Shown one piece after another: positions 1-40,566 of a stretch of DNA of 40,566 bases. Below the pieces are notes generated by a model. The model saw only the letters and a list, made by a program, of their open reading frames with translations, was not told the origin of the DNA and did no database searches. Each line of letters starts with the position of its first letter. The first letter of the stretch is position 1. A program made the translations under genes and the position numbers. The DNA is from Williamwhitmania sp. (lineage in GTDB: Bacteria; Bacteroidota; Bacteroidia; Bacteroidales; Williamwhitmaniaceae): the NCBI GenBank assembly GCA_035529935.1, contig DATKVT010000029.1, positions 1 through 40,566 on the forward strand, written 5' to 3'.

Positions 1-1
1 G

Positions 2-685
2 GCTGGAAATCCATGTATTCCAAATCCTATAGCCATAACCTCACCTGCCTACAGCGATGTAGATCAGAATAAGGTAACCACGCTTAGTGTAGACAATACG
101 GCCACAGGAGGTGCCATTTCAACTTTTATCAACCTACTAAAGCCAGGAACCATAGAATACATGTTCGATGCAATGACAAACCCCAGCGGTGAGGTTTCAG
201 AGAACTTTCTGCGTGATTCGAGCCGCTTCAATATCGACGTTGAATTTGGTCTCCCACTTTACGGGAGTGTTGCCAACTTTGCCGTTCAGGATACCTTCGA
301 CTTTAAGGTAGACAATATTGATCAGGTTCAGCAGCTGCTCCTCCGCTCCGATATTATTAATGAGTTTCCCATGGACGCTAATATACAGATCTACTTCACC
401 GATGGCAGCTTCAATGTTCTCGATTCGCTAGTTACCGATAATACCGTAATAGTTCCGGCTGGTGATGTAAATTTTACTACTGGAGTAGCAACAAAAGCGA
501 CTGAAAAGATAAGCAACTTTACATACGATAGGGCACGAATCGACAAGATTGTGGGATCTGAGAAATTATTGGTTAAGGCGGTGATGAGTACCTCTGGATC
601 GGTAGGTCAGAATGTGAAAATTTACAGCAACTATCGACTTCAAGTAAAGTTGGCCGCTCAGGCACAGCTCAATGTTAAGCCTTAA
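2..685 (+). CDS. Unrecognised protein, C-terminal part (5' end outside window)
   Basis: The reading frame is open from base 2 to the TAA at 683-685, so about 227 C-terminal residues are visible and the true start lies upstream of the window. The ATG at 161 is probably internal, because the frame before it has no stop and reads as ordinary protein. The visible part has alternating hydrophobic/polar residues and no obvious membrane helix, which suggests a beta-rich secreted or periplasmic protein. I do not recognise the family. It ends 18 bp before the OmpA/TSP3 gene on the same strand, so the two are probably co-transcribed and this may be a cell-envelope partner of that protein. That role is inference from position only. 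Confidence 0.8.
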   Translation, partial: AGNPCIPNPIAITSPAYSDVDQNKVTTLSVDNTATGGAISTFINLLKPGTIEYMFDAMTNPSGEVSENFLRDSSRFNIDVEFGLPLYGSVANFAVQDTFDFKVDNIDQVQQLLLRSDIINEFPMDANIQIYFTDGSFNVLDSLVTDNTVIVPAGDVNFTTGVATKATEKISNFTYDRARIDKIVGSEKLLVKAVMSTSGSVGQNVKIYSNYRLQVKLAAQAQLNVKP

Positions 686-703
686 CCCAAAATCAGATTA
701 ACC

Positions 704-3232
704 ATGAAAAAGATTCTTCAATTTACGATTTTGGGAGTTGCGCTCTTAGTGATTTCCATCAGTGCAAAAGCACAGCAAGATTTTACCCTATACCACATGC
801 GATTGGTTCCCAGCCGGATGTACCAAAATCCGGCACTGGTTCCAGAGGCCCGCTCGTTTGTGGGATATCCCATGGTTTCGTCCATTTACTTCAATGCATC
901 CAACGCATTTAGCTACAACAATATCATTACCCACGATGGCGACTCATTGAAGCTGGATATCGATAAGCTGCTTGGGAAATTAGGTTCGAGCAACTACCTC
1001 TTTACTAACCTCGATATCGACATTCTTTCATTTGGATTTAGGGCAGCCGATAGCTACTACATCTCCTTTGCCTTTAGGGAACGAACCATTTCTCGGTTTA
1101 TGTATTCCAAAGACCTCTTCAACTTCATTTGGAAGGGGAATGGAGCGGTTGGGCTAGGCCAAACCCTTAATTTCGATACACGCTATGATGCCATGGTTTT
1201 TGATGAGTTTTCTCTTGGCTTGGCTCAGGATGTGGATGAGAAGCTTACGGTTGGTATGCGCATCAAGCTGCTTGACGGGCGGTTCAATGTAAATACCGAG
1301 AGAGGAAGCGCCAGCCTCTACACCGATCCCAACAGCTTCGATTTGCAGATGAAGTCGAATGTGCTGATTCGCACCTCCGGTATTGATAGCCTCAGCAACC
1401 AAAGTGTTAGCAGCTTAGTTTTTCCCGGCAACTTGGGTTTTGGTATCGATCTTGGTGCTACCTATAAGCTGAACCCCCAATTTACCTTTTCGGCATCGTT
1501 AATCGACCTTGGCTACATCAACTGGAAGAAGCAGCTATTGACGCTGGTTAGCCAAAAGCCTGGCGAAACTGTTAACTTTAATGGTATCGATATCAACGAT
1601 TTTATAAGCCATGGCACAACTTTGGGCGATGGCTTTTCGTCGGTATTGGATACCCTAAAGGATAAGTTTAACGTCGATTCTGTTTATGGTCAGGCATATA
1701 AAACTTACCTGCCGGTGAAGTTCTACCTTGGTGCTGACTATAACATCAACGACAAAAATACTGTAGGTTTGCTGTTCTACAGCCAGTTTTACAATAAGAA
1801 GATGCTTCCATCGGTGTCGCTCTCCTACTACTCACAGTTGGGACGCATGGTAGGACTTTCGGCATCGTATAGTATTATGAACAAGAGTTATAACAACCTT
1901 GGCCTTGGCATTTCGCTTAATGTTGGGGCAATGCAAATTTATGCTGCCACCGACAACATTCTTGCCTTTCCAAATTACAAGTCGGCAACCAATGCTCACA
2001 TCCATGCCGGAATGGTGTTCACCTTTGGGCGTAAACCGAAGGATACCGATAAGGATGGGGTGGCCGATAAGGATGATGATTGCCCGCTGGTTGCTGGATT
2101 GCCACAGTTTAAAGGCTGTCCCGATAGCGATGGTGACGGCATTCCCGATAAGGACGACGTTTGCCCCATGGTGCCTGGTACGGCTGCCAATAAAGGTTGT
2201 CCCGACCGCGATGGTGATGGCGTTTACGATCAAATTGACGAGTGTCCCGACCAACCCGGTTTGGCTCAGTTTAAGGGCTGTCCCGATACCGATAGGGATA
2301 GCATTCCCGATAAGGATGACCTTTGCCCCAACGATTCCGGAAGCATAGCGCTAAAGGGTTGCCCCGATCGTGATGGCGATGGCATTGCCGACATCAACGA
2401 TAAATGTCCCGACAAGCCCGGTTTGGCAATATTTGAAGGTTGCCCAGACACCGATAGAGATTCCGTTCCCGACAACTTAGACCGCTGCCTCAACGATTCT
2501 GGAAGTGTAGCGCTTAATGGTTGCCCCGATAGGGATCACGACGGTGTGCCGGATATCGATGATGCATGTCCAGATTCTGTTGGCAGTGCACTTCACAAGG
2601 GCTGCCCCGACTCCGACGGTGATGGGATTTACGACAACGAGGACCTATGTCCCAAGCAGCCAGGAACCATCGAAAATAGGGGTTGTCCCTACGCCGACTC
2701 CGATGGTGATGGTATAAAGGATTCGGAGGATGCCTGCCCCAACGTGGCTGGACCTATAGAAAATAGGGGATGTCCCTACAACGACTCCGATGGCGATGGC
2801 ATTATCGACAAGGAGGATAAGTGTCCGCTTACCCCCGGAACTGTTGAAAACCATGGATGTCCTGAGATAAAGAAGGAAGAGCAGGCCGTGTTGAATACTG
2901 CCTTCTCCGACCTTCAGTTCCAATCGGGAAAGGATGTTATTTTAGCTGAATCATATTCATCGCTAAACCAGCTAGCCAGCCTGCTCAAGCAAAAGCCGGA
3001 GTGGATGTTGAAACTATCTGGTTATACCGATAATCAGGGTAACCGGACGATGAATATCTTCCTTTCGCGCAAGAGAACATTGGCCGTAAAGAAGTATTTG
3101 ACGGCTCAGGGTGTGGAAGGGTCACGTATTGTAACCGCATGGTTTGGTCCCGATCACCCCATTGCTTCCAACGCAACTGCAGCGGGTCGCATGAAAAACC
3201 GAAGAGTAGAGATGGAGGTTTTGTTTAAATAG
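704..3232 (+). CDS. Outer-membrane protein: DUF5723-type barrel, ten TSP3 repeats, C-terminal OmpA domain
   Basis: 842 residues. Residues 1-24 are a signal peptide (Lys-Lys start, hydrophobic core, cut near AKAQ). Residues about 25-440 resemble the Bacteroidota DUF5723 outer-membrane family. Residues 447-720 are ten calcium-binding thrombospondin type 3 repeats. Residues about 728-842 are an OmpA-like peptidoglycan-binding domain with the recognisable GYTDNQG, LSRKR and GRMKNRRVE motifs. Family knowledge predicts an outer-membrane-anchored protein that grips peptidoglycan through its C-terminus, with the TSP3 stretch as a rigid Ca2+-stabilised spacer. It follows the upstream partial gene by 18 bp and is followed by a strong terminator-like hairpin, so it is probably the last gene of its unit. 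DUF5723 is a call from memory of the family; the OmpA and TSP3 parts are very clear. Confidence 0.93.
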   Translation: MKKILQFTILGVALLVISISAKAQQDFTLYHMRLVPSRMYQNPALVPEARSFVGYPMVSSIYFNASNAFSYNNIITHDGDSLKLDIDKLLGKLGSSNYLFTNLDIDILSFGFRAADSYYISFAFRERTISRFMYSKDLFNFIWKGNGAVGLGQTLNFDTRYDAMVFDEFSLGLAQDVDEKLTVGMRIKLLDGRFNVNTERGSASLYTDPNSFDLQMKSNVLIRTSGIDSLSNQSVSSLVFPGNLGFGIDLGATYKLNPQFTFSASLIDLGYINWKKQLLTLVSQKPGETVNFNGIDINDFISHGTTLGDGFSSVLDTLKDKFNVDSVYGQAYKTYLPVKFYLGADYNINDKNTVGLLFYSQFYNKKMLPSVSLSYYSQLGRMVGLSASYSIMNKSYNNLGLGISLNVGAMQIYAATDNILAFPNYKSATNAHIHAGMVFTFGRKPKDTDKDGVADKDDDCPLVAGLPQFKGCPDSDGDGIPDKDDVCPMVPGTAANKGCPDRDGDGVYDQIDECPDQPGLAQFKGCPDTDRDSIPDKDDLCPNDSGSIALKGCPDRDGDGIADINDKCPDKPGLAIFEGCPDTDRDSVPDNLDRCLNDSGSVALNGCPDRDHDGVPDIDDACPDSVGSALHKGCPDSDGDGIYDNEDLCPKQPGTIENRGCPYADSDGDGIKDSEDACPNVAGPIENRGCPYNDSDGDGIIDKEDKCPLTPGTVENHGCPEIKKEEQAVLNTAFSDLQFQSGKDVILAESYSSLNQLASLLKQKPEWMLKLSGYTDNQGNRTMNIFLSRKRTLAVKKYLTAQGVEGSRIVTAWFGPDHPIASNATAAGRMKNRRVEMEVLFK
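2042..2863 (+). repeat. Ten tandem TSP3 coding repeats (81 bp; last two 87 bp)
   Basis: Eight units of 27 codons followed by two of 29 codons, each of the form DxDxDGxxDxxDxCPxxxGxxxxxGCP. Units 3 and 5 are close (both end GLAxFxGCP), and units 4 and 6 are close (DTDRDS start, NDSGSxALxGCP end), so a two-repeat, 162-bp block appears to have been duplicated. Units 9 and 10 share the extra residues before DSDGDGI and a GCPYxD junction. Unit 6 has CL in place of the usual CP. Confidence 0.95.
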
Positions 3233-3252
3233 AAATCTGTAATTCTACATAG

Positions 3253-3343
3253 CCCCGGTGGTGCAACGGTTGTTTTCGAATTAGACACTAAAGTCCTTGT
3301 TCGCAGCTTACAAAAAACAACCAATGCCTGCCGGGGTTTTTTT
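3253..3343 (+). terminator. Terminator-like composite hairpin after the OmpA gene
   Basis: CCCCGG at 3253-3258 pairs with CCGGGG at 3331-3336, which is followed at once by seven T. Inside it GGTTGTTTT (3268-3276) pairs with AAAACAACC (3314-3322), leaving a loop of 37 nt. The T tract directly after the outer stem supports rho-independent termination of the OmpA transcript. The stem is much longer than a usual terminator, so a small 3'-end RNA is an alternative. Confidence 0.65.
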
Positions 3344-3405
3344 GTTAGGGGATTAGGTTGATAGGGGATTAGGAGATTAGGGTTTATCCTCCTAGCATGT
3401 AATAG

Positions 3406-3460
3406 TTCAATGATAAATTCTCAAATTCTCAAATTCTCAAATTTTCAAATTGGCTAATTG
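3406..3460. repeat. Left direct repeat flanking the toxin-antitoxin pair
   Basis: Contains several copies of the word AATTCTCAAATT and ends CAAATTGGCTAATTG. A similar stretch in the same orientation lies at 4156-4208 (start AATGATGAATTCTC, end CAAATTGTCTAATTG). Together they enclose the toxin and antitoxin genes. The similarity is imperfect and both are simple-sequence-like. Confidence 0.6.
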
Positions 3461-3479
3461 CCACATTTATCAAGTGACG

Positions 3480-3794
3480 TTATTCCTCTATTTTTTCAAT
3501 TTCCCGTGGATTCTGCCGACAATCAAATACCGACACTATCCTAACAATATTGTCGTCAACACGATAAATGATTTTGTAATTGCCTTCAACGACAAAACGA
3601 TAATCGAAAGGTCTTCCGGTCAGCAAGAGTTCTTTTGTGCCAATTAATGGATTGGACTCTAATAGAATTGATTTTACGACTAATGCTTTTACTATTTTCT
3701 TAGCCACAGTGACACTGGCCCTAAAACAATAGTAATCATATATTTCTTGGAGTTGTAGAAGGGAGGAGTCTGACCACAAAACCTTTACTTCCAT
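3480..3794 (-). CDS. RelE/ParE-type toxin
   Basis: 104 residues, the usual size of the RelE/ParE superfamily. The N-terminus (KVLWSDSSLLQLQEIYDYY) matches the helical start of ParE-like toxins. The C-terminal half has the family strands: FDYRFVVEGNYKIIYRVDD, then VRIVSVFDCRQNP. RelE relatives cleave mRNA on the ribosome and ParE relatives poison gyrase; the sequence alone does not say which applies here. The ATG at 3794 lies 10 bp inside the upstream antitoxin gene, the typical antitoxin-first overlapping arrangement. Family call is confident, target unknown. Confidence 0.85.
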   Translation of the reverse strand: MEVKVLWSDSSLLQLQEIYDYYCFRASVTVAKKIVKALVVKSILLESNPLIGTKELLLTGRPFDYRFVVEGNYKIIYRVDDNIVRIVSVFDCRQNPREIEKIEE

Positions 3795-4027
3795 GAATCA
3801 ATCTGATTAAGCAGATTATGTGCCTCTATAACCTTTCCATTTTTAAAATCGTCTTCAGAATTATCAACGATTTCATTAAATTCTTTCAAGGTCATAGGAG
3901 CCAACTCCTTGTCAAGTCTCTTTTTTCTTTCAATTCGAAGTAACTTTTCAAGTTTAGTGATCAACTCCTCGTCAGCAACTCGAAGGACTTCTTGGATAAG
4001 GTGTAGTTTTCTTGCTTGAATGTCCAT
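3785..4027 (-). CDS. Antitoxin partner of the RelE/ParE-type toxin
   Basis: 80 residues from the ATG at 4027. I prefer this start to an in-frame TTG at 4051, because AGAGGG sits just upstream of the ATG and the TTG overlaps a probable -7 promoter element. The protein is highly charged and helical (DIQARKLHLIQEVLRVADEE), with a C-terminal half rich in acidic residues that probably wraps the toxin. No ribbon-helix-helix or other DNA-binding domain stands out, although antitoxins of this kind usually autoregulate. The call rests on its 10-bp overlap with the toxin, its size and its composition. Confidence 0.8.
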   Translation of the reverse strand: MDIQARKLHLIQEVLRVADEELITKLEKLLRIERKKRLDKELAPMTLKEFNEIVDNSEDDFKNGKVIEAHNLLNQIDSWK

Positions 4028-4048
4028 TTTTCCCTCTTTTTCTTTTTT

Positions 4049-4056
4049 CAAAGGTA
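4049..4056 (-). promoter_or_regulatory. Bacteroidota -7 element of the toxin-antitoxin operon
   Basis: Reads TACCTTTG on the minus strand, matching TAnnTTTG. It would place the transcript start about 15 nt before the ATG at 4027. No clear -33 TTG is seen. Confidence 0.5.
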
Positions 4057-4155
4057 AGGAATATTTCAGGCGAAGTAAAGAAGGCTGCTGGGATATAAAA
4101 CCATATCATACGAAGAGTAACTCCATTATGCATTGATAATGTTGTCCTTCAATAT

Positions 4156-4208
4156 TAATGATGAATTCTCAAATTTTTACATCTTCAAATTCCCAAATTG
4201 TCTAATTG
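4156..4208. repeat. Right direct repeat flanking the toxin-antitoxin pair
   Basis: Same orientation as the copy at 3406-3460. Shares the AATTCTCAAATT words and the CAAATTGnCTAATTG end, with an internal difference. It lies just beyond the promoter side of the antitoxin gene. Confidence 0.55.
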
Positions 4209-4233
4209 ATTAATTGGCGCATTGTCCCATTGC

Positions 4234-6399
4234 CTACACTATTAGCAGCCCCGCCTTTCCCACTGCTGTTCCCTGTTTACCAAAGAGAAAGAGTTCCAGC
4301 GGTTCGCCAGTCTCGTTTTGGTACGACTCCTTAAGGGTGGCGTAGCTAATGCCGGGGGTGGTGGTGAGTGCCGCAATGGTGTTTACCAGCCATTGAGCCT
4401 GAACTGGGTTGCACCGGATGGAAAGACTACTTTTCGTTCCGGCTACATCCACCTCTCCCTTTGGATTAATTTGGGCACCTCCACCAAGCCAAACCATGCG
4501 GGAGTGCTCCTGCGGTAGGTCGATATTCTGTGTTTGGTTGTGATGCTTAATCCTACTTTTCAGATGCGTTGGTTGAGGTATTTTTCCGCTGAACCATTTG
4601 TTCAATGGTAGGTCGAAGCCCAGCCCCTGCATGTAGTTGTAGGTGGCAACGCGTAGACCTTCGCCTACCATATCGAGGTTGTGGTCAAATGGGGCCGTAA
4701 ACGGCACCTCGTTGTTGGCAAAGGGCGATGGGGTGGAGGAGATACGTTTGGCGCCAAAATTTCCCGGATTTTTACCCACGGGGCTATGCTCGGTCATGGC
4801 AAAGCGGTGCCAAAATCCCGACTGTAGGTTTCCCTCCTCGAAGAGCTGCCGCACCACCTCCAGCGAATCGATGGTCTCCTGTAGCGTTTCGGTGGGGAAG
4901 CCATACATCAGGTAGGCGTGGGTCATGATGCCGGCCTCGCTAAAGCTACGGGTAACTTTGGTGGCTTGGTCCACGGAAACGCCCTTGTTGATGAGCTGCA
5001 AAATACGGTCGGAGGCCACCTCAATGCCTCCCGATACGGCAATGCACCCCGCTGCGGCCATTAGCCTGCAGAGGTCCGGTGTAAAGGCCTTTTCAAACCG
5101 AATATTTGTCCACCATGTTGCTGGAAGTTTCCTACGGATTAGCTCCAGCGATAGCTCCTTGAGCAGGCGGGGTGGGGCGGCCTCGTCCACAAAGTGAAAG
5201 CCCCAGCTGCCGGTTTGTGTTGCCACCTGCTCCATGTGGTTGGCAATATCCGCCGCTTTGCGCGGCTCAAAACGCTGAATATAGGGTAGCGTGGTGTCGC
5301 AAAAGGTGCATCCGGCCCAGTAGCAGCCATGCGCTAGCATCAGCTTGTTCCAGCGACCATTGCTCCAGAGCTGGTGCATGGGGTTGGGCATATCGAGCAG
5401 GCCGAGGTAGAGGTGGTGAGGTAGGTCGGTAAAATCGGGGCAGGGAAGCTGGGCAAACTTTACCGCATCATCTTTACTCTCCGGTGAAAATTGCAGCTCG
5501 TTATTCTCCAAATACCAGGTGGAGAAAGGTTGTACGGTTTCCCTATTGCCAATATGCCTTTGTGCAATGGCTCTAATGGCGCTTAGCCCATCGTCGAGCA
5601 CCACATAATCGGCATAGGCAAATATGCGGGTATCGGTGAGGCTGCGCAGCTCGGTGGTGGGAAAGCCGCCACCCAGCACGGTTATGGTGTGGGGAAACTC
5701 CTTTTTGATGAGCCTGCAGCCACGGAGTGCAGCCAGCAGGTTCCCGGGGAATGGAACGGTAAATCCAACCATCTTCGGCTGCTGCTCAACCATTCGTGCG
5801 CGCAGCAGCTGCTCCATGGCCTCCATCACCGGGTCGGCAGTGCCCTCCATCTCCTCCTGCAAATTATCGAAGGTGGGTGCGTATACCGCCAGCTTCTCTG
5901 CGTAGCGGATGGGCTCAAAGTGTGGACTTGCCGTTTCGCGGATGAAGGTGCAAACATCTTCCAGAAAGAGGGTGGCAATGTGGCTAGCCCTCTCCTGCAC
6001 ACCAAGGGTGCCAAAGGCCCACTCCATGTCGGCAATGGCCTTAAACCGTTCGGCTTCGGGTAGAAGCTGTCGGGAGGCAATGCGGTGCGCCAGCTCCGGG
6101 CGCTGGCCCTGCAGGAATTGCAGCACCGAGGGAAGCAGCTGCAGGTAGCGTTCGAGGTTTTGATAAATATGGTTGAGGTTGCTGCTCTTTTGGAGTAGGC
6201 TGCCGTTGGTCGTGTCGAAAATTCTCCTCATGGACGATTCCGAAAGCAGCGCATTGAAGGTCTCAATGCTCAGGTCGGCCTGCCCAACGCTGAACCCCTC
6301 TGCAGCCAAAAAAGCCTTCAGGTAGGCCGTGGCAGGGTAGGGGGTGTTCAGCTGCAGCAGCGGCGGGGTAACCAGCAATATGTCGCACGAGGTATTCAT
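4234..6399 (-). CDS. B12-binding domain radical SAM protein
   Basis: 721 residues. The N-terminus (ILLVTPPLLQLNTPYPATAYL) and the block near residues 215-260 (MVGFTVPFPG, then VLGGGFPT) are typical of the B12-binding-like fold that precedes many radical SAM domains. The cluster-binding cysteines are Cys359, Cys364 and Cys367 in GCYWAGCTFC, a CX4CX2C spacing instead of the common CX3CX2C. A GGIEVASDRIL stretch and a YLMYGFPTET stretch further on match later strands of the radical SAM barrel. Members use a 4Fe-4S cluster and SAM, often with cobalamin, for methylations or rearrangements; the substrate cannot be told. No DxHxxG cobalamin-ligand motif is visible. It stands alone, with a -7 element almost touching its ATG, and is clearly more GC-rich than the island at 7286-8635. 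Confidence 0.88.
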   Translation of the reverse strand: MNTSCDILLVTPPLLQLNTPYPATAYLKAFLAAEGFSVGQADLSIETFNALLSESSMRRIFDTTNGSLLQKSSNLNHIYQNLERYLQLLPSVLQFLQGQRPELAHRIASRQLLPEAERFKAIADMEWAFGTLGVQERASHIATLFLEDVCTFIRETASPHFEPIRYAEKLAVYAPTFDNLQEEMEGTADPVMEAMEQLLRARMVEQQPKMVGFTVPFPGNLLAALRGCRLIKKEFPHTITVLGGGFPTTELRSLTDTRIFAYADYVVLDDGLSAIRAIAQRHIGNRETVQPFSTWYLENNELQFSPESKDDAVKFAQLPCPDFTDLPHHLYLGLLDMPNPMHQLWSNGRWNKLMLAHGCYWAGCTFCDTTLPYIQRFEPRKAADIANHMEQVATQTGSWGFHFVDEAAPPRLLKELSLELIRRKLPATWWTNIRFEKAFTPDLCRLMAAAGCIAVSGGIEVASDRILQLINKGVSVDQATKVTRSFSEAGIMTHAYLMYGFPTETLQETIDSLEVVRQLFEEGNLQSGFWHRFAMTEHSPVGKNPGNFGAKRISSTPSPFANNEVPFTAPFDHNLDMVGEGLRVATYNYMQGLGFDLPLNKWFSGKIPQPTHLKSRIKHHNQTQNIDLPQEHSRMVWLGGGAQINPKGEVDVAGTKSSLSIRCNPVQAQWLVNTIAALTTTPGISYATLKESYQNETGEPLELFLFGKQGTAVGKAGLLIV

Positions 6400-6404
6400 G
6401 GGAG

Positions 6405-6412
6405 CAAAGATA
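6405..6412 (-). promoter_or_regulatory. -7 promoter element directly before the radical SAM gene
   Basis: TATCTTTG on the minus strand, matching TAnnTTTG. It ends only 5 bp from the ATG at 6399, so the transcript would be leaderless or nearly so. Confidence 0.5.
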
Positions 6413-6532
6413 AGAGAGATATACGGAAGTTAAGCGGACGTTAAACGGGAGTTATGCGGAAGTTATAGGAATGGGAGGAAGTTAGAAGAAGTCGCAGCGA
6501 AGCGAAGATCCCGCAACGGGGGAATAGAGGAA

Positions 6533-6565
6533 GAATTAAAAGAATTAAAAGAATTAAAAGAATTT
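6533..6565. repeat. Three 9-bp tandem repeats GAATTAAAA
   Basis: Exact units at 6533-6541, 6542-6550 and 6551-6559, followed by a partial fourth (GAATTT). Located just before the first REP-like unit, in the 886-bp gene-free stretch 6400-7285. Confidence 0.85.
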
Positions 6566-6574
6566 CTTATACCT

Positions 6575-6700
6575 ATACCCAACCCCAGCGGGGTTGAATC
6601 TTCATAGTCCATGGCTTCAGCCATGGGTTAGGGAGGTTGCCAAGCGCTAGCGGTGCACGTGCATAAGGTTGTTCAATGCAACCTAATAACCATGCACCGC
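6575..6700. repeat. REP-like unit, copy 1 (several palindromes)
   Basis: Palindrome 1 is AACCCC-AGC-GGGGTT (6581-6595). Palindrome 2 is CCATGGCTTCAGCCATGG (6609-6626), followed by GTTAGGGAGG. Palindrome 3 is GCGGTGCA (6650-6657) with TGCACCGC (6693-6700), enclosing a small hairpin AGGTTG/CAACCT (6666-6684). The same order of palindromes recurs at 6799-6928. No open reading frame in the stretch looks like a gene. Confidence 0.8.
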
Positions 6701-6798
6701 AACCACGAAAGGGAGATTGGAAGAAGAAAAGGAGCTAAGGAAATCAGGGAATTTAAAGAATTCAACCGTATGCAGGAACGAAAAATCATTTGTCCAAT

Positions 6799-6928
6799 AA
6801 CCCAACCCCGGAGGGGTTGTATGATTGTAGCCCATGGCTTTAGCCATGGGTTAGAGAGGTACCCAAGCGCGTGCGGTGCATGGTAATGCGGCGTAAAATA
6901 ACCCTACCACCCCTGCACCGAAACCGCC
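6799..6928. repeat. REP-like unit, copy 2
   Basis: Same layout and orientation as copy 1: AACCCC-GGA-GGGGTT, then CCATGGCTTTAGCCATGG and GTTAGAGAGG, then GCGGTGCA with TGCACCG about 35 bp later. Loops and spacers differ while stems are kept, as expected of related structured repeats. From 6929 to 7236 I see no gene. Confidence 0.8.
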
Positions 6929-7236
6929 CAACGGTTTAAAAATGGTTTGCCCTTTTCAAATCTTGCTGGCCCTTCTGCTGCTTCACACACCACCCTCCTA
7001 ATAAATTGAATTGCCCAACCCCCACAGGCCTCCCCCTTACCATTGGAGTAGGGGGTAAATAAATAGTTCATTGGAGAGCTATGCTATTCCTATTTTTTGT
7101 AAGTTTGATATACTAACGAATAGCAGAAATAGGATAAACCAGCCTAGGAACTCCCTTTTACCGAGCATAATACCGCGATAATTTCAAAAAAAAAGAGGGT
7201 TTGTCTAAGGCGGAAATAACAACCATAGCTGTGTTT

Positions 7237-7259
7237 ATACGCTCGTTGTGTGCTATGTT
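7237..7259. repeat. Left inverted repeat of the AT-rich three-gene island
   Basis: Contains the core GTTGTGTGCT (7245-7254). The reverse complement of 8638-8661 aligns to it with about 20 matches in 24 columns. Together the two bound the Crp/Fnr, ferredoxin and DUF4405 genes. The bases before it (AAATAACAACC near 7214-7224) resemble the 3' side of the hairpin at 8655-8763. Confidence 0.7.
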
Positions 7260-7285
7260 AAAAAAAGCTTCCGAGCAGATAGACA

Positions 7286-7840
7286 ATGATAGATAAATTG
7301 ATAAATACTTTAAAAGTCGATAAGGAAAACTGGACAAAGTTTCAGGATTGCTTTGTTGAAAAAGAAATTGCATCAAAATCTGTATTATTACACGAAGGCG
7401 AAGTTTCAAACAACATTTATTTAATTAAAAAGGGCTGTTTGAGAGAGTGGTTTAATAAAGAGGGGAAAGATATAACGTTTCAATTCTTTCTTGAAGGTCA
7501 ACCCGTTGCTTCGATTGATAGTTTTATGAATCAAAAACCAAGTCTTTTCACAATCGAAAGTATTGAGTCAACTACCATTTTGTCGATTGGGAAAGCTGAT
7601 TTCGAAAAACTACTGATTGCTTATCCCGAATTTAAAAATGGATTTCAGGATTTTATTTTTCAACGTTTTAGAATTTACGGACAATTATTTCTTTCAAGGA
7701 TAAAGGACACACCACAAGAACGATACATGGATTTAATTCAAAACCATCCCGAAATACTCAAACGTGTTCCACAACATTATATAGCTTCTTTTTTGGGGAT
7801 AACGCCGATTTCGCTAAGTCGAATTCGAAATCGAAAGTAA
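7286..7840 (+). CDS. Crp/Fnr family transcription regulator
   Basis: 184 residues, a normal length for the short Bacteroidota Crp/Fnr proteins. The cyclic-nucleotide-binding-like barrel covers about residues 20-130 (VLLHEGEVSNNIYLIKKGCL, then GQPVASIDSFMNQKPS). The C-terminal helix-turn-helix is seen in PQHYIASFLGITPISLSRIR, with the protein ending right after the recognition helix. No Fnr-type N-terminal cysteine cluster is present, so it does not look like a 4Fe-4S oxygen sensor; its ligand is unknown. It is the first gene of the AT-rich island and is followed by ferredoxin and DUF4405 genes on the same strand, which it may control. Upstream I see no TAnnTTTG element. Confidence 0.88.
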   Translation: MIDKLINTLKVDKENWTKFQDCFVEKEIASKSVLLHEGEVSNNIYLIKKGCLREWFNKEGKDITFQFFLEGQPVASIDSFMNQKPSLFTIESIESTTILSIGKADFEKLLIAYPEFKNGFQDFIFQRFRIYGQLFLSRIKDTPQERYMDLIQNHPEILKRVPQHYIASFLGITPISLSRIRNRK

Positions 7841-7910
7841 GGTTCATTTCTTAACAATTGTTATCGTTTCAAGGAATATTTTTGAAGAATTTTGTTCAAA
7901 ATTATTTAAT

Positions 7911-8141
7911 ATGAGACAAATATTCTTCAAACGAGAGCATACAAACACAGCGTTTGTTTTGCTTGATACCAAAAAATGTGAAGCATGCTGGGAATGCATA
8001 AGTGTTTGTTCTAAAAATGTTATTGGTCGGATTAAACTGCCATGGCACAAACACGTTAAATTTGTTAATAGTTCAGAATGTGTTGGTTGTATGAACTGTT
8101 TTAAAGTTTGTTCTGCAAAGGCTATTGTTAAAACACCCTAA
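7911..8141 (+). CDS. 2[4Fe-4S] ferredoxin-like protein
   Basis: 76 residues with two complete CX2CX2CX3C motifs: KCEACWECISVC and ECVGCMNCFKVC. Each set should hold one 4Fe-4S cluster, with the last cysteine crossing to the other cluster as in bacterial ferredoxins. A basic stretch (KLPWHKHVKF) separates the motifs. It is a low-potential electron carrier, probably cytoplasmic since no signal peptide is seen. It lies 11 bp before the DUF4405 membrane protein, so a natural inference is that it passes electrons to or from that protein. The call as an iron-sulfur protein is secure; the partner is inferred. Confidence 0.92.
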   Translation: MRQIFFKREHTNTAFVLLDTKKCEACWECISVCSKNVIGRIKLPWHKHVKFVNSSECVGCMNCFKVCSAKAIVKTP

Positions 8142-8152
8142 AAGTATTTCAG

Positions 8153-8635
8153 ATGAAAAATGACATTAAAAGCTTTATTATAAATCTTGGATTACTGTTT
8201 TTGGGATTTTTAACTGTATTTTCTGGATTATTAATTCAAATCCAATACCATATTGGTAATCATGGTAGAGATAATTATTCTTTAGGTCTTGATTATTCTT
8301 CATGGTCAGATATTCATAAGATTTCAATTGTAATACTTTTTGTTTTAGCAATTTTTCATATATCAAAACATTTGAAATGGTATAAAACAATAATCGGCAA
8401 AGGATTACTGAATAAAAATAAACAAGTAATATCATTGACAATTATTTTTGTCATGGCGGCTATAACAGGATTTGTTCCATGGATTATTGATTTGGTGAAC
8501 GGAAGCGAATTGTTTCGTAAAAGATTTATTGAATTTCACGATAAAATTGCAATTGTTCTTTCGATATTTTTTATCTTGCATGTTGTAAAACGGATTAAAT
8601 GGTTTATGGCGACATTTGAGAGGATAAAGAAATAA
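8153..8635 (+). CDS. DUF4405-like four-helix membrane protein, probable b-type cytochrome
   Basis: 160 residues with four predicted membrane helices: about 8-30, 56-73, 91-112 and 130-145. Histidines 55 and 69, and again 129 and 143, form two HX13H pairs in helices 2 and 4, the spacing expected for ligands of two stacked b hemes. The surrounding sequence is repeated (H-x-KI-x-IV at the start and H-xx-K-xx-KW at the end), so the protein looks like a duplicated helical hairpin. DUF4405 proteins resemble cytochrome b561/NarI-type subunits. With the ferredoxin 11 bp upstream it could form a membrane electron-transfer unit. Heme binding is inference from the histidine pattern. Confidence 0.82.
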   Translation: MKNDIKSFIINLGLLFLGFLTVFSGLLIQIQYHIGNHGRDNYSLGLDYSSWSDIHKISIVILFVLAIFHISKHLKWYKTIIGKGLLNKNKQVISLTIIFVMAAITGFVPWIIDLVNGSELFRKRFIEFHDKIAIVLSIFFILHVVKRIKWFMATFERIKK

Positions 8636-8637
8636 AA

Positions 8638-8661
8638 AACACAGCACACAACACGCGGTAT
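8638..8661. repeat. Right inverted repeat of the three-gene island
   Basis: Begins 3 bp after the DUF4405 stop codon. Its core AGCACACAAC (8643-8652) is the exact complement of GTTGTGTGCT in the left copy. It runs into the long hairpin at 8655-8763. Confidence 0.7.
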
Positions 8662-8763
8662 ATTTAATTGCCGGTTAAGTGGGTTTCGTATATTTCAGCT
8701 CGTATCAAGCACAATTGTAACTTGATAATGTGAATCTTCGAAATCGGCAACTAAACATACCGC
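8655..8763. other. 109-nt imperfect hairpin, attC-like
   Basis: Outer arms GCGGTATATTTAATTGCCG (8655-8673) and CGGCAACTAAACATACCGC (8745-8763) pair at 17 of 19 positions if strictly Watson-Crick. An inner block TTTCG/CGAAA follows, and at the tip TATCAAG (8703-8709) pairs with CTTGATA (8721-8727). The two arms between outer and tip stems differ in length (29 and 17 nt), giving unpaired bases on one side, as in integron attC sites. A CCGTTATC sequence follows at 8767-8774. No integrase gene is in the window, so attC function is only a suggestion. Confidence 0.65.
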
Positions 8764-8780
8764 AAACCGTTATCATCTTT

Positions 8781-8860
8781 CTCAAATCCCCCAATCTTCA
8801 AATTCATAAATCTTCAAATTCATAAATCTTCAAATTCCCAAATTCCCAAACTCCCCAATT
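8781..8860. repeat. Simple repeats of TCTTCAAATTCATAAA and CCAAATT words
   Basis: Two exact 16-bp units at 8795-8810 and 8811-8826, a partial third from 8827, then variants of CCCAAATT up to the promoter at 8868. The same CAAATT words occur at 3406-3460 and 4156-4208. Confidence 0.8.
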
Positions 8861-8867
8861 CCCTTCC

Positions 8868-8875
8868 TATCTTTG
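8868..8875 (+). promoter_or_regulatory. -7 element before the small membrane protein gene
   Basis: TATCTTTG, matching TAnnTTTG, 17 bp before the ATG at 8893. Predicts a very short 5' untranslated region. Confidence 0.5.
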
Positions 8876-8892
8876 CCAAAACGGTTGTAGCA

Positions 8893-9174
8893 ATGCTGGT
8901 ATGGTTTACCCGTAAAGGATTTTTTTACCGTCCGGTGCATATTGCCGGGTGGGTAGTGGTGCTGGTGTCGGCAGGCTACGTAATCTATTCGGCGGTGGCG
9001 CTGCTGCTGGAGCAGCCTTGGCGGGCAGCGCTAATCGAGCTGCTATTCCGCATGCTTGCCGTGGTGGTGGCCTACTGGTTTTTGGCACGCATTACCAGCC
9101 CCGATGCCAGCCGCACCTCGCGCAGCACCAATGGTCGCATTCACGATAACCGTGGTGGCTTTATGCGCTTCTAG
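8893..9174 (+). CDS. Small membrane protein of unknown function
   Basis: 93 residues. Two hydrophobic segments are visible (about 17-39 and 46-65), followed by a polar, Arg/Ser-rich tail. I do not recognise a family. It is supported as a gene by an upstream -7 element, codon use that matches its GC-rich neighbours, and a stop codon that interlocks with that of mtaB: the bases CTAG at 9171-9174 give TAG on both strands. The genes are convergent, so the tail-to-tail overlap says nothing about shared function. A reading frame on the opposite strand is present but lacks such support. Confidence 0.6.
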   Translation: MLVWFTRKGFFYRPVHIAGWVVVLVSAGYVIYSAVALLLEQPWRAALIELLFRMLAVVVAYWFLARITSPDASRTSRSTNGRIHDNRGGFMRF

Positions 9175-10460
9175 GCCATTCGCTCGGCTAGGGCAACCAG
9201 CTTGTCGCCTTCACCCTTAAGACCAGTTATCCTTACCTTAACAAAGGTGTTTACCTCAGCGGGGCTTGCCGCCGTCTCCACGGGAATGTAGTGCTGGCCA
9301 TAGCCCTTGCCAACTCCCCGCGATACCCGTTCAATGAGCACCACCTGCTCCTTTCCCATAAATGAGCGGTAGTATTCCTCCTTGTTCTTTGCCGAAAGGT
9401 TTCTGATGGCTTCACTTCGGGCAACCTTTACCTTCTCCGGAATTTGGTTTTCCATGCGGTCGGCACGGGTGCCCTGCCGGCGTGAGTAGCGGAAGGTGTG
9501 CACATGGCTAAAGCCCAGCTCGCGCACCATGTCGGCGGTATCCTCAAAGTCCTGCTCCGTTTCACCGGGGAAGCCCGTAATAACGTCGGTGGTGAAGTTG
9601 AAGTGGGGAAATTGATTTCGAATGGCCTCCACCGTTTGCCGGAACTGGGCCGCGGAGTACATGCGGCGCATTTCGAGCAGTATGCGCTCCGAGCCGCTTT
9701 GCAGGCAGAGGTGCAGGTGTGGGCACATCTTGGGATGGCTAAAGAGCTCCGCAAAGCGTGGGCTGAGGCCATCGGGCTCCAGCGATGAAATCCTTACCCG
9801 GAAGTCGCCGGGAACATCGAGTATTTGCTGCAGCACATCCTCAAAGGTGAGACCGTTATTGTCGTAGCGCCCAATGTTTACGCCAGTTATCACCAGTTCC
9901 TTAAACCCGTTGGCCACCGTTTGGCGCACATCGTCCAATATGCTGTCGATGGGGCGGCTCGCCGCCTTGCCTCTCACCATGGGAATGATGCAGAAGGTGC
10001 AGAAGTTGTCACATCCATCCTGAATTTTAATGAAGCTGCGCGTGTGCAGCCCATGCTCCACCGGACCGAAGCCAAACACATCCTGCTCCTGCCTTTCGGG
10101 GGCAAACGTTTCGCCACGGTAGTGCGCCTCCACCAGCTGCGGAATGGAGAACTTTCGGGTGTTATCCACCACGTAAACCTGCGCCTCTTCGGCAGAGAAG
10201 GCGGGAGTGTAGCCTTCGGCCATGCAGCCGGTTACCACCACCAACCCTTTAGGGCTTTTGCGTGCCGCCTGGCTAATGATGTTTCTCGATTTGTGGTCGC
10301 TCTGGTTTGTAACGGTGCAGGTGTTTACCACGCACACATCGGCTTCTTGGTCGAACGGCACAATGCTAAATCCCTCCTTTGTAAAGGTGGAGGCGAGTGC
10401 ATCGGTTTCGTACTGGTTGAGCCGGCAACCAAGCGTCTTGAACGATATTTTCTTCTCCAT
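9171..10460 (-). CDS. mtaB: tRNA N6-threonylcarbamoyladenosine(37)-C2 methylthiotransferase MtaB
   Basis: 429 residues, the usual length. Cys12 (LGCRLNQYE), Cys48 (VVNTCTVTNQSDHKSR) and the TGCMAEG cysteine form the N-terminal methylthiotransferase (UPF0004) cluster site. DGCDNFCTFCIIPMVRG holds the CX3CX2C radical SAM cluster, and a TRAM-like C-terminus follows (GKGYGQHYIPV). The GCRLNQYE and NTCTVT wording is typical of MtaB rather than MiaB or RimO. The enzyme converts t6A to ms2t6A at position 37 of tRNAs reading ANN codons. It starts 1 bp after the miaB stop, so the two are translationally linked. Confidence 0.93.
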   Translation of the reverse strand: MEKKISFKTLGCRLNQYETDALASTFTKEGFSIVPFDQEADVCVVNTCTVTNQSDHKSRNIISQAARKSPKGLVVVTGCMAEGYTPAFSAEEAQVYVVDNTRKFSIPQLVEAHYRGETFAPERQEQDVFGFGPVEHGLHTRSFIKIQDGCDNFCTFCIIPMVRGKAASRPIDSILDDVRQTVANGFKELVITGVNIGRYDNNGLTFEDVLQQILDVPGDFRVRISSLEPDGLSPRFAELFSHPKMCPHLHLCLQSGSERILLEMRRMYSAAQFRQTVEAIRNQFPHFNFTTDVITGFPGETEQDFEDTADMVRELGFSHVHTFRYSRRQGTRADRMENQIPEKVKVARSEAIRNLSAKNKEEYYRSFMGKEQVVLIERVSRGVGKGYGQHYIPVETAASPAEVNTFVKVRITGLKGEGDKLVALAERMA

Positions 10461-10461
10461 G

Positions 10462-11820
10462 CTATGCGGTTATGGCGGTGGTGACCAAGAGGGGTTCTCC
10501 TGCCAGCGAAAGTTCGTTGGCCGTGGTAATCCTCACCGTTATTATTTTCCCAATCAGTGAGCCTTCTGTGGCTAGAATTCTGGTAACCAGCCGACCCTCG
10601 GTGTAGCCGGTGAGGTAGGGGGTACGCTGCTCGGTTCCGGTGACTAGCACCTTAACAGTTTGTCCAACTAGTTTGAGGTTGTGCTCCAGGCTTATGCGCT
10701 TAAGCACCTCGGTAAGCCTAAGATGGCGCTCCTTTTTTACGTTGAAGGGAACGTCGTCGTCCCAGCGGTAGCTTGCCGCACCGGGCCGTGGCGAGTATTG
10801 CGCAATGTAGGCCATGTTGAACCTAAACTCCTTGAAGGCCTCCACCGTGTTTTGAAACTGCTCCTCGGTTTCACCGCAGAAACCCACAATAATGTCGGTA
10901 AAGAGCGTGGCCTGGGGCAGCGAGGCCCGTAGCTTAGCAACCAGCTCGCGGTAGGTCTCCACGTCGTGGCGTCGGTTCATGTGGATGAGCAGCTTTTCGT
11001 CGCCGCTCTGCAGGGGCAAATGAATTTGCTTTGCCAGGCAGCGGTGTTGCGCAATTACCTCAAACACCTTTGGGTCCATGTCCGAAGGGTGAGGCGAGGT
11101 AAAGTAAACCCAGAACTCCTCGTGGGAGCTGTCACCCAGCTGACCAATTTTTTCCAGCAGCTCAGCAAAGGAGATTTCCGTGTTGGGCTTGTCGAGACCG
11201 TAGGAGTTTACGTTTTGCCCCAGCAGCGTAATGGCCTTGTAGCCCTGCTTTACCAGCTGCTCCACCTCATCCAGTATCTCTGCCGATGGGCGCGAAACCT
11301 CCCTGCCTCTAGTGTAGGGCACGGCGCAGAAGGTGCACATTTTATCGCAGCCATTTTGAATTGGCACGTAGGCTTCAAAGCCCGAGCTATACTTAGGCCG
11401 TATGTTCCATAGCGAGTAGATGTTCTCGTTGTTGGGGAGAATGGGCGAGTTGCCTTGCTGCTTAAGCGAAGCAGGCGTTGCCACACCGTAGCCCCTTATC
11501 ATCTCGGGTAGCTGGTTTAGCTCGCTCATGGGAAATACAAAGTCGAACAACTTCAGAAACTTCTCCCTGTCGGCGGGCAATACGCAGCCGGAGATAAAGG
11601 TTATGAGGTTGCGATGGTTCTTTGCACGATTCCATTCGGCAATCTTGTTGTAAACCTTATCGATGGGCTTTTGGCGCACAGAGCAGGCCAGAATGCCCAG
11701 AATATCAGCGTCATCTTCGGTAAGCGTTTCGCTAAACCCTTCCCGTTCGAGCACTGCCCTAACGCGTTCCCCATCCGAGGTGTTCATCTGACATCCCAGC
11801 GTGAGCAAATGGTATTTCAA
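10462..11820 (-). CDS. miaB: MiaB-type tRNA A37 methylthiotransferase (TTG start)
   Basis: 452 residues. N-terminal cluster cysteines are Cys10 (LGCQMNTSD), Cys46 (LACSVRQKPIDKVY) and the SGCVL cysteine; NGCDKMCTFCAVPYTRG holds the radical SAM cluster, followed by a C-terminal TRAM-like region. MiaB makes ms2i6A at position 37 of tRNAs reading UNN codons. The start must be TTG at 11820: the first ATG codes residue 12, after the essential Cys10, and a stop lies 24 bp upstream in frame. The usual NTC before SVR is replaced by LAC, so this is a divergent MiaB and another member of the family could exist elsewhere in the genome. It leads an operon with mtaB, and the flavoprotein gene upstream on the same strand is 61 bp away. 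Confidence 0.85.
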   Translation of the reverse strand: MKYHLLTLGCQMNTSDGERVRAVLEREGFSETLTEDDADILGILACSVRQKPIDKVYNKIAEWNRAKNHRNLITFISGCVLPADREKFLKLFDFVFPMSELNQLPEMIRGYGVATPASLKQQGNSPILPNNENIYSLWNIRPKYSSGFEAYVPIQNGCDKMCTFCAVPYTRGREVSRPSAEILDEVEQLVKQGYKAITLLGQNVNSYGLDKPNTEISFAELLEKIGQLGDSSHEEFWVYFTSPHPSDMDPKVFEVIAQHRCLAKQIHLPLQSGDEKLLIHMNRRHDVETYRELVAKLRASLPQATLFTDIIVGFCGETEEQFQNTVEAFKEFRFNMAYIAQYSPRPGAASYRWDDDVPFNVKKERHLRLTEVLKRISLEHNLKLVGQTVKVLVTGTEQRTPYLTGYTEGRLVTRILATEGSLIGKIITVRITTANELSLAGEPLLVTTAITA

Positions 11821-11881
11821 CGGTAGTAAGGAATAAGTTACAAGTTACAGCCTTCAATCATTTATCAGAAAGAGGGCTTGG

Positions 11882-12553
11882 TTAAAAGTAGACCTCAGTG
11901 GATACGTTTGCACGGATAAATCCTTTCGATTTTATGATTTCGAGTGCGTCGTAAATCATCTTGCTATTGCCGCAGAGGTAGAAGTGGGTGTTGGGTTCAA
12001 ACTTCATCTCCTCCAGCAGCTTGGTAACCCGCCCGGCATAGCTACCCGAGCCATCGCGCGAGGTGCAAAGCGTGTAGCGGGTAGGGTCGAAGCTTTCGCG
12101 TCCATATCCTTCCGATGCGCTTTTAACGCCATGAATCACATGGTAGTTGAGTTGGGGCTTGGTTCTCACCATGCTGTGGAAAGGTGCAATTCCGGTGCCA
12201 CTGGCAATAAAAATGTGCTTATGTGTATCCTCCTTCTCCTTCGAGATACCGAATTTACCGTAGGGGCCATCAATTTCTAGGAGCTGGCCATTTTTTACAC
12301 GTTTGAGCCGTGGGGTAAAGTACCCTGTTTTTACCTCCTTTACCAAGACTTCGAGGTAACTGTCGTTCTCTCCACTAAAAATGGAGTATTCTCTGAGGTT
12401 GTGGTCGCCCTTGATGCCGACTGAGATGTGCTGACCTGCTTTAAACTGCAAACCTCTTCTTGGCACTCTCACAATAAAGGTGTGATCGGTGAGATTGGTA
12501 ACTGCCTGTACGGTGAAGAACCGCGTATCTATCATCAATTCCATACTAAACAT
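11882..12553 (-). CDS. Ferredoxin reductase-like FAD/NAD(P)-binding oxidoreductase
   Basis: 223 residues. The FAD-binding barrel is shown by LREYSIFSG (the RxYS motif) and by GPYGKFGIS. The NAD(P)-binding half shows FIASGTGIAPFHSM and FYLCGNSKMIYDALEII, and the protein ends in a short aromatic tail (EVYF), as in plant-type ferredoxin-NADP reductases. It moves electrons between NAD(P)H and a small carrier protein; no electron-carrier gene is next to it, and the only ferredoxin in the window is at 7911-8141. ATG codons at 12553 and 12544 are both possible starts. It lies upstream of miaB on the same strand, so it may supply electrons to radical SAM enzymes, but that is speculation. Confidence 0.88.
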   Translation of the reverse strand: MFSMELMIDTRFFTVQAVTNLTDHTFIVRVPRRGLQFKAGQHISVGIKGDHNLREYSIFSGENDSYLEVLVKEVKTGYFTPRLKRVKNGQLLEIDGPYGKFGISKEKEDTHKHIFIASGTGIAPFHSMVRTKPQLNYHVIHGVKSASEGYGRESFDPTRYTLCTSRDGSGSYAGRVTKLLEEMKFEPNTHFYLCGNSKMIYDALEIIKSKGFIRANVSTEVYF

Positions 12554-12656
12554 TATTTTGACTGCAAAATTATTCTTTTTTAGATTAATTATAAATAAAA
12601 ATAGAAAATAATTGAAATGGTTTGATAGGTTTCTGTTTATGGTACGTGTAGCAAGT

Positions 12657-12682
12657 AAAAAGCCGGGTGGCGGTTCCGGCTT
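12657..12682 (-). terminator. Terminator after the DUF6150 gene
   Basis: On the minus strand AAGCCGG pairs with CCGGCTT across a 9-nt loop, followed by a run of five T. Confidence 0.7.
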
Positions 12683-12713
12683 AAGGTAGAGTTGATAATG
12701 ATTTAGATCTGTT

Positions 12714-13088
12714 TTATTTCACCGCAGTTGAATCGGGAGGGTTTAGATTAAGCAGGCTTTTCCTGGGGTCGTACAGGTTTTTCCAACCAGCCTTTGACGA
12801 GTCGTCCACGGCACAAACCTTGAAGTCGGCTTGCTTCTCATCGTCAACAAATATGATCTTCACCTGCGCCTCCTTGGCTGTCTCCACCTCCATCCAGAAA
12901 CCAATTTTGGTGACCTCCTCCTTAGTGTTTACAAAGTATATGTAGAAGTCCGCGTCGTCGGGATTGTCAACGTTAAACACCTTTACTTGGGCATCCTCAA
13001 CCTTATCTGCCTCGAAAAAAAGTTGCGCTTTGCCGCTTGTGGTGACAAGAAAAAGCAGGAGTCCTAAGGGAAACAGAAATCGAGCCAT
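12714..13088 (-). CDS. Secreted DUF6150-like protein
   Basis: 124 residues. Residues 1-22 are a signal peptide (hydrophobic core, cut after GKAQ). The mature part carries a repeated beta-type motif: AQVKVFNVDNPDDADFYIYF, then AQVKIIFVDDEKQADFKVCA, a pattern of the DUF6150 family found in Bacteroidota. Such proteins have no known activity. No lipobox cysteine is seen, so it is probably soluble in the periplasm or exported. A terminator follows at 12657-12682, so it is likely transcribed alone. Confidence 0.75.
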   Translation of the reverse strand: MARFLFPLGLLLFLVTTSGKAQLFFEADKVEDAQVKVFNVDNPDDADFYIYFVNTKEEVTKIGFWMEVETAKEAQVKIIFVDDEKQADFKVCAVDDSSKAGWKNLYDPRKSLLNLNPPDSTAVK

Positions 13089-13227
13089 GCGGTGTTATGT
13101 TGCCCATAAAACTAATGTTCATCCAAGCAACAGCTGGGCTTATGGCGCTATTGCAATAGCTTATTAAACGGTTTTAAGCTGAGAATGTTTTGTTGTAAGT
13201 TGCTTTAAATCGGCTATCTGTGGAATA

Positions 13228-13569
13228 CTAAATGTTTTCCTTTCGGGTTAGGAAAAGTAGTCCAATTGCGCTTAGGAGGAGATACTGACTAAAGGCAAAG
13301 CCAATTAGTGGGCTGCTATTATGGTATGCCTCGTAAATAGAGACGATAAAAAGAAATAATCCAGCTATTCTTGCAAGATTTCCATTTTTGTAAAATCCAC
13401 CAATAAAAAGCAGAACGGCACTTAGTAGAAATATTGCAGAGGTATAAAAGTTGGCCGAGTTAAAGTCGAAGTGGAGAACTGCTTGACCATATCTTGCCAA
13501 GAAGAAGAGAAGGATGGCTATTCGGAATAACCACCATGTTATAGGAGCCAATTTTTGTAATGCTTTCAT
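13228..13569 (-). CDS. Small four-helix membrane protein, unknown
   Basis: 113 residues with four hydrophobic segments: about 11-30, 40-58, 66-82 and 88-106. Basic residues at both ends and in the loop KNGNLAR suggest cytoplasmic N- and C-termini. I do not recognise the family. It has its own -7 element at 13587-13594 and no close partner, so it is probably monocistronic. Support as a real gene comes from the promoter, the coherent membrane topology and the lack of a better frame. Confidence 0.65.
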   Translation of the reverse strand: MKALQKLAPITWWLFRIAILLFFLARYGQAVLHFDFNSANFYTSAIFLLSAVLLFIGGFYKNGNLARIAGLFLFIVSIYEAYHNSSPLIGFAFSQYLLLSAIGLLFLTRKENI

Positions 13570-13586
13570 GCTGCAATATTTTTTTT

Positions 13587-13594
13587 CAAATGTA
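13587..13594 (-). promoter_or_regulatory. -7 element of the four-helix membrane protein gene
   Basis: TACATTTG on the minus strand, matching TAnnTTTG, 17 bp before the ATG at 13569. Confidence 0.5.
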
Positions 13595-13648
13595 GAAATA
13601 ACTTGGCTTTATCGAAGGTAGTATGGCTATCTTCTTAAGGCGCGGAGC

Positions 13649-13678
13649 AAAAAAAAATCCACCCAAAAAGGTGGATTT
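13649..13678 (-). terminator. Strong terminator after the NADP oxidoreductase gene
   Basis: On the minus strand AAATCCACC pairs perfectly with GGTGGATTT across a 6-nt loop, running into a T tract. It lies 20 bp past the stop codon at 13699. Confidence 0.85.
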
Positions 13679-13698
13679 CTTGATGGTGGATACTCAAC

Positions 13699-14337
13699 CT
13701 ATTTTGATTTAAGCAGCTTAAAGGCATGGTTCCATCGGTTCTCCCTAAAGCCGGGAATGCACCAAAGTATGCAAAGAGGCTCAATGGCTCTGGCTGCCTC
13801 AACTGCCCCCATGTCTTCCGTTTCCCAACCAAACTTGTCGAGCAGGCTGGTAACCTCCTTTTTGGCGGTATCGCTATTACCGCAGATGAACATGGTTGGT
13901 TTGCTTTCAAACTGAGGATTTACCATGTGTGAATTGCCCACGCTGTTAAAGGCCTTCACAAAATTTGCTTTGGGTGCAAGCTCTTGCAGCCTTTCCATTA
14001 GCGAATCATCGTTGGTGGTGAAAAAGGAGAGCACTCCGTTAATGGGTGGTTTTTCGTCGATTGGGTTGGTGGCATCAATTACGGTTTTACCATCGAGCAT
14101 AGACGAGACTAACTTTATTACTGTTTCGGCAACAATACCTTTTACAGCAAGTACCACCAACTCTCCAAATGCAGCTACTTCCTTGAAATCACCAACCTCT
14201 GCTCCAGTCTCCTTTTTTATTGTCTCACGTTTGGCTGCGTCACGCGAACCAAGCATAACCGTGTATCCAAGGTTTATTAATCCTTTGGCCAGAGAGGTAG
14301 CCACCATCCCTGAACCGATTATTCCAACTTTTTTCAT
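13699..14337 (-). CDS. NADP oxidoreductase, F420-dependent reductase-like
   Basis: 212 residues. The N-terminus VGIIGSGMVATSLAKGL is a Rossmann dinucleotide-binding loop (GxGxxA-like), and TVMLGSRDAAKRE has basic residues where NADP phosphate is bound. Further landmarks are VIDATNPI and FVKAFNSVG. This is the family of coenzyme F420:NADP oxidoreductase relatives, which in bacteria without F420 are usually annotated only as NAD(P)-binding proteins. Substrate unknown. It is a single gene with a clear terminator. Confidence 0.85.
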   Translation of the reverse strand: MKKVGIIGSGMVATSLAKGLINLGYTVMLGSRDAAKRETIKKETGAEVGDFKEVAAFGELVVLAVKGIVAETVIKLVSSMLDGKTVIDATNPIDEKPPINGVLSFFTTNDDSLMERLQELAPKANFVKAFNSVGNSHMVNPQFESKPTMFICGNSDTAKKEVTSLLDKFGWETEDMGAVEAARAIEPLCILWCIPGFRENRWNHAFKLLKSK

Positions 14338-14506
14338 GGCGCTATTTTTCTTTTACAACAAATGGTGCAAGGTTAAGTTAAAGTAGACGATTAAGTTTTG
14401 GTCAATTCTGACCAATTGCAGCGACATTTTATATGCTGTTAATTGTCGTTGGCCGGTTCCAAAGTAAGGACATTTTCATTGCCTAAAATTTATTACCAAT
14501 TATTGA

Positions 14507-15622
14507 TTAGAGCATTTTTTGAAATACCCTAAAGCGCTTGTGAAATTCAGCCCCGGCACGTTCCAACTCGGCAAGCATTCGGGTATTGGTTTCCAGCACT
14601 AGGTGAACCTCAATGATATTCATGTTAGCCTTTTTACACGATTCAACCAACTTCATTGTCATGGAGATTTCTAGCCCTTTTCCACGGTGTTCGGGAAGAA
14701 CTGCTCCCAGCATCAGATCGAGCTGCCTGCTCCGCTTAATCGATCGGAGGATATGGATGAAGCCAAAAGGCAGAATTCGCCCTTTTGCCTTTTGAATTCC
14801 AGGAGTAAAATTTGGAAGGCCAATTATGAATGCAACCGGTTCATTACCAGAAAATACCACCTTAACATATCTGGGGTCAATAATGGTAAGGTAACGGTTG
14901 GCAAAGTCCACCATCTCCTGCTGTTCCATTGGCACAAAGCCATAGAGGTCGCCGTAGGTCTTGTTTACTATTTCCAAAATGGGAACAACCCAAGGTTTCA
15001 GCTGCTTTCGGCTTGTAAATTCCCGAATGGAATAGCCGTTGTTACTTTCCAAGCGCTGCTGCACCCGTTCGTAGAGAATTGGCATGCTCTTCTCTAGGTT
15101 CATCTTGTATATCATGCAATCCACCTCCTTGGTGTAGCCTTCGTGCTCCACCAGCGAAATTAGGTAGGGGAAGTTACACGCGGAGTCGATAATAGGCATG
15201 TGCTCAAAACCTTCGATGAGAAATCCTTGCGGATCCTTGTCGGAAAAGCCGTAGGGGCCAACCACCTTTACCATTCCCTTATCTTTTGCCCACTGCTCAA
15301 TTCGGCCAAGTAGTGCATGGGCAACTTCTGTATCGTTGAAGCACTCCAGGTAGCCAAAGCGTGCATGGTGCTCGTTTCTCAGTAGGTTGTATGTATGGTG
15401 GATTATTCCCATAATTCGTCCAACTGCCTTGCCATCTTTGAACGCTACCAGCATTAAGGTGTCGGCGGCGGCAAATGCTCTGTTTTTCTTGGGGTTGAAG
15501 AACGACCACTCATCAATATAAATGGGTGGTAGCCAGCTATCATGATTTTTGTGAATTTTTTCCGGTAGGTAGATAAAGGTTCTGATATCCTTATGGGTAA
15601 TTACTTCCCGCAGCTCAACCAT
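14507..15622 (-). CDS. GNAT-fold acyltransferase-like protein
   Basis: 371 residues. The C-terminal part shows an acetyl-CoA-binding pattern (MLGAVLPEHRGKGLEISMTM, with the R/Q-x-x-G-x-G/A type loop), then VHLVLETNTRMLAELERAG as in the last helices of GNAT enzymes. The N-terminal half (LPPIYIDEWSFFNPKKN, then VGPYGFSDKDPQGFLIEGFE) belongs to a long two-lobed family common in Bacteroidota. It probably transfers an acyl group to an amine, but neither the acceptor nor the pathway can be told. It stands alone; the next gene on the strand starts 133 bp away. Confidence 0.75.
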   Translation of the reverse strand: MVELREVITHKDIRTFIYLPEKIHKNHDSWLPPIYIDEWSFFNPKKNRAFAAADTLMLVAFKDGKAVGRIMGIIHHTYNLLRNEHHARFGYLECFNDTEVAHALLGRIEQWAKDKGMVKVVGPYGFSDKDPQGFLIEGFEHMPIIDSACNFPYLISLVEHEGYTKEVDCMIYKMNLEKSMPILYERVQQRLESNNGYSIREFTSRKQLKPWVVPILEIVNKTYGDLYGFVPMEQQEMVDFANRYLTIIDPRYVKVVFSGNEPVAFIIGLPNFTPGIQKAKGRILPFGFIHILRSIKRSRQLDLMLGAVLPEHRGKGLEISMTMKLVESCKKANMNIIEVHLVLETNTRMLAELERAGAEFHKRFRVFQKML

Positions 15623-15754
15623 ATGACAAATATTATTTCAATGTTACCAACTCCTAGCTAATGTAATGTTAACTGTGGATAATTATTCCAGCAGGAAGTT
15701 TTTTTTAACTCCTGAGTGCAAATTTCACATGATTACTTGTCCACTTGCGGGAGT

Positions 15755-16633
15755 TCATTTACTAAGCGTTGTAAATTTTGCAAGCCATCGATAAGTTTGG
15801 GATGAGAGGAGAAATATTAGAGGCGCGCTGATGAAGCCTGCAAGCACATCAACGGCATAGTGCGCCTTTACGTAGATGGTGGAGAGGCAAAGAATAAAAA
15901 CAAGTGGAAGAATCCAAGCAAGCAGCGGTTTGGCATACTTGGCGCACAGAATGGCAATAATAATTCCAATGCCCACATGCGAGCTGGGGAAGGCGGCTGT
16001 TGGACCTTCTCCCAGCCGTTCCACCAAAACAACCATCTCACGAAAGATACCGGAGTTGGGAATATGCTTGAGGGATTCCGGGAGGAAGTACTGCGGCCCA
16101 GCAACCGGAAAGGCAATAAAAATAAGGTAGTAGATGTAAAATGAAAACACTATAACGAAGAGGGAGTAATCGAACATCTTCCTATTCTTGATGAATAGCC
16201 AAACCGTAAGGCCAAACACAAGAAAGTAGTAGGAAAAATATCCAAAATTCATCAGCTCACTAAACCATGGCATTGGAAAATGTTGGAAGAAGTTAATGCT
16301 GGGCTGGAATCCAAAAAGGAATTGCTCGAGGCTGAATATTTTTGGATCAAAATTGCTGAAGAGAAGGTTGTTGAGATAATCGGTCTCGGTGTAGAAGTAG
16401 CCAAGAAAAGCCAGCGGGTAAGCCCTTCTAAAAAATGATAATAGAACTTTTGAACTTTTCTTCTCAGCTACAATTAACCACCAAGCAATCATCACAAAGC
16501 CAAGTCTTACGAGCAAATGAATCCCTATGTCGTTTAATTTCCATGAGAAGAGGGTCATGAAAATGGTCGTTATAGAGATGTAGGCAAATGTTGCAATGTC
16601 AAGCGGTAACAGTTTGGTGGTACTGCGCTCCAT
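15755..16633 (-). CDS. PAP2/Aur1-like membrane phosphatase or phosphotransferase
   Basis: 292 residues from the ATG at 16633. An ATG at 16747 would add 38 residues rich in Cys and His that do not look like the family, so I use the later one. Six or more hydrophobic helices are seen. The catalytic motifs are AAFPSSHVGIGI (the SxH motif) and VKAHYAVDVLAGF (H with D four residues on), placed between the last helices as in PAP2 and inositol-phosphorylceramide-synthase-like (Aur1) proteins. The family works on lipid phosphates at the outer face of the inner membrane. Bacteroidota make sphingolipids, so a role in phosphosphingolipid synthesis is possible but unproven. Confidence 0.82.
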   Translation of the reverse strand: MERSTTKLLPLDIATFAYISITTIFMTLFSWKLNDIGIHLLVRLGFVMIAWWLIVAEKKSSKVLLSFFRRAYPLAFLGYFYTETDYLNNLLFSNFDPKIFSLEQFLFGFQPSINFFQHFPMPWFSELMNFGYFSYYFLVFGLTVWLFIKNRKMFDYSLFVIVFSFYIYYLIFIAFPVAGPQYFLPESLKHIPNSGIFREMVVLVERLGEGPTAAFPSSHVGIGIIIAILCAKYAKPLLAWILPLVFILCLSTIYVKAHYAVDVLAGFISAPLIFLLSSQTYRWLAKFTTLSK

Positions 16634-16811
16634 CTTTTTATTACGAAGATAATGGAAACCGTTTAAATGATGTTGACAACATCCAGAAGAAAATTGCGGC
16701 GCAATATCCATCGCCCCACACAGGCTTGGATTATGCGCCGCAAACACCTAAGCTAAAACACTATTACTACTAACTCAAACACTTTCTTTCTGTTGACTTC
16801 TATCAAAAATG

Positions 16812-17993
16812 CTACATGGTCCAAGCCATTATTGGCGTAACCTTTATTTCATCGCTAAAAATGACCTGAGGCTTTTCGCGTAGGTTGTAGCGCGAGCTCA
16901 TTACCTCACCATAGGCTCCTGCCGAAAGGATGGTGAGCAGGTCACCTCTCGATGCTTTTGGAAGTGCCACGTCGTGGGCAAAGCAATCGGTGCTTTCGCA
17001 CACTGGGCCTACCACATCGTATACCTGCGTGGAATTGTAGGAGCTGAGATTTACAATCTTATGAACTGCATTGTAGAGGGCGGGACGCATAAGGTCGGTC
17101 ATTCCAGCATCAACCACTGCAAACTTTTTCTGCTCGCTACCCTTCACGTAGAGTACCTTGGTAACAAGGCTGCCGCATTGGGCAACAATGGAACGCCCGA
17201 GTTCAAAGTGCACTTTTTGGCCGGGGAGCAAGCGGAGTGTCTTACTAAATGTATTGAAATATCCTTCAAAGTCCGGCATCTCATTCCCTTCTGGGTTTTC
17301 GTAGGAGACCCCTAAGCCGCCACCCACATTGAGGTAGGGCAAAAAACTATTTTTGAAGTAGTTCTCCTGAAGCTGGTTAATCTTCTCCGCAACATGTTGG
17401 AAAATCTCCATTTTAGTTATTTGAGAACCAATGTGTAGGTGAAGACCAATCAGTCGAACGTTGTTTAGCGCGGGCAGAAGGTCAATGGCTTCGTTTAGCT
17501 CCATGGGGGAGAGGCCGAACTTGCTGCTTAGGGTGCCAGTGGTAATATGCAAATGAGTTTCTGCCGAAATGTTGGGATTTACGCGAAGTGCAACAAGTGC
17601 CCTTTTGCCCTGTGAGGCAGCAATTTGGTTGATAACCTTCAGCTCTTCCACCGATTCACAATGGAGGCAGAATATATTCTTCTGTAGCGCGTAGCTTATC
17701 TCCTTGTCGCTTTTACCGACGCCGGCAAAAACAATCTCCTTGGCTGGAAATCCAGCTTCTAGTGCTGCTTTAATCTCATTTCCACTTACGCAATCGGCTC
17801 CAAAACCAAATGATGCAACCTCCCTGAGGATGCGTTCGTTGGCGTTGGCTTTTACCGCATAGTGAACGGTGAAACCTAACGATTTGGTTAGGGTTGAAAC
17901 ATTTAGGAGCGTTCGTCTCAGGAGGTCGACGTCGTATAGGTAAAATGGCGTTGGTAGGCCTTGTAGCGCTTCCGAGGTGCCGAATGGAATCAT
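16812..17993 (-). CDS. lysA: Diaminopimelate decarboxylase
   Basis: 393 residues. The PLP lysine is Lys48 in VHYAVKANAN. HIGSQI, GGGLGVSY, ELGRSIVAQCG and VGPVCESTDCFA are the remaining landmarks of the fold III barrel and the active-site cysteine region. The enzyme converts meso-diaminopimelate to L-lysine, the last step of the pathway that also supplies peptidoglycan. The stop of lysC is 29 bp upstream on the same strand, so the two form an operon with lysC first. Confidence 0.95.
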   Translation of the reverse strand: MIPFGTSEALQGLPTPFYLYDVDLLRRTLLNVSTLTKSLGFTVHYAVKANANERILREVASFGFGADCVSGNEIKAALEAGFPAKEIVFAGVGKSDKEISYALQKNIFCLHCESVEELKVINQIAASQGKRALVALRVNPNISAETHLHITTGTLSSKFGLSPMELNEAIDLLPALNNVRLIGLHLHIGSQITKMEIFQHVAEKINQLQENYFKNSFLPYLNVGGGLGVSYENPEGNEMPDFEGYFNTFSKTLRLLPGQKVHFELGRSIVAQCGSLVTKVLYVKGSEQKKFAVVDAGMTDLMRPALYNAVHKIVNLSSYNSTQVYDVVGPVCESTDCFAHDVALPKASRGDLLTILSAGAYGEVMSSRYNLREKPQVIFSDEIKVTPIMAWTM

Positions 17994-18022
17994 CTTTTTT
18001 TTGTTAGGGTAATACTATTTCA

Positions 18023-19384
18023 CTACGATATTAGCTTAAATCCCTCTATCCGAGGTTGACTCTCCGGTTCCGATTCATTAAGCACCGGTTGTATTAGCTG
18101 AAGGGTCGGTATTTTATGCTCCTCACCTACCAGCAAGGAGATATTGTGGCTGCTTCCACCGTAGGAGATCATACGGATGGGTATATCGTGCAAGGCCTCC
18201 ATAATCTTAAGCGCTGACCCTGGTCTTTCGGCCACAAAATCGCCAACAATACAGATGATGGCCTGCTTAAGATCCACTTCAACTACCGAGAATTGCTCCA
18301 GCTCTGCAACAATCTCCGGAAGCCTCGTATCATTATCGATGGTAAGTGATACGGCAACCTCCGAGGTGGTAATCATATCAACTGAGGTTTTATAGGAGTC
18401 GAACACCTCAAAAACTCTCTTCAGAAATCCGTGGGCCATCAACATTCTGGACGAACGAATCTTAATAGCTGTAATCCCACTCTTGGCGGCCACCGCTTTT
18501 AAGCTGGAAGCCTGGTAGTTGGCCGTGATAAGGGTTCCTGGATTTTCTGGCTCCAGCGTATTTTTCAGCAGTACGGGAATGCCCTTCTTCCTGCAGGGGT
18601 GAATGGTTGCTGGGTGCAGAATCTTTGCCCCAAAGTAGGCAAGTTCTGCTGCTTCGTCAAAGGAGAGGTTGCGGATTGGCTTGGTGTTGCTTACATAGCG
18701 AGGGTCGTTGTTGTGAAAGCCGTCGATGTCGGTCCATATCTGCACCTCCTCTGCATTGATGGCATTACCAATGATGGCAGCCGTATAGTCGCTTCCCCCT
18801 CGCTTGAGGTTGTCGATTTCGCCCTTGGCATTTCTGCAGATAAACCCTTGGGTAATGTATACATCCATCTCCTTGGCCTCCTCCATGAGCCGGGAAATAT
18901 TTTCCGAGATGTAGTACATGTCGGGCTCACCGTCCTTGTCGATGCGCATGTAGCTCAACGATGGCAACAGAACCGAGGGAATTCCCGTCTCCCAGAGGTA
19001 GAGATGGAAAAGGTTGGTGGATATTATCTCACCAATTGAGAGAATAACCTTTTCGAGGGATGGGCCTGTTTCTGTTTCAATAGCATTTATGGCATCATTA
19101 AAAATGAGCGAGATGGTGCGTTTGGCGTTTTTTTGATACTCTTCGGTTTGGTAGAGTTCAGAAATGACCTTTAAATAATTTTCTTGTACCTCTAGAAGTG
19201 AGGTTTGAGCTTTCTCTTTATCGCCCTTGTTAGCCATGTCGGCAATATCCACCAGCATGTTGGTAGTGCCAGCCATGGCAGAGAGAACAACTACAACCTG
19301 CTCTCCAGTGGGAATAATTTTGGTGAGACTTTTCATCCTCTCGGCGCTACCAACCGATGTTCCTCCAAACTTGAGCACTTTCAT
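18023..19384 (-). CDS. lysC: Aspartate kinase
   Basis: 453 residues, typical of a single-function aspartokinase. The N-terminus VLKFGGTSVGS is the kinase signature; GGSDYTAAIIGNAI and WTDIDGFHNNDPR are the active-site and nucleotide-binding blocks. Two ACT-type regulatory domains fill about residues 300-440 (GITAIKIRSSRML, then SVVEVDLKQAIICIVGD), so allosteric control by an end product is expected. It phosphorylates aspartate, the first step towards Lys, Thr, Met, Ile and diaminopimelate. A terminator and a Thr/Lys/Met/Ile-rich leader lie just upstream, arguing for transcription attenuation as well. Confidence 0.95.
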   Translation of the reverse strand: MKVLKFGGTSVGSAERMKSLTKIIPTGEQVVVVLSAMAGTTNMLVDIADMANKGDKEKAQTSLLEVQENYLKVISELYQTEEYQKNAKRTISLIFNDAINAIETETGPSLEKVILSIGEIISTNLFHLYLWETGIPSVLLPSLSYMRIDKDGEPDMYYISENISRLMEEAKEMDVYITQGFICRNAKGEIDNLKRGGSDYTAAIIGNAINAEEVQIWTDIDGFHNNDPRYVSNTKPIRNLSFDEAAELAYFGAKILHPATIHPCRKKGIPVLLKNTLEPENPGTLITANYQASSLKAVAAKSGITAIKIRSSRMLMAHGFLKRVFEVFDSYKTSVDMITTSEVAVSLTIDNDTRLPEIVAELEQFSVVEVDLKQAIICIVGDFVAERPGSALKIMEALHDIPIRMISYGGSSHNISLLVGEEHKIPTLQLIQPVLNESEPESQPRIEGFKLIS

Positions 19385-19409
19385 GGTCTCATTTTGTATT
19401 AGGGTTCAT

Positions 19410-19437
19410 AAAAAAGGCCCGCAGTTTCCTGCAGGCC
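19410..19437 (-). terminator. Intrinsic terminator between leader peptide and lysC (attenuator)
   Basis: Minus-strand RNA: GGCCUGCAG pairs with CUGCGGGCC across a 4-nt loop, nine pairs including one G-U, then six U. It stands 26 bp before the lysC start and after the leader ORF, where a normal terminator would block the operon. It is therefore most simply an attenuator. Confidence 0.85.
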
Positions 19438-19490
19438 CTTGTTTATATGTGGTTTTTTAAATCATTTCACATTTTCATCCAAGCCTGCAG
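19429..19490 (-). promoter_or_regulatory. Putative antiterminator pairing of the lysC attenuator
   Basis: CTGCAGGC in the last leader codons (19483-19490) is the exact complement of GCCTGCAG in the 5' arm of the terminator (19429-19436). Pairing of these 8 bases would break the terminator. CTGCAG is self-complementary, which weakens the argument slightly. An earlier CCGCAG in the leader could pair with the other terminator arm. Confidence 0.55.
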
Positions 19491-19594
19491 ATTTTCGTGC
19501 GCTTCTTTGAATTATACATACCCTTAGTAGTCATACCTGCGGAAGGCATAATTTGATGGGTAATGGTGCGCTTATTTTGTAACTTGGTAATCAT
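19475..19594 (-). CDS. Leader peptide of the lysC-lysA operon (39 aa, Thr/Lys/Met/Ile-rich)
   Basis: An ATG at 19594 with AGGA five bases upstream opens a 39-codon frame ending TGA at 19475. It contains six Thr, six Lys, four Met and four Ile: 20 of 39 residues are end products of the aspartate pathway that lysC begins. Clusters are MTTKGM at residues 21-26 and KKRTK at 30-34. The stop is followed 37 bases later by the intrinsic terminator, and the last codons can pair with that terminator's first arm. This is the layout of a ribosome-mediated attenuator: stalling at scarce Thr or Lys codons would let the antiterminator form. No homologue is recalled, so the call rests on composition, position and RNA pairing. 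Confidence 0.7.
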   Translation of the reverse strand: MITKLQNKRTITHQIMPSAGMTTKGMYNSKKRTKICRLG

Positions 19595-19803
19595 TGTTCC
19601 TGTGAATTAATATGCAATAGTAACTCTTTTTTCTATAATTGGTTCACACCATATATTTTTTTAGTGTTAAATTATTTGAAGATTATTGTAATGATTAGAT
19701 TATTAATGAAATGGTTCATTATGTTTTTTTGTTTTGCAGTATACTATGTGAATTATATTGCAGGTCTATAATTATAATTATGCATAATCAAAATCTCTAG
19801 AAC

Positions 19804-19833
19804 AAAAAAGAGGCTGTCGTTTCGGACAGCCTC
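19804..19833 (-). terminator. Strong terminator after the beta-barrel gene
   Basis: GAGGCTGTC pairs perfectly with GACAGCCTC across a 6-nt loop, followed on the minus strand by six T. It stands 24 bp past the stop at 19858. Between it and the leader ORF (19595-19803) I see only AT-rich sequence, presumably holding the lysC promoter, with no TAnnTTTG match. Confidence 0.88.
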
Positions 19834-19857
19834 CTTGTATTTTATAAAAAGGTTTGA

Positions 19858-20418
19858 TTAGAAACCAATGTTGAAGCCGAGGTTGTATTGCATGTAAGAA
19901 ACCTTACCGCCTTCTACCTTGCCAAGGTTATGGTAACCAACACCAAGGTTGAACCACTTAATCTTAAGACCAAGCTCAAGACCACCACCAAGTTTCGACT
20001 TTGAAACATATTCAGAAATATCGTTGCCAAGCCCATCAGTAGCAATAACGCCAATCTTGGTCATATACATACCGGTCATAACCGCAGCGTAAGGACGAAC
20101 TTTGGTTTCGGTCATGTAGTATACACCCTTTAAAAGGATAGCGCTAATTTTGGTAGCCTTAAAGTCAATATTTGTTCCCATATCACCGAAAGAGGCTCCT
20201 ACCATGGTGGATGAATTGTATTCCAAGCCTGCTGCTAACTTTGAGGTAAAGTTGTAGGTGCAGTTGAGGTAACCATCAACACCACCGCTGGCTATGTCCT
20301 TCAAGTCACCTTGAGGAGAAGCAAAACCACCACCAAAACCAATGTTCCACTTGTTGTCTTGTGCATTTACAGTGAGCACGGTAGCCACAAAAAGTAGCGT
20401 GTAGAGAATTCTTTTCAT
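19858..20418 (-). CDS. Outer-membrane beta-barrel protein
   Basis: 186 residues. Residues 1-19 form a signal peptide cut after VNAQ. The mature part alternates hydrophobic and polar residues with many Gly and aromatic residues (WNIGFGGGFASPQGDL at the start, YNLGFNIGF at the end) and finishes in Phe, the usual outer-membrane barrel signature. This is the OmpW/OmpX-like small barrel type (about eight strands). Function unknown. It is monocistronic, with a -7 element at 20478-20485 and a strong terminator at 19804-19833. Confidence 0.85.
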   Translation of the reverse strand: MKRILYTLLFVATVLTVNAQDNKWNIGFGGGFASPQGDLKDIASGGVDGYLNCTYNFTSKLAAGLEYNSSTMVGASFGDMGTNIDFKATKISAILLKGVYYMTETKVRPYAAVMTGMYMTKIGVIATDGLGNDISEYVSKSKLGGGLELGLKIKWFNLGVGYHNLGKVEGGKVSYMQYNLGFNIGF

Positions 20419-20477
20419 AAAAAATTAAGTTTGGGTTAATAAATTCAAGACGAAAGTAGAACAAGAATTTTAATTTG

Positions 20478-20485
20478 CAAATATA
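20478..20485 (-). promoter_or_regulatory. -7 element of the beta-barrel gene
   Basis: TATATTTG on the minus strand, matching TAnnTTTG, 59 bp before the ATG at 20418. Confidence 0.55.
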
Positions 20486-21019
20486 TTTTTGAGGTGTTTG
20501 CTGATTAGTTAATGTGTTAAGAAACATAGAACGCAAAGTTGTATAAATGAAATATTGTAATTAAACTACGCGCGAGTATTTATCGTCATCCTTAATTGTA
20601 AGAATCAATATTTTGTCAAAAATATGTCGTTGTTTAGTATTTGTAAATACCTGTTGATGTAGCGTTATTGTTTATTCAAATATATTATCGTATCCAGAGG
20701 CTTAATCTAGTGGTAAGTCCAACAACTGCAAAAGGAAGTGCGCAGGAGGGATGCAAAATGGCCATATTCAGAATACCCCAGAGAAAAAAAATAGGTGTTT
20801 AGTGATTATAGGAGTTCCTCCAACAATGGCATAATCTTATATGTTTTGGCTTATTCCTACAATAAACCCTTGCTGGTATCGTTGTTTCACCAAATACAAT
20901 TACCGAAACAAATATTGTAGTAACTTAGCGGAATTATCAATTAATTTTATGGATTAACAGCTTTCTTATAACTCTAAATACAATACTAAGAAATTGAATA
21001 GTACAAAAATTCTTGATCT
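20486..21019. other. AT-rich intergenic stretch without a gene
   Basis: About 530 bp between divergent genes. I find no convincing reading frame, structured RNA or repeat here. The only local symmetry noticed is the short palindrome GTATTTGTAAATAC near 20638-20651. Confidence 0.6.
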
Positions 21020-21370
21020 ATGAAGGAGATAGTAAGCGATGTTAGCCTAGTGGCCAAGTGTGGCCTTTACTGTGGTGCATGCCGCTCATACCTGAAGGGC
21101 AAGTGCCCCGGATGTAAAGAGAATGTTAAAGCCACCTGGTGCAAGGTTCGTACTTGCTGTTTGGAAAACAGCTATGCCTCCTGTGCCGATTGTAAATCAT
21201 TCGCTAACCCAATGGAGTGCAAACTCTACAATAATTTCATTGCCCGTATTTTTGGGTATCTATTCAATTCGGATAGGAATGCATGTATTACAATGATTAA
21301 ACAGACGGGATACTACGGTTTTGCAAGCTACATGGCCGAGAATTGGCGACAATCCATTAAAAGGAAATAA
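21020..21370 (+). CDS. Cys-rich DUF3795-like protein
   Basis: 116 residues with 14 cysteines, nearly all in the first 75 residues: KCGLYCGACRSYLKGKCPGC, then WCKVRTCCLEN and CADCKSF. This layout (CGxYCxxC followed by CxxC pairs) fits the DUF3795 family of small Cys-rich proteins common in anaerobic bacteria. The cysteines probably bind zinc or iron-sulfur, but I know of no established role. The C-terminal third is helical and basic (NWRQSIKRK). It stands alone on its strand. Confidence 0.78.
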   Translation: MKEIVSDVSLVAKCGLYCGACRSYLKGKCPGCKENVKATWCKVRTCCLENSYASCADCKSFANPMECKLYNNFIARIFGYLFNSDRNACITMIKQTGYYGFASYMAENWRQSIKRK

Positions 21371-21517
21371 TAGAATGGGAAGTTTGGAGTAAGTTGTTCC
21401 ATCATGGACTACATTGCATCAGTAAGCAAGCGGGCAGCTTAGGTGCTTCATTTCTTGTTAATAGAGGTGGGCTAATAAAAAAGCAACGAATCACTGCAAT
21501 TAACCCTGATATTTTTC

Positions 21518-21525
21518 TAAATTTG
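21518..21525 (+). promoter_or_regulatory. -7 element of the MATE exporter gene
   Basis: TAAATTTG, matching TAnnTTTG, 60 bp before the TTG start at 21586. Confidence 0.5.
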
Positions 21526-21585
21526 CACCCCTTTTTCATAAAGGATTCAGGCTTGCAGTATATACTAGTTTAATGCCATAATTCG

Positions 21586-23013
21586 TTGACAGCAAAAGAT
21601 TTTACACAAGGTAACATTACCCGCCAGATTATTTTGCTGGCCCTACCCATCATGGGAACCGCCTTTATTCAGATGGCCTACAGCATGACCGATATGATAT
21701 GGATTGGTCATGTTGGGAGTAAGGCTGCTGCGGCAGTTGGAGCCGCTGGATTTTTTCTATGGCTTGGAAACTCTCTATTCTATACGACCAAAGTTGGCGC
21801 AGAGGTGGGCATTTCTCAGAGTTTAGGTGCCAAGGATAGGGTTCGTGCGGCACAATTTGCCTCCCATTCGATGTCCATTAGTGTATTGATGTCTATCGTA
21901 TACGGCGTCTTACTTCTTGTATTCGCTGGCCCGCTCATCGACTACTTTAGATTTACAGATGCTGCTGTTGCCTCAGCTGCTGTTGGATACCTCAAGATTA
22001 TTGCTCTTGGGATGCTATTTACCTTTTTAAATGGAACGTTCTCGGGAATTTACAACGGGAGTGGCAAGTCGAAAATCCCTTTTTATGCTAATGCAGTTGG
22101 ACTTATAATTAACATTGTGCTCGACCCCATTTTCATTTATGGGTTTGGACCATTTCCCCGCATGGAGGTGGCTGGTGCAGCCATGGCTACGGTAATTTCT
22201 CAGGCAATTGTAACGCTTATTTTTATTATCAATTTAACCGATGGTAAATCTCCTTTCCCTGAGTTATTTAAGAAATTACAGCTGCATGGAGAGGTTGCAT
22301 GGAAAGTTATTAGGATTGGATTTCCGGTAACGCTTCAAAGTGGATTGTTTGCTTTTTTTGCCATGAATATAGCCCGAATCGTTTCCGGTTGGGGTGAGCT
22401 GGCAGTGGCGGTACAGAGTGTTGGGGCACAAATTGAGGCAATATCGTGGATGACAGCCAGTGGATTTTCCACCGCCTTGTCCAGCTTTATTGGCCAAAAC
22501 TTTGGGGCACGCCAGTTTCAGCGAATCCGACAGGGTTATTATAGAACGCTGGGTATTACCTTGACCATTGGCGTTTTTACAACGCTTGCCTTCGTCCTTT
22601 TTGGAGATACCATATTTGGATGGTTTATTCCAGAACCCAACGCCATGCGCGAAGGGGGCATCTACTTAAAGATTCTTGGAGCCTCTCAGCTCTTTATGAT
22701 TCTGGAAATTACCACAGCGGGTGCCTTCAACGGAACTGGGAAAACCATGCCACCATCCATTGTTGGAATTCTATTTACTGGCCTTCGAATACCACTTGCC
22801 ATAGCCCTTACTGCAGTTGTGGGCCTCTCTGGTGCATGGTGGAGTATCAGTATTTCAAGCGTGGTTAAGGGGGTTGTTCTTTTTGTTTGGTTTGCCTTTT
22901 TCTTGATGAGGCTTCCCATTGAGCGCGCAAAGTTGACCATCCCGCAAAAATTGTTCATTCATCTTATTCCATCGCGAATGCGCCAATCTATCATTGAGGG
23001 AACCAACGATTGA
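21586..23013 (+). CDS. MATE family efflux transporter (TTG start)
   Basis: 475 residues with about twelve membrane helices in two similar halves, the size of a normal MATE protein. The N-terminus DFTQGNITRQIILLALPIMG followed by QMAYSMTDMIWIGHVGS is the classic MatE start; the second half begins near GFPVTLQSGLFAFFAM. These proteins export drugs or metabolites in exchange for Na+ or H+. The start is TTG at 21586: a stop precedes it in frame at 21571, and the nearby ATG at 21573 is in another frame and closes at once. Substrate is unknown. The gene converges on the EamA transporter with 24 bp between stops. Confidence 0.92.
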   Translation: MTAKDFTQGNITRQIILLALPIMGTAFIQMAYSMTDMIWIGHVGSKAAAAVGAAGFFLWLGNSLFYTTKVGAEVGISQSLGAKDRVRAAQFASHSMSISVLMSIVYGVLLLVFAGPLIDYFRFTDAAVASAAVGYLKIIALGMLFTFLNGTFSGIYNGSGKSKIPFYANAVGLIINIVLDPIFIYGFGPFPRMEVAGAAMATVISQAIVTLIFIINLTDGKSPFPELFKKLQLHGEVAWKVIRIGFPVTLQSGLFAFFAMNIARIVSGWGELAVAVQSVGAQIEAISWMTASGFSTALSSFIGQNFGARQFQRIRQGYYRTLGITLTIGVFTTLAFVLFGDTIFGWFIPEPNAMREGGIYLKILGASQLFMILEITTAGAFNGTGKTMPPSIVGILFTGLRIPLAIALTAVVGLSGAWWSISISSVVKGVVLFVWFAFFLMRLPIERAKLTIPQKLFIHLIPSRMRQSIIEGTND

Positions 23014-23037
23014 TCTCGGTTTTATTGAAGAATAGAT

Positions 23038-23937
23038 CTAAGGAATTACTGTTTTCGTTTTTTTTCTGTTTACCAACCACACTCCAAGCATTACGATTGC
23101 TATATTAAAAATAGCAAAGAGGGTAACCGTTTCGCCATCGGCAAGTCCCCAAAATATTGCAAATACAGGAATTATGTAGGTTGTAGAGGTGGCAAATAGT
23201 GCGCTGGTGTGCCGTATCAGGTTGTTGTAGATAAAGAGCGAAAGCACTGAACCAAAGGTTGCTAAGGTAAGCGTGGCTGCGAGGCTTGGCCAAAAATGCG
23301 GCGATTGATACGCACCACTCAAGTTGGTGCAAAACAGGATAATCCCAGCGGGTGGCCCTACGAGCATAAAGGCCAACGAAGTGATCTCAATTCCATTCAT
23401 TCCCTTCAGCTTAACCTTCACCTCATTGGCGTTAATGCCATAGCCAAAGGTGGCAATTACAACATAAAGCCCATACACGTTTACGTTTTCCAAAAAATCG
23501 AGCCTCCCCTCCGAAACTAGCCCGATGGCACCAATGAGTCCTATAGCAATACCGAGGTATTGGTTTCTTGCCGGTTTGCTCTGGTAGAAAAAAATGCCAA
23601 CAATTAGGGTGAAGAGAGGTGCAAGGCTGTTGAGCATGCCCGCTAGGGAGCTGGTTATTTGGGTTTCGGATAGGGTGAATAGAAAGGCCGGAAAAAACAC
23701 GCCCGCGTAACCCACAATGGCCAGGTGAACAATATTTTGCTTGTTTACCTTACGGATATGCCTAAGAAAAACAGGAATCAACACCAGAAACGAGAAGAAA
23801 ACCCTAATGGCCGCCACTTGAATATCGGTAAAGGCTTGAAGCCCCTTCTTCATAAGTATAAACGAGCTGCCCCAAATAAGGGCTAGGAGCAAAATGGAAG
23901 CCCATTGCCAACGTTTCTTCGAAAGGTCAAATGCCAT
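23038..23937 (-). CDS. EamA family (drug/metabolite) transporter
   Basis: 299 residues from the ATG at 23937; a GTG at 23961 would add eight residues. Ten hydrophobic helices form two EamA domains, the first with LLALIWGSSFILMKKGLQAF, typical of helix 1, and the second beginning near YGLYVVIATFGYGINAN. EamA proteins are inner-membrane permeases for amino acids, nucleosides or similar metabolites; the substrate cannot be read from sequence. It is convergent with the MATE gene and appears monocistronic. Confidence 0.9.
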   Translation of the reverse strand: MAFDLSKKRWQWASILLLALIWGSSFILMKKGLQAFTDIQVAAIRVFFSFLVLIPVFLRHIRKVNKQNIVHLAIVGYAGVFFPAFLFTLSETQITSSLAGMLNSLAPLFTLIVGIFFYQSKPARNQYLGIAIGLIGAIGLVSEGRLDFLENVNVYGLYVVIATFGYGINANEVKVKLKGMNGIEITSLAFMLVGPPAGIILFCTNLSGAYQSPHFWPSLAATLTLATFGSVLSLFIYNNLIRHTSALFATSTTYIIPVFAIFWGLADGETVTLFAIFNIAIVMLGVWLVNRKKTKTVIP

Positions 23938-24088
23938 AAGGAAGTTTTTAACAAAGATCACATTTCTAAACCGAAGTTTAATCCTAACCCAAATTAATTG
24001 TCACCAAAGTGTTGTAATAGGTTTGGAAAAGGATGTAGAAATGGCCTTTTGCTCCATCTTTTTCAATGCTTACTCAACTATATTTTTC

Positions 24089-24096
24089 TATATTTG
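24089..24096 (+). promoter_or_regulatory. -7 element of the Nramp-USP gene
   Basis: TATATTTG, matching TAnnTTTG, 37 bp before the ATG at 24134. Confidence 0.55.
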
Positions 24097-24133
24097 TTAA
24101 TCCACTTTTATATAAGGATGATATCGCATTGGC

Positions 24134-26026
24134 ATGAGCAATAAAACGGGTGTTTCGTTGGGTGAGGTTCACTCAAGCATTGATACCACAATTAAGAAAG
24201 GTTATTGGCGAAGGCTGCTTGCATTTCTAGGTCCGGCATACCTCGTTAGCGTTGGTTACATGGATCCAGGTAACTGGGCAACTGATATAGCCGGTGGCAG
24301 CCAGTTTGGCTACACGCTTATTTGGGTGTTAATGATGTCCAATATTATGGCCATTCTGCTCCAGTCGCTGAGCGCCCGTTTGGGTATAGTGCGCGGACTC
24401 GACCTTGCCCAAGCTTCGAAGGAATACTATCCGCCATTTATCAATATAATTCTTTATGGATTAGCGGAGACTGCCATTGTAGCTTGTGACCTTGCCGAGG
24501 TGCTGGGTATGGCCATTGGTTTGAACCTTCTTTTTGGGCTACCTCTTATTTACGGAGTATTAATTACCTTTCTGGATACTTTCATTCTCATGTTTCTGAT
24601 TAATAGGGGCATGAGAGTTATGGAAGCCTTTATTTTAGCCTTAATTCTGATAATTGGTGTTGCCTTTTTGGTGGAGATGATTTATGCCCAGCCGATTGCT
24701 GGAGAGTTGATAAAAGGCTTTATACCCATACTTCCCAACGATGCCGCTCTCTACATCGCCATTGGAATAATTGGGGCCACCGTAATGCCCCACAACCTAT
24801 ACCTGCACTCCTCACTTGTGCAAACAAGAAAATTTAATAGTGATAAAGCTTCTATTAAGCAGGCCATTAGGTTCAATATTATCGATTCTATTGTGGCGCT
24901 TAACCTTGCTTTTTTCGTCAATGCGGCTATTCTAATTTTAGCGGCCTCTGCTTTCTATAAAAATGGGCACTTCGACGTTACCGAAATTGAGCAGGCGTAT
25001 AAGTTTCTTGCACCTATTCTGGGATCTCATCTTGCACCAATTCTGTTTGCGGTTGCCTTGATTGCTGCCGGACAAAGTTCTACCATCACCGGAACTCTTG
25101 CAGGGCAGATCGTGATGGAAGGCCATATCAACCTCCGAATTCGCCCTTGGCTTCGACGCATTATTACCCGCTCCTTAGCCATTATACCTGCAGTGTTAGT
25201 AATTGTGCTAATGGGGGAGAGCTATACCGGTAAACTGCTTGTTTTTAGCCAGGTTGTGCTAAGCTTACAGCTGGGTTTCGCAGTGGTACCTCTAATCCAT
25301 TTTGTTAGCTCCAAGGAGAAGATGGGGACTTTTGCCATCAGAAGGTATGTAGTTATTGTATCGTGGCTGATTGCGCTAATAATCCTAAGTTTAAATATTA
25401 AGTTGGTATTTGACGAAATTCACGGTTGGTTGTTAACCTCCTCGATCCCACTGTTAATATGGTTAACTGTAGTTCCGATAGTTTCGTTCTTTGGGTTGGT
25501 AATGCTATTTATTACCTTTGGTCCATTGTTTGTGAAACGCCGACAGAAAATGGCTCTAATTCCCCACGAGGTTATTCCACTTAAGCTTGAGCTGAAGCCG
25601 GAATTTAAACGAATAGCGCTCGCGTTGGATTTTACCCACTCCGATGCCGATGTTATCAACTATGCCATTAGTACGGGTCGTGATGAGGCAGAATACCTGC
25701 TTATGCACGTTGTTGAGTCGGCAGGAACATTTGTTTTTGGAAGCGATATTCAGGACTTGGAAACCCAACAGGATACGATACACTTAGAGGGCTACGCCGA
25801 GGAACTTAAGGCGCAAGGCTACCGAGTTGAAACCTTGGTAGGGTTTGGCAGTCCAAAACATGAAATACCACGGCTGGTTTCCGAATTTAACGCCGATCTT
25901 TTAGTCATGGGGGCACACGGTCATAGCCAGATTAAGAAGATAATTTTTGGGCAAACCGTAAACTTTGTGAGAAGGAAGTTGCGCATCCCGGTTCTTGTGG
26001 TGCGACATGGGTCGATAAAGAAATAG
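24134..26026 (+). CDS. Nramp divalent metal transporter fused to a universal stress protein domain
   Basis: 630 residues. Residues about 25-470 are an Nramp transporter with the metal-binding DPGN of helix 1 (Asp44-Asn47) and the MPHN of helix 6, whose Met218 is the methionine that favours Mn2+ and Fe2+ over Ca2+. Residues about 490-627 are a cytoplasmic universal stress protein (Usp) domain, starting FKRIALALDF and carrying the nucleotide-binding pattern GAHGHSQIKKIIFGQT (GX2GX9G). Plain MntH-type proteins are near 410-450 residues, so this is a true fusion; the frame is continuous. The Usp domain may gate transport by ATP binding, which is inference. The gene has its own -7 element and ends at a bidirectional terminator. 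Confidence 0.93.
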   Translation: MSNKTGVSLGEVHSSIDTTIKKGYWRRLLAFLGPAYLVSVGYMDPGNWATDIAGGSQFGYTLIWVLMMSNIMAILLQSLSARLGIVRGLDLAQASKEYYPPFINIILYGLAETAIVACDLAEVLGMAIGLNLLFGLPLIYGVLITFLDTFILMFLINRGMRVMEAFILALILIIGVAFLVEMIYAQPIAGELIKGFIPILPNDAALYIAIGIIGATVMPHNLYLHSSLVQTRKFNSDKASIKQAIRFNIIDSIVALNLAFFVNAAILILAASAFYKNGHFDVTEIEQAYKFLAPILGSHLAPILFAVALIAAGQSSTITGTLAGQIVMEGHINLRIRPWLRRIITRSLAIIPAVLVIVLMGESYTGKLLVFSQVVLSLQLGFAVVPLIHFVSSKEKMGTFAIRRYVVIVSWLIALIILSLNIKLVFDEIHGWLLTSSIPLLIWLTVVPIVSFFGLVMLFITFGPLFVKRRQKMALIPHEVIPLKLELKPEFKRIALALDFTHSDADVINYAISTGRDEAEYLLMHVVESAGTFVFGSDIQDLETQQDTIHLEGYAEELKAQGYRVETLVGFGSPKHEIPRLVSEFNADLLVMGAHGHSQIKKIIFGQTVNFVRRKLRIPVLVVRHGSIKK

Positions 26027-26029
26027 TTT

Positions 26030-26061
26030 AAAAAAATGGGAGGCGTTACCTCCCATTTTTT
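26030..26061. terminator. Bidirectional terminator between Nramp-USP and the NifX-like gene
   Basis: AAAAAATGGGAGG and CCTCCCATTTTTT flank the loop CGTTA, giving a perfect stem with T runs on both strands. It fills almost the whole gap between the two convergent stop codons. Confidence 0.9.
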
Positions 26062-26062
26062 A

Positions 26063-26461
26063 CTAGTTGTGGTTACAGGAGTGACCTGCTCCATGGTGAT
26101 GATTGTGATCACCATCGTGGTTATGGTTGCAGTTGGCTTCACTACCTTTTTGATCACCACTTAGGAACTGATGTAGCACCGCTTCAACATTGCCTGAATA
26201 GCCTGCATGAACGGTGATTCCGCTTCCGGCAAGTGTATTGACAGCACCTTGCCCAATGTTTCCTGCCAGCATAGTATCAACACCTTTTTCCTTAAGCACT
26301 GAGGCTATGTTCGACTTGCAGCCACAGCCGTTAGGGGAGGCAACTACCTCTTTTTCGGCAATGGCATTGGTGGAGTCGATGGAGTAAACCGTGAAATACT
26401 CACAGTGACCAAAATGGCCATCCACCATGTTCCCATTTGAGGGTAATGCAACTTTTTTCAT
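26063..26461 (-). CDS. NifX/NifB-type (dinitrogenase iron-molybdenum cofactor) domain protein with His-rich tail
   Basis: 132 residues. Residues 1-108 match the small dinitrogenase Fe-Mo cofactor family: VALPSNGNMVDGHFGHCEYF at the start, then NGCGCKSN, and GVDTMLAGNIGQGAVNTL. Relatives include NifX and the Mo-Cu orange protein. The last 23 residues hold eight His and two Cys and would bind metal ions such as Ni, Zn or Co. No nif genes are present, so nitrogen fixation is not implied; a metal-cluster carrier or store is more likely. It follows the DUF134 gene by 15 bp on the same strand, a known neighbourhood for this family. Confidence 0.85.
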   Translation of the reverse strand: MKKVALPSNGNMVDGHFGHCEYFTVYSIDSTNAIAEKEVVASPNGCGCKSNIASVLKEKGVDTMLAGNIGQGAVNTLAGSGITVHAGYSGNVEAVLHQFLSGDQKGSEANCNHNHDGDHNHHHGAGHSCNHN

Positions 26462-26476
26462 TTGTTTTCAATATTA

Positions 26477-26836
26477 TTAGAGAGTTGTTTTATTACAGGT
26501 AATCAAGTATTTATCGTGGCAATTGCAGCCTTGAAGGCCACAATGCTTACATGGTAAGGTTGACGATTCAATGGTAAGTTTTTTTCCAGAAATAAGCGCC
26601 TCAGCCACCTTTTTTCGGGCTTCTGCCAAAATTCTCCCAAAAGTAGCTCTCGATACTCCCATTTTTTCGGCGGCAGCCTCGTGATACAAGCCTAAAAAAT
26701 CTGCTGATCTAATCGCATCAAGTTCATCGAGTTCTAGATGAATCGTGGTAAGCTTCCTTCTCTCACATCCAATAGGGGTAAAGCCTGCTACAGTAGGCTC
26801 GTTTGATACTATTCTACAGCATTTCTTTCTGGGCAT
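26477..26836 (-). CDS. DUF134-like DNA-binding regulator
   Basis: 119 residues. The central region ELDAIRSADFLGLYHEAAAE followed by KMGVSRATFGRILAEARKK is the helix-turn-helix of the DUF134 family. The N-terminus (PRKKCCR) and C-terminus (CKHCGLQGCNCHD) add six cysteines that could bind a metal or cluster and make the protein a sensor. Its ATG at 26836 lies inside one of two GCATATGC palindromes that flank the promoter, pointing to autoregulation. It precedes the NifX-like gene by 15 bp and probably controls it. Confidence 0.85.
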   Translation of the reverse strand: MPRKKCCRIVSNEPTVAGFTPIGCERRKLTTIHLELDELDAIRSADFLGLYHEAAAEKMGVSRATFGRILAEARKKVAEALISGKKLTIESSTLPCKHCGLQGCNCHDKYLITCNKTTL

Positions 26837-26876
26837 ATGCTCAATATTCGGGTTGCAAATATAAGCATATGCTCAT
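26833..26876 (-). promoter_or_regulatory. Promoter with twin operators of the DUF134-NifX operon
   Basis: The same 12-base word TGAGCATATGCn occurs twice on the minus strand, with palindromic cores GCATATGC at 26833-26840 and 26865-26872. Centres are 32 bp apart, about three helical turns. Between them lies TATATTTG (26856-26863), a TAnnTTTG -7 element. One site touches the upstream edge of the -7 element and the other covers the ATG, so a bound regulator would block the promoter. Confidence 0.65.
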
Positions 26877-26951
26877 AATAATTGCATTAATCATGAATTA
26901 TTTTGAATCGAGGAGAGTGCATTTCCCCTCGCTTGCAGCGTGGAGCCTCAA

Positions 26952-27830
26952 TTATTTGTAGTTTTCATCCTGTTCTCCTGGATGCAAGAATGTTTGCGGC
27001 AGCTCCGCTTTTACTTCAATTATTTTTCCTGTAACAGGATGTGGGAATTGCAGGTAGTAAGCAAATAGCCTGATTTGACGCTTGAACTTGCTGCTGGCAC
27101 CATATCGGTAATCACCAACTATTGGACATCCAATGTCGGACAGATGTACCCTAATCTGGTTCTTTCTTCCGGTATCGAGCTTTATCTCGAGCAGGTAGTA
27201 AGGAGACACCTCTTTTACCAGCCGATAATTTGTTATTGCAAGTTTTGCTTCTGGCGATTTTCTTCCAGAGTATACTTTCAGACTTTTGGGATGCTCATGC
27301 AACCAGCTTTCCACAACGCCTTCTGCAACTTTTGGTGGATTCTCCACCAGTGCATAGTATAACTTCTCCACACTTTTCCAGTTGTCCTTTAGCTTATCCT
27401 GGACGGCAATACTCTTGGCGAAAATTAGCAAACCGGCCACCTCCCTGTCGAGCCGGTGAACTACAAAAATGCGCTCCCTTCCCTTTGAGGTATTGGTAAT
27501 ATAGCTACCTAAAATTCCGACAAATGATTTACTATTTTCCTCCCCAATTCCATGGGTGAGCAAGCCTGCTGGTTTCTGAGCAACAAGAAGAAAATCATCT
27601 TCGTAAAGGATTGGAAATGGCGGTGTCGACCGTCTGGCGGGTTGTTTTTCCCTCTCAAGCGTTACTTCATCTCCCGGATTTACAATTTGTCTTGGGTTGT
27701 TGTTTGCTTTTCCATTGATATGAATGGTGGCGTATTCAACTATTTTTTTTGCCTTCGACTTTGAACCTAGGTTTAACTTCTGCATCACTAGGTCGAAAAG
27801 TGTGATGGGAGCTTCCGTGGATAGCTTCAT
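26952..27830 (-). CDS. RluA family pseudouridine synthase
   Basis: 292 residues. An S4 RNA-binding domain fills about residues 8-60 (FDLVMQKLNLGSKSKAKKIV). The catalytic block is VVHRLDREVAGLLIFAKS with the nucleophile Asp128, and LDTGRKNQIRVHLSDIGCPI is the usual second motif. The enzyme turns specific uridines in rRNA or tRNA into pseudouridine; the position cannot be predicted from the family alone. It has its own -7 element at 27849-27856 and appears to be a single gene. Confidence 0.93.
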   Translation of the reverse strand: MKLSTEAPITLFDLVMQKLNLGSKSKAKKIVEYATIHINGKANNNPRQIVNPGDEVTLEREKQPARRSTPPFPILYEDDFLLVAQKPAGLLTHGIGEENSKSFVGILGSYITNTSKGRERIFVVHRLDREVAGLLIFAKSIAVQDKLKDNWKSVEKLYYALVENPPKVAEGVVESWLHEHPKSLKVYSGRKSPEAKLAITNYRLVKEVSPYYLLEIKLDTGRKNQIRVHLSDIGCPIVGDYRYGASSKFKRQIRLFAYYLQFPHPVTGKIIEVKAELPQTFLHPGEQDENYK

Positions 27831-27848
27831 TATTATCTCATTTTTTTA

Positions 27849-27856
27849 CAAAATTA
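27849..27856 (-). promoter_or_regulatory. -7 element of the pseudouridine synthase gene
   Basis: TAATTTTG on the minus strand, matching TAnnTTTG, 18 bp before the ATG at 27830. Confidence 0.45.
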
Positions 27857-27902
27857 GTAAAATGGTGCAGGTTATGGTTGAGTAGTATTGTAATGTCAGA
27901 AT

Positions 27903-27925
27903 AAAAAAACCGGTTGTTATACCGG
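27903..27925 (-). terminator. Weak terminator after the small lipoprotein gene
   Basis: On the minus strand a 5-bp stem CCGGT/ACCGG with a 6-nt loop is followed by seven T. The stem is short, but it lies 31 bp past the stop at 27957. Confidence 0.5.
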
Positions 27926-27956
27926 CCTTTTAAATAGGAAGCAGGGGAAATGTTTA

Positions 27957-28430
27957 CTATGGTTGACTTTTAATAAAGAAGTAAAGGCCATAGATGCTGC
28001 TGTAAGGCATCACTTTTCCATTGTAGGATAGGCTGTCGTAATTGTAGTAAGTGCAACATCCGTCATTTACAACCTTACAATCAAAATAAATCGTGTCGGT
28101 TTCGGTTTGGCTAAGATGTAAATAAAATGTTTTGATATTTTCACCAGCACTCACTTTGGAGATATCTGTGGTATAAATATAGTTTCCAAAGTAGTTCGAG
28201 TTACTGATTACAAAATTGACCGGTTCTTGAACATTATTTTTAAGGTAGTAGAGCTGGATGGAGTCTGGGATGTAGGTGCTGTCGTTAATCATGCTTGTGC
28301 CCGTGAGCGAAGGAAACAGGGTGAAAACGAATGGGGTGGGGTAAGGATTACAATAGGTGCAGTTATTGTTATCCATACAGGAAGAGCTAATAATTGCAAC
28401 CATAACTAGTAAGGGGAAGATTTTTTTCAT
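27957..28430 (-). CDS. Putative lipoprotein, unknown
   Basis: 157 residues. The N-terminus has Lys-Lys, a hydrophobic core and ISSSCMDNNN, a lipobox with Cys18 as the likely lipidated residue. Acidic/amide residues after the cysteine fit export to the surface in Bacteroidota, though the exact surface signal is not clear. Cys24 and Cys27 (NCTYCNP), and Cys121, Cys128 and Cys129, could form disulfides. The rest is rich in Tyr, Ser and Asn and seems beta-rich. I do not recognise a family. It is probably transcribed alone, with a weak terminator after it. Confidence 0.65.
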   Translation of the reverse strand: MKKIFPLLVMVAIISSSCMDNNNCTYCNPYPTPFVFTLFPSLTGTSMINDSTYIPDSIQLYYLKNNVQEPVNFVISNSNYFGNYIYTTDISKVSAGENIKTFYLHLSQTETDTIYFDCKVVNDGCCTYYNYDSLSYNGKVMPYSSIYGLYFFIKSQP

Positions 28431-28578
28431 AGCATTTTTGGTTCAAAGGTCCTCCTAATCTATACAAATATTATACCGCAACTTAGGTATTGGAAAATTT
28501 CAGCTTTAAAAAATCTACAATCAAGTGTAAAGGAACTAATTCCTGATTTTTTGCAGCCAATGACCAACGTTATTACGG

Positions 28579-29043
28579 CTAGCTGTATATAAGCGCCACG
28601 ATTTTTTCAAGCCACTTTGCATCTATTTCATCAAACGATCCAAGCTCGCTGCTATCCACATCCATCACCCCAACGATAATCTTTTCGGGGTTAAATACAG
28701 GTACAACAATTTCCGACTTCGACCTTGAGTCGCATGCAATATGGCCTGGAAACTGTTCAACATCCTCAACCATAATTGTCTTCCCTTGGTTGATGCCAGC
28801 CCAGCAAACCCCAACGTCTGTTTTAAGTTCCATGCAGGCAACCGGTCCCTGATAGGTGCGCACGATGAGCTTTTGCTCGGGAGTTAGGCAATAAAATCCA
28901 CACCAGAAGAAGTAGTCCAACTTGTGCTTGAGTACCGCAGAAATGCTACACATCCGAGCAGTTGGGTCTTGCGACTTTTTTACCAGTTCTGTCAGCTGAT
29001 CGTAAATACGGGAGTAGCGCGAATCTTTTTTCTTTGTGTCCAT
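28579..29043 (-). CDS. msrC: Free methionine-(R)-sulfoxide reductase (GAF domain)
   Basis: 154 residues forming one GAF domain. Cys70 (QGPVACMEL), Cys80 (VGVCWAG) and Cys104 (FPGHIACDS) are spaced 10 and 24 residues apart, as are the three redox cysteines of E. coli MsrC (84, 94, 118). SKSEIVVPVF and GVMDVDS complete the family signature. The cytoplasmic enzyme reduces free Met-R-sulfoxide, with electrons ultimately from thioredoxin. A TACTTTTG -7 element lies 26 bp upstream. Single gene. Confidence 0.93.
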   Translation of the reverse strand: MDTKKKDSRYSRIYDQLTELVKKSQDPTARMCSISAVLKHKLDYFFWCGFYCLTPEQKLIVRTYQGPVACMELKTDVGVCWAGINQGKTIMVEDVEQFPGHIACDSRSKSEIVVPVFNPEKIIVGVMDVDSSELGSFDEIDAKWLEKIVALIYS

Positions 29044-29069
29044 TGTAAGGCATTATGAGCAATAGACAA

Positions 29070-29077
29070 CAAAAGTA
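29070..29077 (-). promoter_or_regulatory. -7 element of msrC
   Basis: TACTTTTG on the minus strand, matching TAnnTTTG, 26 bp before the ATG at 29043. Confidence 0.45.
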
Positions 29078-29205
29078 GCCAAAGGTTCATTAGCACCCAA
29101 AATCTTTTTGGTATTGTTTTGCAAACGGTAGTTTAAAACTATTATCCGGCAAGGTTTTACCTAGCATAGGTCGTAACTTGTCAGGCGAAAAACTTAAGGT
29201 AAATA

Positions 29206-29919
29206 ATGGGGAATCAAACCATAATTCGTATAGCCGCAATACTCTTACTATTTGCCGATGGCTGTGGTTTAGGAAGAAGAAATGATAGCCATCCCAATTC
29301 TAATTCTGTTGATAATAGGCTAAAATCAGGAATCGTTGTTTTTTCGCCAATCAAAATTTTAGGCGTTCATGTGTCTAGTACCCTATATTTTGACGATTAT
29401 GGCCAAAAGCAACTAATAGAAACATTTAACGAAGGAGATGATTTTGGCCTTTCCGGTCGGAGTCACTCTATCAATCTGATTCGCGATGGCTACCTCTACT
29501 CCTTCGATTTGTTCCGGGAGGAAAATGGTGATGATATGACTGAAAATATGGTGCTAAAAAGAGTTCTTTCAACGACGCTTCTTGCTGCTTATCCTCAGTT
29601 TCTGCTTTCCGATTCCATGAAGCGATTTATGGACTATCGGGAGGAGGGTAGCGAATTTTTGCTTGGCGTATTGGGAACCAAATTCTCGTATAGCTTGTAT
29701 CACGAGTATCCTCAAAGACGCATGCACGGCGTTCATTTTAACAATGTTGTGCTGAAGACTGAAATTAATGGGGTTGAGGTTGTTGCTCAAACTTTTTCTA
29801 AAAATCCGAACATTCCAGATCAGCAGTTTGATCTTCCAATCGGCTACAATATACAGGATTATGATTCAGGCGAAATTGACTCTAATTCTCCTTCTGGTGG
29901 AGAGGATATCAATGGTTAG
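29206..29919 (+). CDS. Putative lipoprotein, unknown
   Basis: 237 residues. The N-terminus has a hydrophobic stretch followed by FADGCGLG, so Cys20 is a possible lipidated residue, although Asp-Gly before it is an unusual lipobox. The rest is soluble and acidic at the C-terminus (about the last 20 residues are rich in Asp, Ser and Gly). No family is recognised. The start ATG at 29206 is preceded by AAGGT. It is convergent with the interrupted membrane gene, with one base between the two stop codons. Confidence 0.6.
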   Translation: MGNQTIIRIAAILLLFADGCGLGRRNDSHPNSNSVDNRLKSGIVVFSPIKILGVHVSSTLYFDDYGQKQLIETFNEGDDFGLSGRSHSINLIRDGYLYSFDLFREENGDDMTENMVLKRVLSTTLLAAYPQFLLSDSMKRFMDYREEGSEFLLGVLGTKFSYSLYHEYPQRRMHGVHFNNVVLKTEINGVEVVAQTFSKNPNIPDQQFDLPIGYNIQDYDSGEIDSNSPSGGEDING

Positions 29920-29920
29920 C

Positions 29921-30739
29921 CTATTTAGTTTTTGCTACTAAGGGACGGAGCAAGTACACCGAGATAGCTGCAAGTAGGTATGCAAAAAGTGTTCCCCAAA
30001 TCAAGCCTAATGCTGGGTAAGATAAGCTCACTGCCCATCCGTAGACTACAATATTGGCTGAGGTGATAATCATTATTTTGCCGGTGGCTCTAGCAAATTG
30101 ACTTCCAGCGCTCATCGTGAGTATCACCATAGACGATAACATGACAGCGGGAAATATGCTAAATAATCTACTCCAGTAAGCATTCCCTGTTCTCCCTATA
30201 GTAACTGCTCCTCCAACAACTAAACCAGCAAACATTGCTCTGGTAATGAGTTGTAGATTGGAAAATTTTTTGTTGGTTTTTGGCAGGGATTGAATGCCAA
30301 GTTTTTGTTCAGCCACTATAAAAATGAGGGATGATACCCCTAAATAAACTAGGGAAGTAATCCAGCTAGGAAGTTCTTTTAAGGGTAAGGAGAGGGCGGC
30401 GAGTGCAAACCATGATGCCACAGAAATTGTGGTAGCGAGGAGAAGCCCTTTTTCGACTAGCGCAATAAAAATGAATAGGAAGAGGGTGTCTATAATCATG
30501 CCAATAGGCACTGCCGACGCAGCGTTTGCAGCAAATTGAGATCCTTGAGTTATTCCAATAAATAACAGCTATACCAATATTGTAGATGGTAGGTTGGCAA
30601 CCATTCCACCTGCTTTACTACCCAACTTTTCTGAAAGCATTGTTGCTAGGCTTATCCATATGCCGCCTATAAGAAATGCGAAGATTATTAGAAGCATGAG
30701 GTGGCGAATTGGGTTGAGATAATTCAGGCAATCCAACAT
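29921..30739 (-). pseudogene. Membrane protein gene interrupted by an in-frame TAG
   Basis: From the ATG at 30739 (or 30697) the minus-strand frame reads as a membrane protein to a TAG at 30569-30571, and then continues in the same frame without a shift to the true stop at 29921. The residues around the stop (MVANLPSTILV, stop, LLFIGITQGSQFAANAAS) look like one uninterrupted helix-rich protein of about 272 residues with roughly eight membrane segments. A GTG at 30511 could restart translation of the 196-residue C-terminal part. Family not recognised with certainty. Possible meanings are a recent nonsense mutation, a sequencing error or, less likely, suppressed amber decoding. It lies 33 bp downstream of the ICMT-like gene on the same strand. 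Confidence 0.8.
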
Positions 30740-30772
30740 TGATAATCCATCGCATCATATTAGTTCTGCAAA

Positions 30773-31210
30773 TTAGTAGATGAGAGGGATTAGTCTCCAA
30801 GTTTTTTTCATATAGTACCTGTAGGTGGGTATCTCCTTTTTTAGTAATGATTCCTCTATGGTAATTTTTGAAACCAGATCAATTACTAGCAGCACCATTA
30901 AGCTTGTTTTTAATGCTGTTGGATGTTGAAGGGTAATGGGGGCAGTGAAGAGTAAAACCGCCAAATACATGGGATGACGAATCCATCGATATGGACCATT
31001 AATTTGGAGCTCCAATCCTTGGCGTGGAATTGGGAAGATGGAGACGTTATAAACCCCAACCACCTGAATAGCCCATATTCCAAGGACAAGGCTAGACATC
31101 TGTATAAGCAACAGAATTAAATTACCAACGGTGAATATGGGACCAGCAACAATAAGGGCACCAATTAGAAGAAATTGAACCGCTGTAGATATTTTTCCTG
31201 CTTTTTTCAT
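30773..31210 (-). CDS. Isoprenylcysteine carboxyl methyltransferase-like membrane protein
   Basis: 145 residues with about four hydrophobic segments. NGPYRWIRHPMYLAVLLF is the family's central motif, and the C-terminus has the paired acidic and aromatic residues of the SAM site (ITIEESLLKKE, then YRYYMKKTWRLIP). Bacterial members methylate small molecules or lipids in the membrane; isoprenylated-protein substrates are not established in bacteria. The CPBP-like gene ends 4 bp upstream, so they are translationally coupled. Confidence 0.85.
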   Translation of the reverse strand: MKKAGKISTAVQFLLIGALIVAGPIFTVGNLILLLIQMSSLVLGIWAIQVVGVYNVSIFPIPRQGLELQINGPYRWIRHPMYLAVLLFTAPITLQHPTALKTSLMVLLVIDLVSKITIEESLLKKEIPTYRYYMKKTWRLIPLIY

Positions 31211-31214
31211 TCAA

Positions 31215-31952
31215 CTACATGTAGCCAAGTGCTAGAGCAATAAAACCTAAACCACTTATTACCCCATTAACAAGAATTGCAACCTTTATGTTTTGCGTCT
31301 TCTGAAAAGCATAGGTAATTAAGAATGCAGTTGGGGTGGAGACAATAAGGAGGTTAAGGCCCAGCGGCAGACGGAAAATTAACCACAGCAGGCCATTGAT
31401 TAACCATGTTCTTTTTCCAAATTTTGCCTGCTGCCGAGGGAATAGGTAGCCTCTCCAAAATAGTTCACCACTCAATAGGTTGAAAAGGAATAGAGGCAAG
31501 CAAGCCAACATAATCCAGCTATCTTCAGGGGCTAAGGAATGCAGCTGCAAAAGTGCAGGTTGTGGTGAGAAATGATCAATGTTGTTTTTACTTATAAAGA
31601 TGAGCACCATCGTTAGAATAGCCGAAAGCATTATGCTCAGGAAAACCCATATCCAATCTTCTCCCTTCAACTTTCTTATTCTTAATCGATGTTTTAGCTG
31701 ATGGTAGGTGAAACTTTTTAATTCTGTTTTTACCAAAACCATTGTCAACAATAACATGGGCAAGAATACAGCAATTCCGGTTGAGATATACCATGCAAGT
31801 GGGGCAGGGGTTGCGGCAAACTGGACTACCATTCTCGGTAAAAAGTATTGCATCGCAAACCACATTGCTGCTGTAGTAGCACCTAGAAAAACTATGGAAA
31901 GGCCAATACCCATAGGCTTAACCGAAGATTGCTCTTTGTTATTGCTTTTCAT
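31215..31952 (-). CDS. CPBP/Abi-like membrane protein, catalytic residues degenerate
   Basis: 245 residues with about seven or eight membrane helices, the fold and size of CPBP intramembrane glutamic endopeptidases (Rce1 relatives). SGELFWRGYLFP aligns with the EExxxR motif but has Gly for the first Glu. LLWLIFRLPLGL aligns with FxxxHLP but has Arg for His. ILVNGVISGLGF aligns with HxxxN but has Asn and Ser. All the usual catalytic positions are thus altered, so this is probably not an active protease. It is 4 bp from the ICMT-like gene. The alignment is by eye and the family call is moderate. Confidence 0.7.
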   Translation of the reverse strand: MKSNNKEQSSVKPMGIGLSIVFLGATTAAMWFAMQYFLPRMVVQFAATPAPLAWYISTGIAVFLPMLLLTMVLVKTELKSFTYHQLKHRLRIRKLKGEDWIWVFLSIMLSAILTMVLIFISKNNIDHFSPQPALLQLHSLAPEDSWIMLACLPLFLFNLLSGELFWRGYLFPRQQAKFGKRTWLINGLLWLIFRLPLGLNLLIVSTPTAFLITYAFQKTQNIKVAILVNGVISGLGFIALALGYM

Positions 31953-32075
31953 GTGTTCAGGTATTTAAGGTTAGTAAATCATTTTTGTCGATTTAGTTAA
32001 TCCGTTTATCCAGCAAAAAGGAGCTGGCAGTATAATTTGAAGTTCGTAGTTTCTATTTTATTAGATCTCTGTAAA

Positions 32076-32714
32076 TCAAAAGTTATTGGTTTTATTGGGC
32101 TGTGGTTTCGGATTCCAGTACTTAAATGAAAGAATGGCTAATTTTCGAATTAGGACCCACTGTAACGCTAGAGTGATAATAGCCGTCATAACAAGGGCGG
32201 CAATGGTCACCCAAAAGGAGGAGCTGAGGTGAATGCCCAATTTTGCTGGCCACTGAAATACCACATCTCTGTTCTGAAAAATCATCATTATTGTACCAGT
32301 AAAAGTGGTTGAGGTTCCGATGAAGCAAATGGTGTTTGCTTTTTTCGCCATCTGTTTTAGGAGAATTTTTCCTCCTCCCATAAAGTATGCCTTTCTGCCA
32401 ACAAACCAACCGGCACCCAGTCCTGGAATAATGCTTTGCCAAGGCAGTTGGTAGTTCAATATCCAGAAAAGAAACAGGTAAAATGCATACAACATGATCA
32501 AGGAAAAAATGGGCAGCGTAAAGGCTCTTCTTACGAACTCTCCCAAAACAAATAAGTCTGTAAGCAGTCCAAGTATAAGCCCGACTAGGGCAAATAGAAC
32601 GACATACCGTGACGGAAGAGAATCCATACCTAACCGCCAAGCAATTAGCATGAGCAGAAGGGGTGGTGCACCACCTAAAATCACATAAAGAATAGCCCTA
32701 TCAAGTCGGTTCAT
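32076..32714 (-). CDS. Multi-pass membrane protein, unknown
   Basis: 212 residues with about six hydrophobic segments: near 8-27, 38-57, 67-90, 94-108, 134-150 and 164-188. A glycine-rich loop (PGLGAGWFVGRKAYFMGGG) lies between helices 4 and 5, and the tail is basic and Asn-rich. No family recognised. It begins 15 bp after the stop of the sensor gene and so is probably co-transcribed with it; the link in function is unknown. Confidence 0.7.
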   Translation of the reverse strand: MNRLDRAILYVILGGAPPLLLMLIAWRLGMDSLPSRYVVLFALVGLILGLLTDLFVLGEFVRRAFTLPIFSLIMLYAFYLFLFWILNYQLPWQSIIPGLGAGWFVGRKAYFMGGGKILLKQMAKKANTICFIGTSTTFTGTIMMIFQNRDVVFQWPAKLGIHLSSSFWVTIAALVMTAIITLALQWVLIRKLAILSFKYWNPKPQPNKTNNF

Positions 32715-32729
32715 CTTTTTAGAGAAAGG

Positions 32730-35030
32730 CTATGCTTGGGGAAATAGCATTTGCATAATTTTCACCAGGTTACCCGTGCTATCATGCTGGGGGCTGGAGG
32801 CTGATTTGCAAATAACGGTAGACCCATGCTGGCTAATAATACGAACATTTGCCTCAAAAACTTTGTTGTTCCTCATGGTCGACCAAAACGACTCTGATCC
32901 AAGCGCTTTAGTAAACTCTTTTTCATTGTATAACACGCTATAGTTTTTCCCTACAAGTTCTGGTTTTGTGTAACCAAGAAGTGTTGCTGCCTTCTCGTTA
33001 ATGTGAGTTACAGTTCCGGTTGAGTCTAGCTCAATAACGGCAACTAAGTTGTTGATAGACTCCATAGTCCAGGCAATCTCATGCTCTTTTCGAGTCATTT
33101 CCTCCTGTGTGGCATGGAGTTCCTCAATATTTTGCCTCATCTCCTCCTCTTGAGCCATCATCTCTTCAGCTTGCTGACGGGTTTGCTGAAGCAGCAAAGC
33201 CGTTTGCTGGTTTATTCTAACTGAACCTATCGTAGATGCAATGCTTCTTCCCAACTGTTCTAAAAATTCTTGCTGGTAGGGTACAATTGTGGTGAAGGAG
33301 GCCATCTCAATTACGCCTAAAACACTACCATTGTCATCCTTAAGTGGAACAAGTATTACAGAGTTTGGATTGGCATCACCAAGGCCGGAGGTAATCTTGA
33401 TGTAATCTTGCGGAACCTCCGTAAGGTAAATTGTTTCACCCTCAAATGCGCACGCACCAACCAGCCCTTCACCCCACTGAATCTCCTTTTTTAGGAATTT
33501 AACCCTGTCGAAGGCAAAAGCGGCAGTGAGTTCTAGAATGGGATGGTTAGAATCGTTGTCGTTGAGAAGAAAAATCCCCCCTTGGTTAAAATTCATGTAA
33601 CGAGTAAGCTCTTTAACCAGCACCTGGCAGAGGGTTTGCAGATTGTTGGAATTTTTACGAAGGAGCTCCCCAAATTTGGCAAATCCTTCACTTGCCCACT
33701 GTCGTTCGTGCTCTTCACTGGCTCTGCTCTTGGCATCTTCATCTGCTTTTTTGAGGCTTTGCTGCATTTCCAGCATCGACTTACCCAGCTCATCTTCGGT
33801 AGATGGAAGCTCAATAGTGGCCTCCAAGTCGCCAGTTCCAATTTGTTTCGCAAATTCTGATTTTAGACTTAAATCGGCAACAGATTGCTCAAGTGCTTTA
33901 TTCATGGCTTCCAGCTCATCGCCTGTATTTAGTTGAGGAATAACGACCTCCTTAATTTTTCCTTGTGCCATGAGCAGGAGATTCTTGGTTATCTGTTTTA
34001 CCGGGTTGGTAATGGAGGCCGAAATTCTAATTACTAAAATGAGCATAATCAGAAGGCCAATTATACCAACAGCAATGGAGAGATAGAGAAGGTGGTTTGG
34101 CTTTGCCATTATTTCATCCATGGGTACTTCTAGACCAACGGACCAGGGTGTATGAATTCCTTTAACCTTAACAGGAACAAAGGCCAAGAATTGCTTGCGT
34201 CCCGAGGAGTCGGTGAATTCCGACTGAAACTCCTCACCTCCGATAATGTTTTTGGCAAAGGCGACAAGTTCTGGGTTTGTTTCTGCTATTGGGTTTCCTA
34301 CTGCTTTAAGGTTAGGATTAACTACGAATTTGAGGTTGTTGGAAATAAGTAATCCCTTAGCGGTTTTGAAAGGTTTTAAGCTACCAACAATATCGCTAAA
34401 GCTCGATAGGTCTATATCGGCACCTGCAAGTCCAATAAATTTACCATTTGAGATTAGGGGGATTGAAATGTTTGCAGATAATACTTCATCCTCCTTTTTC
34501 CCGGTGTAGGAGTATGGCTCTGGGTCACCCAAATAGTCGCTCTTGGAGGTTTTTAGCTTGTAGTATACACTTGAGGTGTCATCGCCTTGAAGATTTTTTA
34601 GCCCCTTTAGCGTTTTTATTTGTCCATTTTCGCGATAGAAGCCCCAGAGAAGTCTTCCATAGTGCTTGGTATAGGTTGGATCGATATATTCTAATTCCCA
34701 ACTTGTGGCCACCGAAATATGGCTAGGATTATCCTCGATTAAGAGCCGCTGAGTCTTAAGAACTACAGAGTCTCTAAGTGCAGAACCAAGCATTTTCCAA
34801 CTCTGAAAGCTGGTTCGCATTGTCCGAATGATTGCAAAATCAGATTCGAGTTTTGTCTGTAGCTGCCGCGCTGCTTCCCAAGCTTGGAGTCTTATGATTT
34901 GCTTTGCATCGGTTGCTGCCTGTTGTCGCGAGTTAATGCTGATAAAACTGACCGTTGCAGCAAATATTACTGCACTTGCACCAATCACATAGGTTTGTAT
35001 TTTGCTGCGAAGATTCATTTTTGCTTTCAT
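32730..35030 (-). CDS. Membrane sensor: Cache, HAMP, GAF, coiled coil and PAS, with no output domain seen
   Basis: 766 residues from the ATG at 35030; a TTG at 35036 would add two. Helix 1 covers about residues 12-31 and helix 2 about 315-337, enclosing a dCache-type periplasmic sensor (GLAGADIDLSSFSDI and KGIHTPWSVGLEVPMDEIM are typical). HAMP follows to about 395. A GAF domain occupies about 450-600, then a glutamine/glutamate-rich coiled coil (QQAEEMMAQEEEMRQNIEEL), then a PAS domain to the end. I see no histidine kinase, methyl-accepting, GGDEF or phosphatase domain, so the output must be by protein contact or via other proteins. No response regulator lies nearby. Confidence 0.85.
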   Translation of the reverse strand: MKAKMNLRSKIQTYVIGASAVIFAATVSFISINSRQQAATDAKQIIRLQAWEAARQLQTKLESDFAIIRTMRTSFQSWKMLGSALRDSVVLKTQRLLIEDNPSHISVATSWELEYIDPTYTKHYGRLLWGFYRENGQIKTLKGLKNLQGDDTSSVYYKLKTSKSDYLGDPEPYSYTGKKEDEVLSANISIPLISNGKFIGLAGADIDLSSFSDIVGSLKPFKTAKGLLISNNLKFVVNPNLKAVGNPIAETNPELVAFAKNIIGGEEFQSEFTDSSGRKQFLAFVPVKVKGIHTPWSVGLEVPMDEIMAKPNHLLYLSIAVGIIGLLIMLILVIRISASITNPVKQITKNLLLMAQGKIKEVVIPQLNTGDELEAMNKALEQSVADLSLKSEFAKQIGTGDLEATIELPSTEDELGKSMLEMQQSLKKADEDAKSRASEEHERQWASEGFAKFGELLRKNSNNLQTLCQVLVKELTRYMNFNQGGIFLLNDNDSNHPILELTAAFAFDRVKFLKKEIQWGEGLVGACAFEGETIYLTEVPQDYIKITSGLGDANPNSVILVPLKDDNGSVLGVIEMASFTTIVPYQQEFLEQLGRSIASTIGSVRINQQTALLLQQTRQQAEEMMAQEEEMRQNIEELHATQEEMTRKEHEIAWTMESINNLVAVIELDSTGTVTHINEKAATLLGYTKPELVGKNYSVLYNEKEFTKALGSESFWSTMRNNKVFEANVRIISQHGSTVICKSASSPQHDSTGNLVKIMQMLFPQA

Positions 35031-35161
35031 GGCCAAGAACTTAATGAATTATGTAGTATCAAAACCTGCGTCAATATATTATAATTTATGGCAAGTTGAA
35101 CCTAATAGCTATTAATTGTTGACCTGTAGTTCCCCTTTGGTGCTCAATACTGCATGATACA

Positions 35162-35200
35162 GCAAACCTCAATCGAAATTGTCAATCGATTGAGGTTTGC
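35162..35200. other. Perfect 14-bp hairpin between ABC operon and sensor gene
   Basis: GCAAACCTCAATCG pairs exactly with CGATTGAGGTTTGC across an 11-nt loop. It stands 21 bp past the stop of the permease gene at 35222. There is no T tract on the minus strand after it, so it may protect an mRNA 3' end or act as a weak terminator. Confidence 0.75.
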
Positions 35201-35221
35201 TGCAATTAATTAGTATGGTTG

Positions 35222-37597
35222 CTATTCGTATTTAAGACTTTCTGCCGGGTTAGTATTTGCAACTTTAATTACGGTATAACCTATAGCAAGCAAGACAATA
35301 AGGCTTGCAATGATAGTTGCTCCTACGAAGGTCCAAATGGAAATGGTTGTTCGGTAGGGGAAGTTATCTAACCATTGCTCCATAAGGTAGTAGGCAAGAG
35401 GCCATGATGCCACACTTGCTACTACTATCTGTAGCCCATACTCCTTTAGGAACAGAAAGGCTATAACTCGCTTATTTGCACCTAGCACCTTTCTAACGCT
35501 GATCTCCTTCCGTCTTCTTTCTGCGTTGAATATTGCCAGACCGAGTAATCCCATATTGGCAATAAGAATGGCTAGGGCTGTAAGAATGAGGAATATTCTT
35601 CCAAGCATCTTTTCTTTCACATAGTTTTTAGCCAGTTCAGCATCCAAAAAGCTATAACGAAAAGGATTATCTGGGATAAGATTATTCCATACTTCCTCTG
35701 TTTTCTCAACGATTCCCTTTGTGTCTCCATTCGTATGAATGAGGAGGAATGCAGGCGGTTGCTTAGCCAGAAAAATAATTGCAGGTTGAACTGGGTCGTG
35801 AAGCGAAAGAATGTTCATGTCGTTATATACCCCTATAATGGTTGACTGCCGTGATCCTCCTGCTGAACTAATCGTTTTTCCTATCGCATCTTTCCAACCA
35901 AAGAGTTTCTGTGCTGTTTGGTTGATTATAACTGCATTGGAGTCAGTTGGAAATTCCTTAGAAAAGAAACGTCCTGAGTACATGCTTGCTCCAATTGTTT
36001 TGAAGTAGTCGTAATCCACATCCTGTCGGAACATCAGCGTAGTTTGAGTGGTATCAAACCCTTCTGGAACAAACCCTTCTCCATGATTTACACTACCGGG
36101 GAAGCTGCTTGTAGCTGTTACGCTTTCAACACCTGAAAATGTTAACATTTTCTCTTTTAGCAAATTTGCTTTTTGAACGGCGTCCCTGGATGTGAGCCCA
36201 AGCATCATTATGTTATCTCTGTTAAAGCCTAAATTTTTGTGGCCGAGATATTGCAACTGCCTGTAAACGGTGAATGTGCAAATAATTAATCCAATGGTTA
36301 TGAATAGCTGAGTGAGAGTCAATACTTTTCGTAGCACAACCGACCGCTTTGCGTCACCAACTTTTCCTTTAAGCGTTGCTATGGGTTTAAAGGAAGAGAG
36401 AAAATATGCTGGATAGCTGCCTGCAATGAGCCCTGTAATGACGGCAACCGGAATATAGAACAGAAAAATCTTGTGAGTTGTAAATAAATCCAACTCAATA
36501 TTTCGCTGTAAGAGTTGAGGTAGCAAAGGTGAAAGCAGCTCTGCCAAGAATAGTGCAATCCCAAGTGATAGGAGAGCCAGCACAACCGATTCGCTCAGAA
36601 ATTGGACGGCGAGCATCCCTTTTCGGGCACCGCTAACTTTCCGAATTCCTACTTCTTTTGCCCTTCTGGAGAAGCGTGCAGTTGATAAATTCATGTAGTT
36701 GGCTGCGGCAATGAGCAGAATTAAAAGAGCAATAGCGCTGAAGATGTAAATGGTTTCGTAGTCGCCATTTGGTTCAACCTCACCCATGAGAGAGGAGTGA
36801 AGGTGAATGCTTTCAATTGGCTGTAAGTATGGGATAAAGGATATACCCATTGCTGCAAACTCTTTTCCAATACGATTGTCGAACATTGTTCTGATTTTTG
36901 ACTGTACCGTATCGGCATTGCTTCCTTCTCGTAGCCTGATGTAGGTAAAGTAGCCAAATTTTCCCCATTCATTTAACTCTTGACTGGAAAACAGCAACTT
37001 AAGATTGGCAATGATCTTAGGGTGAATGTGACTATTAGCTGGAAAATCTTTAAATGTACCAACAATGGTTACTACCTTATCTCTTATTTCAATGGTCTGT
37101 CCTGTTGGATTTTGGTTTCCAAAGTATCGCTTTGCAGTCTCTTCGGATAAGTAAGCATTGTTTGGGGATGCAAGAGCCTTTTGGGGTTCGTTTCCGTCCA
37201 CTTTTACATTGAAAACAGCGAAAAAGAGAGAGTCAGTCAGAAAAATACTCTTTTCCAGAAATTTTGACTCGCCAACTTTAACAACGGTAAATTCAGGCAT
37301 GTCATAAAAGTGGGTAGCGACGGCAACTTCGGGGATATCCTCGAGGATTGCCGGCGCTTCGGGAAGAGGTGAGTTTGCCGCGTTAATCTTCTTACCGTTA
37401 AACTCTCCCGTGTGGGCCACTCTGTAAATATTTTGATAGTCAGGATAAAAAGTATCAAAGCTTTGTTCAAATGCAATGAAGCTAATTATTACCACCGCAA
37501 TACCCAAGCCGAGGGAGAGCCCAACGATATTTATTAGACTAAAAGACTTTTGCCTTTTGAGATTTCGAAAAGCAATTAATACAAGGCTCTTAAACAT
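35222..37597 (-). CDS. ABC transporter permease, FtsX/MacB type
   Basis: 791 residues. A short N-terminus and helix 1 (LINIVGLSLGLGIAVVIISF) precede a periplasmic MacB-like domain (about 45-270). Then come three FtsX-type helices (about 285-410, with the NLSTARFSRRAKEVGIRKVSGA loop region), a second helix/periplasmic domain (about 430-660), and a last helix group with the ERRRKEISVRKVLGANK loop. Such double-length permeases are common in Bacteroidota and usually work as mechanotransmission exporters or lipoprotein movers. It follows the ATPase gene by 21 bp. Substrate unknown. Confidence 0.9.
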   Translation of the reverse strand: MFKSLVLIAFRNLKRQKSFSLINIVGLSLGLGIAVVIISFIAFEQSFDTFYPDYQNIYRVAHTGEFNGKKINAANSPLPEAPAILEDIPEVAVATHFYDMPEFTVVKVGESKFLEKSIFLTDSLFFAVFNVKVDGNEPQKALASPNNAYLSEETAKRYFGNQNPTGQTIEIRDKVVTIVGTFKDFPANSHIHPKIIANLKLLFSSQELNEWGKFGYFTYIRLREGSNADTVQSKIRTMFDNRIGKEFAAMGISFIPYLQPIESIHLHSSLMGEVEPNGDYETIYIFSAIALLILLIAAANYMNLSTARFSRRAKEVGIRKVSGARKGMLAVQFLSESVVLALLSLGIALFLAELLSPLLPQLLQRNIELDLFTTHKIFLFYIPVAVITGLIAGSYPAYFLSSFKPIATLKGKVGDAKRSVVLRKVLTLTQLFITIGLIICTFTVYRQLQYLGHKNLGFNRDNIMMLGLTSRDAVQKANLLKEKMLTFSGVESVTATSSFPGSVNHGEGFVPEGFDTTQTTLMFRQDVDYDYFKTIGASMYSGRFFSKEFPTDSNAVIINQTAQKLFGWKDAIGKTISSAGGSRQSTIIGVYNDMNILSLHDPVQPAIIFLAKQPPAFLLIHTNGDTKGIVEKTEEVWNNLIPDNPFRYSFLDAELAKNYVKEKMLGRIFLILTALAILIANMGLLGLAIFNAERRRKEISVRKVLGANKRVIAFLFLKEYGLQIVVASVASWPLAYYLMEQWLDNFPYRTTISIWTFVGATIIASLIVLLAIGYTVIKVANTNPAESLKYE

Positions 37598-37618
37598 TTA
37601 AATAGTTAGTTGATTTAG

Positions 37619-38311
37619 TTAAAGTTCGGCATAAGTCATTGCTGGCTGTTCAACCGATACTTTCCCATCGAACAGGTTCACTAATCGGTGGGCGTATTTT
37701 GCATCCGACGGAGAGTGGGTCACCATTACTATTGTTGTTCCTTCCCGGTTGAGTTCCTGAAGTAGGTCCATTACCTCTTTTCCATTGTTGGAATCTAGAT
37801 TTCCCGTTGGCTCATCTGCTAGAATCAGCTTTGGGTTCGAAACTACAGCACGGGCAATGGCAACCCTTTGTTGCTGACCTCCCGATAGCTGCTGCGGATA
37901 GTGATTGCGACGATGTGCAATATTCATCCGTTCTAGTGCCTTTTCAACCTGAACCTTGCGCTCACTTGCAGGAATCTTTTGGTAAAGCAATGGTAATTCC
38001 ACATTTTCGAAAACGGTAAGCTCGTCGATGAGGTTGAAACTCTGGAAAACAAATCCAATGGTGTTTTTGCGAATATTAGTTCGTTGCTTTTCAGTAAACT
38101 TGGCAACCTCAATATCATTAATCTTTAGGCTTCCACCTGTAGGATTGTCCAGCAATCCAATGATATTAAGTAGCGTTGATTTTCCACATCCAGATGGACC
38201 CATTATGGCAACAAACTCGCCATCTTTTACATGTAGGTCCACTTCGTTTAGAGCGGTTGTTTCAACCTCTTCTGTCCGAAAAACTTTGGTAAGATTTGAA
38301 GCATTAATCAT
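37619..38311 (-). CDS. ABC transporter ATP-binding protein (LolD/MacB-like)
   Basis: 230 residues. Walker A is GPSGCGKST (residues 38-46), the signature motif is LSGGQQQRVAIARA, and Walker B is LILADEPTGNLDS, followed by the switch His in MVTHSP. This is the MacB/LolD/FtsE group of ATPases that pair with FtsX-type permeases. It sits between two large permease genes on the same strand, 21 bp from the downstream one and 178 bp from the upstream one, and probably powers a heterodimeric permease. Confidence 0.94.
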   Translation of the reverse strand: MINASNLTKVFRTEEVETTALNEVDLHVKDGEFVAIMGPSGCGKSTLLNIIGLLDNPTGGSLKINDIEVAKFTEKQRTNIRKNTIGFVFQSFNLIDELTVFENVELPLLYQKIPASERKVQVEKALERMNIAHRRNHYPQQLSGGQQQRVAIARAVVSNPKLILADEPTGNLDSNNGKEVMDLLQELNREGTTIVMVTHSPSDAKYAHRLVNLFDGKVSVEQPAMTYAEL

Positions 38312-38489
38312 GGCGTAAGAATTTAACTGTTTGGCTCATTAGTTACATTAGTTGTGCCGAATGATTAAACATTCACATTATCAGTAATATACATAGTGGT
38401 TTCTATCTCATACGGCTCGGTGGAGTGTATCGCTTTTGTACAAGTAGTGTTCGATAATGACCAGCTATGAACACCACATTGGCTCCGCT

Positions 38490-40566
38490 CTATTCATGTT
38501 TAAGCGTTTGAGCAGGGTTAACTTTCACGGTCTGGCTAATTTGCCAATATACTGTTATAAGGGCGGCTAGGGCTGATAACACTGTTCCAGCAACAAATAT
38601 CATTGGCGAAATTGCTGTTCTATAGGCAAACCGTTCGAGCCAATAGTTCACCATTAGATAAGATACTGGATATGCTATGATATTTGAAAATAGGACCCAT
38701 TTCAGAAAATCGAAGCTTATTTTCTTTCTTATTTGACTGTTAGAAGCCCCCATAACCTTTCGTAGCCCAATTTCTCTTTTTCTTTTGTTAACCAGAAATG
38801 TTGATAGTCCGTAAAGCCCCATAGCCGCAATAACCAGTGCCAATAAAGTGAAAAATAGAATCAGAGAACCAATTTTCCTCTCTCCTGTGTAAAGTTCGTT
38901 TAGCGATGTGGTAAAAAAAACTGGCGTGAAAGGGTAATCCGGAACCAGCTCTTCCCATGTTTTTTTTGCAAAGTTTAGTCCTTCAGCGATTTTTCCTTTT
39001 TCGAAGCGAATAAGTAAATGGTTTGCTGCATTCATTCTTGGAAATATAATCAACGGAGGAACTCTTTCTTTTAATGAGTTGAAGTTAAAATCGTTCACTT
39101 CGCCCAGTATTTTAAATGATTTTCCTTGATCATCGATAAATATATCTCCGGCATTCACACCCATAATATCTTTGGCGCTTTGATTGATAATCATGCAGCT
39201 GTCCTGATCCTCTAGGTGTAAACTGCTGAAGTTTTCACCTTTGATGATGGGTATTTCAAGAACATCAAAAAGTTCAGGGTCGGCAGCCAAAAAGGTATAC
39301 TGAAATGGTTTTTGGTGAATATAAAAGCTTTCCTGCCAGCCAATTTCACCCGGCACTTGGCTCATTAATGCCACGTTTTTTATTGCAGGGCATGTAAGTA
39401 GCTTTTCTTTTAGTAGCCTTTTTTTCGAGGCGTTTAGACTCCTATTTCCATCAATGTAGCACACATTTCCAGGGTTAAACCCAAGATTCTTTTTTAGCAT
39501 GTACTGAACTTGCGAATAAATGCCAATTGATGTTATTATCAGGGTGATTGCAATGGAAAATTGAAAAACAATCATGGCCGAACGCAATGTAATTGCACCT
39601 CTCCCTGAGGATAGCTCATTTTTTAAGGCATTTATGGTATTGGTTTTGGCTAGGTACATAGCAGGAAGCATTCCAGTTAGTATTCCTAGGAGTGTTGCAC
39701 CAGCAATTAGCAAGACAATGGTAGTGGTGGAGTGAATCAATATTGTCGAGGAGATGTTGCTACCAAGGAGAGGATTAATGACCGGTGAAAGGGCTTCGAG
39801 CAGGATAAGCCCAAAAATAAGGCTAAGCCAACAAATGACCACCGATTCTCCTATTAGCTGCCAGGTAAGAAGTCCTCTCCCTGCACCAAGTGTCTTTTTA
39901 ATACCCATCTCCTTAAATCGGTTGATAGCCATGGCGGTGGCAAGGTTAATGTAGTTTGCGCATGCCAAAAGAAGGATAAGAGCACCAACTACCAGAAAGA
40001 GATAAACAAGGTCTCTGTTTCCGTGTTTGCTGCCAACCTCGTATTTGATAGACGTGTCGAAGTAGATATCCTGAAGAGGTTTAAGCGTAAAAATGTATCT
40101 GTAATTAGGAAACCGTTCTTTGGCCCAGCTGGTGAGTTGCTGTTCCACTTCCAATTTTGACACCCCCTGTTTCAAAACCACGTAGGTGGGGTAGTTCCAC
40201 ATTGATGTGATGTAGTTTTCAAAATTTGGGTCATTTCTGATGCGGCCAATATCGCTGAATGAACCTATGGCGTCGACAGATATGGTGCTGTTTTCCATCT
40301 GTTCCATAATGCCTGTAACCGTGTATGTTTGGCGATTGTCCAGAGTGATGGTTTTTCCTACTGCATGGTCGGTGCCAAAAAGTATTTTGGCTTCTTTCTT
40401 GGTGAGCACCAACGAAAAAGGTTCCTTTAGCACATTCTCTGGTTCTCCTTCAAGTAGTTTGACGTTGAATGTTTTAAAGAAATTACTATCGGCAAATAGA
40501 AAGTGTTCAATGGTAAGTTTTTTCTCACCAACGGAGGCAAGAACATCAGAGTAAGTAAAAAAATCA
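38490..40566 (-). CDS. ABC transporter permease, FtsX/MacB type (start outside window)
   Basis: The frame is open from the right edge of the window to the TAA-side stop at 38490, so only the N-terminal part is missing. A GTG at 40433 is not the real start: the sequence upstream (FLFADSNFFKTFNVKLLEGE) continues the family's periplasmic domain without a stop. Visible are the end of the first MacB-like domain, three FtsX-type helices around TAMAINRFKEMGIKKTLGAG, the second periplasmic domain and the final helix group (NKRKREIGLRKVMGASN). It resembles the permease at 35222-37597 throughout and is probably its partner. Confidence 0.88.
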   Translation of the reverse strand, partial: DFFTYSDVLASVGEKKLTIEHFLFADSNFFKTFNVKLLEGEPENVLKEPFSLVLTKKEAKILFGTDHAVGKTITLDNRQTYTVTGIMEQMENSTISVDAIGSFSDIGRIRNDPNFENYITSMWNYPTYVVLKQGVSKLEVEQQLTSWAKERFPNYRYIFTLKPLQDIYFDTSIKYEVGSKHGNRDLVYLFLVVGALILLLACANYINLATAMAINRFKEMGIKKTLGAGRGLLTWQLIGESVVICWLSLIFGLILLEALSPVINPLLGSNISSTILIHSTTTIVLLIAGATLLGILTGMLPAMYLAKTNTINALKNELSSGRGAITLRSAMIVFQFSIAITLIITSIGIYSQVQYMLKKNLGFNPGNVCYIDGNRSLNASKKRLLKEKLLTCPAIKNVALMSQVPGEIGWQESFYIHQKPFQYTFLAADPELFDVLEIPIIKGENFSSLHLEDQDSCMIINQSAKDIMGVNAGDIFIDDQGKSFKILGEVNDFNFNSLKERVPPLIIFPRMNAANHLLIRFEKGKIAEGLNFAKKTWEELVPDYPFTPVFFTTSLNELYTGERKIGSLILFFTLLALVIAAMGLYGLSTFLVNKRKREIGLRKVMGASNSQIRKKISFDFLKWVLFSNIIAYPVSYLMVNYWLERFAYRTAISPMIFVAGTVLSALAALITVYWQISQTVKVNPAQTLKHE

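Follow-up and report, generated by a model that had tools for sequence, protein, structure and literature searches.

How lysC and lysA are controlled in Williamwhitmania sp. is the question raised by the interval upstream of these genes in the analyzed window (the whole stretch of 40,566 nucleotides, contig DATKVT010000029.1). In Bacillus and E. coli, lysC is controlled by a lysine riboswitch. The first-pass annotation of this DNA had proposed a ribosome-mediated attenuator in front of lysC-lysA, and this proposal is supported by the short frame, its codon bias, the terminator and a complementarity that is kept in relatives. The layout of the element, its conservation and codon bias, pairings that exclude each other and their concerted change between families, all read directly from the sequences, make it very probable that the element is a ribosome-mediated transcription attenuator of lysC-lysA that senses how much charged tRNA is available for Lys and Met, in the window's genus perhaps for Thr as well. 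It comprises the following features, listed in the direction of transcription.

19615..19622, minus strand: putative Bacteroidota-type -7 promoter element TACTATTG, matching the consensus TAnnTTTG at five of six positions.
19598..19601, minus strand: AGGA, Shine-Dalgarno-like, 3 nt 5' of the leader ATG, read directly from the sequence.
19475..19594, minus strand: leader peptide frame, product MITKLQNKRTITHQIMPSAGMTTKGMYNSKKRTKICRLG, with Lys/Met bias; a homologous frame is present in the sister species and similar ones in families f25, f19 and f99.
19481..19490, minus strand: segment 2, CUGCAGGCUU, the last leader codons and 5' strand of the antiterminator; it pairs with segment 3 and is kept in relatives.
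19429..19440, minus strand: segment 3, AAGGGCCUGCAG, common to the antiterminator (with segment 2) and the terminator (with segment 4).
19413..19424, minus strand: segment 4, CUGCGGGCCUUU, 3' arm of the terminator, identified by hairpin energy and a helix that is paired in 18 sequences.
19410..19415, minus strand: run of six U at the end of the intrinsic terminator, evident from the sequence itself.
18023..19384, minus strand: lysC, monofunctional aspartate kinase of 453 aa (Pfam AA_kinase and ACT_9), the proposed regulated gene.
16812..17993, minus strand: lysA, diaminopimelate decarboxylase-like, 393 aa (Pfam Orn_Arg_deC_N and Orn_DAP_Arg_deC).

The best NCBIfam model for the lysC product is lysine-sensitive aspartokinase 3, with 411.6 bits under a cut-off of 455; the protein also matches TIGR00657 (aspartate kinase) over its cut-off. 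lysA follows downstream after a gap of 29 nt, and both genes presumably form one operon.

The leader frame runs from 19594 to 19475 and comprises 39 codons with a UGA stop. As described in the first-pass annotation, AGGA precedes its ATG and 20 of the 39 residues are Thr (six), Lys (six), Met (four) or Ile (four); the frame lies on the minus strand. These four amino acids account for 19 of the 38 non-start residues versus 9.7 expected (P = 0.0005), and Lys and Met alone for nine versus 3.7 (P = 0.0005). Thr occurs six times versus 2.7 expected (P = 0.012), an excess that is absent from the leaders of relatives. Conservation of the frame suggests that it is translated; dN/dS is below one in most pairs, not in all.

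Between this frame and lysC, a nine-pair terminator with a U6 tail had been annotated. Its position and tail were correct, but the hairpin AAGGGCCTGCAG-GAAA-CTGCGGGCCTTT (19440..19413, minus strand) contains 12 pairs including one G-U and has an energy of -21.1 kcal/mol. A search with the hairpin pattern gave one match in the window's genome and one in each of four f25 genomes, all at the lysC locus. The leader end CUGCAGGC (19490..19483) is complementary to the first terminator arm, and the predicted eight-base complementarity proved exact, CTGCAGGC at these positions being the complement of GCCTGCAG in that arm. The pairing of segments 2 and 3 extends to 10 pairs with -18.5 kcal/mol, which is significant against dinucleotide shuffles of the leader segment (P = 0.002).

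To follow this arrangement, we searched for lysC in 60 relatives, in 393 genomes of the order, in three complete families and in 395 genomes of the class, and inspected the sequences upstream of it. The one congener of the window's genome (G000) is the sister species G001; their family is designated f1. G001 harbors the leader MHQLQNKRTTMQAIMQTKRMMTKAMYMWMKREKNCRHGVLS followed by the hairpin GGCCTACAG-GAAA-CTGTAGGCC, and one helix site is changed there in segments 2, 3 and 4 together. In f25 this lysC was found in 16 of 27 genomes, and all 16 contain the frame, the terminator and the complementary leader end; their leaders comprise about 37-47 codons, e.g. MNNRLATCTIKHDIMLKKSMMNKAMYMCKKHHMLCRPGLKD, with GGCCTGCA hairpins. 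In several f19 genomes the leader is Lys-rich (MTGIKQIKQIKHLEKSMGKKRSFNGKP) and the arms are unrelated (AAACCCUGA with UCAGGGUUU), genus g164 of this family not being among those called, and f99 genomes show leaders such as MKKMKKYNKQKKDKTICRALLF with the arms GCCGGGC and GCCCGG. A Bacteroidota-type promoter element, a short frame, an antiterminator segment at the frame end and a terminator precede lysC in G001, in all 16 f25 genomes and in several members of f19 and f99. No such element was found upstream of lysC in most other families of the order, and locus L072 has no good leader. The helix sequences differ from family to family, yet they are internally complementary in each. Alignment with relatives, a check put forward in the first-pass annotation, is thus favorable: short frame, coding bias, terminator and arm complementarity are kept, and the helices change together between families.

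The pairing was also assessed quantitatively. Leader end and arm paired better than in shuffles at P < 0.02 or near in 22 of 26 loci and at P <= 0.03 in 23 of 26; the exceptions, with weak leader/arm pairing, are L032, L068 and L069. When arms were swapped between families, pairing of f1 and f25 leaders decreased from about -15.5 to -16 kcal/mol with their own arms to -7.6 to -8.6 kcal/mol with f19 arms, and that of f19 leaders from -12.1 to between -7.6 and -8.7 kcal/mol with f1/f25 arms. On average, own pairs were 4-9 kcal/mol stronger than swaps between f1/f25 and f19, and f99 leaders were not separated from f25 arms by this test (-13.9 kcal/mol). In an alignment of 18 f1 and f25 sequences, the terminator helix shows 98.8% pairing and two compensatory pairs; for the antiterminator helix these values are 97.6% and one.

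Hairpins followed by U runs are frequent between genes, and short Lys/Ile-rich frames arise by chance in AT-rich DNA. The hairpin might therefore merely terminate the upstream gene or a small RNA, with a frame that arose fortuitously. However, the upstream gene on the same strand (19858-20418, minus, an uncharacterised protein of 186 aa) is followed by a hairpin and U run of its own at about 19838-19804, and thus the terminator at 19440-19410 is not needed for it. The frame, its Met/Lys bias and the complementarity to the terminator moreover recur in four families. An automated rule requiring a terminator, an ATG frame ending near it and leader-end/arm pairing of -11 kcal/mol or better selected 31 of 181 distinct lysC upstream regions, but none of 543 shuffled ones. 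A chance origin is accordingly considered extremely unlikely. Among the 31 regions, L173 and L229 are regarded as tentative and two from Sphingobacterium (L221 and L222) are not counted as support; the latter were set aside as attenuators and are probably terminators of upstream genes.

The first-pass annotation had also suggested folding the RNA both ways, and the outcome was divided. At equilibrium the terminator was preferred in every fold, even with the leader partly masked as by a ribosome, whereas nascent RNA folded as far as the terminator loop adopted the antiterminator. Because equilibrium folds always gave the terminator, the fold of the nascent RNA alone is used as folding support, and the switch would have to be kinetic.

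From these observations we infer the following course of transcription, translation, ribosome stalling and regulation. Transcription would begin shortly upstream of the leader ATG. With ample Lys and Met, the ribosome would reach the leader stop and cover segment 2, leaving segment 3 free to pair with segment 4, and transcription would end at the U tract. If either amino acid runs short, the ribosome would stall ahead of segment 2, in the part of the leader rich in Lys and Met codons; segment 2 could then pair with segment 3 as soon as this is made, the terminator would be pre-empted and lysC-lysA transcribed. In some f25 members segment 2 is located 24-30 nt before the stop, and a ribosome at the stop codon would therefore not cover it directly. 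Most f25 relatives may use an additional segment 1 near the leader start, at about codons 4-8, which can pair with segment 2; transcription would then terminate if the leader is not translated. This protector pairing is weak in the window (P = 0.6). It reaches P < 0.02 in 13 of the 18 f1 and f25 loci, with a mean of -16.5 kcal/mol for own pairs versus -12.1 kcal/mol between groups, and is mixed in f19 and f99.

Which amino acids the leaders read was analyzed in 21 representative leaders with 706 residues. Met occurs 73 times versus 20.5 expected (3.6-fold, z 12) and Lys 128 times versus 77 (1.7-fold, z 9). Thr (42 versus 50 expected) and Ile (60 versus 56) are not enriched. Of the Thr/Lys/Met/Ile signal assumed in the first-pass annotation, Lys and Met were thus retained, while a Thr/Ile signal was rejected; Thr is perhaps an additional input in the window's genus. 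Clear Met enrichment, about four-fold, is restricted to f1 and f25, and the leaders of f19 and f99 are Lys-rich. This composition suggests that f1 and f25 leaders read Met and Lys and those of f19 and f99 Lys.

Instead of reporting on tRNA supply, the leader could encode an arrest peptide or a small protein with a function of its own, in which case its sequence itself would matter. Conservation indeed exceeds composition in f1 (LQNKRT..Q.IM) and in subgroups of f25 (MLKxSMMxKxM in four species), and L173 and L182 have the peptide KQ(I/V)KKxLW in common. Across families, however, only the richness in Lys, or Lys and Met, is shared and not the sequence, and conservation of the last leader residues is explained by segment 2. 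The peptide showed no match to Pfam or NCBIfam, and membership in a protein family was rejected. A further argument comes from other biosynthetic genes of related genomes, whose leaders are built on the same plan and read their own amino acids. hisG is preceded by the His-rich leaders MFLHLHHHHHHFIHAQKAQN, MNNTLHHHHHHCNSSR and, in G001, MTFLTLHLHHSHSGPQAS, and ilvD by Ile/Val-rich leaders (MNNIVIIVISIILVVVVRGAEGL), each with a terminator. We therefore judge a role of the peptide itself very unlikely. In the same survey, up to six consecutive His codons were seen upstream of hisG (L332-L336) and Ile/Val/Leu-rich frames upstream of ilvD (L338-L339), followed by terminators; judging from their sequences, these loci are probably his and ilv attenuators in Bacteroidales. 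Neither leader nor terminator was found upstream of the second aspartate kinase (L276-L278; G000, G001 and G025), which is oriented divergently from a conserved gene whose product has about 340 aa, and no such leader was found in the upstream regions of homoserine dehydrogenase.

For the attenuator of lysC-lysA, the difference in Met codons was compared with the type of homoserine dehydrogenase. Only the monofunctional enzyme occurs in f1 and most f25 genomes, and a fused kinase/homoserine dehydrogenase of 808-834 aa in most of f19 and part of f99. The nearly complete f99 genomes G099 and G283, which are possibly Thr/Met auxotrophs and have kept lysC with a Lys-only leader, yielded no homoserine dehydrogenase. 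A dual-input attenuator whose codons mirror the layout of the aspartate pathway is tentatively proposed. In f1 and most of f25, where no fused enzyme was found and there are only two aspartate kinases, both monofunctional and one of them lysC, Lys and Met might be read. Lys alone might be read in most of f19 and part of f99, with the Thr/Met branch served by the fused enzyme, and in G099 and G283, in which no homoserine dehydrogenase was found. Exceptions are G411 (f25) with both enzyme forms, G421 (f19) with only the monofunctional one and G397 (f25) with no homoserine dehydrogenase. Owing to these exceptions, and to a comparison of four families in which enzyme type is confounded with family, the link between fused enzyme and Met codons is treated as a hypothesis.

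Bacteroidota have unusual promoters and rely little on Shine-Dalgarno sequences. By itself, the 5/6 match of the window's promoter element is weak, as about half of shuffled sequences have one. All 26 leaders, however, show a TAnnTTTG-like element (5/6 or 6/6) located 9-34 nt upstream of the ATG, and it is perfect in 16 of 26 versus 4.8% of shuffled sequences. No perfect match was found in the interval between terminator and lysC at any of these 26 loci. This distribution suggests that transcription starts shortly past the 19615..19622 element and ahead of the leader ATG.

Given the lysine riboswitch that controls lysC in Bacillus and E. coli, a metabolite-binding riboswitch or a T-box could control the terminator, and the frame would then be incidental. 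However, the interval from promoter to terminator is almost wholly a codon-biased reading frame with no conserved aptamer-like core, and neither the window nor five relatives gave an Rfam match at the gathering threshold. Membership in a riboswitch or other Rfam family was rejected on this basis, and such a control is hardly credible here. The lysine riboswitch (L box) resembles the proposed attenuator in controlling lysC via the 5' leader of the mRNA, but it senses free lysine by an aptamer, and no such RNA was found in these six sequences. Closer are thrL, hisL, ilvL, leuL and trpL of Proteobacteria, short frames rich in codons for the pathway product just upstream of a biosynthetic operon, with one arm common to antiterminator and terminator. 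The lysC leader differs from them by its Lys/Met codons in place of those for Thr/Ile, His or other amino acids, by its location on lysC-lysA, by the weak segment 1 in the window and by a Bacteroidota promoter. Its score with the Rfam family Thr_leader (RF00506) is 19.5 bits, under the gathering score of 55.

A search of the open-access literature yielded no description of a Lys- or Met-coded leader or of a leader on lysC. The impression in the first-pass annotation that this leader was new to Bacteroidota therefore holds for the Lys/Met leader of lysC, but not for the mechanism, since 'strong clues' to attenuation by leader peptides ahead of amino-acid operons are reported in Flavobacterium psychrophilum (PMC9723704). 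Phylum and proposed mechanism are the same there, and the article text names no lysC, lysine or threonine. For B. thetaiotaomicron, frames resembling leader peptides are reported in 5' UTRs (PMC7366714). The Lys/Met-coded lysC leader, which has no Rfam family, thus appears to be an undescribed form of a classical switch type, on a gene that is under a riboswitch elsewhere. Together with the His and Ile/Val leaders, it makes ribosome-mediated attenuation a probable regulatory layer in several Bacteroidales families, and it offers a way to test how transcription and translation are coupled in this phylum, whose promoters are unusual.

Two further observations were made upstream of lysC. Another type of leader, e.g. 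MFKQIKKFLWLIMHPEYGSASFLPWSL and MNKQVKKLLWCPMHLDYRSFLSLYVSY, precedes a terminator at L173, L182, L088 and L193; its end is partly complementary, and it is possibly a further variant. In Flavobacterium sp. HSC-61S13 (L199), a Lys-rich leader MMNTWIIKKGKKQYLRRTS is followed by AAAAGGCCTGTC-TTCAC-GACAGGCCTTTT, a sequence arrangement which suggests that the attenuator design extends outside Bacteroidales.
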